A stretch of 38,044 bases of DNA. Origin: an uncultured Hyphomicrobiaceae bacterium (GTDB taxonomy: Bacteria; Pseudomonadota; Alphaproteobacteria; Rhizobiales; CAMYJA01). A program made the translations under genes and the position numbers. Below, one piece after another: positions 1 through 38,044 of this stretch (its first letter is position 1; every line of letters begins with the position of its first letter). Below the pieces are notes generated by a model that was not told the origin of the DNA, did not search any database, and was given only the letters and a program-made list of their open reading frames with translations. The DNA is taken from the NCBI GenBank assembly GCA_947258705.1, contig CAMYJA010000016.1, forward strand, positions 1 to 38,044, given 5' to 3'.

Positions 1-383
1 CGCTCGATTTTCACCGACGGCTGAAGATCAACGAGCAGAATCAGTTCGGCCTGCTCAATGTGACGAAGATCCAGGATACCGATCCCGCGCAATTCAATTT
101 TTCCGGCAATGGATTCGGGCGGCGCGGCCAAAATACGGTCTTCGCAACGGCTGAGCCGCACCTGATCATCCGCCACCAATTGATGGTCGTTGCACATGCC
201 CCCGGAAGCGCCAGCTTCTGATTTGCCGTCTTCCAACCTGTCGATCCCATCCATGCCGGGGGGTAGATTGAGAAATCGATAAGCGAGATCCGACTTGCCG
301 GCTCCGGAGCCCCCTCTTAGGAGAGCCGCATGATTTTGATAGGCCACACAGGTCGCATGCAGGAGAAGACTGTTCCCAGGCAT
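1..383 (-). CDS. hprK: HPr kinase/phosphorylase, 5' part (truncated by window edge)
   Basis: This serine kinase/phosphatase acts on HPr of the nitrogen/carbon phosphotransferase system and is cytosolic. Reading from the ATG at 383, the protein opens MPGNSLLLHATCVAY, followed by the P-loop GGSGAGKSD (about residues 24-32), the LVADDQV motif, and the family signature GKIELRGIGI. The frame runs open off the left edge, so the C-terminus is missing. An alternative TTG start at 398 would overlap the chvG stop. The gene follows chvG by only 11 bp, the usual Rhizobiales order chvI-chvG-hprK, so it is probably co-transcribed. About 35 residues separate the P-loop from LVADDQV, which seems longer than in the homologs I remember. 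The assignment is strong; the start is less certain. Confidence 0.9.
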   Translation of the reverse strand, partial: MPGNSLLLHATCVAYQNHAALLRGGSGAGKSDLAYRFLNLPPGMDGIDRLEDGKSEAGASGGMCNDHQLVADDQVRLSRCEDRILAAPPESIAGKIELRGIGILDLRHIEQAELILLVDLQPSVKIE

Positions 384-394
384 GTCAAAACCGA

Positions 395-2248
395 TCAATA
401 ATTGTTCCCGCCGACGCCCGCGGCCGGCAGGCAAATAATGAAGCGCGCGCCGATTATCCCGTCCGTTGCGGCATCGGCGCCATCCTGATCATCGCCTGCT
501 TTGGCCGAGTTGCAGGCATAGCGATTTTCCGCCCATATCTTTCCCTTGTGAGCCAGAACAATTTCGCGGGAGATGCTCAGGCCCAAGCCCGAATTACGGC
601 TGAAGGAATCGGGTTCGGGACGGTCCGTGTAGAAACGCTTGAAAATGCGATCGAGATTTTCCGGCGGTATGCCGGGACCATCATCCTCGATGGCGATTTC
701 GATCCAATCGTTTTGTCGCCTTGCGCCGACTCTGACGGTCGATCCTTGCGGAGAAAATGAAATGGCGTTGCTTATGAGATTGTTGAGAACCTGCCCCAGG
801 CGGCTCTTGTGCCCCTGCACGACATAGTGATCCTGTCCCGAAGGTGCGGCCGTCAGATTGAGCGCCACCTGAATGCCGTCGTCCTGGTGCAAATCATTGA
901 AGACTTCAATGATGTCGCTCAAGAGACTGTTCAAAGCCAGCGGCTGCAGATCGCCCATGGCCAATTCCGCATCCAGACGCGAAGCGCTCGCGATATCCGT
1001 GATCAACCGGTCGAGGCGCCGGACATCGTTCTCGATTGTCTCTACGAGTTCCTGGCGCGCCTCATCCGACTTGACCAGTTTAAGCGATTCAGCAGCGCTG
1101 CGGACAGAAGTCAGAGGATTTTTCAGTTCATGCACCACATCGGCAGCAAATTTCTCGCTTGCCTCAATGCGCCGGTAAAGCGCCTGTGTCATATCGCTGA
1201 AAGCGCCGGAGAGCTGGCCGATTTCGTCGGGGCGATCCGACATGTCAGGAATTTCAGCACGCGCGCGTATCGTGCGCCTGACGTGATTGGCGGCATCGGA
1301 AAGCTTTCTCATCGGCCTGCCGATGGTTCCGGCCAGCATCAGGGTGGAAAGTATGGAGGCCAGGAACGCAGCAGCCGCAAGCACGATAAAAACCCAGCGC
1401 TCGGCTGCCAGGCGCTTGTCGATGTCGCCTCCGCGCGTGGTTAGCTGCAGCGCGCCCAGAACGGTATTCGCACGACTTACAGGCACACCAATGGAGACTA
1501 TGTGCTGGCCTTTTTCATTGAGGAGCAGCAGAGGTGTCGTATCGCCGTTGAGCGCAAGGCGCACTTCGGAATAAGCATTGCCATTGGCATCGCCGATATC
1601 CTTGTATATCGGCAGGTGTACGCGTTTGATCGATGCGAGCAACCCTTGCAGACGGCGCTGCAAATCATCCCACAGCCCTGTTTCACGGCCATCAGCAACG
1701 GGCGGGAGATTGCTTCTCAAAATCTGGCCCTGGGTCAGCAGAGTATCCGAATCGATGATGAGCGTACCGTCGGGGCTGTATATGCGGGCGCGGGTGTTGG
1801 TGGGGCGAACCAGCTTTCGAATTATGGAAGCAACCAATTCCGGCTTAATCGGAAATTCCAGAGCCGAAAAACCAGCATCTCCTATCTCATTCCCTCCCGC
1901 TATATCGCTGGCCAGCAACTCGTCGTCGTCGAGGTTTAAGCCACTCGGAGTGGATGTGGCGCTGCGGGCAATCGCGGCGGCGATTATTTCACCCTGGGTT
2001 TTCAGATTGGACGTTGCATCTTCTATCAACCATTTTCTTGTCTGGCTGAAATAAAAGACACCGACAATAAGGATAAGGATGCCGACCAGGTTGAACACGA
2101 ACAGGCGGGCGGTGAGACTGCGAAAGCGAAATCTCCACGTAATTTTTCCGCGCAGCCAGTTCAATTGCTCCTGGGCTCGCTCGACCCAGGACTTCAACGC
2201 CCCAGGGATGCCGTGTAAACGCCAGTTCCTGTCCGTGTCGACGGCCAT
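395..2248 (-). CDS. chvG: ChvG (ExoS/BvrS-type) membrane sensor histidine kinase
   Basis: This inner-membrane sensor kinase of the ChvG/ChvI system controls envelope and acid-stress functions in Rhizobiales. The 617-residue protein has a first transmembrane helix near residues 50-68, a large periplasmic domain, a second helix near 285-308, then a HAMP linker. The H-box FAADVVHELKNPLTSVRS puts the phospho-acceptor His at about 373. The N-box NNLISNAISF (about 489-498), DDGPGIP and NSGLGLSI follow. The reading frame stays open upstream into chvI, but the ATG at 2248 lies 16 bp after the chvI stop and gives a family-typical N-terminus, so I prefer it. The gene sits between chvI and hprK on the same strand. 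Confidence 0.93.
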   Translation of the reverse strand: MAVDTDRNWRLHGIPGALKSWVERAQEQLNWLRGKITWRFRFRSLTARLFVFNLVGILILIVGVFYFSQTRKWLIEDATSNLKTQGEIIAAAIARSATSTPSGLNLDDDELLASDIAGGNEIGDAGFSALEFPIKPELVASIIRKLVRPTNTRARIYSPDGTLIIDSDTLLTQGQILRSNLPPVADGRETGLWDDLQRRLQGLLASIKRVHLPIYKDIGDANGNAYSEVRLALNGDTTPLLLLNEKGQHIVSIGVPVSRANTVLGALQLTTRGGDIDKRLAAERWVFIVLAAAAFLASILSTLMLAGTIGRPMRKLSDAANHVRRTIRARAEIPDMSDRPDEIGQLSGAFSDMTQALYRRIEASEKFAADVVHELKNPLTSVRSAAESLKLVKSDEARQELVETIENDVRRLDRLITDIASASRLDAELAMGDLQPLALNSLLSDIIEVFNDLHQDDGIQVALNLTAAPSGQDHYVVQGHKSRLGQVLNNLISNAISFSPQGSTVRVGARRQNDWIEIAIEDDGPGIPPENLDRIFKRFYTDRPEPDSFSRNSGLGLSISREIVLAHKGKIWAENRYACNSAKAGDDQDGADAATDGIIGARFIICLPAAGVGGNNY

Positions 2249-2264
2249 AACAGATGCAGCTTTC

Positions 2265-2972
2265 TCAAGATTCCTTGAAACGGTACCCGACACCATAGAG
2301 GGTTTCGATAACGTCGAATTTCTGATCCGCGACCTTGAATTTCTTCCGTAGCCTCTTGATGTGGCTATCGATGGTGCGGTCATCAACATATACCCGATCA
2401 TCATAGGCCGCGTCCATTAATGCGTCGCGGCTTTTGACCACGCCGGGGCGTTGAGCAAGTGCCTGTAAAATCAAAAATTCGGTCACGGTCAGCGTAATAT
2501 TGTTGCCGTCCCAGTGACAGGTGTGGCGCTCGGGGTCGAGCTTGAGCTTGCCCCGCTCAAGCATCGTCGTCTGATCCGAGCTTGTCGGCGCCGTTTCACG
2601 CGCCTTGCTGCGTCTCAGAATCGCTTTGATGCGTTCCAGCAGCAGACGTTGGGAGAACGGTTTGGCGATGTAGTCATCCGCTCCCATTTTCAGGCCGAAC
2701 AATTCGTCGATTTCATCATCTTTCGACGTCAGAAATATAACCGGGAGGTCTGTTTTCTGGCGCAAATGGCGCAGAAGTTCCATGCCATCCATGCGCGGCA
2801 TCTTAATGTCGAGAACTGCCAGATCGGGCGGCGTTTCGGTCAGGCCTTCCAGCGCGGAAACCCCGTCATTATAGGTCATTACGTTGTAGCCATCTGTCTC
2901 TAGGGCTATGCGCAACGACTTCAGGATATTTCTATCGTCGTCTACCAGTGCAATCGTATTTGAAATTTTCAT
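2265..2972 (-). CDS. chvI: ChvI (BvrR-type) response regulator
   Basis: This OmpR-family DNA-binding response regulator is the partner of ChvG. The 235-residue protein has an N-terminal receiver domain with the acidic pocket VDDD (about 10-13), the phospho-acceptor Asp55 in [12 protein letters not shown], and Lys in the IAKPFS motif. A C-terminal winged helix ends in [14 protein letters not shown] and VRGVGY-like residues (LYGVGYRF). The ATG at 2972 is the natural start. The gene heads the chvI-chvG-hprK run and is divergent from pckA across a 369-bp spacer with a candidate terminator and sRNA. In this lineage ChvI affects central carbon and exopolysaccharide genes, so a link to pckA is plausible but not shown here. 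Confidence 0.95.
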
Positions 2973-3090
2973 GCTCTTTTTGTCCCCAGGGCTGGAGCTT
3001 TGGTCGCGTCGTTTGTGTTCTTAATCAGCGCGAAATGTGGCTAGAATATACTGTATTGTTCGGAATGAATGTTACATGAATAGTTTTTTG

Positions 3091-3116
3091 AAAAAAACCG
3101 GAAAGAATCCGGCTTT
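3091..3116 (-). terminator. Intrinsic terminator on the minus strand upstream of chvI
   Basis: Read on the minus strand, a stem AAAGCCGGA / TCCGGTTTT with loop TTCTT (one G-T wobble) runs straight into seven T residues (3097 down to 3091). On the plus strand the wobble becomes an A-C mismatch and no T-run follows, so the signal is directional. No annotated minus-strand gene lies upstream of it, so it must end either a small RNA or a long chvI leader. Confidence 0.7.
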
Positions 3117-3231
3117 GGTTCGGATTTTGCACTGTTAATCCACGCGTCGGCGTCAGATTGCTCCAGGGCTTGAATTTTTGATAGACTTTGCCGTGCTGAG
3201 ATGCACATTTAATGGGCAACATTTCATCTAT
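3091..3231 (-). ncRNA. Candidate small RNA of about 140 nt between pckA and chvI
   Basis: I infer this transcript from a minus-strand promoter-like sequence (3267-3238) and a clear directional terminator (3116-3091), with no convincing protein between them. The 85-codon minus-strand frame at 3025-3282 runs through the terminator and lacks recognisable features, so I do not call it a gene. The product could be a trans-acting sRNA, or an attenuated leader of chvI. The 5' end is a guess. Confidence 0.35.
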
Positions 3232-3237
3232 ATGGAC

Positions 3238-3267
3238 ATGAAATCGTGCGTTCGTGAGACTTGTCAA
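3238..3267 (-). promoter_or_regulatory. Candidate sigma70-like promoter for a minus-strand transcript
   Basis: On the minus strand a perfect -35 box TTGACA (3267-3262) is followed after 18 bp by TTTCAT (3243-3238, four of six matches to TATAAT). Transcription would start near 3231 and head toward the terminator at 3091-3116. The box was found by eye; the -10 is imperfect. Confidence 0.35.
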
Positions 3268-3310
3268 TGTTTTCCGGCTCATCCGGAGTTTGTAGCAGAG
3301 GTACTTAATA

Positions 3311-3352
3311 ATGAACCGTCAGCTATTGAACGGACTTGAAGATGATAGATAA
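3311..3352 (+). CDS. Possible 13-codon leader peptide overlapping the pckA start
   Basis: An ATG at 3311 follows a good ribosome-binding site (AGAGG, 3297-3301) at 9 bp. It encodes [13 protein letters not shown] and ends with TAA at 3350-3352, eight bases past the pckA ATG and in another frame. The pckA start itself has only a weak site. This arrangement could couple or gate pckA translation. It could also be chance in a short stretch, so confidence is low. Confidence 0.3.
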
Positions 3353-4925
3353 AGTATTTCCGATTGAGAATCCAGGCACGATTCATCGCAACAACAGTCA
3401 GGCTGAGCTATACGAGCTATCCATTGAACGCAAGGAAGGGCAGATTGCCTCGACCGGTGCGTTGACGGCGATCACGGGGCAGCATACCGGGAGATCCGCA
3501 GGGGACAAGTTCACAGTTCGGGATATGACGACCGAAGACAATGTCTGGTGGGACAACTCCAAATCCATAACATCCGAGCAGTTCGAGAGACTCTATCAGG
3601 ACTTTCTCGCCCATGCCGAGGGGCGCGAGCTTTTTTGTCAGGAGCTCTATGTCGGAGCGGACAAAAAATACCAACTGCCAACGCGAGTCTACAGCGAATA
3701 TGCTTGGCATGCGCTCTTTATCCAGAACCTCATGATCGAGATCTCTGAAGCGGAGCTCGAAAAGTTCGAGGCCGAATTCACCATTGTCGACCTGCCGAGC
3801 TTCAAGGCCGATCCGGCGTTGCATGGCGTTGACACTGAAACCGTCATCGCTGCCGATTTCAACCGGCGCCTGGTCCTGATCGGCAATACATCCTATGCGG
3901 GCGAGATGAAGAAATCGGCTTTCACCTTTCTCAATTACACACTGCCCGAACGCGGGGTCATGCCTATGCATTGTTCGATCAATGAAGGTGCCACCGGGGA
4001 TACAGCCATATTCTTCGGCCTGTCAGGCACCGGCAAGACAACCCTTTCTGCCGATCCGCACCGGACCCTGATCGGCGATGACGAACATGGCTGGTCGGAA
4101 AACGGCGTCTTTAATTTCGAAGGCGGCTGCTATGCCAAGATGATCAAGCTTTCTCCGGAAGCGGAACCTGAGATCCATGACGCCGTCAATCGCTTTGGCG
4201 CGGTGCTCGAGAACGTGGTGCTCAAGGGCCGGAGGCGGGAGCCGGATTTCGACGACGGCTCACTGACGGAAAATACACGTGGCGCCTATCCGCTCTCGTT
4301 TATTCCCAATGCCAGCAAGACCGGAACCGGCGATCATCCGAAAAATATCGTCATGCTGACCGCGGATGCCTTCGGTGTCCTGCCGCCGCTTTCGAAGCTG
4401 TCACCAAGTCAGGCAATGTATCATTTCCTTTCCGGATACACCGCCAAGGTTGCCGGAACCGAAAAGGGGGTGACGGAACCGACGGCGACATTTTCGACAT
4501 GCTATGGCGCTCCGTTCATGCCGCGGCACCCGAGTGTTTACGGCAATCTTCTGCGCGAGCTTATCGCCAAGCATAATGTGGATTGCTGGCTCGTGAATAC
4601 AGGTTGGACCGGTGGCAAATACGGCGTCGGCAACCGGATGCCGATCAAGGAAACGCGTGCGCTTCTGAGTGCCGCTCTTTCGGGTGCTCTGGCCGGTGTC
4701 GAATTCAGAACCGATCCGATATTCGGTTTTGACGTGCCGGTGGCGGTTGAGGGGGTCGACACGAAAATTCTCGATCCTCGTGGGACCTGGGACGACCCGG
4801 ATGCTTATGACGCCCAGGCAAAGGCGCTTGCCGACATGTTCGTTGAGAACTTCGCCACATTTGAGAGCCATGTCGATCGTGATGTGCTCGAGGCAGCTCC
4901 GCAATTGCGCGCAGCGGCGGAATAG
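3342..4925 (+). CDS. pckA: Phosphoenolpyruvate carboxykinase (ATP)
   Basis: This cytosolic enzyme converts oxaloacetate and ATP to phosphoenolpyruvate, CO2 and ADP, the committing step of gluconeogenesis from C4 acids. The 527-residue protein carries the kinase-1a P-loop [11 protein letters not shown] (about 226-236), the metal/ATP motif LIGDDEHGW (about 243-251), [14 protein letters not shown] and [15 protein letters not shown]. Length and motifs are those of the ATP-dependent family, not the GTP form. I chose the ATG at 3342; a TTG two codons upstream is possible. The gene is divergent from chvI, a conserved Rhizobiales arrangement. A short leader frame overlaps the start. Confidence 0.96.
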
Positions 4926-5029
4926 TCTAAGCCTTAGCCGATTTTGAGAACCAAATATGTGAATGTTTGATGCGGCGTCCGAAGATGCATGTCGGCGTTG
5001 GTCTCTAAGCTAAACTGGGAGAGCATGAA

Positions 5030-5458
5030 ATGACAGATACGAGTGGACCACAGGCTGAGGTTGAAACGGACTTCAAGGTCAGTTTCAATGAGAGCACTGT
5101 GGTTTGCATGAGACCGGATGGCGTTGTCGACCAGGTCGATTGGGCTGATCTCGAAGCTGTGACCCTCGAGGCGACCATGGCAGAGCATCCTGAACCTCAA
5201 CATATATGGATCATGTGGGGCGAGGAGCGCAAATCCGGATGCGTTTTCCCAGGCCGCGCGGAAGGAAGCAGCGAGATCGTCGAGGAAATGAAAAGGCGGC
5301 TTCCCAAATTCGATCACAGGGCTTTTGTGAGTGCTCTTAACAGCGACGAGCACAAGACCTTTATCGTTTGGCAATCGGAGGAACTGGCAAAAGCCACGGC
5401 CGAGGCCTCGGATGAGGCTTCGGGCGGCGAAGAACAAAATCCGTTTCTCGGCAGTTGA
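5030..5458 (+). CDS. Conserved-looking hypothetical protein, 142 residues
   Basis: I do not recognise this family. The start is supported by GGGAGAG about 7 bp upstream. The protein is acidic, has no signal peptide or membrane segment, and reads like a small soluble domain: strands around FKVSFNESTVVCMRPDG, then WIMWGEERKSGCVFP and an acidic Ala/Glu/Ser-rich tail from about residue 120. Codon use and strand match the neighbours, and it sits alone between pckA (104 bp upstream) and the gamma-glutamyltransferase-like gene (77 bp downstream). Function unknown. Confidence 0.75.
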   Translation: MTDTSGPQAEVETDFKVSFNESTVVCMRPDGVVDQVDWADLEAVTLEATMAEHPEPQHIWIMWGEERKSGCVFPGRAEGSSEIVEEMKRRLPKFDHRAFVSALNSDEHKTFIVWQSEELAKATAEASDEASGGEEQNPFLGS

Positions 5459-5535
5459 AATGATCAAGGCGATGCCGGAACGCTGATCCCGGGCAGCCAC
5501 TCAAACCGATATCTTGACATTTAAGAGCATTCTCA

Positions 5536-7068
5536 ATGAAGGGCGTCATTGCCGCAGGACATGAGGTGACCGCAAAGGCGGGGGCCGATATTTTGCGCGC
5601 GGGCGGCAATGCCTTTGACGCAGCTCTTGCCGCCATGTTTGCCTCAACCGTGCCGGAAACCGTTCTCTCGTCCATTGGCGGTGGCGGCTTTCTCATGGCG
5701 CACCGTCAGGACCCTGACGGCGACGGCGCTCAAACGGATCTATACGATTTCTTCGTCGATACGCCGCTCCGAAAGCGCGACATGGAGGAAATCGACTTTC
5801 ACGGCATAGACGCCGATTTCGGACCGGCCACGCAGGAATTTCATATTGGCGTCGGATCATCCGCAAGCCCCGGGATTATACCAGGCGCCTATGCGGTGCA
5901 CAAAGATCTTTGCACTCTGCCCATGTCCGATATTCTGGCGCCTGCCATCAAGGCCGCGCGCGAGGGTGTCGCCGTCGATGATTTTCATGCCTATCTCTTC
6001 ACGATTATCAGGCCGATCCTGATGGCCAGCCCGGCCGTATCACAACTTTTCGCCCCTGAAGGCACGCTTTTGAAGTCCGGTGAAATATTTCAAAATGAGG
6101 CGCTGGCCGAAACATTGGAACAGCTTGCACGGCAGGGGGAGGCGCTATTTTCTCATGGCGCGGTGGGACAATCCATTGTCCGCCAATCAAGCGAGGAAGG
6201 CGGGCATCTCTCATTTGAAGACCTGAACGGTTATGAAGTCATAAAACGCGCACCGCTGTTCTGGCGGCATGGGGAGATGACGCTTGCGCTCAATCCGGCA
6301 CCGGCTCAAAGCGGTGCGCTCATCGCTTATGGTCTTGGGCTCATCGATGAGGTGGCGGCGCGCAAGGCGGCGCCTGCCGACATTTTCGATCTCGTTGAAG
6401 TCATGTCCCTTACCAACCGGGCAAGGGCGGACCATGGTAGCGGTCTCGTTTCACGGCTCGACCGCGACATTATATGCGCGCAGCTTGATGCGGCATTTGA
6501 CCACAAACCCTTTTCGCGGGGCACGACCCAAATCAGCGTGATCGACGAAAATGGAAATGGCGCTTCCGTGACGCTCTCGAATGGCGAGGGGAACGGGCAT
6601 ATGGTCGGGGATCACGGCTTCATGCTCAATAATATGCTGGGCGAAGACGATCTTCATCCGCAGGGCTTTCATCAGTGGGAAACCGGCAAGCGTTTGTCGA
6701 CCATGATGGCGCCGACGATCATGACCGGGCCCGATGGTGAATTGCTGGCGCTCGGCTCCGGGGGATCGAACCGTATTCGAACCGCAATCCTGCAGGTGCT
6801 GCATTATCTCATCGATCAGGGCAAAGATCTTGCACAAGCCGTGGAGCATCCGCGCGTACACCTTGAAAGGGACGGTGTGTTGAGTTTTGAGGATCTTTTT
6901 GGCGATGAAACGCGCTCGCAACTCTTGAAACGTTACCCGGATGCGCATCCGTGGCCCGAGCCCAACATGTTTTATGGAGGTGTCCACTGTGCCGAGCGTC
7001 TGAAGGATGGACTGTTTGCCGGCGCCGGAGATCCGCGCCGGAATGGTGTGGCAATTATAGTGGAGTGA
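5536..7068 (+). CDS. Gamma-glutamyltransferase-like Ntn-hydrolase, atypical, no signal peptide
   Basis: The 510-residue protein belongs to the gamma-glutamyltranspeptidase family of self-cleaving Ntn hydrolases. The N-terminal half has GADILRAGGNAFDAALAA and the SSIGGGGFL region. The predicted autoprocessing Thr is T330 in RGTTQISVID, followed by NGHMVGDHGFMLNNML and LALGSGGSNRIRTAI. Two departures are visible: the residue after TT is Gln where classical enzymes have His, and the oxyanion loop GSPGGS is reduced to GSGGS. No signal peptide is present, so it probably acts in the cytoplasm, unlike periplasmic glutathione-cleaving enzymes. Substrate unknown. It is 10 bp upstream of an O-methyltransferase gene, likely co-transcribed. 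Confidence 0.85.
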   Translation: MKGVIAAGHEVTAKAGADILRAGGNAFDAALAAMFASTVPETVLSSIGGGGFLMAHRQDPDGDGAQTDLYDFFVDTPLRKRDMEEIDFHGIDADFGPATQEFHIGVGSSASPGIIPGAYAVHKDLCTLPMSDILAPAIKAAREGVAVDDFHAYLFTIIRPILMASPAVSQLFAPEGTLLKSGEIFQNEALAETLEQLARQGEALFSHGAVGQSIVRQSSEEGGHLSFEDLNGYEVIKRAPLFWRHGEMTLALNPAPAQSGALIAYGLGLIDEVAARKAAPADIFDLVEVMSLTNRARADHGSGLVSRLDRDIICAQLDAAFDHKPFSRGTTQISVIDENGNGASVTLSNGEGNGHMVGDHGFMLNNMLGEDDLHPQGFHQWETGKRLSTMMAPTIMTGPDGELLALGSGGSNRIRTAILQVLHYLIDQGKDLAQAVEHPRVHLERDGVLSFEDLFGDETRSQLLKRYPDAHPWPEPNMFYGGVHCAERLKDGLFAGAGDPRRNGVAIIVE

Positions 7069-7078
7069 CGTAAAGCCC

Positions 7079-7741
7079 ATGTCGAACAGATCTATCGGAC
7101 TGAGCGAGGCCCTGCATGAGTACCTCCTTGCACATTCGGCGGATGAGGCCGAAATCCTGCGCGAATTGCGGGCAGAAACCGCGACCATGGTTGAGCGCAA
7201 TATGCAGATCGCGCCCGAGCAGGGGCAGTTCATGGCCCTTCTGGCAAAGCTTCTGGGCGCCAGGCGCTATCTCGAGATAGGAACCTTCACGGGTTACAGC
7301 GCGCTTGTCATGGCCATGGCACTGCCCCGGGACGGCGAGGTCGTGTCGCTCGACAACAATCCGGATTTTATAAAAATCGCCCGTCGTTATTGGGAAAAAT
7401 CCGGCTTCGACGGTCGCATCGCGCTTCATCTCGCACCGGCAATGGAGACCCTCGATCGCTTGATTGGCGATGGTGAAGACGGCTCATTCGATATTGCTTT
7501 TATCGATGCCGACAAGGAAAATTATGCGGGGTATTATGAGCGCTGCCTCACACTGCTGCGCCCCAACGGGCTGATCATGCTCGACAATGTGCTGTGGGAC
7601 GGAGACGTTCTGGATCCCGAAAACAACAAGTCGAGCACGGTGGCAATTCGCGCCATTAACGAATTTGTACGAAGCGATAAACGGGTCGAGATCGCCATGA
7701 TCCCGGTGGGCGACGGGATCACGTTAGTCCGCAAAATCTGA
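7079..7741 (+). CDS. Class I SAM-dependent O-methyltransferase (catechol/caffeoyl-CoA type)
   Basis: The 220-residue protein matches the O-methyltransferase family 3 pattern. SAM motif I is YLEIGTFTGYSALVMA (about 65-80), an acidic motif II follows in VVSLDNN, the metal-binding FIDADKENYAGYYE lies near 141-154, and LIMLDNVLWDGDV near 163-175. These are the metal and SAM residues of COMT/CCoAOMT-like enzymes. The acceptor cannot be told from sequence. It follows the gamma-glutamyltransferase-like gene by 10 bp, and its 3' end overlaps convergent pyrE by 18 bp. Confidence 0.92.
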   Translation: MSNRSIGLSEALHEYLLAHSADEAEILRELRAETATMVERNMQIAPEQGQFMALLAKLLGARRYLEIGTFTGYSALVMAMALPRDGEVVSLDNNPDFIKIARRYWEKSGFDGRIALHLAPAMETLDRLIGDGEDGSFDIAFIDADKENYAGYYERCLTLLRPNGLIMLDNVLWDGDVLDPENNKSSTVAIRAINEFVRSDKRVEIAMIPVGDGITLVRKI

Positions 7742-8290
7742 CGTGGAGAGGATCGGCTGGAAGTCCAGGCCGGCATCGGCGAAGGCCTGAACCGCTCCTT
7801 CTTCCCGGTCGACGATGGTCACGACACGGATAATATCGGCGCCTTCCGCCTTCAGGGCTTCCGCCGCCTTGAGCGATGAACCGCCGGTGGTTGTCACGTC
7901 CTCTATGACAATGATGCGCTTACCTGCCATTGTCTCTTCTTTTGCAAGCCCCTCTATGAGACTTTTGGTGCCGTGGCCCTTGGCTTGCTTGCGCACGAAG
8001 AACGATCCGATCGGGCGGCCTTCGGCATGGGAAATCGCGGCGATGGAGGCTGCCAGCGGAACCGCACCCATTTCCAGCCCTCCGATGAGATCGGCATCCA
8101 GGCCGCTCAAACTGTCGAGCACCAGTGTGGCGATGAGATGAGCCCCCTCGGCATCCATCATTGTCGGCTTCATGTTGAAATAGAAATTCGATGTGCGGCC
8201 GGATGCCAGGGTGACCTCTTCGCCGCTCTGCAAGGATCTCTCGCGAATGATTTCAATCAGGCGGGCACGCTTGTCATTATCGTCAGGCAT
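7724..8290 (-). CDS. pyrE: Orotate phosphoribosyltransferase
   Basis: This enzyme joins orotate and PRPP to give orotidine 5'-phosphate in pyrimidine synthesis, in the cytosol. The 188-residue protein has ASGRTSNFYFNMKPT near the N-terminus, GGLEMGAVPLA, FVRKQAKGHG (flexible catalytic loop with Lys and His) and the PRPP-binding motif IVIEDVTTTGGSS. I chose the ATG at 8290, preceded by AGGAAA; the open frame extends 17 codons further upstream but without family-like sequence. It overlaps the convergent O-methyltransferase gene by 18 bp and lies 87 bp downstream of the 2TM-domain gene. Confidence 0.95.
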   Translation of the reverse strand: MPDDNDKRARLIEIIRERSLQSGEEVTLASGRTSNFYFNMKPTMMDAEGAHLIATLVLDSLSGLDADLIGGLEMGAVPLAASIAAISHAEGRPIGSFFVRKQAKGHGTKSLIEGLAKEETMAGKRIIVIEDVTTTGGSSLKAAEALKAEGADIIRVVTIVDREEGAVQAFADAGLDFQPILSTSDFAD

Positions 8291-8377
8291 GTCATTTCCT
8301 GCTTGTTTCAGATTTGTCGGCCTTGTCTTTAACATGCGCACCGATGTGTCAAGGAGGGGAATGAGATAAGTTGGGTA

Positions 8378-8659
8378 TTATTCGCCCTCGTCCATAATCT
8401 CTCGGATCTTTTTTTCTTCCCAGTCCTTGATCCTGCTTTTGCCGCTGCGCTTAAAGGACGAAAATGTCCGAGCCCAGTGGAAGATCACGCCCGCCCCCCA
8501 ACCGAGCAGAACCCAGTGCACCCACCAGGATTTGTCATCATAAAGATCAATCAGCCCGAGGACCGGTAGAACAAACGCAAAAACGATCAAATGGGTGTAA
8601 AATCCCCTGATTTCCGCCACCCGGCTTTTTGCCGCTTCATATTTTTCATTTTGATCCAT
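8378..8659 (-). CDS. Small 2TM-domain membrane protein
   Basis: The 93-residue protein begins MDQNEKYEAAKSRVAEIRG and has two hydrophobic segments (about FYTHLIVFAFVLPVLGLIDL and WWVHWVLLGWGAGVIFHW), then a charged tail RIKDWEEKKIREIMDEGE. This order, amphipathic start, two helices with a tryptophan-rich turn and a charged C-terminus, matches the 2TM domain family. The start at 8659 is fixed by GAGGAG about 9 bp upstream; the longer frame to 8713 has no comparable site. Role unknown; it lies just upstream of pyrE on the same strand. Confidence 0.8.
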   Translation of the reverse strand: MDQNEKYEAAKSRVAEIRGFYTHLIVFAFVLPVLGLIDLYDDKSWWVHWVLLGWGAGVIFHWARTFSSFKRSGKSRIKDWEEKKIREIMDEGE

Positions 8660-8896
8660 GCTTCCGGCTCCTCTTGGCTTTGTGCCGGATGCGGTGCATG
8701 TTCGATCGGGCACGGTGTGCTTGGTGATGCCCGATTATAGGCTGATGATCGTGTTTTAAAATTGATATTGCAAAATTCATCGAGAACATGGGGCGGATGT
8801 GAAAAAGAGACCGGCCGGGGCTGGGCAAAAGAAGTTTTTTTGATGTAATATGCGACACAATAAAATTTTCAGAGAGTTATGGGAGGTAGTGTGTAC

Positions 8897-9259
8897 GTGA
8901 TTCAGACCATGAATGACATTGTTCACCCGGGTGCGATTGTTGAACCCGATCCTGATTTTCCAGATGCACCCGAGGGCTGGGCAAAACCCGCGGCGGCCGA
9001 AATCGGCGTTACGCTCGGGATAGAGCTCGACGAAGATCATTGGGAGGCAGTCAGGGTAATTCAGGGATGCTACAAGGATGAGCCCGCACCGCGCCTGAGG
9101 CTGGTCAGAGATGCCCTTGACGCGCGCTTTAAGGATAAGGGCGGTTTCCGATATCTGACAGAAATATTTCCCAGCGGACCCATCACCCAGGCCTGTCTGA
9201 TCGCCGGCGTGGAACCGCCGGCGGGAAGCACCAGCATGAGTTTCGGTTCGGTGGCCTAG
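8897..9259 (+). CDS. DsrC/TusE-family protein retaining only the inner cysteine
   Basis: The 120-residue protein shows the family pattern: DEDHWEAVRVIQGCY, then FRYLTEIFPSGPITQACLIAG. In DsrC and TusE the C-terminal arm ends GLPKPxxC with a relay cysteine. Here the arm is VEPPAGSTSMSFGSVA, so that terminal cysteine is absent while the inner Cys of QAC is kept; a further Cys occurs in QGCY. It should therefore not act as a standard TusE persulfide carrier. I place the start at GTG 8897, nine bp after GGAGGT (8882-8887). GTG 8891 and ATG 8909 are alternatives, and the in-frame ATG at 8879 precedes the ribosome site. A second family member lies at 13844. Confidence 0.85.
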   Translation: MIQTMNDIVHPGAIVEPDPDFPDAPEGWAKPAAAEIGVTLGIELDEDHWEAVRVIQGCYKDEPAPRLRLVRDALDARFKDKGGFRYLTEIFPSGPITQACLIAGVEPPAGSTSMSFGSVA

Positions 9260-9344
9260 CCGAATACATATTCAGACGTTCAGACGCGCAGCATGATCTG
9301 ATGTCTGATTTTTTCGCCTATCAGGCGGTGTGGGGTGGCACGCA

Positions 9345-10688
9345 ATGACATTACTCGAGATCCTTGCGGTATTGCTTGGCCTGTCCGCCATATTCGGTAT
9401 TCTAAATCACCATTTTTTACGCCTTCCACACACGATCGGTCTGGTGGTTATCGCGCTCGCCGCCTCGGGAGGCGTGGTGCTTCTCGACCTGTTTGCACCC
9501 TCATACGGCATTGGCGAAACAATTCGCCGCGAACTCGGTAATATCGATTTTCATGATGCGTTGATGGAAGGATTTCTGTCGGCGTTGCTCTTTGCAGGCG
9601 CCGTTCATATCGATATCTCGGAAATCGCGCAGCGGAAATGGGCGATCATAGTGATGGCTACGGTAGGCGTCCTTTTGTCGACATTCGTTGTCGGCGGGCT
9701 GATCTATTATTTTGCCGGCCTGCTTGGGCTTGATCTCCCCTTCATCTGGGCGCTTGTTTTCGGATCGCTTATTTCGCCAACCGATCCGGTGGCGGTTCTG
9801 GGTATACTGAAACGGGTGACCGTGCCGCCTCTCCTGCAGGCCAAGATTGCCGGCGAATCCCTCTTTAACGACGGTGTCGGAGTCGTCGTCTTCACGATCA
9901 TGGTGGCGATCGCAACGGGATCGGGCGGCCAGGGCGGCGCGATCGGAGCGGTCGAAATCGCTACCTTGTTTCTGGCCGAGGCGTTCGGCGGCGCCATCCT
10001 CGGCCTGGTTTTCGGCTATATGGCCTTTCTGATGATGCGGTCGCTTGACGAATACACGCTTGAGGTGATGATCACGCTGGCGCTCGTTCTGGTGACTTAT
10101 GCGACGGCTCTCCATCTCCACATATCGGGGCCGATTGCCGTTGTCGTCGCCGGTATTCTTATCGGCAATCACGGCGCCCAGTTTGCCATGAGCAAGCATA
10201 CGCGTACCCATATCTTCAATTTCTGGGAGCTGACCGACGAGATCCTTAACTCAGTCCTCTTCCTGTTGATCGGTCTTGAAATTCTCGTCATCGGCGTCAA
10301 TTTCAAATTTGCGTGGCTCGCATTTCTGGCAATCCCGGTCGTTCTTCTGGCCCGCCTGATTGCGGTGTCTCTGCCGATCGGCCTCCTTGGCATCCGGGAG
10401 AAATTCACCGAAGGGGCCATCTGGGTGCTGACCTGGGGCGGGCTTCGAGGCGGTATATCGGTGGCCCTGGCGCTGTCGCTGCCTGCGGGGCCATATAAAC
10501 CGCTCATTCTGTCGGCGACCTATGCGGTTGTCGTTTTCTCGATAATCATCCAGGGGCTGACGATGGAGCGGCTTGTGCGCAAGCTCATCAAAACGCCGCC
10601 CGAGACCATACCCGGCAGCGCCGAGCCCGAAGCGGAGATCGATGCCGCCATATCGCCATCGGGGCCGGAGATCGACAAGCAGGATTAG
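9345..10688 (+). CDS. CPA1-family Na+/H+ antiporter (NhaP type)
   Basis: This inner-membrane cation/proton exchanger contributes to pH and sodium homeostasis. The 447-residue protein has about twelve hydrophobic segments and the CPA1 ion-site motifs: [17 protein letters not shown] (about 139-155, with the DP pair) and [14 protein letters not shown] (about 171-184, with the ND pair), plus [19 protein letters not shown] (about 365-383). The ATG at 9345 gives [13 protein letters not shown], a clean first helix; the frame is open to 9330. A polar tail follows the last helix at about residue 415. Its stop overlaps the convergent polA stop by 3 bp. Ion preference (Na+, K+ or Li+) cannot be told. 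Confidence 0.92.
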
Positions 10689-13663
10689 TGTGCGGCCTCC
10701 CAGTTCTCGGCGGCTGCGGCATCTACTTTGAGCGGAACCCTCAGGGACTGCGCCGGCTCGGGCGCGCGCTCCATGATTTCGGTTGCCGTATCAATCAGTT
10801 TTTTGGCGTCCGACTTTTTGACCTCGAAAATCAATTCGTCATGGACCTGCAGGAGCATAGTGGCCGCCAGTTTCGCCTTCTTCAATGCCAGGGGCATCCT
10901 GATCATGGCCCGGCGGATGATATCGGCGGCCGATCCCTGAATGGGGGCATTGATGGCGGCGCGTTCGACAAAGGCACGACGCTGCTGACTTTTCGAATTG
11001 ATTTCCGGGTAATGTATTTTTCGTCCGAATATGGTCGTCACAAAACCGTTTTTACGAACCTCGTCCTTGGTCGCTTCCATATAATCCCGGATGCCGGGGA
11101 AGCGGGCGAAATAGGTCTTGATGTAATCACCTGCCTCGCCGCGGGAAATGCCGAGCTGGTTGGCGAGGCCAAAAGCGGATATTCCGTAAATGATGCCAAA
11201 ATTTATGGCCTTGGCGCGCCTGCGAACGGATGGATCCATATCTTTGATCGGGACATCGAACATTTCGCTGGCCGTCATGGCGTGAATATCGAGGCCTTCC
11301 GCAAAGGCTTGTTTCAGCGCTTCGATATCCGCAATATGCGCAAGCACGCGTAGTTCGATCTGGCTGTAGTCGGCGGAGACAAGGCTTTTGCCTTTGTCGG
11401 CGATAAAGGCCGTGCGAATCTCGCGGCCTTCTTCTGTGCGTATGGGAATGTTTTGCAGATTTGGATCTGTGGAGGCGAGGCGGCCCGTCGTTGTCGCTGC
11501 CATGGCGTAGGAGGTGTGGATGCGTCCCGTATCGGGATTGATGAATTCGGGCAATGCATCGGTATAGGTGCTTTTAAGTTTGGCCAGTTGACGTGCTTCG
11601 AGCACCGTATGAATGAGGCCCTTCACTTCTTCATCTACCGCATCGTCGGCGAGAAGGTCTTCGAGCACACCGGCACCAGTAGCCCAGGCGCCGGTCTTGG
11701 TTTTCTTGCCACCGGGAAGGCCGAGTTTGTCGAAGAGAATTTCGCCCATCTGTTTCGGGCTGGCTATATTGAATTCCTCTCCGACCCGGGTGTGAATATC
11801 GGCCTCGAGCGCCCCAAGTCTCTGGGCGAATTTGCCGGACAGCCGCGCCAGGATCGCGCGGTCGACCTTGACGCCGGCGCGTTCCATGTCCGTCAGTATC
11901 GGGGATAGCGGCCGTTCCAGCGTTTCATAGACGGTCGTCAAACCCTCCCCGGCAAGACGCGGCTTCAATATGTGCCAAAGGCGCAAGGTGATGTCGGCGT
12001 CCTCGGCCGCATAGGGAACGGCCTTTTCCAGCGGTACGCGATCGAATGTCACCTGTGTCTTTCCCGAACCCGCAACATCGGCGAACTTGATGCAGACATG
12101 ACCGAGCCAGCGCTCTGCAAGCTCGTCCATATTGTGCCGCCCGCGCCCCGCGTCCAAGGCGTATGACATGAGCATGGTATCGTCGAAAGGCTTGATATCG
12201 ATGCCGTAGCGCAGAAGAACGAGACGGTCATATTTCAGGTTCTGGCCGATTTTTAGAACGGCATCGTCTTCGAGTAGCGGCTTTAAGAGCTTCAGGGCCT
12301 TCTTTCGTTCAATCTGTTCGATGGTGCCTACGCCATCGAGATCGAGACCGTCGCTTGCCCTGTGAGCCAGAGGCACATAGCAGGCAGCGCCGGGTTCGAC
12401 GCTCATGGACAGTCCGATCAGGTTGGCACGCATTGCATCGAGACTGTCGGTTTCGATATCAAAACTGCAATATCCTTTTGCGCGGGCGGCATCGATCCAG
12501 CGTTTGAGCGCGGCGGAGGTGGTCACCTTTTCATAACGGGCAGGATCGACCGGAATGGCCTTGATTCTCTCAAGCCGTGCCGCGGCACAGGCTGCGGGAC
12601 TGTTCTCTTGAAGCTCCTTGCCCCCTGTTTTCCGGGTCTTCCGCGATGGCGTTTTTTTCTTCTCCTGAACCGATGGTTTGCGGGTCGGAGCGGGCGGCAC
12701 TTCCATGTCGAGCGCGCTGGCAATGCGGGCGGAAAGCCGCGAAAATTCCATTTCGGCCAGGAAGGCCAGAAGATTGCCATCACGGGGCTTGGCGACGGCC
12801 ATGTCCTCGATAGGCACATCGATATCCACGTCCTGCCGCAAGGTGACGAGATCGCGCGACAAACGGGCCTGATCGGCAAATTCGATCAGATTTTCGCGGC
12901 GCTTGTTCTGCTTTATTTCATCGGCCCGCGCCAGGATCGTATCCAGGTCGCCATACTCATTGATCAATTGGGCGGCGGTTTTCACCCCAACGCCGGGCAC
13001 GCCGGGAATGTTGTCGCTTGAATCGCCGGCCAGCGACTGGAGATCGATCACCCTGTCCGGCCCAACGCCGAATTTTTCAAGCACCTCCGGTTCACCGATG
13101 CGCCGGTTTTTCATGGTGTCGAACATTTCAACGGATGGCGATATGAGCTGCATCAGATCCTTGTCGGAAGACACGATGGTGACGCTGGCGCCAGCCTCCG
13201 AGGCAAGACGCGCATAGGTGGCGATCAGGTCGTCGGCCTCGAATCCCTCCTTTTCGACACAGGCGACGTTGAATGCCTTTACCGCATCGCGGATGATGGG
13301 GAACTGCGGCACGAGATCCTCGGGTGCAGGCGGCCGGTGGGCTTTATATTCTTCGTAGATGTCATTGCGGAAGGATTTGCCCGAATAATCCAGTATGACC
13401 GCCAGATGGCTTGGTTTCTCGACGTCGTTGGTATCCTGCAAAAGCTTCCAGAGCATCTGGCAAAAGCCATGAATGGCGCCGACCGGCAGGCCGTCCGATG
13501 GCCGCGACAGTGGCGGCAGCGCGTGATAGGCCCGGAATATATAAGCCGACCCGTCGATCAGGTATATGTGGTCACCGGCCCTGATCGGCTTTGAGACCCC
13601 CGAGGCGCTCGAAGCAGCTTTGGCTTTTGGTTTTTTCTTGTCTTTTGTCTTGGCTTTGGTCAT
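10685..13663 (-). CDS. polA: DNA polymerase I
   Basis: This repair and Okazaki-fragment polymerase has 992 residues and all three domains. The N-terminal 5'-3' exonuclease has [16 protein letters not shown] and SSDKDLMQL. The central 3'-5' exonuclease keeps its acidic residues (FDIETD, then NLKYD, then YAAEDAD), so proofreading is probably active. The polymerase domain has motif [15 protein letters not shown], motif [15 protein letters not shown] and motif [11 protein letters not shown]. The start at 13663 gives a Lys/Ala-rich N-terminal tail of about 30 residues before the first domain, and a second basic linker ([15 protein letters not shown]) separates the exonuclease domains. It is divergent from the second DsrC-like gene, with a promoter candidate at 13733-13762. 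Confidence 0.97.
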
Positions 13664-13732
13664 GGGGCCGACTATAGAGCGGGCTTGCAACCGGGTCAGG
13701 TGCAAAAATGCGCTTATGGGCAGTTTTTACGC

Positions 13733-13762
13733 ATTATACGAACTGATGCGAAAAATACGCAA
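13733..13762 (-). promoter_or_regulatory. Candidate polA promoter
   Basis: On the minus strand TTGCGT (13762-13757) and a perfect TATAAT (13738-13733) are spaced 18 bp. Transcription would start near 13726, about 60 bp upstream of the polA ATG. Confidence 0.5.
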
Positions 13763-13769
13763 ATGCGAC

Positions 13770-13797
13770 TTGTCAACAAATCCAGTATTCGTATATT
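13770..13797 (+). promoter_or_regulatory. Candidate promoter of the second DsrC-like gene
   Basis: TTGTCA (13770-13775) and TATATT (13792-13797) are separated by 16 bp, five of six matches in each box. The start would be near 13804, giving a 5' leader of about 40 nt before GTG 13844. It lies back-to-back with the polA promoter candidate. Confidence 0.5.
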
Positions 13798-13843
13798 TGA
13801 ATGTTCTACCTAAAATAGTTTTGAATGAATGTGGGAGGCGCAA

Positions 13844-14182
13844 GTGAGCATCGAATTCGGCGGCAAGCAGATTCCTGTTTCGCAAACCGGTTTTCTTGAA
13901 AATCTGGAAGACTGGAGTGAGGATCTGGGACGCGAGATAGCCAAAGTGGAAAATATCGAATTAAGCGACAAACATTGGGATGTCATCAATTTTCTCCGCG
14001 ATGAATACCTCAATAATAATCAAAACCAGCCCAATACGCGCGCGATCGTCAAGGCGATGTCGGACAAATGGGGCGAGAAGGTCGGTCAGCGGGATGTCTA
14101 TGAGTTGTTTCCGAAAGATCCGTCCAAACAGGGTGGCCGCATAGCCGGCCTGCCGGAGAGCCGCCGCAAGGGCGGCTACTAA
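13844..14182 (+). CDS. Cysteine-free DsrC/TusE-family protein
   Basis: The 112-residue protein has the DsrC/TusE fold signature: a start MSIEFGGKQIPVSQTGFL, then WSEDLGREIAKVENIELSDKHWDVINFLRDEY, VKAMSDKWGEKVGQRDVYELFP and KQGGRIAGLPESRRKGGY. The C-terminal arm is recognisable (IAGLP) but both relay positions are non-cysteine, and I find no cysteine in the whole protein. It therefore cannot carry persulfide and may be regulatory or structural, like cysteine-less family members described as RspA. The GTG start has GGGAGG 5 bp upstream (13833-13838); an in-frame ATG at 13829 lies before that site. It is divergent from polA. Confidence 0.85.
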   Translation: MSIEFGGKQIPVSQTGFLENLEDWSEDLGREIAKVENIELSDKHWDVINFLRDEYLNNNQNQPNTRAIVKAMSDKWGEKVGQRDVYELFPKDPSKQGGRIAGLPESRRKGGY

Positions 14183-14207
14183 GTCCGAAAACAGTCAATC
14201 AGCGACG

Positions 14208-14242
14208 ACAAAAAACCAATGCCCTCCATGGGAGGGCATTGG
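14208..14242 (-). terminator. Strong hairpin terminator, mainly minus-strand
   Basis: A perfect 12-bp stem CCAATGCCCTCC (14216-14227) / GGAGGGCATTGG (14231-14242) has a 3-base loop. On the minus strand it leads into TTTTTTGT, so it is a textbook intrinsic terminator for the small peptide gene at 14313-14444. On the plus strand the stem lies 33 bp after the DsrC-like stop but lacks a T-run. Confidence 0.8.
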
Positions 14243-14312
14243 CAGGAGGCAGATTGGTGCAGATGGTCTCTTTATGAACATCTGCACCTGGATCTGGGTA
14301 GAGGAATTCGTA

Positions 14313-14444
14313 TTATCCGTTATCGCTAAAGGCTTCCTGAGCCCAGGCCGGATATTGCTCGAATTCAAAATCGCCGGCTGATGCGGCGGTCGATACGCCG
14401 GCCAGGCCAGCAGCGACGATTGCGATTGTCAAAAACTTCTTCAT
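14313..14444 (-). CDS. Small secreted peptide, 43 residues
   Basis: The gene runs from an ATG at 14444, with AGGAG 8 bp upstream, to TAA at 14313. The precursor begins MKKFLTIAIVAAGLAGVSTA and has a classic signal peptide: two lysines, a hydrophobic core, and an ASA cleavage site near residue 23. The predicted mature peptide GDFEFEQYPAWAQEAFSDNG is 20 residues, acidic and aromatic-rich. A strong terminator follows about 70 bp downstream, so the unit looks like a self-contained one-gene transcript. I recognise no family. Ribosome site, signal peptide and terminator together make a real gene likely; the function is unknown. Confidence 0.7.
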   Translation of the reverse strand: MKKFLTIAIVAAGLAGVSTAASAGDFEFEQYPAWAQEAFSDNG

Positions 14445-14579
14445 GGTTATTCTCCTATTGGTTTGCCTCAGTTAAATGATGGCGGAAAACTAAATTGTTC
14501 CGTTGCCATGCTCGAGAGATAGGTTCGATCGGTAAGACAAAAAGGGGTAATCAAGCGGTGGTGAATATGTGTGCGGTGT

Positions 14580-14629
14580 TGTGAGAATCGCGTGATCTCA
14601 TCGTGATTGAGGCGTGATCAGCGCCCGAT
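14580..14629. repeat. Phased hexamer repeat (CGTGAT every 11 bp)
   Basis: CGTGAT occurs exactly at 14591, 14602 and 14613, one helical turn apart. The same phase holds degenerate copies TGTGAG at 14580 and CCCGAT at 14624. It lies in the spacer 14445-14777, between the small secreted peptide gene (divergent) and tRNA-Arg. Apart from this repeat and the tRNA promoter I see no gene in that spacer. It may be a binding site for a cooperative regulator. Confidence 0.45.
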
Positions 14630-14725
14630 CAATTGATGGGGCCCAGATGTTCATCCCCGCGCCCGGGCCGTCATAATTCTCGCTTATTGGTGGTCCGGTT
14701 ACGCCTCGTCCTTAAAAACAAGAGA

Positions 14726-14754
14726 TTGCCGGAAACAACCGCTTCGGCTATGTT
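14726..14754 (+). promoter_or_regulatory. Candidate tRNA-Arg promoter
   Basis: TTGCCG (14726-14731) and TATGTT (14749-14754) are spaced by the ideal 17 bp. Transcription would begin near 14761, 17 bp before the mature tRNA 5' end. Confidence 0.55.
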
Positions 14755-14777
14755 CGGCGTCGAATTAAGCCCAAACC

Positions 14778-14854
14778 GCACCCGTAGCTCAGCTGGATAG
14801 AGCGCCGCCCTCCGAAGGCGGAGGTCAGAGGTTCGAATCCTCTCGGGTGCGCCA
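14778..14854 (+). tRNA. tRNA-Arg (anticodon CCG)
   Basis: The 77-nt cloverleaf is complete: acceptor stem GCACCCG pairs with CGGGTGC, the D arm is GCTC-AGCTGGATA-GAGC, the anticodon stem CCGCC/GGCGG closes the loop CTCCGAA with anticodon CCG (reads CGG, Arg), and the T arm is AGAGG-TTCGAAT-CCTCT. The discriminator is G and CCA is encoded. A run of six T follows directly and may terminate the transcript. Confidence 0.97.
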
Positions 14855-15338
14855 TTTTTTGTCTCACGCGCTGAAGGCGCTCCGACGGGGCGGGCCAACG
14901 GCCCGGCGACACGCTTGTGCCGCTTGGCGCGTTCGAAGTTTTTCCGCGAAGCGCGCCAAATTCTCATGTATTACCCGGCATTCCATGCAATCAGCCCCAG
15001 CAATCAACGGCACCATGCCACTGCGGATGGGAAGGGCATGGCAGCAATGGCTGTGGGGCGCTCTTGGGCGGCAGCATCAGCCGTGACAATATGCAGGAAG
15101 TGGTAACGTGATGAAAAAAACATATTTTTCAGGTCTCTTCAGCAGAATTATCCACTGATACCAATCAGTGCATGGGTGATTTGCGTACGCTTGGTATAGA
15201 ATAGTGTTTTGCCATTTCTGAGAAAGCGATCCGACAGTCTCAGATGTTTGATCGCAGCCAAATGGGGGCGTTTCGTTACCAACCGTTACGTCTTCCACAT
15301 CGCATTAACAATGGGCGGGAGCTATCCCGGATTAAATC
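14855..15338. other. Gene-free structured spacer between tRNA-Arg and the AsmA-family gene
   Basis: No convincing gene lies here. Several inverted repeats are visible: CGGGCC/GGCCCG at 14891-14905; TTGGCGCG/CGCGCCAA at 14924-14959, with an inner TTCG/CGAA extension; CCATGCC/GGCATGG at 15012-15041; TGAAAAA/TTTTTCA at 15112-15131; and CACTGAT/ATCAGTG at 15153-15170. The short frames of 60-79 codons have no ribosome sites I trust and no family likeness. It could be a structured RNA, a decayed gene, or 3' tRNA trailer plus the next promoter. Confidence 0.5.
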
Positions 15339-17477
15339 ATGCAGAAACTTATCTACCTGTTATTCACCATCGTTTTCCTGATTGCTGCCGGTATTACCTT
15401 TCTATTGATTGCCGCCCCAACAGATCTGATACGCGATCAAATCACCTCATTGGTCAAACAAAAAACCGGTCGCGACCTCATCATAAACGGCGAAACATCA
15501 TTCTCGGTGTTTCCAAGCCTGGGATTACAGATCCGGGATGTCGCGCTTTCAGGCCCTGCTTCCAATCCACGACGGCTCCTTTTGAAAATGGAGGGGCTCA
15601 GGGCCAATGTTTCACTGCTGCCGCTGATACGGCAAAAAATCGAAGTGAACAGTTTCGTGCTGGACCAGCCGCAATTCGATCTCTGGGTGGACCGGAAGGG
15701 TGTGCCGTCATGGGAGTTTGCCTCCGGTGCGAATAGCGACGTTATGAGACAGGCTCATCGGAATGAGGGACCGCGCCTCATTCGTGTGTCCAATGACCAG
15801 CTGCCGCCCGAGCTTCAGGAGTTTGTGCGCAACAGCAGCGGTGGCAAGCAAGCGCTTCAGTCCGCACAGCGGCTTGAGGGATTGTTCAAGGATTTGAGCC
15901 TGGAGAAGGTATCGATCAACAAGGGCGCTTTGCGATATGAAGACCAGCGCACAGGCGCCAAACATTTGCTGGAAGGCATCGATCTCAGGCTGGGGCTTTC
16001 CGATCTTGCAAATCCACTCAATGCGGATGGCGGATTTTTATGGCAACGGGAACGCGTTACATTCGACGGCCGCCTGGCCTCTCCAATTGGAATTCTCAAC
16101 GGGAAGAACTCCGAACTCGCGCTCAATATTGGTGGTGAACGGTTGTCGGCAAAGTTTAACGGCTCCATTGCCGTCATGGGCGGCTTCAGGGCGGACGGCA
16201 ATCTGTCCGCAAAGACCCCGGCCGTTGACGGACTGTTGAACTGGCTGGCTGCAGGAAGCGGCCAGAGCCTGGGGGGAGCCGCTTCATTGCAATCGGCTGT
16301 TTCCGCCGATCAATCGGGAGCGCATTTTAAAAAGGTCAAACTCTCGCTTCGCGGTGTAGATGGCGATGGCGATATTTCTGTCAATATAAATGGAGACCGG
16401 CCCTCCATGAGGGGCACGCTTCATTTTGCCCTGCTCGACATCAGTCAGCTATTGTCCAGCAATCCCGGCCGAAGTGCCGCAGGGGGGGCACCCTCGGGCG
16501 GGACGAGCGATCCCGACAGACAAGTCAATCAAGAGCCGGCGCAGATTTCGGGTGGCGGCGCAGGTTCTGCCGGGCGGCCCGTAAATAGCGCCGGGGCGGG
16601 TTGGAGCCGGGCTCCGATCGTCGCCGCGGGACTGAACGCCATCAATGCGCAGCTGGTCGCGACGGTCGATCGTTTGCAGCATGACAAGCTGAAAATCACC
16701 GACAGCCGGCTGGTCACATTGCTCGACAATGGCCAGTTGAGAATTAATATTGAAAAAGCCTCGCTATATGGCGGGCGCGGAACGGGCCGGATCAGTGTCG
16801 ACGGTGCCAGGCGTGTCCCCAAGCTGTCCGCCAGTATGCTGATCAACAATGTCTCGGCCTTGCCCCTCCTGAAAGACGCTGCCGATTTCGGCTGGATTGA
16901 CGGGCGTGGCCAGATTGCCGTCAACATTTCCGGGCAAGGCGCCTCCCAACACGCCATGGTGAATTCCATGGCCGGGGATGGGCGCATCAATTTCAGCGAT
17001 GGCGCCATAGTCGGTGTCAACATTCCGCAGATGATTCGCGGTTTCCAGGCCGGCAACGTCACGGGGGTCACGAAAAACGATACGCAGAAAACCGACTTCA
17101 GCGAACTCTCGGGAACATTCACCATAACAAAAGGCATTGCCAGCAACCGCGACCTGCGATTGATCGGCCCCCTTGTCAGAATGGACGGCGCCGGCGTTGT
17201 TGATATTCCGAGAAAGTATGTTGATTACAAACTCATGCCGAAACTGGTGGCGAGCCTCGCTGGACAGGGCGGCGGTTCCACTCTTGGCGGAATTGAGATT
17301 CCTGTGCGCGTGCAGGGGCCGTGGTCGGCGCCCAGCATCGTTCCCGATCTGGCCGGGCTTGTGAACAATCCGGATCAGGCGGTTGAGTCAGCCAAAAAAA
17401 TCTTCAAAGGCTTCAAGAAACAGATGGATGGCAATGACGTGGAAGGCATAGTGAAGGGAATTTTCGGTGGCCAGTAA
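15339..17477 (+). CDS. AsmA-family envelope protein
   Basis: The 712-residue protein starts with one hydrophobic helix (MQKLIYLLFTIVFLIAAGIT, to about 28) and then the AsmA N-terminal pattern: DLIRDQITSLVKQKTGRDLIINGETSFSVFPSLGLQIRDVALS. The rest is long beta-rich repeat sequence, with a Gly/Ser/Ala-rich linker at about 385-428, and the AsmA C-terminal region (GRGTGRISVDGA, DFSELSGTFTITKGIASNRDL). Such proteins are anchored in the inner membrane, face the periplasm and resemble bridge-like lipid-transport proteins; a role in outer-membrane lipid homeostasis is known for the family. The ATG at 15339 lacks a good ribosome site. It is 131 bp upstream of speD. Confidence 0.9.
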   Translation: MQKLIYLLFTIVFLIAAGITFLLIAAPTDLIRDQITSLVKQKTGRDLIINGETSFSVFPSLGLQIRDVALSGPASNPRRLLLKMEGLRANVSLLPLIRQKIEVNSFVLDQPQFDLWVDRKGVPSWEFASGANSDVMRQAHRNEGPRLIRVSNDQLPPELQEFVRNSSGGKQALQSAQRLEGLFKDLSLEKVSINKGALRYEDQRTGAKHLLEGIDLRLGLSDLANPLNADGGFLWQRERVTFDGRLASPIGILNGKNSELALNIGGERLSAKFNGSIAVMGGFRADGNLSAKTPAVDGLLNWLAAGSGQSLGGAASLQSAVSADQSGAHFKKVKLSLRGVDGDGDISVNINGDRPSMRGTLHFALLDISQLLSSNPGRSAAGGAPSGGTSDPDRQVNQEPAQISGGGAGSAGRPVNSAGAGWSRAPIVAAGLNAINAQLVATVDRLQHDKLKITDSRLVTLLDNGQLRINIEKASLYGGRGTGRISVDGARRVPKLSASMLINNVSALPLLKDAADFGWIDGRGQIAVNISGQGASQHAMVNSMAGDGRINFSDGAIVGVNIPQMIRGFQAGNVTGVTKNDTQKTDFSELSGTFTITKGIASNRDLRLIGPLVRMDGAGVVDIPRKYVDYKLMPKLVASLAGQGGGSTLGGIEIPVRVQGPWSAPSIVPDLAGLVNNPDQAVESAKKIFKGFKKQMDGNDVEGIVKGIFGGQ

Positions 17478-17608
17478 GCCATGTCCATCCGACGATGTTT
17501 TATCTGTTTAACGCCTGCTTTTTTTCTTGAAATGCGCCGCGAACGCATGCGATAGGGGCGTCGTTGCCGGTTAAAGGCAACCGTCATGACAATTGGGAGA
17601 GGCGATGA

Positions 17609-18097
17609 ATGTCCGTGGAAGAGTTCGGCACTGATACAGCCTTTGGGGACGGGCCGACAGACCGGGATACGCGCGGCTCATGTGCCGGTAGCGCTGATAT
17701 GAACGAGGTTCAGGCAAAAGACTATTTTTGCCTTGAGGATGGCCAGCGATTTGCCGGCAAGCATTTACTCGTGGATCTCAAGGGCGCCAAGCGACTGGAC
17801 GATATCGATTTTATCGAGGATACGCTCCGGCGATGCGTGTCGGTGACGGGCGCCACCCTGTTGCATATTCACCTGCATCATTTTACACCGTTTGGCGGTG
17901 TTACGGGCGTGGCCGTTCTGGCTGAATCGCATATCAGCATTCATAGCTGGCCCGAGGAGAATTTCGCTGCATTCGATATCTTCATGTGCGGTGACACAAA
18001 GCCGGAAAAGGCGCTGGATGTGCTGCGCGAGGCGTTTCGTCCCGAACATCTGGACGTGAAATCCGTAAAACGCGGGCGCGTCGATGACATCCGGTGA
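17609..18097 (+). CDS. speD: S-adenosylmethionine decarboxylase proenzyme
   Basis: This pyruvoyl enzyme makes decarboxylated SAM, the aminopropyl donor for spermidine. The 162-residue proenzyme keeps the self-cleavage site AESHISIHSWPE, with Glu106-Ser107 as the predicted cut and Ser107 becoming the pyruvoyl group, plus the partner motifs GKHLLVDLKG and FMCGDTKP. It has about 37 residues before the first conserved motif; an internal ATG at 17699 would remove 30 of them, but GGGAGA about 9 bp before 17609 favours the long form. The leader has a hairpin GTTGCC/GGCAAC at 17563-17581. The gene overlaps speE by 14 bp, so the two are translationally coupled. Confidence 0.94.
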   Translation: MSVEEFGTDTAFGDGPTDRDTRGSCAGSADMNEVQAKDYFCLEDGQRFAGKHLLVDLKGAKRLDDIDFIEDTLRRCVSVTGATLLHIHLHHFTPFGGVTGVAVLAESHISIHSWPEENFAAFDIFMCGDTKPEKALDVLREAFRPEHLDVKSVKRGRVDDIR

Positions 18098-18956
18098 AAA
18101 CTGGATTGAGGAAACGCTCCACTCGAGCTGGCGTGTTCGGCTCAAGCCAAGCCGCGTTCTTCACGATATTCGTACGGAGCATCAGCATCTCGTCATTTTC
18201 GACAATGACGATTTCGGCCGCGTGCTGATGCTTGACGGTATCGTCCAACTGAGCACTCGGGACGAATTCATCTATCATGAGATGATGGCGCATGTGCCGC
18301 TGTTCGCGCTTGGGGAGCGCGCAGCCGATGTTCTGATCATCGGCGGCGGCGATGGCGGGGTTCTGAGAGAAGCGCTCAAGCATGAGAGCATCCGCTCCAC
18401 GGTGATCTGCGAAATCGATCAGGGCGTCATAGATTTATCGCTGAAATATCTGCCTGAAATTTCGGCGGGCGCGTTTGACGATCCGCGCGTTGAAACCGTA
18501 ATTGCCGATGGCACCAGGTTTATCCTGGAGAGCGGGCGGCGTTTTGACGCCATACTGGTCGACTCAACCGATCCCATCGGTCCCGCAGCCGCGCTTTTCA
18601 CGAAAGAATTTTACACCGCCTGCAAAGACGCTTTGAAGGCGGGCGGCGTATTGGTGGCCCAGAACGGTCTGCCTTTCGCACAGCCGGACGAGATAGCGCG
18701 AACATGCTCGTTTTTCAGGGAGACCGGGTTTGACGATTCTCACGCCTATCTTGCAACGACCCCCTCATATTTCGGCGGGCCCATGTCGTTTGCCTGGGGT
18801 GCGCTTGACGATCAATTGCGCCATACTGATCTCGATACGCTTGCGTCGCGCTTTGAACGATCGGGAATTGCCGGTAAATATTATACGCCGGAGGTGCACA
18901 AGGCGGCCTTTGCCTTGCCGCAATATGTGAAGAAGCTTGTCGAGGCCGAGGCCTGA
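18084..18956 (+). CDS. speE: Spermidine synthase (polyamine aminopropyltransferase)
   Basis: This enzyme transfers the aminopropyl group from decarboxylated SAM to putrescine, giving spermidine, in the cytosol. The 290-residue protein has the family order: NWIEETLHSSWRVRLKPSRVLHDIRTEHQHL, GRVLMLDGIVQLSTRDEFIYHEMMAHVPL, the nucleotide motif VLIIGGGDGGVLREALKH (about 83-100), CEIDQGVIDLSLKYLP and LVDSTDPIGPAAALF. Its start lies inside the end of speD (14-bp overlap), which supports a speD-speE operon. Its stop is one base from the end of the convergent gene at 18958. Confidence 0.95.
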   Translation: MTSGENWIEETLHSSWRVRLKPSRVLHDIRTEHQHLVIFDNDDFGRVLMLDGIVQLSTRDEFIYHEMMAHVPLFALGERAADVLIIGGGDGGVLREALKHESIRSTVICEIDQGVIDLSLKYLPEISAGAFDDPRVETVIADGTRFILESGRRFDAILVDSTDPIGPAAALFTKEFYTACKDALKAGGVLVAQNGLPFAQPDEIARTCSFFRETGFDDSHAYLATTPSYFGGPMSFAWGALDDQLRHTDLDTLASRFERSGIAGKYYTPEVHKAAFALPQYVKKLVEAEA

Positions 18957-18957
18957 T

Positions 18958-19821
18958 TCATCCCGATGGCGTCGTGATCATCAGCGGACAGTCGAGCGCG
19001 TTGGCAAGGGCCTTCAGGTTTTTACCGTCCTGAACAAGTGAACCGCCAAATTCTGCGATAACGAGACCGCCACGCAGCCGTCTTATAGTCTCGCGCATGA
19101 GATCGGGCCGGTCGTCCGGAATTTGCGCGCTCAATACCTGAACTCTGCTTGACGGGTCAACGGTCTCATAGAGCTCCGCGCTTCGTTTGCCGAGCACATC
19201 GCTGTCTTCATCCGTGACGAGAATGATGGCGCCGTTCTCGGGGCTGGCGAGCAGTTCAGCGGATTTGAGCATTTTCGAGACACCATCCATGCTCTCCACT
19301 TTGAGTATAACAGGACCGGTCCGGCGTTTAGCCCCGGGGGCCACCATGAGAATGCCCCATAAATTTTCAGCACTTACAAGAAGCTCCTGAATTTCACCAA
19401 GATGGTGCAGCGCCAGCCTTTCCGTCAGCACAAGGATTGTTTCGCCAATATTCCTGTCGCAGGCGGTGCGTATGGCCCGAACCGGATGGTCGCGTACCGT
19501 CATGAATTGATGCTGCAGCATGGCGCGTTCCGCCATTTTGTTGAACTGCCTGCGCATGGAGCTTACGGCCAGAAGCGCCTCGCGCTCGATTTCGTTTCGG
19601 GATGGCTGCTTTAAGGTCTTTCCCGAAAAGGATACCGTTCGCGTAATTGTCAATTCGCTCAGGGTCTCCATCTCTTCATTATCGATGAAGAGCCCCCTTA
19701 TCTCGAACTTGAACGCCTGTGCCAATCGCATGGCGGTCTCGAGTGCAATCGCATTCGGGAGGCCCGGCCTTAGTTCTATGACAACACGGCCGATGTTGCG
19801 TTCTGAGCTTTCAGCGCTCAA
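18958..19821 (-). CDS. Unknown protein with universal-stress-like N-terminal half
   Basis: I do not recognise this 287-residue family. The first part (GRVVIELRPGLPNAIALETAMRLAQAF, then EIRGLFIDNEEM) recalls the alpha/beta start of universal stress proteins. A second repeat-like half begins near GPVILKVESMDGVSKMLKSAELLAS, so the protein may be two related domains. There is no signal peptide or membrane helix. The start is probably TTG at 19821, overlapping the stop of the Lon-like protease gene by 3 bp, with AAGGA about 9 bp upstream. No ATG occurs until residue 31. The coupling suggests the two products work together; that is inference. Confidence 0.75.
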   Translation of the reverse strand: MSAESSERNIGRVVIELRPGLPNAIALETAMRLAQAFKFEIRGLFIDNEEMETLSELTITRTVSFSGKTLKQPSRNEIEREALLAVSSMRRQFNKMAERAMLQHQFMTVRDHPVRAIRTACDRNIGETILVLTERLALHHLGEIQELLVSAENLWGILMVAPGAKRRTGPVILKVESMDGVSKMLKSAELLASPENGAIILVTDEDSDVLGKRSAELYETVDPSSRVQVLSAQIPDDRPDLMRETIRRLRGGLVIAEFGGSLVQDGKNLKALANALDCPLMITTPSG

Positions 19822-22289
19822 CTGATCAGTCCTTCGTCCAACTCGACACTATCGCGGCCCGCCGAGAAATCGCGCCGCGCGATCGCAAAAGATCGCAGCC
19901 GGTCTTCAACCTTGCGATTGATCGTGCCCGGCGGGAATGAACCGTTTTCATCGCGTTCCCCCGCTTTTGTGCCGGTCAGGATCTCGATGCCCTCATCTAT
20001 GTTTCCGATATCGAAGATCGCAAACCTTTTATCTGCAATGGCTTCGACGACATCTTCGCGAAGCATGAGATGCTGCACGTTTGATCTCGGTATAAGCACA
20101 CCCTGACCGCCCGTCAGTCCGCGCTTGTGGCAAATATCGTAAAAACCTTCGATCTTTTCGTTGACCCCGCCGATGGCCTGAACCTCACCGCGCTGATTGA
20201 CCGCGCCGGTCACCGCAAAACTTTGATTGATGGGAGTTTCGGAAAGCGACGATAAGAGGCAGTAAAGTTCGGTTGAGGAGGCGCTGTCACCGTCGACGCC
20301 GCCGTAGGATTGTTCGAATACCAGGCTTGCCGCGAGTGAAAACGGGAAGTCTTTGGCATATTGTCCGGCGAGATAGCCCCACAGGATCATGACGCCCTTG
20401 CTGTGCAGCGGGCCGCCCAGTTCGACCTCGCGCTCTATATCCGTGACCCGCCCGGCGCCGACCCTAACGCGCGCTGTTATGCGTGTCGGCCTGCCAAAGG
20501 ACAATTTGCCGAGAGAGAGGACGCTGAGGCCGTTAATCTGCCCCGTCTTCTCACCTTCAGTGTCTATGAGAACTATGTCCCGGGTGATCATCTCCTCGCC
20601 CTTGTGGCGCAATCTATCGGCCCTATGGGTGCTTTCCTGAATTGACCGGGAAACGTCTTCCCTGGTGATGATTTCACGGCCCGCTTCCGATGCCCAGAAA
20701 TCAGCCTCGCGAACGATGTCCGCAAGCTTGCCGATCTCGACCGACAGCTTACGATTGTCGTTAGCAAGCCTTGAACCCCTCTCGATCATGCGAGCCACGC
20801 CATCGGCATCGATGGGTTTAAGGCTGTGCTTTTTGACGATCGAGGCGATCAGACGGGCGTATTCGCGGTTATTGTCAGCAGTCCGGTCAATGGTATCGTC
20901 GAAGTCGGCCTGGACCTTGAAGAAATGCTCGAATTCCGGATCGGCCGAGCTGAGCAGGTAATAAAGCTGGCGGTCCCCGAAAAGAGCAATCTTGACCTTC
21001 AGCGGTATAGGGTCCGGATCGAGGGTCTGGGTCGAAATAATGCCGGTTACTTCCGTCGGCATCTCAATTCTGATCGCTTCTTCGCGGAGTGCGCGTTTAA
21101 GAGCGTCCCAGGCATACGGATTTGAGAGAAGTTTCATGGCGTCGATCAAAAGGTAGCCGCCATTTGCCCGGTGCAAGGCTCCCGCCTTCAATAGTAGAAA
21201 ATCGGTCACGAGAGTGCCCATTTGGGCAATATGCTCACTGCGCCCTATCAAGCGCCCATAATTTGGATTGAGTTCCTCAATGATGGGCGCGCCCTGTCGA
21301 TCCGTGCCGCCCGATGAAACCAGTGTGTTCACCATGTAGCGGCGAAAGCGCGGATCGTTTTCCAAATTCGCCGCTTCACCGAACGGAGTGCCGTCCTCGC
21401 TCCGATCGGTCAGGAATAGATCGACATTGCGGATCAAATCCATATTGACGTCTTCGAGATAGTCCAGAACGTCCTGCAGATCGGCAAATTTCTTTTGCAG
21501 GTTTTCCACGGAGTGCCGCACGGCGAGATCCGCTATCTCGTCTTTCAGTTCTCGCAGCTCACCGCGATGTTCTTTTTCAAGACGGGGAACCCGCTCGAGT
21601 ATGTCCTGGAGCTCATCCTGCAGAGCTTGAATTTTATCCTCGATTTCAGTGCGCACGGACTCCGGCATCGCATTGAAAACCTCGGGCTTGATGACCTTGC
21701 CTTCATGGGATGGCGCCATTGCAAATCCGGTAGGCATGCGCATAAGCGCAATATTCTGAGAGATTGCCTTTTCGTTGAGAGCCTCGAAAGCTTCCTCCTG
21801 AACGGTGCGGTATTTTTCGTCAATGATCCGGCGACGGCTTTGGTAGTCATCGCCTTCAAACATCGCAGGCACGGCGGTGCTTAGCTCATTGATCGCATCC
21901 CGCATGCCCTTGGCAAACTCCGGCGCGCGGCCGATGGGCAATTCCAGGGCCTTCGGTTTGTTCGGATCCTTGAAATTATTCACGTAAACCCAGTCGTTCG
22001 GCTGGGGCTCATCTTTGGCTTTGTCCTTGAGAAAATTTTTCACGGCCGTCGTTTTGCCCGACCCGGGCGGCCCCAGAATAAACAGGTTGAAATCCGGTTG
22101 TTTGATCTTGGCGCCAAAATGAATGGCGTCCAGGGCGCGTTCCTGACCGATGAGTCCAATAGTCGGGTCAAGATCTTCGGTTGTTTGAATGCCGAGTTCA
22201 GTGGCGTCGATCGAGGGGCGCAAGCTGACTGGATCCAGAGCCCGCTCGCTAGCATCGACGAAAAGGTCAGCAGAAATTTCTTTTTTCAT
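19818..22289 (-). CDS. Lon-like ATP-dependent protease (AAA+, LonB/LonC type)
   Basis: This is a cytosolic AAA+ serine protease. The 823-residue protein has the P-loop GPPGSGKT (73-80), a long coiled-coil-like insertion (about 165-280), an AAA core with VTDFLLLKAGALHRANGGYLLIDA, and a C-terminal Lon protease domain. The catalytic pair is Ser669 (DGDSASSTEL) and Lys712 (GGVNEKIEGFYD), 43 residues apart as in Lon. There is no Lon N-terminal substrate domain, so it is not the housekeeping Lon. Neighbours are egtD 25 bp upstream and an unknown coupled gene downstream. The ATG has no clear ribosome site. Confidence 0.92.
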   Translation of the reverse strand: MKKEISADLFVDASERALDPVSLRPSIDATELGIQTTEDLDPTIGLIGQERALDAIHFGAKIKQPDFNLFILGPPGSGKTTAVKNFLKDKAKDEPQPNDWVYVNNFKDPNKPKALELPIGRAPEFAKGMRDAINELSTAVPAMFEGDDYQSRRRIIDEKYRTVQEEAFEALNEKAISQNIALMRMPTGFAMAPSHEGKVIKPEVFNAMPESVRTEIEDKIQALQDELQDILERVPRLEKEHRGELRELKDEIADLAVRHSVENLQKKFADLQDVLDYLEDVNMDLIRNVDLFLTDRSEDGTPFGEAANLENDPRFRRYMVNTLVSSGGTDRQGAPIIEELNPNYGRLIGRSEHIAQMGTLVTDFLLLKAGALHRANGGYLLIDAMKLLSNPYAWDALKRALREEAIRIEMPTEVTGIISTQTLDPDPIPLKVKIALFGDRQLYYLLSSADPEFEHFFKVQADFDDTIDRTADNNREYARLIASIVKKHSLKPIDADGVARMIERGSRLANDNRKLSVEIGKLADIVREADFWASEAGREIITREDVSRSIQESTHRADRLRHKGEEMITRDIVLIDTEGEKTGQINGLSVLSLGKLSFGRPTRITARVRVGAGRVTDIEREVELGGPLHSKGVMILWGYLAGQYAKDFPFSLAASLVFEQSYGGVDGDSASSTELYCLLSSLSETPINQSFAVTGAVNQRGEVQAIGGVNEKIEGFYDICHKRGLTGGQGVLIPRSNVQHLMLREDVVEAIADKRFAIFDIGNIDEGIEILTGTKAGERDENGSFPPGTINRKVEDRLRSFAIARRDFSAGRDSVELDEGLIS

Positions 22290-22314
22290 GGATTATGGTT
22301 TTTCAATAGAGCAT

Positions 22315-23301
22315 TCAGTTGCACGCCGGGGTCATGAGATGAACGCTGAAAAGACTTTCCTCATCGGTCCAGGTGGCCAGGTTTTCCCAGCCGGCGCGAT
22401 CACCGATATCATGAAACTCCTGCACTGAATATTTATATGAGTTTTCTGTATGCAGACTTTCACCTTTTTTGAAGTCGAAACGGCGCCCCAGGATTTCAAC
22501 GCTCTGATCTTTCCGGCTCTCCAAATGCATCTCCATGCGGCCTTCATTTTCATTGTAGCGGGCGACATGCCGGAATCCGCTGACATCAAAGGTCCCGTCG
22601 AGCTCACGGTTGACCCGCGTCAGAACATTCAGGTTGAACTCCGCCGTCACACCTTCGCGATCATCATAGGCGGCAACGAGTCGATCCTCATCCTTTTTTA
22701 AATCCACGCCCAGAATCAACCGGCTTGAACATCCCAGATCCTGGGCGAAATATTCGAGAAGGCCTATGGCCTCGCTGGGTTTGAAATTGCCGATGGTCGA
22801 GCCGGGGAAAAAACCTATTTTCGGCGCGTCCGCGCACCAGTCCGGCAGTGCGAAAGGTTCCATGAAATTTGCCACGATTGGCGCAATACGCAGATCGGGG
22901 AACTTCTTCGTAAGCCTGGCTTTCGCGTCGTCAAGCGCCGTGGGTGAAACATCGACCGGTATATAGGCCTTTAAATGGGGGAGGGTTCTGAGAAGTATTT
23001 CGGTTTTTCTACTCGATCCCGAACCGAATTCGACAAGAACCGCGCCCTCCGGAAACTGTCCGACCATGTCGCGCGTGTTCTCTTCAAGAAGCTTTATTTC
23101 CGTTCGCGTCGGATAATATTCTTCGAGTTCGGTAATTTCCTCAAAGAGGACACTGCCTTTGGCGTCATATAAATATCGACTTGGTATCGACTTTTTCTTC
23201 GAGGAGAGGCCTTTGAGAACAGCCCCCGCAAAATCCTGGTTGACGTTTATCTTGTTGCTTTGAAAATGATGATCGTTCTGAGTATCAATAGTCTGTGTCA
23301 T
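22315..23301 (-). CDS. egtD: L-histidine N(alpha)-methyltransferase (ergothioneine pathway)
   Basis: This enzyme trimethylates histidine to hercynine, the first step of ergothioneine synthesis. The 328-residue protein shows the EgtD pattern: SIPSRYLYDAKGSVLFEEITELEEYYPTRTE abbreviated here by its key residues Y-D-G-S-LFE-IT-YYPTRTE, then the SAM motif EFGSGSSRKTEILL, YIPVDVSPTAL, and FFPGSTIGNF. I chose the ATG at 23301, which overlaps the egtB stop by 4 bases (ATGA); the frame stays open to 23433 inside egtB. It lies between egtB and the Lon-like protease gene, all on one strand. Confidence 0.94.
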   Translation of the reverse strand: MTQTIDTQNDHHFQSNKINVNQDFAGAVLKGLSSKKKSIPSRYLYDAKGSVLFEEITELEEYYPTRTEIKLLEENTRDMVGQFPEGAVLVEFGSGSSRKTEILLRTLPHLKAYIPVDVSPTALDDAKARLTKKFPDLRIAPIVANFMEPFALPDWCADAPKIGFFPGSTIGNFKPSEAIGLLEYFAQDLGCSSRLILGVDLKKDEDRLVAAYDDREGVTAEFNLNVLTRVNRELDGTFDVSGFRHVARYNENEGRMEMHLESRKDQSVEILGRRFDFKKGESLHTENSYKYSVQEFHDIGDRAGWENLATWTDEESLFSVHLMTPACN

Positions 23302-24668
23302 GAGAAATCGTCCGCAAGGCGGAGCCCCGTAAATTGCCAATTTTGATTTGGGTAGAAGAAATTTCGATAAGTTCGCCTTATGTGTCCGGGCGGCGTTACG
23401 CAGGATCCGCCTTTCAAGGTAAACTGGCTGCACATGAATTTACCGTTATATTCGCCGACCGCACCCTTTGGTGCGCGGTATCCGGGATAGGCGTTGTAAG
23501 GACTGGATGTCCATTCCCAGACATCGCCAAACATCTGTTTCAGCTCTCCTGTCGGCGTCGATTCAACAGGTCGTGGTTTTAGAACATCCCGGTCCAGGAA
23601 ATTTCCCTCAATGGGCAGATGGCGGGAAGCCACTTCCCATTCATATTCGGTCGGTAGACGCTTTCCGGCCCAGCGCGCAAATGCATCGGCTTCATAATAG
23701 TTGATATGGGTGACCGGTGCCGCGGGTTCCAGGGGAAGATTCCCGCCCAGCGTCATCTGCCACCAGAGACCATCGCGCTTTTGCCAATATTGCGGGCACG
23801 ACCAATCGTTCTGATTGATGAACGCCCATCCATCAGCCAACCAGAGGTTCGGATTCTGGTATCCGCCATCGCCCACAAATTCGACCCATTCCGTGTTCCT
23901 GACGACATGGTCGCGTAATTTGAACGGTCGCAGAAGAACCTCATGGGCGGGTCTTTCATTATCGTAATGAAAGCCGTCACCTGTGTAGCCGATCTCATGA
24001 ATGCCGCCTTCGTATTCAATCCAGTTTTCTGCCCGTCCCGCTTCAGCGCTTGTTTCAGCGCCATCGCAATCGGTCGCACTGGATTTTCTGTAAGCCGGAT
24101 AGAGCGGGCTCCTTGCGAACAGGCTGAGAATATCCGTGAGTATCAATTCCTGGTGCTGCTGCTCATGATTTATGCCCAGTTCAACCAGGTCTGCGACACT
24201 GCTCGTTTCATCCGGAATTCCCAGATCGAACAGTCGCGCCAGAGCCTCGTCCACATGCCCGCGATATTGCTCGACCTCGTCGCTGCTCGGCCTGGTCAAC
24301 AGGCCGCGTGACGCGCGTGGATGCCTGTCGCCCTTCGCCTCATAATAGGAATTGAAGCAATAATTATAGTCCGGGCTCAGGCATTTATAATCCGGGAGGA
24401 AGTCCTTGAGGATAAATTCCTCGAAAAACCATGTCGTGTGCGCAAGATGCCATTTTGTGGGACTTGCGTCATCCATGGCCTGAACGGTCTGGTCTTCGGG
24501 ACTGAGCGGCTCTGCGAGTTTCTGGCTCAGATCGCGTGTCTGACGGAGCCGCGCCGCCAGCTTTTGGGTGTCCCCGCGCTCGCGACTATCCGTGGACAGG
24601 TTCAGGGAACCGTCTTCCGAATCGGAGTTCGCCGCCTCCTCCGATTGCGTGCCTCTTTGCGGTGTCAT
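23298..24668 (-). CDS. egtB: Ergothioneine sulfoxide synthase, EgtB type
   Basis: This non-heme iron enzyme joins hercynine to a thiol substrate with O2, giving the sulfoxide precursor of ergothioneine. The 456-residue protein has an N-terminal DinB-like domain with three candidate iron ligands: His77 (or 74) in WHLAHTTWFFEEF and the pair His168/His172 in INHEQQHQELILTD. A C-terminal formylglycine-type domain follows (WAGKRLPTEYEWEVAS, MFGDVWEWTSSPY). Residues 1-35 are polar and poorly conserved-looking. The thiol used, cysteine or gamma-glutamylcysteine, cannot be told; no egtA or egtC lies nearby. AGGAG 7 bp before the ATG fixes the start. It is coupled to egtD by an ATGA overlap. Confidence 0.93.
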   Translation of the reverse strand: MTPQRGTQSEEAANSDSEDGSLNLSTDSRERGDTQKLAARLRQTRDLSQKLAEPLSPEDQTVQAMDDASPTKWHLAHTTWFFEEFILKDFLPDYKCLSPDYNYCFNSYYEAKGDRHPRASRGLLTRPSSDEVEQYRGHVDEALARLFDLGIPDETSSVADLVELGINHEQQHQELILTDILSLFARSPLYPAYRKSSATDCDGAETSAEAGRAENWIEYEGGIHEIGYTGDGFHYDNERPAHEVLLRPFKLRDHVVRNTEWVEFVGDGGYQNPNLWLADGWAFINQNDWSCPQYWQKRDGLWWQMTLGGNLPLEPAAPVTHINYYEADAFARWAGKRLPTEYEWEVASRHLPIEGNFLDRDVLKPRPVESTPTGELKQMFGDVWEWTSSPYNAYPGYRAPKGAVGEYNGKFMCSQFTLKGGSCVTPPGHIRRTYRNFFYPNQNWQFTGLRLADDFS

Positions 24669-24688
24669 GGCCTACTCCTGACTTCATA

Positions 24689-24734
24689 ACCATGAGATTT
24701 CGGCATGGTAGCTGAAGTTCCTGCTAAATTACAA
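24689..24734 (-). promoter_or_regulatory. Candidate egtB promoter with inverted repeat
   Basis: On the minus strand TTGTAA (24734-24729) and TACCAT (24710-24705) are spaced 18 bp. The -10 lies in an inverted repeat ACCATG-N9-CATGGT (24689-24709), which could be an operator. This is a weak call made by eye. Confidence 0.3.
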
Positions 24735-24917
24735 TAAATGTGGGGCTAAAGATTTCGTGATTTTTTCGAGAAAATTGGTCGGTTGAGGTGTTCAAATCTC
24801 ACCAAATTGGATCATGGCCGCGGGTTATGCCCTTTCAATCAGACAGAAATATGAAACTGTGGGATGGGCCATGTTTTATTGGGGGGGGTGAGTTTATCGC
24901 TTAATCCGCGATTTCTA

Positions 24918-25511
24918 CTAGCGTGGCGCGCGTTTCGCCAAAATGCGCTGCAAGGTGCGACGGTGCATATTGAGTTTCCGGGCGGTCTCCGAAACATTCC
25001 GGTCGCAAAGCTCATAGACACGCTGAATATGCTCCCAGCGCACCCGATCGGGCGACATGGGATTTTCCGGAGGATTGGCTTTTTCGTCAGGGGAGGAGAA
25101 GAGCGCCTTCATCACATCATCCGCATCAGCTGGTTTTGCCAAATAATCGACCGCACCCAGTTTTACGGCCGTGACGGCCGTTGCGATGTTTCCGTATCCG
25201 GTCAGAATGATCGCCCGGGCCTCGGGATTATGGTTCTGGAGCTCGGTCAGTATGTCGAGGCCGTTGCCGTCTTCAAGACGCATGTCCACGACGGCAAATG
25301 CCGGCGCCCGTGCCCTGATTTCCTGAATACCTTCTGCGACCGACTGCGCCAGCTTCACTTCGAAGCCGCGCGATTCCATCGCCCGCCCCAACCTGTTGAG
25401 AAATGGACCGTCATCGTCGACGATCAACAGGCTGCGGTCTTCTGGTAATGGAGAAGGTGTTGTTTCAGGCACTTCAATCTCGTTTATTGCGTCACTCGGA
25501 CCAGACAACAT
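24918..25511 (-). CDS. regA: RegA/ActR/PrrA-type redox response regulator
   Basis: This is the DNA-binding partner of RegB, a global regulator of respiration and redox balance in alphaproteobacteria. The 197-residue protein has a receiver domain starting SLLIVDDDGPFLNRLGRAM with phospho-acceptor Asp76 in VVDMRLEDGNG, and a short Fis-like helix-turn-helix tail RVRWEHIQRVYELCDRNVSE through MHRRTLQRILAKRAPR, which is typical of RegA. I prefer the ATG at 25511. A GTG at 25571, 12 bp after the regB stop, would add 20 residues, and neither site is strong. regB precedes it on the same strand. Confidence 0.93.
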   Translation of the reverse strand: MLSGPSDAINEIEVPETTPSPLPEDRSLLIVDDDGPFLNRLGRAMESRGFEVKLAQSVAEGIQEIRARAPAFAVVDMRLEDGNGLDILTELQNHNPEARAIILTGYGNIATAVTAVKLGAVDYLAKPADADDVMKALFSSPDEKANPPENPMSPDRVRWEHIQRVYELCDRNVSETARKLNMHRRTLQRILAKRAPR

Positions 25512-25583
25512 GACTGTTACACTACACACCAGCGGGCGCTTCTCCAAGCGTTGCCGACCCTTATCGTTCACGCTTCAATAATA

Positions 25584-26963
25584 TCAAGCAGTCGTCGAAG
25601 CGGCCTGATATTGTTCGGAAACGTGCGGAGGGATATCCATAGGTTCGAACTTGCTCCGTTTCCAGGTGACGCGGATCACGGCGCCATGTTCTGGTTGATA
25701 GCGGTTCGCCAATGTCAGGCTTGCCCCGGCACGCTCAAGAAGCGTTTTGGCAATAAAGAAGCCGAGACCCAGACCCGACCCATCGCCGGTCGCCATGTCT
25801 TGTCTGTTCGCAGACCGTGTGGTCACAAAAGGCTCGCCCAGGTTATCCAGAATTTCGTTGGAAAATCCCGGCCCGTCGTCGGAGATGACGATCGAGATAT
25901 CCTCTTCCGTCCAGCTTGCCGAGATGGTGACAACGCCCTCGGCAAAGTCGACCGCATTTTCAATCAGATTGCCAAGACCGTAGGAAACGCCGGGACAGCG
26001 GTCGCATTCCGGCTCGGAGGCGTTCTCGACATCCTCTCCACGAAGCGGTTCGGTAAGGATTCGAATACTGGTTTCGCCGTGCCGATAGGGTTCGGCAACT
26101 TCTTCAACTAGCTCCGAGAGCGTCAGTTTTTTCAGCAGTTGATCGGTTTTACCCGGACTGCGCGTCAGCTTGGTAAGAATTTCGCGGCACCGCTCCGCCT
26201 GCGAGTTAATCAATTTCAGGTCCTGAGCCACCTCTTCGTCCTCGGGAAGGGCGCGCATCAATTCCCTGGTCGTGACGTAGATGGTTCCCAATGGCGTGCC
26301 GAGCTCGTGGGCTGCGGCAGCGGCCAGGCCGTCCAGGGCGCTCAGCTGTTGCTCTCTGGCGAGCACGTTGTCAGCCGCGGCAAGCGCCGCCGACATTTGC
26401 CGCGCCTCAACAGAAAGGATATTGGCCGCAGCGGCAATATAGAGAAGCGATGCCAAAATAGAGGCGAACACAGCCGTTTGATAAGGTAACGGCGTTCCGA
26501 ATTTCTCGCCCGTGAACCACGGCAGGGGCTCATGGAAGGCGAAGAGAAGAACGACGGTAAATACGGTCAGGACCGAGATGATGGCTGTGTTGCGCAGCGA
26601 CAGGGTGGTCGCGGAGATGATCGAGGGGGCAATGATCAGGAATATGAAGGGATTTTGAATGCCCCCTGTCATATAAAGAAGCGCCCCGATGCTGACAACG
26701 TCATAGATCAGAAGCCACATTGCGAATTCCGGGCTTAAGCGCGTGCGTGCTGGAAAATACAGTCGCAAGACGACGTTCAGCATGACCGAAACGGAAATCA
26801 GCGCAAGGCAGACGATCCAGTTGAACCTGATATCGAGCAGCCAGGTGACGATCAGGACGGTGAGCAATTGGCCGGTAATGGCGAGCCATCGCAATCGCAT
26901 CAGGGATTGCAGCTTGAGTTGCCTGGAATTTTTCTGGATCGGGTGTTGGGTGTCAATCGCCAT
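25584..26963 (-). CDS. regB: RegB/ActS/PrrB-type redox sensor histidine kinase
   Basis: This membrane sensor responds to quinone redox state. The 459-residue protein has about six N-terminal transmembrane helices (to about residue 183) with the conserved quinone-linked loop GGIQNPF (100-106). The H-box is LAAAAAHELGTPLGTI with His219. The redox-active cysteine of the family is present as Cys259 in ERCREILTKL. The ATP-binding motifs NLIENAVDF, DDGPGF and GSGLGLGFFIA follow. All residues needed for redox control by cysteine and quinone are present. It is divergent from an ABC exporter-senC set, with an operator-like repeat cluster in the 112-bp spacer. Confidence 0.95.
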   Translation of the reverse strand: MAIDTQHPIQKNSRQLKLQSLMRLRWLAITGQLLTVLIVTWLLDIRFNWIVCLALISVSVMLNVVLRLYFPARTRLSPEFAMWLLIYDVVSIGALLYMTGGIQNPFIFLIIAPSIISATTLSLRNTAIISVLTVFTVVLLFAFHEPLPWFTGEKFGTPLPYQTAVFASILASLLYIAAAANILSVEARQMSAALAAADNVLAREQQLSALDGLAAAAAHELGTPLGTIYVTTRELMRALPEDEEVAQDLKLINSQAERCREILTKLTRSPGKTDQLLKKLTLSELVEEVAEPYRHGETSIRILTEPLRGEDVENASEPECDRCPGVSYGLGNLIENAVDFAEGVVTISASWTEEDISIVISDDGPGFSNEILDNLGEPFVTTRSANRQDMATGDGSGLGLGFFIAKTLLERAGASLTLANRYQPEHGAVIRVTWKRSKFEPMDIPPHVSEQYQAASTTA

Positions 26964-26996
26964 GAGCCTGCTTCTTTTTACGCATTGTCAATCACT

Positions 26997-27050
26997 AGGG
27001 AACCGTTTAAACGGCAGCCTTCCAAACGGATAATGTTCTAACGGTTCCCT
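26997..27050. promoter_or_regulatory. Operator-like inverted repeat cluster between regB and ABC genes
   Basis: Two perfect 11-bp arms, AGGGAACCGTT (26997-27007) and AACGGTTCCCT (27040-27050), are 32 bp apart. The left arm overlaps a 12-bp palindrome CCGTTTAAACGG (27003-27014), and another AAACGG lies at 27024-27029. All copies share an AACGG core. It sits in the divergent spacer, so it could control both regB and the ABC operon; it could also form an RNA hairpin. Confidence 0.55.
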
Positions 27051-27075
27051 GAAGGTATGTTTTAGTATTCAGCCT

Positions 27076-27849
27076 ATGCAACAGCGCAAAGCCAATAGCC
27101 CTAATATCGTCGATGCACCGGTCATGATCAATGATCTTTGCAAGACTTTCGGGGACGTCAATGCTGTCGACGGGATCAGCTTCAGCATGGCGCCCGGCTC
27201 CATAACCGCTCTGCTCGGCGGCAATGGCGCCGGCAAGACGACAACCATCGCAATGATACTCGGCCTGATCGTGCCGAGCTCGGGTCTGGTGCATGTGTTC
27301 GGCGCGGATATGTCGAAAGACCGGCACAGCGTGCTTCACCGCATCAATTTCGAAAGCCCTTATGTGGACATGCCTATGCGGCTGACGGTCAGACAAAACC
27401 TTGAAGTTTTCGGCCGCCTCTACGGGCTCGAGGACGTACGTTCCCGCGTCGACGAACTGGCGGATGAGTTCCGTCTTGGCGACCTGCTCGACCGGCCGGT
27501 CGGGAAATTGTCATCGGGGCAAAAAACGCGCGTCAGTCTCTCGAAGGCGCTTTTAAACCATCCCGAGCTCTTGCTCCTTGACGAACCGACCGCCTCGCTC
27601 GATCCGGACACGGCCGACTGGGTCAGGGAAAGGCTCGAGGCCTATTGCGCGGCTTGCGAACCCGCTGTACTTCTTGCCTCTCACAATATGCTGGAAGTCG
27701 AGCGTCTGGCAGACCGGGTCATCCTGCTCGACCGTGGCAGGATCGTTGCCGACAATGCGCCGAAAGCCCTGATGGATGATTTCGGGAAAACGGACCTTGA
27801 ATCAGTTTTCCTGGAAATCGTGCGCCGTCATGACGGTACAAACATTTAA
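27076..27849 (+). CDS. ABC transporter ATP-binding protein (ABC-2 exporter type)
   Basis: The 257-residue ATPase has Walker A GGNGAGKTTT (about 49-58), Q-loop region NFESPYVDMP, signature LSSGQKTRVSLSKAL, Walker B LLLLDEPTASLDPDT and switch His in LLASHNMLEVERLADRV. The pattern matches the drug/Na+/Nod-type export subfamily, usually paired with an ABC-2 permease, which follows 30 bp downstream. There is no clear ribosome site before ATG 27076, so translation may be leaderless or begin at ATG 27124. Substrate unknown; the position between regB and senC suggests respiratory or metal-related export, an inference only. Confidence 0.9.
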   Translation: MQQRKANSPNIVDAPVMINDLCKTFGDVNAVDGISFSMAPGSITALLGGNGAGKTTTIAMILGLIVPSSGLVHVFGADMSKDRHSVLHRINFESPYVDMPMRLTVRQNLEVFGRLYGLEDVRSRVDELADEFRLGDLLDRPVGKLSSGQKTRVSLSKALLNHPELLLLDEPTASLDPDTADWVRERLEAYCAACEPAVLLASHNMLEVERLADRVILLDRGRIVADNAPKALMDDFGKTDLESVFLEIVRRHDGTNI

Positions 27850-27879
27850 GGGCTCTGGCCTCAACAATAGAGAACAACA

Positions 27880-28713
27880 ATGACGGCACGCACCTCTCAA
27901 GCCAACCACTATGACCTTCGCGGATCCCTGCGCCGCATCGGCGCAATGATTTTGAGATATTGGTATCTCATCAGATCGTCCTGGCCGCGGATCCTGGAAC
28001 TTATTTACTGGCCGTTCGTGCAAATGCTGATGTGGGGTTTTTTACAAACCCATCTGGCGCAGACCTCGAGTTATTACGCCCAGGCCGCCGGCCTGTTCCT
28101 CGGTGGCGTTCTTTTATGGGATATTCTGGTAAGGACACAGCTCGGGTTCTCGTTGTCTTTTCTCGAAGAGATGTGGTCGCGGAATCTGGGCCATCTATTG
28201 ATGAGCCCGTTGCGCGCAAATGAGCTGATTGCCGCATTGATGAGCGTCAGCATGCTCCGGCTTGCGATCGGATTTCTGCCCGTTGCGTTTTTCGCCTATG
28301 CATTTTTCGACTTCAATATTTTCAGCCTGGGTCCGGCATTTATTGCGTTTTTCGCCAATCTGGTATTCACAAGCTGGGGGCTGGCCCTCGCCACCACGGG
28401 CGTGGTGCTGCGCTACGGTCTCGGGGCTGAAGGTTTTGCCTGGTTTATCGTATTCATTCTGTTGCCGCTTTGCTGCGTCTATTATCCGGTCTCCATTTTA
28501 CCGGAGTGGCTTCAATATGTTTCTCTGTCACTGCCGCCGACTTATGTGTTCGAGGGACTGCGCGGGATCCTGCTTGAGGGGGTTGTGAAAACCGATCTTC
28601 TTGTGAAGGCCGTTTTGTTGAATGCGGTCGTCTTTAGTATTGGCTATTATGTCTTCCGCCGGCTGTTGCGCAGCGCGCGCGTTCACGGTTCACTGATGCA
28701 GATGGGCGAATAA
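27880..28713 (+). CDS. ABC-2 family transporter permease
   Basis: This inner-membrane subunit has 277 residues and about six hydrophobic segments, the first near YWYLIRSSWPRILELIYWPF, with the conserved ABC-2 C-terminal part PVSILPEWLQYVSLSLPPTYVFEGLRGILLEG (key residues P-WLQ-PP-Y-FE--R). It pairs with the ATPase 30 bp upstream and is followed by senC after 37 bp. All three are probably one transcript. Substrate unknown; there is no periplasmic binding protein gene, in keeping with an exporter. Confidence 0.9.
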   Translation: MTARTSQANHYDLRGSLRRIGAMILRYWYLIRSSWPRILELIYWPFVQMLMWGFLQTHLAQTSSYYAQAAGLFLGGVLLWDILVRTQLGFSLSFLEEMWSRNLGHLLMSPLRANELIAALMSVSMLRLAIGFLPVAFFAYAFFDFNIFSLGPAFIAFFANLVFTSWGLALATTGVVLRYGLGAEGFAWFIVFILLPLCCVYYPVSILPEWLQYVSLSLPPTYVFEGLRGILLEGVVKTDLLVKAVLLNAVVFSIGYYVFRRLLRSARVHGSLMQMGE

Positions 28714-28750
28714 GGCGCCAAGATTGAAAGTTCTAATGTAAGGTGCGGAA

Positions 28751-29371
28751 ATGAACAGGAAAATATTCTTGCTGGCGCTGGCTTCGTTGACGGTCGGAGC
28801 GGCTGTGGCTTTGGCATTTGTGGCGTCCAAAAACAATACCGCCACGCGCGTAACGACCAGTGGCGTTGTGGACATTGGCGGCGCATTCACGCTGACCGAT
28901 CATAAGGGGCGCAGCGTCACTGAAAAATCGCTATTGGGAAAATATTCGCTCGTTTTTTTCGGATTTACATATTGTCCGGATGTCTGTCCGATTGCGCTGC
29001 AAAACATCACGGCCGCGCTCGATATGCTGGGACCGAATTCGGAGCGGATTACACCCATCTTCATCACGACCGATCCTGAACGCGACACTGCCGAAAAAAT
29101 TGCCGAATTTGTCAAAGGCTTCCATAAAGACCTGATCGGGCTGACCGGGACGCCCGAGCAGATCAAGTCAGCAGCTAAAGCGTACCGGGTCTATTACGCC
29201 AAGGCGATGAACAAGGATGCGCCCGGCGGCTACACCATCGATCACATGACGGTGATCTATTTCATGGGGCCCGACGGTAAATATATCAGCCATTTTAACC
29301 ATGCCACACCCGCCAAAGACATGGCGAAGCGCATTAATCTCATATTGGAGCATAATGGCAAGGCGTCCTGA
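28751..29371 (+). CDS. senC: SCO1/SenC/PrrC-type copper chaperone
   Basis: This membrane-anchored periplasmic thioredoxin-fold protein helps copper delivery to cytochrome c oxidase and is linked to redox signalling by RegB. The 206-residue protein begins with an N-terminal anchor (MNRKIFLLALASLTVGAAVALAF by its hydrophobic core). The copper site is complete: Cys75 and Cys79 in FTYCPDVCPI and His165 in YTIDHMTVIY. AAGGTG 6 bp upstream supports the start. In Rhodobacter relatives senC lies next to regB/regA; here the ABC pair sits between them. Confidence 0.94.
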   Translation: MNRKIFLLALASLTVGAAVALAFVASKNNTATRVTTSGVVDIGGAFTLTDHKGRSVTEKSLLGKYSLVFFGFTYCPDVCPIALQNITAALDMLGPNSERITPIFITTDPERDTAEKIAEFVKGFHKDLIGLTGTPEQIKSAAKAYRVYYAKAMNKDAPGGYTIDHMTVIYFMGPDGKYISHFNHATPAKDMAKRINLILEHNGKAS

Positions 29372-29430
29372 AAAGGGCCGCTCCTGACCCCCCAATTCAC
29401 CATATATAAAGCTTGCGGCAATCTGTTTGA

Positions 29431-29459
29431 TTGTGAAAATGCAAGAGAATCATTATATT
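29431..29459 (+). promoter_or_regulatory. Candidate phaZ promoter
   Basis: TTGTGA (29431-29436) and TATATT (29454-29459) are spaced 17 bp. The start would be near 29466, leaving a leader of about 107 nt before phaZ. Apart from this, I see no gene in 29372-29572. Confidence 0.5.
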
Positions 29460-29572
29460 AGGTCTGTAGCATTCGAAGATACGAATATGCGGAGACGGTT
29501 TTTAAGCTGCAAAAAGCAGCAAATTCCACTGCGCATTCTTCGGGGGATAATCAATCAGGAGGTCAGCGAGAT

Positions 29573-30886
29573 ATGCTGTACCAATGGTTCGAACTCAGCC
29601 AGGCGGCTTTCCGCCCGGCGAGGGCCGCTGTCGACGGTTATAAAATGCTCGTCAACAATCCGTTCAATCCGTTCTCGCATACCACGCTTGGGCGCCGGAC
29701 GGTTGCCGCATGCGAGGTCTTCGAGCGGACAACACGGCAATATGAGAAACCGGTTTTCGGTCTCGAGCATTGCCTGGTCGATGGCGTCAAAACAAGTATT
29801 TCCGAAGAGATCGTTTGGGAAAAACCCTTCTGCCGTATCCGGCACTTCAAGAAGTCGGCCGAGGGAAACGCTTCGATCAGACAGCAGCCCTGTGTCCTTA
29901 TCGTCGCCCCGATGTCGGGTCATTACGCGACACTCCTGCGGGGAACGGTCGAGGGGTTCATACCTGACCATGACGTCTATATCACCGATTGGAACGATGC
30001 CAGTTGCGTGCCTTTGCTTGATGGATCTTTCGATCTCGACGATTACATCTCCTATCTGATGGACATGTTCTCATTCTTCGATGGCGATGTGCACGTCGTA
30101 GCGGTTTGTCAGCCATCGGTACCGGTGCTGGCGGCTATTTCGGTGCTCGAGGCTCAAAACGTGTCTTACGTTCCTCATAGCGCCACCCTGATGGGCGGCC
30201 CGATCGATACGCGGATCAATCCGACCGAGGTCAACAAGCTGGCCGAGAGGCGGGGAACCGACTGGTTCAAAGGAAATGTCATAACCCGCGTACCGTGGAC
30301 AAAACCGGGCGCCGGACGGGAGGTTTATCCAGGATTTCTGCAATTGACCGGTTTCATGACCATGAACCTCGATCGTCATATTACGGCCCATAAGGATCTG
30401 TTTAGTCATCTTGTGCGTGGCGATGGAGAATCTGCCGACAAGCACCGCGAGTTTTACGATGAATATCTCGCGGTCATGGATCTTACTGCAGAATTCTATC
30501 TTCAGACCGTAGATACGGTCTTCGTCAAACATTCATTGCCGCGCGGTGTAATGACCTATCGCGATCGTCTCGTCGATCCGGCCGCTATCCATCGTGTGGC
30601 CATAATGACGGTCGAAGGCGAGAAGGACGACATTACGGGTCTCGGACAGACAAGAGCCGCCCTCGATCTTTGCACCGGTCTCAGGGCGTCTGCCAAGACG
30701 CATTATCAACAAGCGGGCGTTGGTCACTACGGAGTGTTCAATGGATCCCGTTTCAAAAAGCATATTCTACCGAAGATTTCAGCCTTCATGCGCAAACAGG
30801 AAGTACGTGGCGGCAAGAAAACCAGGGGCGGTGGTGCCAAGATTTCAGGCAGCCGCTCTCATCAGCACCCCAATCTTCTTCAATAA
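29573..30886 (+). CDS. phaZ: Intracellular polyhydroxyalkanoate depolymerase
   Basis: This enzyme mobilises stored polyhydroxyalkanoate granules in the cytoplasm. The 437-residue protein has the intracellular depolymerase pattern: APMSGHYATLLRGTVEGFIPDHDVYITDW (key residues SGHYATLLR, YITDW), then the nucleophile Cys179 in VVAVCQPSVPVLA, replacing the serine of lipases, and a late HYGVFNGSRFK with the catalytic His. There is no signal peptide. The start is fixed by AGGAGGT 9 bp upstream. The C-terminal tail from about residue 405 is basic and low-complexity. No synthase or phasin gene is nearby. Confidence 0.93.
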   Translation: MLYQWFELSQAAFRPARAAVDGYKMLVNNPFNPFSHTTLGRRTVAACEVFERTTRQYEKPVFGLEHCLVDGVKTSISEEIVWEKPFCRIRHFKKSAEGNASIRQQPCVLIVAPMSGHYATLLRGTVEGFIPDHDVYITDWNDASCVPLLDGSFDLDDYISYLMDMFSFFDGDVHVVAVCQPSVPVLAAISVLEAQNVSYVPHSATLMGGPIDTRINPTEVNKLAERRGTDWFKGNVITRVPWTKPGAGREVYPGFLQLTGFMTMNLDRHITAHKDLFSHLVRGDGESADKHREFYDEYLAVMDLTAEFYLQTVDTVFVKHSLPRGVMTYRDRLVDPAAIHRVAIMTVEGEKDDITGLGQTRAALDLCTGLRASAKTHYQQAGVGHYGVFNGSRFKKHILPKISAFMRKQEVRGGKKTRGGGAKISGSRSHQHPNLLQ

Positions 30887-31086
30887 GTTACGTCCCCCCC
30901 GGTTGATCAGTCCCGCGTCCGGAGCTGTTGTTCATCGCGTTCTATATCGATTTCCATTATGCGGCTTGTTGTCGGCACCTTCGACTTTCAAGCGTTGGAT
31001 ACCGTTTCGTAAAGCCTTCGCACCATCCTGTCCGGTGCGCTCAATGGCTTACAGCATGCATGACAAACTCTAGCTCGGGAAACGAC

Positions 31087-31839
31087 ATGACGGTTGCCGC
31101 ATCTGAAACATCCCCAAAAAAGCATGACCTCGAATTTGCAGGTCTCAATGCACCTGTGCAGGTGCGTCGGCATCCGTCGGCGAGACGCCTCACACTCCGG
31201 GTGTCCCAGACACGACGCGCCGTCATCCTGACAATGCCAAAATATTGCAGCCTGGACGATGCCAAGAATTTTCTGAGTGAAAACATAGACTGGGTGAGAA
31301 CATGTCTCGAGGCATTGCCTGATCCGGTCCCTTTCAGGGACGGCATCATCCTGCCTATTCGCGGAGGAGAGCATCAGATCCGGTTTATCGGACAGTCGCG
31401 GCGCGGTCATGTCGTGTGGATCGACGACCGGGAGGACATGCCGCCTCTTGTTTGCGTCACCGGGGACGAGGCCCATGCGCCAAGGCGATTGAAAGACTGG
31501 CTTACATCGCAAGCGAAGAACGATCTCAGTGCGCGGGTCTTATGGCATGCGCGCAATCTGGGATTGAGCGCAAAGCATATCACCGTTCGCGATCAGACGA
31601 GCCGCTGGGGCTCGTGTTCTTCGCGCGGGCATCTCGCCTTCTCATGGCGGCTGGTCATGGCGCCGCCCCATGTTCTCGATTATGTCGCCGCGCACGAGGT
31701 CGCGCATTTGCAGGAAATGAATCACGGGCCGCGTTTTTGGGAGCTGGTGCGCATGACGATGCCGGGCATGGATGAGGCCCGGATGTGGCTCAGGGAAAAT
31801 GGCGCTAAATTGCACAGCATTGGTGCTGTCGCGGATTAA
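31087..31839 (+). CDS. YgjP-like (DUF45) zinc metallopeptidase-domain protein
   Basis: The 250-residue protein has the YgjP/DUF45 pattern: an N-terminal VRRHPSARRLTLRVSQTRR strand region, SRWGSCSSRGHLAFSWRL (about 175-192), and the zinc site HEVAH (203-207) with His213 in NHGPRFWELV. Glu204 would be the general base. Such proteins are cytosolic; their substrates are poorly known. I chose ATG 31087, preceded by GGGA; the frame is open to 30928 but the added sequence is Cys/His-rich and unlike the family. The spacer 30887-31086 holds no other gene I can support. Confidence 0.88.
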   Translation: MTVAASETSPKKHDLEFAGLNAPVQVRRHPSARRLTLRVSQTRRAVILTMPKYCSLDDAKNFLSENIDWVRTCLEALPDPVPFRDGIILPIRGGEHQIRFIGQSRRGHVVWIDDREDMPPLVCVTGDEAHAPRRLKDWLTSQAKNDLSARVLWHARNLGLSAKHITVRDQTSRWGSCSSRGHLAFSWRLVMAPPHVLDYVAAHEVAHLQEMNHGPRFWELVRMTMPGMDEARMWLRENGAKLHSIGAVAD

Positions 31840-31861
31840 CCGCCCGTCACATGGCTGCCGC

Positions 31862-32167
31862 CTAGAGGGCGTCCTGCGTCCTGCCGGTGAACAGGTAAAA
31901 GATAAACGCGATCAGCGTTGCCAGCAGAATGCGCGTTACGATTACAAATCCCATGAATACGAGCTGCTGTTCCTGGAGAAGGAATTTAATCCAGACATTG
32001 TATTTCGATGCCAGCGGGGTGTTGGTGAGATGTTCCTTCAGACCTGCCGCCAAGGTCAGAATCTGCTCCATAACCTCGGGCCATTGCACGGCGACAAAAG
32101 CAAGCGCGACCGCGCCCAACAATAATGAAAAGAAAATATTTCCTGCTGCTGCTAATACTCGTGCCAC
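31862..32167 (-). CDS. Small two-helix membrane protein of unknown function
   Basis: The 101-residue protein starts with GTG at 32167, preceded by GGGGAT. Two hydrophobic stretches are visible: about residues 5-27 (LAAAGNIFFSLLLGAVALAF) and about 70-95 (LVFMGFVIVTRILLATLIAF). The 45-residue segment between them is amphipathic and contains WPEVMEQILTLAAGL. I recognise no family. It is convergent with the YgjP-like gene and downstream of moeB by 108 bp, where I see nothing else. Confidence 0.65.
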   Translation of the reverse strand: MARVLAAAGNIFFSLLLGAVALAFVAVQWPEVMEQILTLAAGLKEHLTNTPLASKYNVWIKFLLQEQQLVFMGFVIVTRILLATLIAFIFYLFTGRTQDAL

Positions 32168-32275
32168 CTTACATCCCCTTTTTTGATTACCCCGTTACAG
32201 ATTTGGACTCACTTTGATAGGCAGGAATTTTTTTCATTCCTCTTTTAATTTCCCGCATTTTATCACGAGTGATAG

Positions 32276-33127
32276 TTAATTCCCATCGGAATTGTTGATC
32301 GCCGCGGCAGCGCGCATCGCCTCTTTTTTGTGAATGCCGAGATCGGTTATCGTCGGATTCCGGCCATTGAGCGGATTGTCCGGGTTCCATGCCGTTTCGA
32401 TGGTCTCGAATCTCGATGACAGCGCATCATAAATCAGCAGACGACCCGAGAGCGACTGGCCGATCCCCAATAGTTCTTTCAGAACTTCCGTCGCCTGCAG
32501 CGAGCCGATGACGCCGACGATGGCACCCAGCACGCCGATTTCGGAACATGGCGCCACGGTGCCTGGCGGCGGCGCTTCGGGGAAAATACAGCGATATGTC
32601 GGTTTTGGATTACCATCGGCATCGAACTCGTGGCTGCGGAAGACCGTCAGATAGCCTTCGAATGGGCCGACCGCCGCGAAGACCAATGGGCGTTTTGCCA
32701 GATAGCAGGCATCCGTTGCCAGATAACGTGTACCGAAATTGTCCGAGCCGTCCGCGACCAGATCAAATTCCGGGATGATATCGAGCGCATTATCCGCGCT
32801 CAGGCGCGCATCGAAGGTTTCGACCTCGACATGCGGGTTGAGGCGTCTGATGGTCTCGCGCGCGCTCTCCACCTTGGGAGCGCCGATGCGTTGCGTGTCA
32901 TGTGCGACCTGCCTTTGCAGATTGCCGAGGGATACGCGATCGTCATCTATAATACCGACCCTGCCAATACCGGCCGCCGCCAGATACATCAGCAGCGGGC
33001 TGCCAAGACCACCGGCGCCGATAATCAACACGCTCGATGATTTCAATTTCTGCTGGCCCTGCCCGCCGACATCCTTGAGGACAAGATGGCGCTTGTAACG
33101 CTCGATTTCCTGGTCGCTGAGCGCCAT
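32276..33127 (-). CDS. moeB: MoeB/ThiF-family sulfur-carrier adenylyltransferase
   Basis: This enzyme adenylates the C-terminal Gly of a small sulfur-carrier protein, as MoeB does for MoaD. The 283-residue protein has RYKRHLVLKDVGGQGQQKL, the nucleotide loop VLIIGAGGLGSPLLMYLAAAGIGRVGIIDDD (key GAGGLGSP, DDD), NLQRQ, VADGSDNFGTRYLATDAC and CIFPEAPPPGTVAPCSEIGVLGAIVG. Cysteines in CIFPE and APCSE are kept, but the paired zinc CXXC motifs of E. coli MoeB are not obvious, and no rhodanese domain is present. It could serve ThiS as well. The ATG at 33127 lies 10 bp after cysK, so the two are probably co-translated. Confidence 0.9.
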   Translation of the reverse strand: MALSDQEIERYKRHLVLKDVGGQGQQKLKSSSVLIIGAGGLGSPLLMYLAAAGIGRVGIIDDDRVSLGNLQRQVAHDTQRIGAPKVESARETIRRLNPHVEVETFDARLSADNALDIIPEFDLVADGSDNFGTRYLATDACYLAKRPLVFAAVGPFEGYLTVFRSHEFDADGNPKPTYRCIFPEAPPPGTVAPCSEIGVLGAIVGVIGSLQATEVLKELLGIGQSLSGRLLIYDALSSRFETIETAWNPDNPLNGRNPTITDLGIHKKEAMRAAAAINNSDGN

Positions 33128-33137
33128 GGCCGATCCT

Positions 33138-34139
33138 TCAGTTCCAGCCCGCTCTGCTGTCTTCAAAAAGCGCGGTCGAATAATAGCGCTCGGCAAAGGA
33201 CGGTGCGAATGTCAAAATGTTCTTGCCCGCCATCTCGGTACGGGCGCCTATGGTAAGCGCCGCCGCCAGATTGGCACCGGTCGATATGCCCGCCGGTATG
33301 CCCTCGATTTTCGCCAGGGTTTTTGCCGCTTGGAGCGCCGTGGCGCTTGGCACTTTGACGACCTCGTCAATAATGGTTTGATCAAGTATATCCGGCACGA
33401 AACCTGCCCCAATGCCCATAATTTTATGCGGTCCCTGCATGCCACCGGTGAGTATCGAGCTCTCCGACGGTTCAACCGCGGCAACGCGAATGTCTTCTTT
33501 CCGGGATTTCAGCTCGCGACCGCATCCGGTTACCGTGCCTCCGGTGCCGATGCCCGCAACGATGACATCCAGATCGCCGCCTGTGTCGTTCCAGATCTCT
33601 TCCGCGGTGGTCTGGGCATGCACATCGGGATTGGCCGGATTTTCGAACTGGGACGTTTGTACGGAACCAGGAAATTCGGCCGTCAATTCTCCGGCGCGCA
33701 AGATGGCGCCCTGCATGCCCTGGATGGCCGGAGTCATCTCCAGTTCGGCGCCGAGATGGGCGATCATTTTGCGTGTCTCCATGGAGACGGGTTCAGGCAT
33801 GATAAGTATCAGGCGATAGCCACGCACCGCGCAGACGCATGCGAGGCTGATTCCGGTATTACCGTTTGTGGCTTCGATCACAACCGAGTCGGCGTTGATG
33901 CGCCCGCTTTCCTCCAGCGCATCGACCATGGAAACCGCGATGCGGTCCTTGACGCTGGATAGAGGATTTAAAAATTCGAGCTTCAAAAGAATGTTGGCGT
34001 TGCAATTTGCCGCTGCGGCCATGCGCAGGAGCCTGACAATCGGTGTGTTGCCGATGGTTTGGGTGATATCGTCATAGATACGGCCATGACCCCATTTAGT
34101 CATGCCTCGTAGCGTTTTGATGCTCACAGGCTCGTTCAT
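33138..34139 (-). CDS. cysK: Cysteine synthase (O-acetylserine sulfhydrylase family)
   Basis: This PLP enzyme makes cysteine from O-acetylserine and sulfide. The 333-residue protein has GRIYDDITQTIGNTPIVRL, the PLP Lys64 in NPLSSVKDRI, ATNGNTGISLA (usually TSGNTG), GTGGTVTGCGRELK and PAGISTGANLAAAL. The substrate loop keeps N-G-NTG, so activity is likely, though Ser to Asn there is a mild variant. AGGAG about 10 bp before ATG 34139 supports the start; ATG 34103 would begin at MTKWGHGR. It is followed by moeB after 10 bp. Confidence 0.92.
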   Translation of the reverse strand: MNEPVSIKTLRGMTKWGHGRIYDDITQTIGNTPIVRLLRMAAAANCNANILLKLEFLNPLSSVKDRIAVSMVDALEESGRINADSVVIEATNGNTGISLACVCAVRGYRLILIMPEPVSMETRKMIAHLGAELEMTPAIQGMQGAILRAGELTAEFPGSVQTSQFENPANPDVHAQTTAEEIWNDTGGDLDVIVAGIGTGGTVTGCGRELKSRKEDIRVAAVEPSESSILTGGMQGPHKIMGIGAGFVPDILDQTIIDEVVKVPSATALQAAKTLAKIEGIPAGISTGANLAAALTIGARTEMAGKNILTFAPSFAERYYSTALFEDSRAGWN

Positions 34140-34301
34140 TTGAATGAGTACTCCTAAACTAACGCGCCCTTTTTTTTATCGCAATCTATCCAAGTTTCAA
34201 TGATCGCGCGACCCCTTAACGCGGATTTCGCTCTCGCATTTCCCAACCGCGCCATTGCCTGGCTCATTTTGCAAACGCATCGGTTCACGTTGAGCGGACA
34301 G

Positions 34302-34766
34302 TCAGCTGTTGCCGGTAGAGCCAAAGCCACCTCCGCCGCGGCTGCTCGGCGGCAATTCCCCGACCTCATTGAGATCCGCCCGTTCCACTTTCTGAAATAC
34401 AAGCTGGGCAATGCGATCTCCTCTTATAATCCTGAAATTGTCTTTTCCGTGGTTGACGAGGATTACTTTAATCTCGCCCCGGTAGTCGCAATCGATTGTA
34501 CCGGGGCTGTTAAGCACCGTTATTCCATGTCTGGCAGCGAGCCCGGATCGTGGCCTCACCTGGGCTTCATAGCCGGTTGGTATTGCCATCTGCAGGCCGG
34601 TGGGGATGAGCGCATGGGCGCCCGGTGCGAGGTTCTCTCCTTCGCCTTCATCAACCGCCGCCAAAAGATCAATGCCCGATGCGCCCGGAGATTGATAGGA
34701 AGGCAGATCAAGGTCCCGTCCATGTTCAAGCCTAACGACGTTTACAGAAAATCCGGATTTTTTCAT
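34302..34766 (-). CDS. dut: Deoxyuridine triphosphatase
   Basis: This trimeric enzyme hydrolyses dUTP to dUMP, keeping uracil out of DNA. The 154-residue protein has all five motifs in order: [42 protein letters not shown] and the C-terminal P-loop-like [10 protein letters not shown]. It starts at [11 protein letters not shown] (ATG 34766), 17 bp after coaBC; a four-residue longer start at 34778 is possible. The 162-bp spacer toward cysK holds a T8 run but no gene I can support. Confidence 0.95.
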
Positions 34767-34783
34767 TTCTGACCGCACACCCC

Positions 34784-36049
34784 TTATTCCGCAGCGCTCG
34801 CCAGACCGGAAATTTTTGAGGCTGCACGGCGCAGAAGGCGTTCCGCGACCTCCTCCTTCGATAGCTCAGGCCAGGATTCCGGCTCCTCGCCCGTCAGCAG
34901 GAACACGGTGTTCGTATCGGCGCCCATTACCCCGCCCTCGGCCGAGACGTCGTTGGCGACAATCCAGTCGCAGCCCTTCCCTTTCAGCTTGGTCTTCGCG
35001 TTTTTGAGCACCTTGTCTGTCTCCGCGGCGAAACCGATAACGAGTTCCGGACGCCGGTTCTTCAGATTCGACAGCGTTTTAAGAATATCGGGATTTTCGA
35101 CGAGATCGAGCGAGAGCGGTTTTGCCTTTTGTCCCTTTTTCGCTTTCTTGATCTTTTTTCCCGCTTCGGTTCTGACCCGCCAATCGGCGACAGCCGCCGT
35201 CAGGATCGCGATGTCCGCGGGGAGCGCCCCTCTCGCGGCGCTTTCCATTTCGCGCGCCGTCTCGACCTCGATGATTTTCATTCCGGCCGGTTTACGGATA
35301 TCGGTCGGTCCGGTGACAAGCGTCACCTCGGCGCCAAGGTCGCGTGCCTTTCGGGCAAGGGCATAGCCCTGCTTGCCGGATGAAATGTTCGATATATAGC
35401 GGACCGGATCGATGGGCTCTCGTGTCGGGCCGGCGGTGATAAGCACATGCCGCCCGGCTAGCGGGCCGGCCAGTGTGCCCGATCTTTGCTCCGTTCGCAG
35501 ATTACCGAAGCTGCCGATCAGCCCATCGATGGCGGCCAGAATTTCCGGCACCTCGGCCATCCGGCCTTCGCCATATTCGCCGCATGCCATATCCCCTTCA
35601 TCGGGGCCGACCGTATGGATGCCGTCCGAGGTGAGCGTTGCCATATTGCGCCTGGTCGCCTTGTGCTCCCACATGCGCACATTCATGGCGGGCGCAATGA
35701 GGACCGGTTTGTCGGTGGCCAGGAGAACCGTTGTCGCGAGATCGTCTGCGAGACCGTTTGCGGCCCGTGCGATCAGATTTGCCGTCGCCGGTGCGATGAC
35801 AATGAGGTCGGCCTGACGGGATAGTTCTATGTGGCCGATTTCAGCTTCATTTAGGGGATCGAAAAGATCTTCAAAAACGGCTTGCCCTGAAAGGACGGAG
35901 AGCGACATTTTCGTCACAAATTCAGCACCCGACCCGGTCAGGATTACGCGCACGTTCATCCCGCGCTCTTTCAAGCGCCTTATCAGATCGAGAGATTTAT
36001 AGGCTGCGATGCCTCCGCCTATAATCAGTAATATGTTCTTGCCGTTCAT
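34784..36049 (-). CDS. coaBC: CoaBC: phosphopantothenoylcysteine synthetase/decarboxylase
   Basis: This bifunctional flavoprotein of coenzyme A synthesis has 421 residues. The N-terminal CoaC decarboxylase has [16 protein letters not shown], catalytic His in [11 protein letters not shown], Asn in [11 protein letters not shown] and Cys in [13 protein letters not shown]. The C-terminal CoaB synthetase has [28 protein letters not shown] and the Lys-rich dimer loop [13 protein letters not shown], then FAAETD and [13 protein letters not shown] chose ATG 36049; eleven further upstream codons are open. It precedes dut by 17 bp. Confidence 0.95.
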
Positions 36050-36182
36050 GTCCGCTCGATAGTTCTGGCTTATGCGCCACAAAGATGGAGGGCGCTCGGC
36101 GTTATTCCGCCTTTCGCGCCCGGCCGGCCATCGGACCTATAACATAACCATGAAGCCCGGCGCTTTCCATAGAGGATGTGAA

Positions 36183-37781
36183 TTAGAGTAATTGCGTGAC
36201 AGCGAGCGCCAACAGGGACAATGCGCCGAGCCAGATGCCCAATCTGCTCCAACGGTTATGATGCGATTGTTCGACGGCTAGCTGTTCGATGGTTCTTTGG
36301 TCAAGGCGAATGCCGTGCCTTGCCATGCCTGCCAATGAATGCGCCGCCTGCTCGGCCTCGAGAAGCACGCCGGGAAGCTCGCCGACAAATTTCCCCATGT
36401 CCTCCGCCCCCTGACGGGCATCTTCGATCCGGCCTTCCGCACCGAGCTGTTTCTCGATCCAGTCGCGCACCACAGGCTCCGAGGTATTCCAAAGATTGAG
36501 CTTAGGATCGAGCGACCTGGCCACGCCTTCGACCACGACAAGCGTTTTCTGCAGAAGAATGAGTTCCGGCCTGGTGCGCATGTCAAAAACATCGGTGTAT
36601 TGAAAGAGCTGACCGAGCAGGTGTCCCATCGATATTTCGTCAGCGGTGCGATCCATGATCGGCTCGCCAATGGCGCGCAGGGCCTGTGCGAATGTCTCCA
36701 CAGATCGATCGGGCGGAACGTAGCCCAGCTCAAAGTGGACCTTTGCAACCCGGTGATAGTCGCGCTTGATGAAGCCGTAAAGAAGTTCGGCCAGGAAGCG
36801 TTTTTCGTTATGCCCGAGACGCCCCATTATGCCCAGGTCGATTGCGACCAGATCGCCATTCCTGTCGACGAACAGGTTGCCTTCATGCATGTCGGCGTGG
36901 AAAAAACCGTCCCGCACCGCATGACGGAGGAATGTGCTCAACAGATGGCGTCCCAAAGCTTCGAGGTCATGGCCTGCGGCCCTCAGGGCGGCATGGTCGG
37001 CGAGAGGGATCCCGTCGATCCACTCCAGTGTCAGAACGCGCTTTGCTGTCCGGGTCCAGTCAACTTGTGGAACGCGAAAGCCCTTGTCCTCGGCGGTATT
37101 CTCGGTCATTTCGGAAATGGCGGCCGCTTCCATGCGTAGATCCATTTCACGTTCGACGGTGTCGGCCAGCGTATCGACGACGGCGACCGGCCTCAGGCGT
37201 TTTGACGGCGGATGAAAGCGTTCGATCTGGCGGGCGGCGAAATAAAAGCTGTCGAGATCGCTGCGAAAGCGCTCCTCGATATCTGGACGGAGTATCTTTA
37301 CGGCGACATCGCGGCTTTGTCCGTCTTCGATGATCCGCGCCTTGTGCACCTGGGCTATGGAGGCGGCGGCGACGGGCGGGCCGAATTCCGCGAAGAGATC
37401 CTCGACTTTTTCTCCCAGGGATTGTTCGATCGACCTGCGCGCCTCCCGGTCGGAAAAAGGCGGAAGCCGGTCGCGCAAGGATGACAACTGGTCGGACAGA
37501 TCTCGACCGACAAGATCTCCGCGCGCGGCCAGGAACTGCCCCAGCTTAATATAGGTCGGGCCGAGGTCGGTCAGGGCTTCGGCGATGGGCGTCTGGCCGC
37601 TGGCGGATTTATTGTGCGACCTGAAGGGGGCGGTTGAAAAGCGGTACAGCCTGGATATGACCGCGATTGTCCGCAGCCCGAGCGGTAGCGGCGTTCCGCT
37701 GGGCGCAAATTCGACCCCGTGCTGGGCCAATGTCAGACCTGCCCTGGTCAATCTGGCGATGTTTAGCAATGCGCCGGCCAT
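36183..37781 (-). CDS. ubiB: UbiB-type ubiquinone biosynthesis atypical kinase
   Basis: This membrane-attached ABC1/UbiB kinase-like ATPase is needed for coenzyme Q synthesis. The 532-residue protein has the diagnostic KxGQ motif in YIKLGQFLAARGDLV, the Ala-rich loop AAASIAQVHKA, VAVKILRP, catalytic-type HADMHEGNLFVD and AIDLGIMGRL, and a C-terminal transmembrane segment (SRLGIWLGALSLLALAVTQLL by its hydrophobic core). The ATG at 37781 is the natural start. It follows ubiE by 56 bp and precedes coaBC by 133 bp, the usual alphaproteobacterial order. Confidence 0.95.
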   Translation of the reverse strand: MAGALLNIARLTRAGLTLAQHGVEFAPSGTPLPLGLRTIAVISRLYRFSTAPFRSHNKSASGQTPIAEALTDLGPTYIKLGQFLAARGDLVGRDLSDQLSSLRDRLPPFSDREARRSIEQSLGEKVEDLFAEFGPPVAAASIAQVHKARIIEDGQSRDVAVKILRPDIEERFRSDLDSFYFAARQIERFHPPSKRLRPVAVVDTLADTVEREMDLRMEAAAISEMTENTAEDKGFRVPQVDWTRTAKRVLTLEWIDGIPLADHAALRAAGHDLEALGRHLLSTFLRHAVRDGFFHADMHEGNLFVDRNGDLVAIDLGIMGRLGHNEKRFLAELLYGFIKRDYHRVAKVHFELGYVPPDRSVETFAQALRAIGEPIMDRTADEISMGHLLGQLFQYTDVFDMRTRPELILLQKTLVVVEGVARSLDPKLNLWNTSEPVVRDWIEKQLGAEGRIEDARQGAEDMGKFVGELPGVLLEAEQAAHSLAGMARHGIRLDQRTIEQLAVEQSHHNRWSRLGIWLGALSLLALAVTQLL

Positions 37782-37837
37782 GGTTTTCGTTCTTCAATGA
37801 TTATGTTTGGAGACAATTCTGATCATACATATCAATA

Positions 37838-38044
37838 TCAGAGCCGCCAGCCTGAGTGAATTGCCGCTATGCCACCGGACAGGTTTCTGTAAGTCACCTG
37901 ATCGAAACCGGCCGTTGTTATCATGGACGCGAATTTTTCCTGATCGGGAAAGTTGCGGATGCTCTCGACCAGATAACGGTAACTCTCTTCGTCGTTTGCA
38001 ATGAGCTTGCCAAGTTGCGGAATGGCGTTGAACGAAAAGAAATC
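37838..38044 (-). CDS. ubiE: UbiE C-methyltransferase, C-terminal part (truncated by window edge)
   Basis: This is the end of the ubiquinone/menaquinone C-methyltransferase. The visible residues [57 protein letters not shown] and the final WRL before TGA at 37838 are characteristic of the UbiE C-terminus. The N-terminal SAM-binding part lies beyond the right edge. It is upstream of ubiB on the same strand, so both contribute to quinone synthesis. Confidence 0.93.

Follow-up and report, generated by a model that had tools for sequence, protein, structure and literature searches.

A candidate family of short exported peptides in the Rhizobiales, with a helically phased TCAC array upstream of some of its genes

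Introduction

Gram-negative peptide pheromones and class II microcins are short exported peptides that are sometimes encoded in several copies. Pheromones usually diverge between species, and most antimicrobial peptides are cationic. To our knowledge, secreted peptides of only about 20 residues are poorly known in Gram-negative bacteria. At the level of transcription, response regulators of the OmpR/PhoB type bind direct repeats spaced about 10–11 bp apart. The published pattern found nearest to the one described below is that of CenR in Rhodobacter sphaeroides, TGA-N8-TGA, for which Table 1 of a source available in part includes sites such as TCACGATCCTCTCAG (PMC9275681). For ChvI, the available part of another source cites the motifs N-GCC-N8-GCC in S. 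meliloti and TTGC-N3-GCAA in Caulobacter (PMC9731502).

The window analyzed here, a stretch of 38,044 nucleotides from the genome of an uncultured Hyphomicrobiaceae bacterium (the source genome, G000), carries a 43-codon open reading frame (ORF) for a precursor with a 20-residue mature part. In contrast to the pheromones and microcins, this peptide has a predicted Sec-type leader, is acidic, and is encoded with no receptor, immunity or dedicated exporter gene nearby. Two paralogues, a family of 35 members spread over 10 of the 397 genomes sampled in the order and the signature of purifying selection place the ORF beyond chance, and it is almost certainly a real, conserved gene for an exported peptide. 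With a probability of about 0.5, the family may be read as condition-dependent exported peptides whose genes are activated by an OmpR/PhoB-type regulator and which act beyond the cytoplasm by means of a short aromatic helix.

The peptide gene

An earlier note on this DNA, made from the sequence alone, had proposed a small secreted peptide gene with a strong ribosome site, a signal peptide ending in ASA, an acidic, aromatic mature part of 20 residues and, as its own terminator, a perfect 12-bp hairpin. Each of these parts is present (Table 1), on the minus strand, which the note had not given. The signal peptide has an MKK start and a hydrophobic core. The mature part has a net charge of −5 and five aromatic residues, and it lacks Cys, His and Met. 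The note had placed the length of the ORF below usual gene-calling limits; common gene callers accept ORFs of about 90 nt.

Table 1. Features of the peptide locus, in coordinates of the window
Feature	Position	Strand	Basis
Precursor coding sequence, 43 residues, MKKFLTIAIVAAGLAGVSTAASAGDFEFEQYPAWAQEAFSDNG (ATG 14444, stop 14315–14313)	14313–14444	minus	paralogues, family, pS > pN
Signal peptide, residues 1–23, end ASA (21–23)	14376–14444	minus	sequence; cleavage predicted
Mature peptide, residues 24–43, GDFEFEQYPAWAQEAFSDNG, with core YPxWAxxAF	14316–14375	minus	family alignment; helix model
Ribosome-binding sequence AGGAG, 8–12 nt before ATG	14452–14456	minus	AGGAGAA in 3/3 copies of the source genome
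TCAC half-site array	14561–14617	minus, co-directional with gene	positions common to the copies of the source genome ±1
Conserved stretch from array to start codon (putative promoter core and 5′ leader)	14445–14560	minus	alignment of the three copies of the source genome
Second 3′ UTR hairpin, inner stem of 10 perfect pairs (14256–14288)	14250–14296	minus	sequence, folding
Intrinsic terminator, stem 14215–14243 then six T	14209–14243	minus	sequence, folding

The terminator stem consists of 12 perfect base pairs, CCAATGCCCTCC-CAT-GGAGGGCATTGG, and one G-T pair, followed by TTTTTT; it is oriented with the peptide gene and begins about 70 nt past the stop codon. It is far stronger than the minimum accepted by a scan for terminator-like sites, which returned 2 such sites across the window against 2.3 expected, a number not above chance. 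The second hairpin sits between the stop codon and the terminator, and the 3′ region as a whole folds with z = −7.0 against shuffled sequences. This second hairpin is not kept in the paralogue on contig C12, and the 3′ hairpins differ among the copies of the source genome. Downstream of the C12 copy (L029, 11871–11960) there is a row of short inverted repeats resembling GCCAC-N3-GTGGC, followed by a terminator. The window gene is convergent to a DsrC-like gene (13829–14182), and a tRNA-Arg gene lies 334 bases from it.

The family and its distribution

The source genome (2.77 Mb in 66 contigs) holds two further copies: one at C12:49739–49867, with 67% identity across all 43 residues, and one at C44:7791–7895, which the contig end truncates and which is 77% identical over 35 residues. 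In the order, an E value of 0.001 or less was reached in 43 of 397 genomes. Ten of these were counted as family-bearing, with 35 copies matching at E 4e-8 or better; they represent six families (f1, f3, f9, f12, f32 and f48), and the five f12 genomes belong to one genus. Conservation beyond the strain, whose absence, along with that of a transcript, the earlier note had named as the refutation of its claim, is therefore found across six GTDB-type families. Together with the paralogues and the selection described below, it upholds the claim that a real gene encodes a small secreted peptide and has a terminator of its own. The 33 genomes left out had best E values of 2e-5 to 1e-3, mostly over the signal part, and a screen for a small exported ORF with Trp yielded no family member in those with loci given. 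In G045, a borderline case, the sequence MKATMTALIIAFGVLATATAASAGHYSGWHQGFWQEVDNSSG may represent a distant member; it was left out of the count. Other tiny exported aromatic-rich ORFs that are possible distant relatives lie at L034 3843–3995 (MKYTINALVIALTIVGGIAAS..., genome G002) and at L040 8528–8656 (...AGHYSGWHQGFWQEVDNSSG, G045).

In the class sample 6 of 385 genomes match, the source genome included, and in the phylum sample 5 of 398, among them G023 of the same order; those outside the order (5/385 and 3/398) are weak (E 1.9e-5 or worse) and fall in frames of at least 81 residues. The phage and plasmid collections gave no family match. The family thus looks confined to one order and sparse within it, as seen through non-exhaustive samples and a first-pass search that may miss divergent members; a profile search of the source genome, which has no such limits, found no fourth copy. 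In a collection of named sequences 17 stretches matched, of which seven carry a family ORF (L073, L074, L077, L078, L080, L081 and L084; L073 and L077 come from one contig) and ten do not. Four Alphaproteobacteria MAGs labeled Dive100 account for L073, L074, L078/L081 and L080, and L084 comes from a bacterium labeled Vin_4. According to the part of the source available, Dive100 is a diffuse-vent sample from the Longqi hydrothermal field (PMC9769843).

The copies of the source genome are separate single-gene units, whereas relatives carry tandem arrays of up to seven copies. In the f12 genomes the genes run head to tail (with gaps of 42–53 bp in G011), so that a single promoter has to suffice for as many as seven of them. 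Three of the G011 copies are near-identical, with one or two residue differences in the mature part. A variant ending SxETSNWxLDxY or close to it is the first gene in G011, G155 and G095 and also occurs on G058, a recurrence that suggests specialized members rather than mere amplification.

No member among 18 searched passed a curated Pfam or NCBIfam cut-off: the first had no match near cut-off, and the best E values of the other 17 were 0.018–0.085. The closest likeness is to DUF4148 (PF13663), also a small exported protein, whose profile matches the N-terminal 27 residues weakly (E 0.038, 14.8 bits). However, this match covers the signal part only (profile positions 1–27 of 62), stays under the 27-bit cut-off and is found in just 1 of the 18 members. 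A profile search of the PDB gave only signal-peptide-like noise, the literature searched contained no paper with the exact family motif strings, and a broad search of the small-peptide literature produced nothing relevant. As far as these searches go, the family appears to be undescribed. It falls within the known general class of small secreted proteins, and its putative control site is unusually clean. Neither the paralogues and the tandem arrays of relatives nor the conserved core and the phased promoter array, described below, had featured in the earlier note.

Sequence constraint and the conserved core

Comparison of the window copy with the C12 copy gives pS 0.68 and pN 0.06 for the signal part and pS 0.72 and pN 0.38 for the mature part; against the C44 copy the values are 0.67 and 0.04 (signal part) and 0.88 and 0.48 (mature part). 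The C12 and C44 copies differ little, with pS/pN of 0.26/0.04 and 0.14/0.07 in the two parts, respectively. In the f12 genus pS also exceeds pN in both parts for most pairs, an exception being the signal part of G155_1 versus G095_1 (pS 0.00, pN 0.04). The direction is consistent, although single pairs of such short sequences are noisy, and the pattern indicates purifying selection on the protein. In the family alignments Met1 and Ala23 are invariant and Lys2 is nearly so, which bears out the proposed signal peptide: this residue conservation is the evidence for a Sec-type leader with Ala at the predicted cleavage site.

The mature parts have in common a core, YPxWAxxAF. Among 25 of them the Trp is present in all, Ala at +1 in 23 and Ala at +4 in 21; at the flanks, Tyr at −3 is found in 21, Pro at −2 in 19 and Phe at +5 in 15. 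Paralogues within one genome differ outside this core. An AlphaFold model from one sequence is poor (mean pLDDT 60). With 24 sequences the overall pLDDT is 65.4, and a helix is modeled, with modest confidence, at residues 33–40, exactly over the core (block mean pLDDT 73). An amphipathic character of this helix was considered and rejected, as its moment is no higher than that of column-permuted versions (fraction 0.15).

The promoter array and its candidate regulators

Upstream of the window copy, TCAC half-sites stand at −173, −162, −151, −140 and −120 from the ATG, all on the sense strand and in 11-bp steps apart from the last gap of 20 bp, which contains a degenerate half-site, ACAC. The half-sites of the other two copies lie one base further, the phase is identical in all three, and the C12 copy has three additional half-sites further upstream; the three peptide promoters of the source genome hold five or six helically phased half-sites. 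A four-fold TCAC array at 11-bp steps occurs in 3 of 332 genomes, and the reversed control pattern occurs once in the same set. In the source genome it is found at three places only, the three peptide promoters; elsewhere it occurs once in G198 and, as a short tandem stretch, once in G180. Because repeats with a helical period are what OmpR/PhoB-type regulators bind, we infer an OmpR-type activator. The array is likely to be its site, and the copies of the source genome are probably switched on through this repeated element.

The G198 array (L133, G198:C287, 1283–1319) lies about 260 bp upstream of the gene for a secreted protein whose start, read by eye, looks subtilase-like; this is a hint that other exported proteins come under the same regulator. 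When the pattern is relaxed to a three-fold array at 10–11-bp steps, the source genome has the three peptide promoters and two places on contig C9, and the sole such array of G002, a genome from another family, is 120–144 bp upstream of a peptide gene. The source genome has just one other three-fold site at 11-bp spacing, near chance expectation; it lies in reverse orientation upstream of a gene whose product is a small, secreted, Cys-rich protein. This gene (L087, 1095–1540; G000:C9:67300–67743) encodes repeated CKG(x)NACKG runs and adjoins an OmpR-type regulator gene. The array regulator may act on this gene too, or the site may be there by chance.

Among relatives, phasing exceeds that of order-1 Markov shuffles (n = 1000) upstream of the f12 arrays of G011, G058, G155 and G095 (p ≤0.002) and of the G002b copy (p 0.001). 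It does not exceed the shuffles at G127, G002a, G031, G047 and the three G008 units tested. Control thus differs between lineages, since phased arrays are absent at the examined G031, G008, G047 and G127 loci and at one G002 copy. All five f12 genomes, including G127, share a perfectly kept inverted repeat, TCACATGGGCGTGA, which sits at about −102 to −116 relative to the first ATG (e.g., L031).

The TCA-N8-TCA repeats of the source genome fit the CenR-type arrangement of tandem, co-directional half-sites, T(G/C)A-N8-T(G/C)A, upstream of a promoter. The likeness to the CenR sites, in the part of the source available, extends to the 11-bp period, and several of those sites have the form TCACG-N6-T(C/G)A, run in the direction of transcription and precede envelope genes (PMC9275681). 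The three peptide promoters differ in that they carry five or six half-sites, each of them a TCAC read on the sense strand. The one CenR target tested, tolQ, has no such site in the 300 bp upstream of its frame in the source genome, and for this reason CenR was not assigned. By eye, the ChvI motifs, as cited in the available part of their source (PMC9731502), do not resemble the TCAC array and do not seem to recur as conserved elements among the three promoters. No consensus matching the array was found in the BvrR literature, as far as its available parts go. The window itself has, at 395–4925, genes for a stimulus-sensing histidine kinase and an OmpR-type regulator opposite an ATP-type PEP carboxykinase gene, an arrangement that we take to be chvG-chvI-pckA, and 25 kb further, at 24918–26963, what is presumably a RegB/RegA-like pair.

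Proposed function and alternatives

In the proposed mechanism, a surface or redox cue would activate an OmpR/PhoB-type response regulator, which would multimerize on the TCAC array and so drive transcription of all copies at once. The exported precursor would be trimmed at ASA, losing its leader, and the free peptide would act in the periplasm or outside the cell. There the YP-capped short helix xWAxxAF, the sole conserved part, would dock on a conserved partner in the envelope or the extracellular space. Export and selection are well supported by the sequence comparisons and the activator is supported by the repeat pattern, whereas the site and mode of action of the peptide are proposals. The presence of multiple copies under one signal suggests that large amounts of the product are required, as for an effector in stress or at the envelope and not for a catalyst.

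The main rival holds that the mature peptide, or its YPxWAxxAF piece, is an intercellular signal with a receptor in the same species. A signaling role is possible: the peptide is exported, about 20 residues long, regulated, and encoded in several near-identical copies in G011. Against a pheromone speak the identity of the core across six families and the divergence of paralogues outside it within one genome; in addition, no kinase or receptor gene lies beside any copy in the neighborhoods examined, although receptors can be unlinked. A pheromone is therefore unlikely, and an envelope or stress effector is tentatively preferred over it, at odds somewhat short of even. A toxin-like or antimicrobial action against competitors would agree with small, secreted, multi-copy products that vary outside the core, but the 25 mature parts have a mean net charge of −2.6 and no immunity or exporter gene is found among the neighbors examined, which makes this improbable. 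The metal-binding role once suggested by the earlier note falls on composition. The mature part is acidic, and a three-fold TCAC site does precede the gene of the Cys-rich secreted protein, but reversed and near chance; the conserved residues are Tyr, Pro, Trp, Ala and Phe, and no conserved Cys, His or Met ligand was found in the 25 mature parts, of which one contains Cys, three a single His and two a single Met. Metal binding by a periplasmic peptide is thus very improbable and was rejected.

That the transcript rather than the peptide matters, as a regulatory RNA or a leader whose ORF is incidental or encodes an arrest peptide, could be argued from the strong 3′ structure of the window copy and the conserved 5′ leader. 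Selection acts on the protein, however, the 3′ hairpins are not shared among the copies of the source genome, and there is no conserved downstream gene, so that such a function is disfavored and has very little probability. A chance ORF has only its shortness in its favor and is refuted by the paralogues, the family in the order and the excess of pS over pN; its probability is negligible. A more far-reaching reading, speculative and open to considerable doubt, is a new class of Gram-negative exported micropeptide. In such a class, a dedicated two-component regulon would have as its main output here several copies of a secreted 20-residue aromatic-helix peptide, serving as a communication or surface-conditioning agent of marine, often sulfur-oxidizing alphaproteobacteria.

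A family absent from Pfam and NCBIfam comes here with an experimental handle, a promoter array that in its own genome marks the peptide genes alone. The array regulator, once found, would give the inducing condition, and the YPxWAxxAF core could serve as bait for a partner. The occurrence of tandem arrays in alphaproteobacteria associated with vents suggests that the family has a role in their ecology.

Genomic neighborhoods and sulfur oxidation genes

No conserved neighbor was found in the neighborhoods examined. In G008, one copy follows a fasciclin-domain gene beside a pair of genes for an ECF sigma factor and an RskA-type anti-sigma factor; another lies behind an ECF sigma gene and the gene of a small secreted protein whose likeness to TTHB210 is below threshold. 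Unlike the G008 copy at the ECF sigma/RskA/fasciclin locus, the window copy lacks a nearby ECF gene and has a promoter array of its own. The C44 copy lies about 1 kb from an ECF sigma gene; this may be coincidence, because a TPR-protein gene and a terminator-like hairpin intervene. Control by ECF factors and control by two-component systems both point to extracytoplasmic cues. Other neighbors are genes for a Crp-type regulator (G002) and a FecR-domain protein (G031), and in f12 a folC-like and a thioredoxin gene on either side.

The sulfur oxidation gene dsrA is present in 6 of the 10 peptide-bearing genomes and in 33 of the 387 others (Fisher p 1e-4). Counted by family the figures are 4/6 versus 13/46 (p 0.08), and since five of the genomes belong to one genus and confound the comparison, the link to sulfur oxidation is merely suggestive. 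The window contains two DsrC-like genes of different kind, at 8879–9259 and 13829–14182 (Pfam DsrC, 54 and 114 bits, respectively), the latter ending GGRIAGLPESRRKGGY, without a C-terminal Cys. The dsrA gene of the source genome is located on contig C2.
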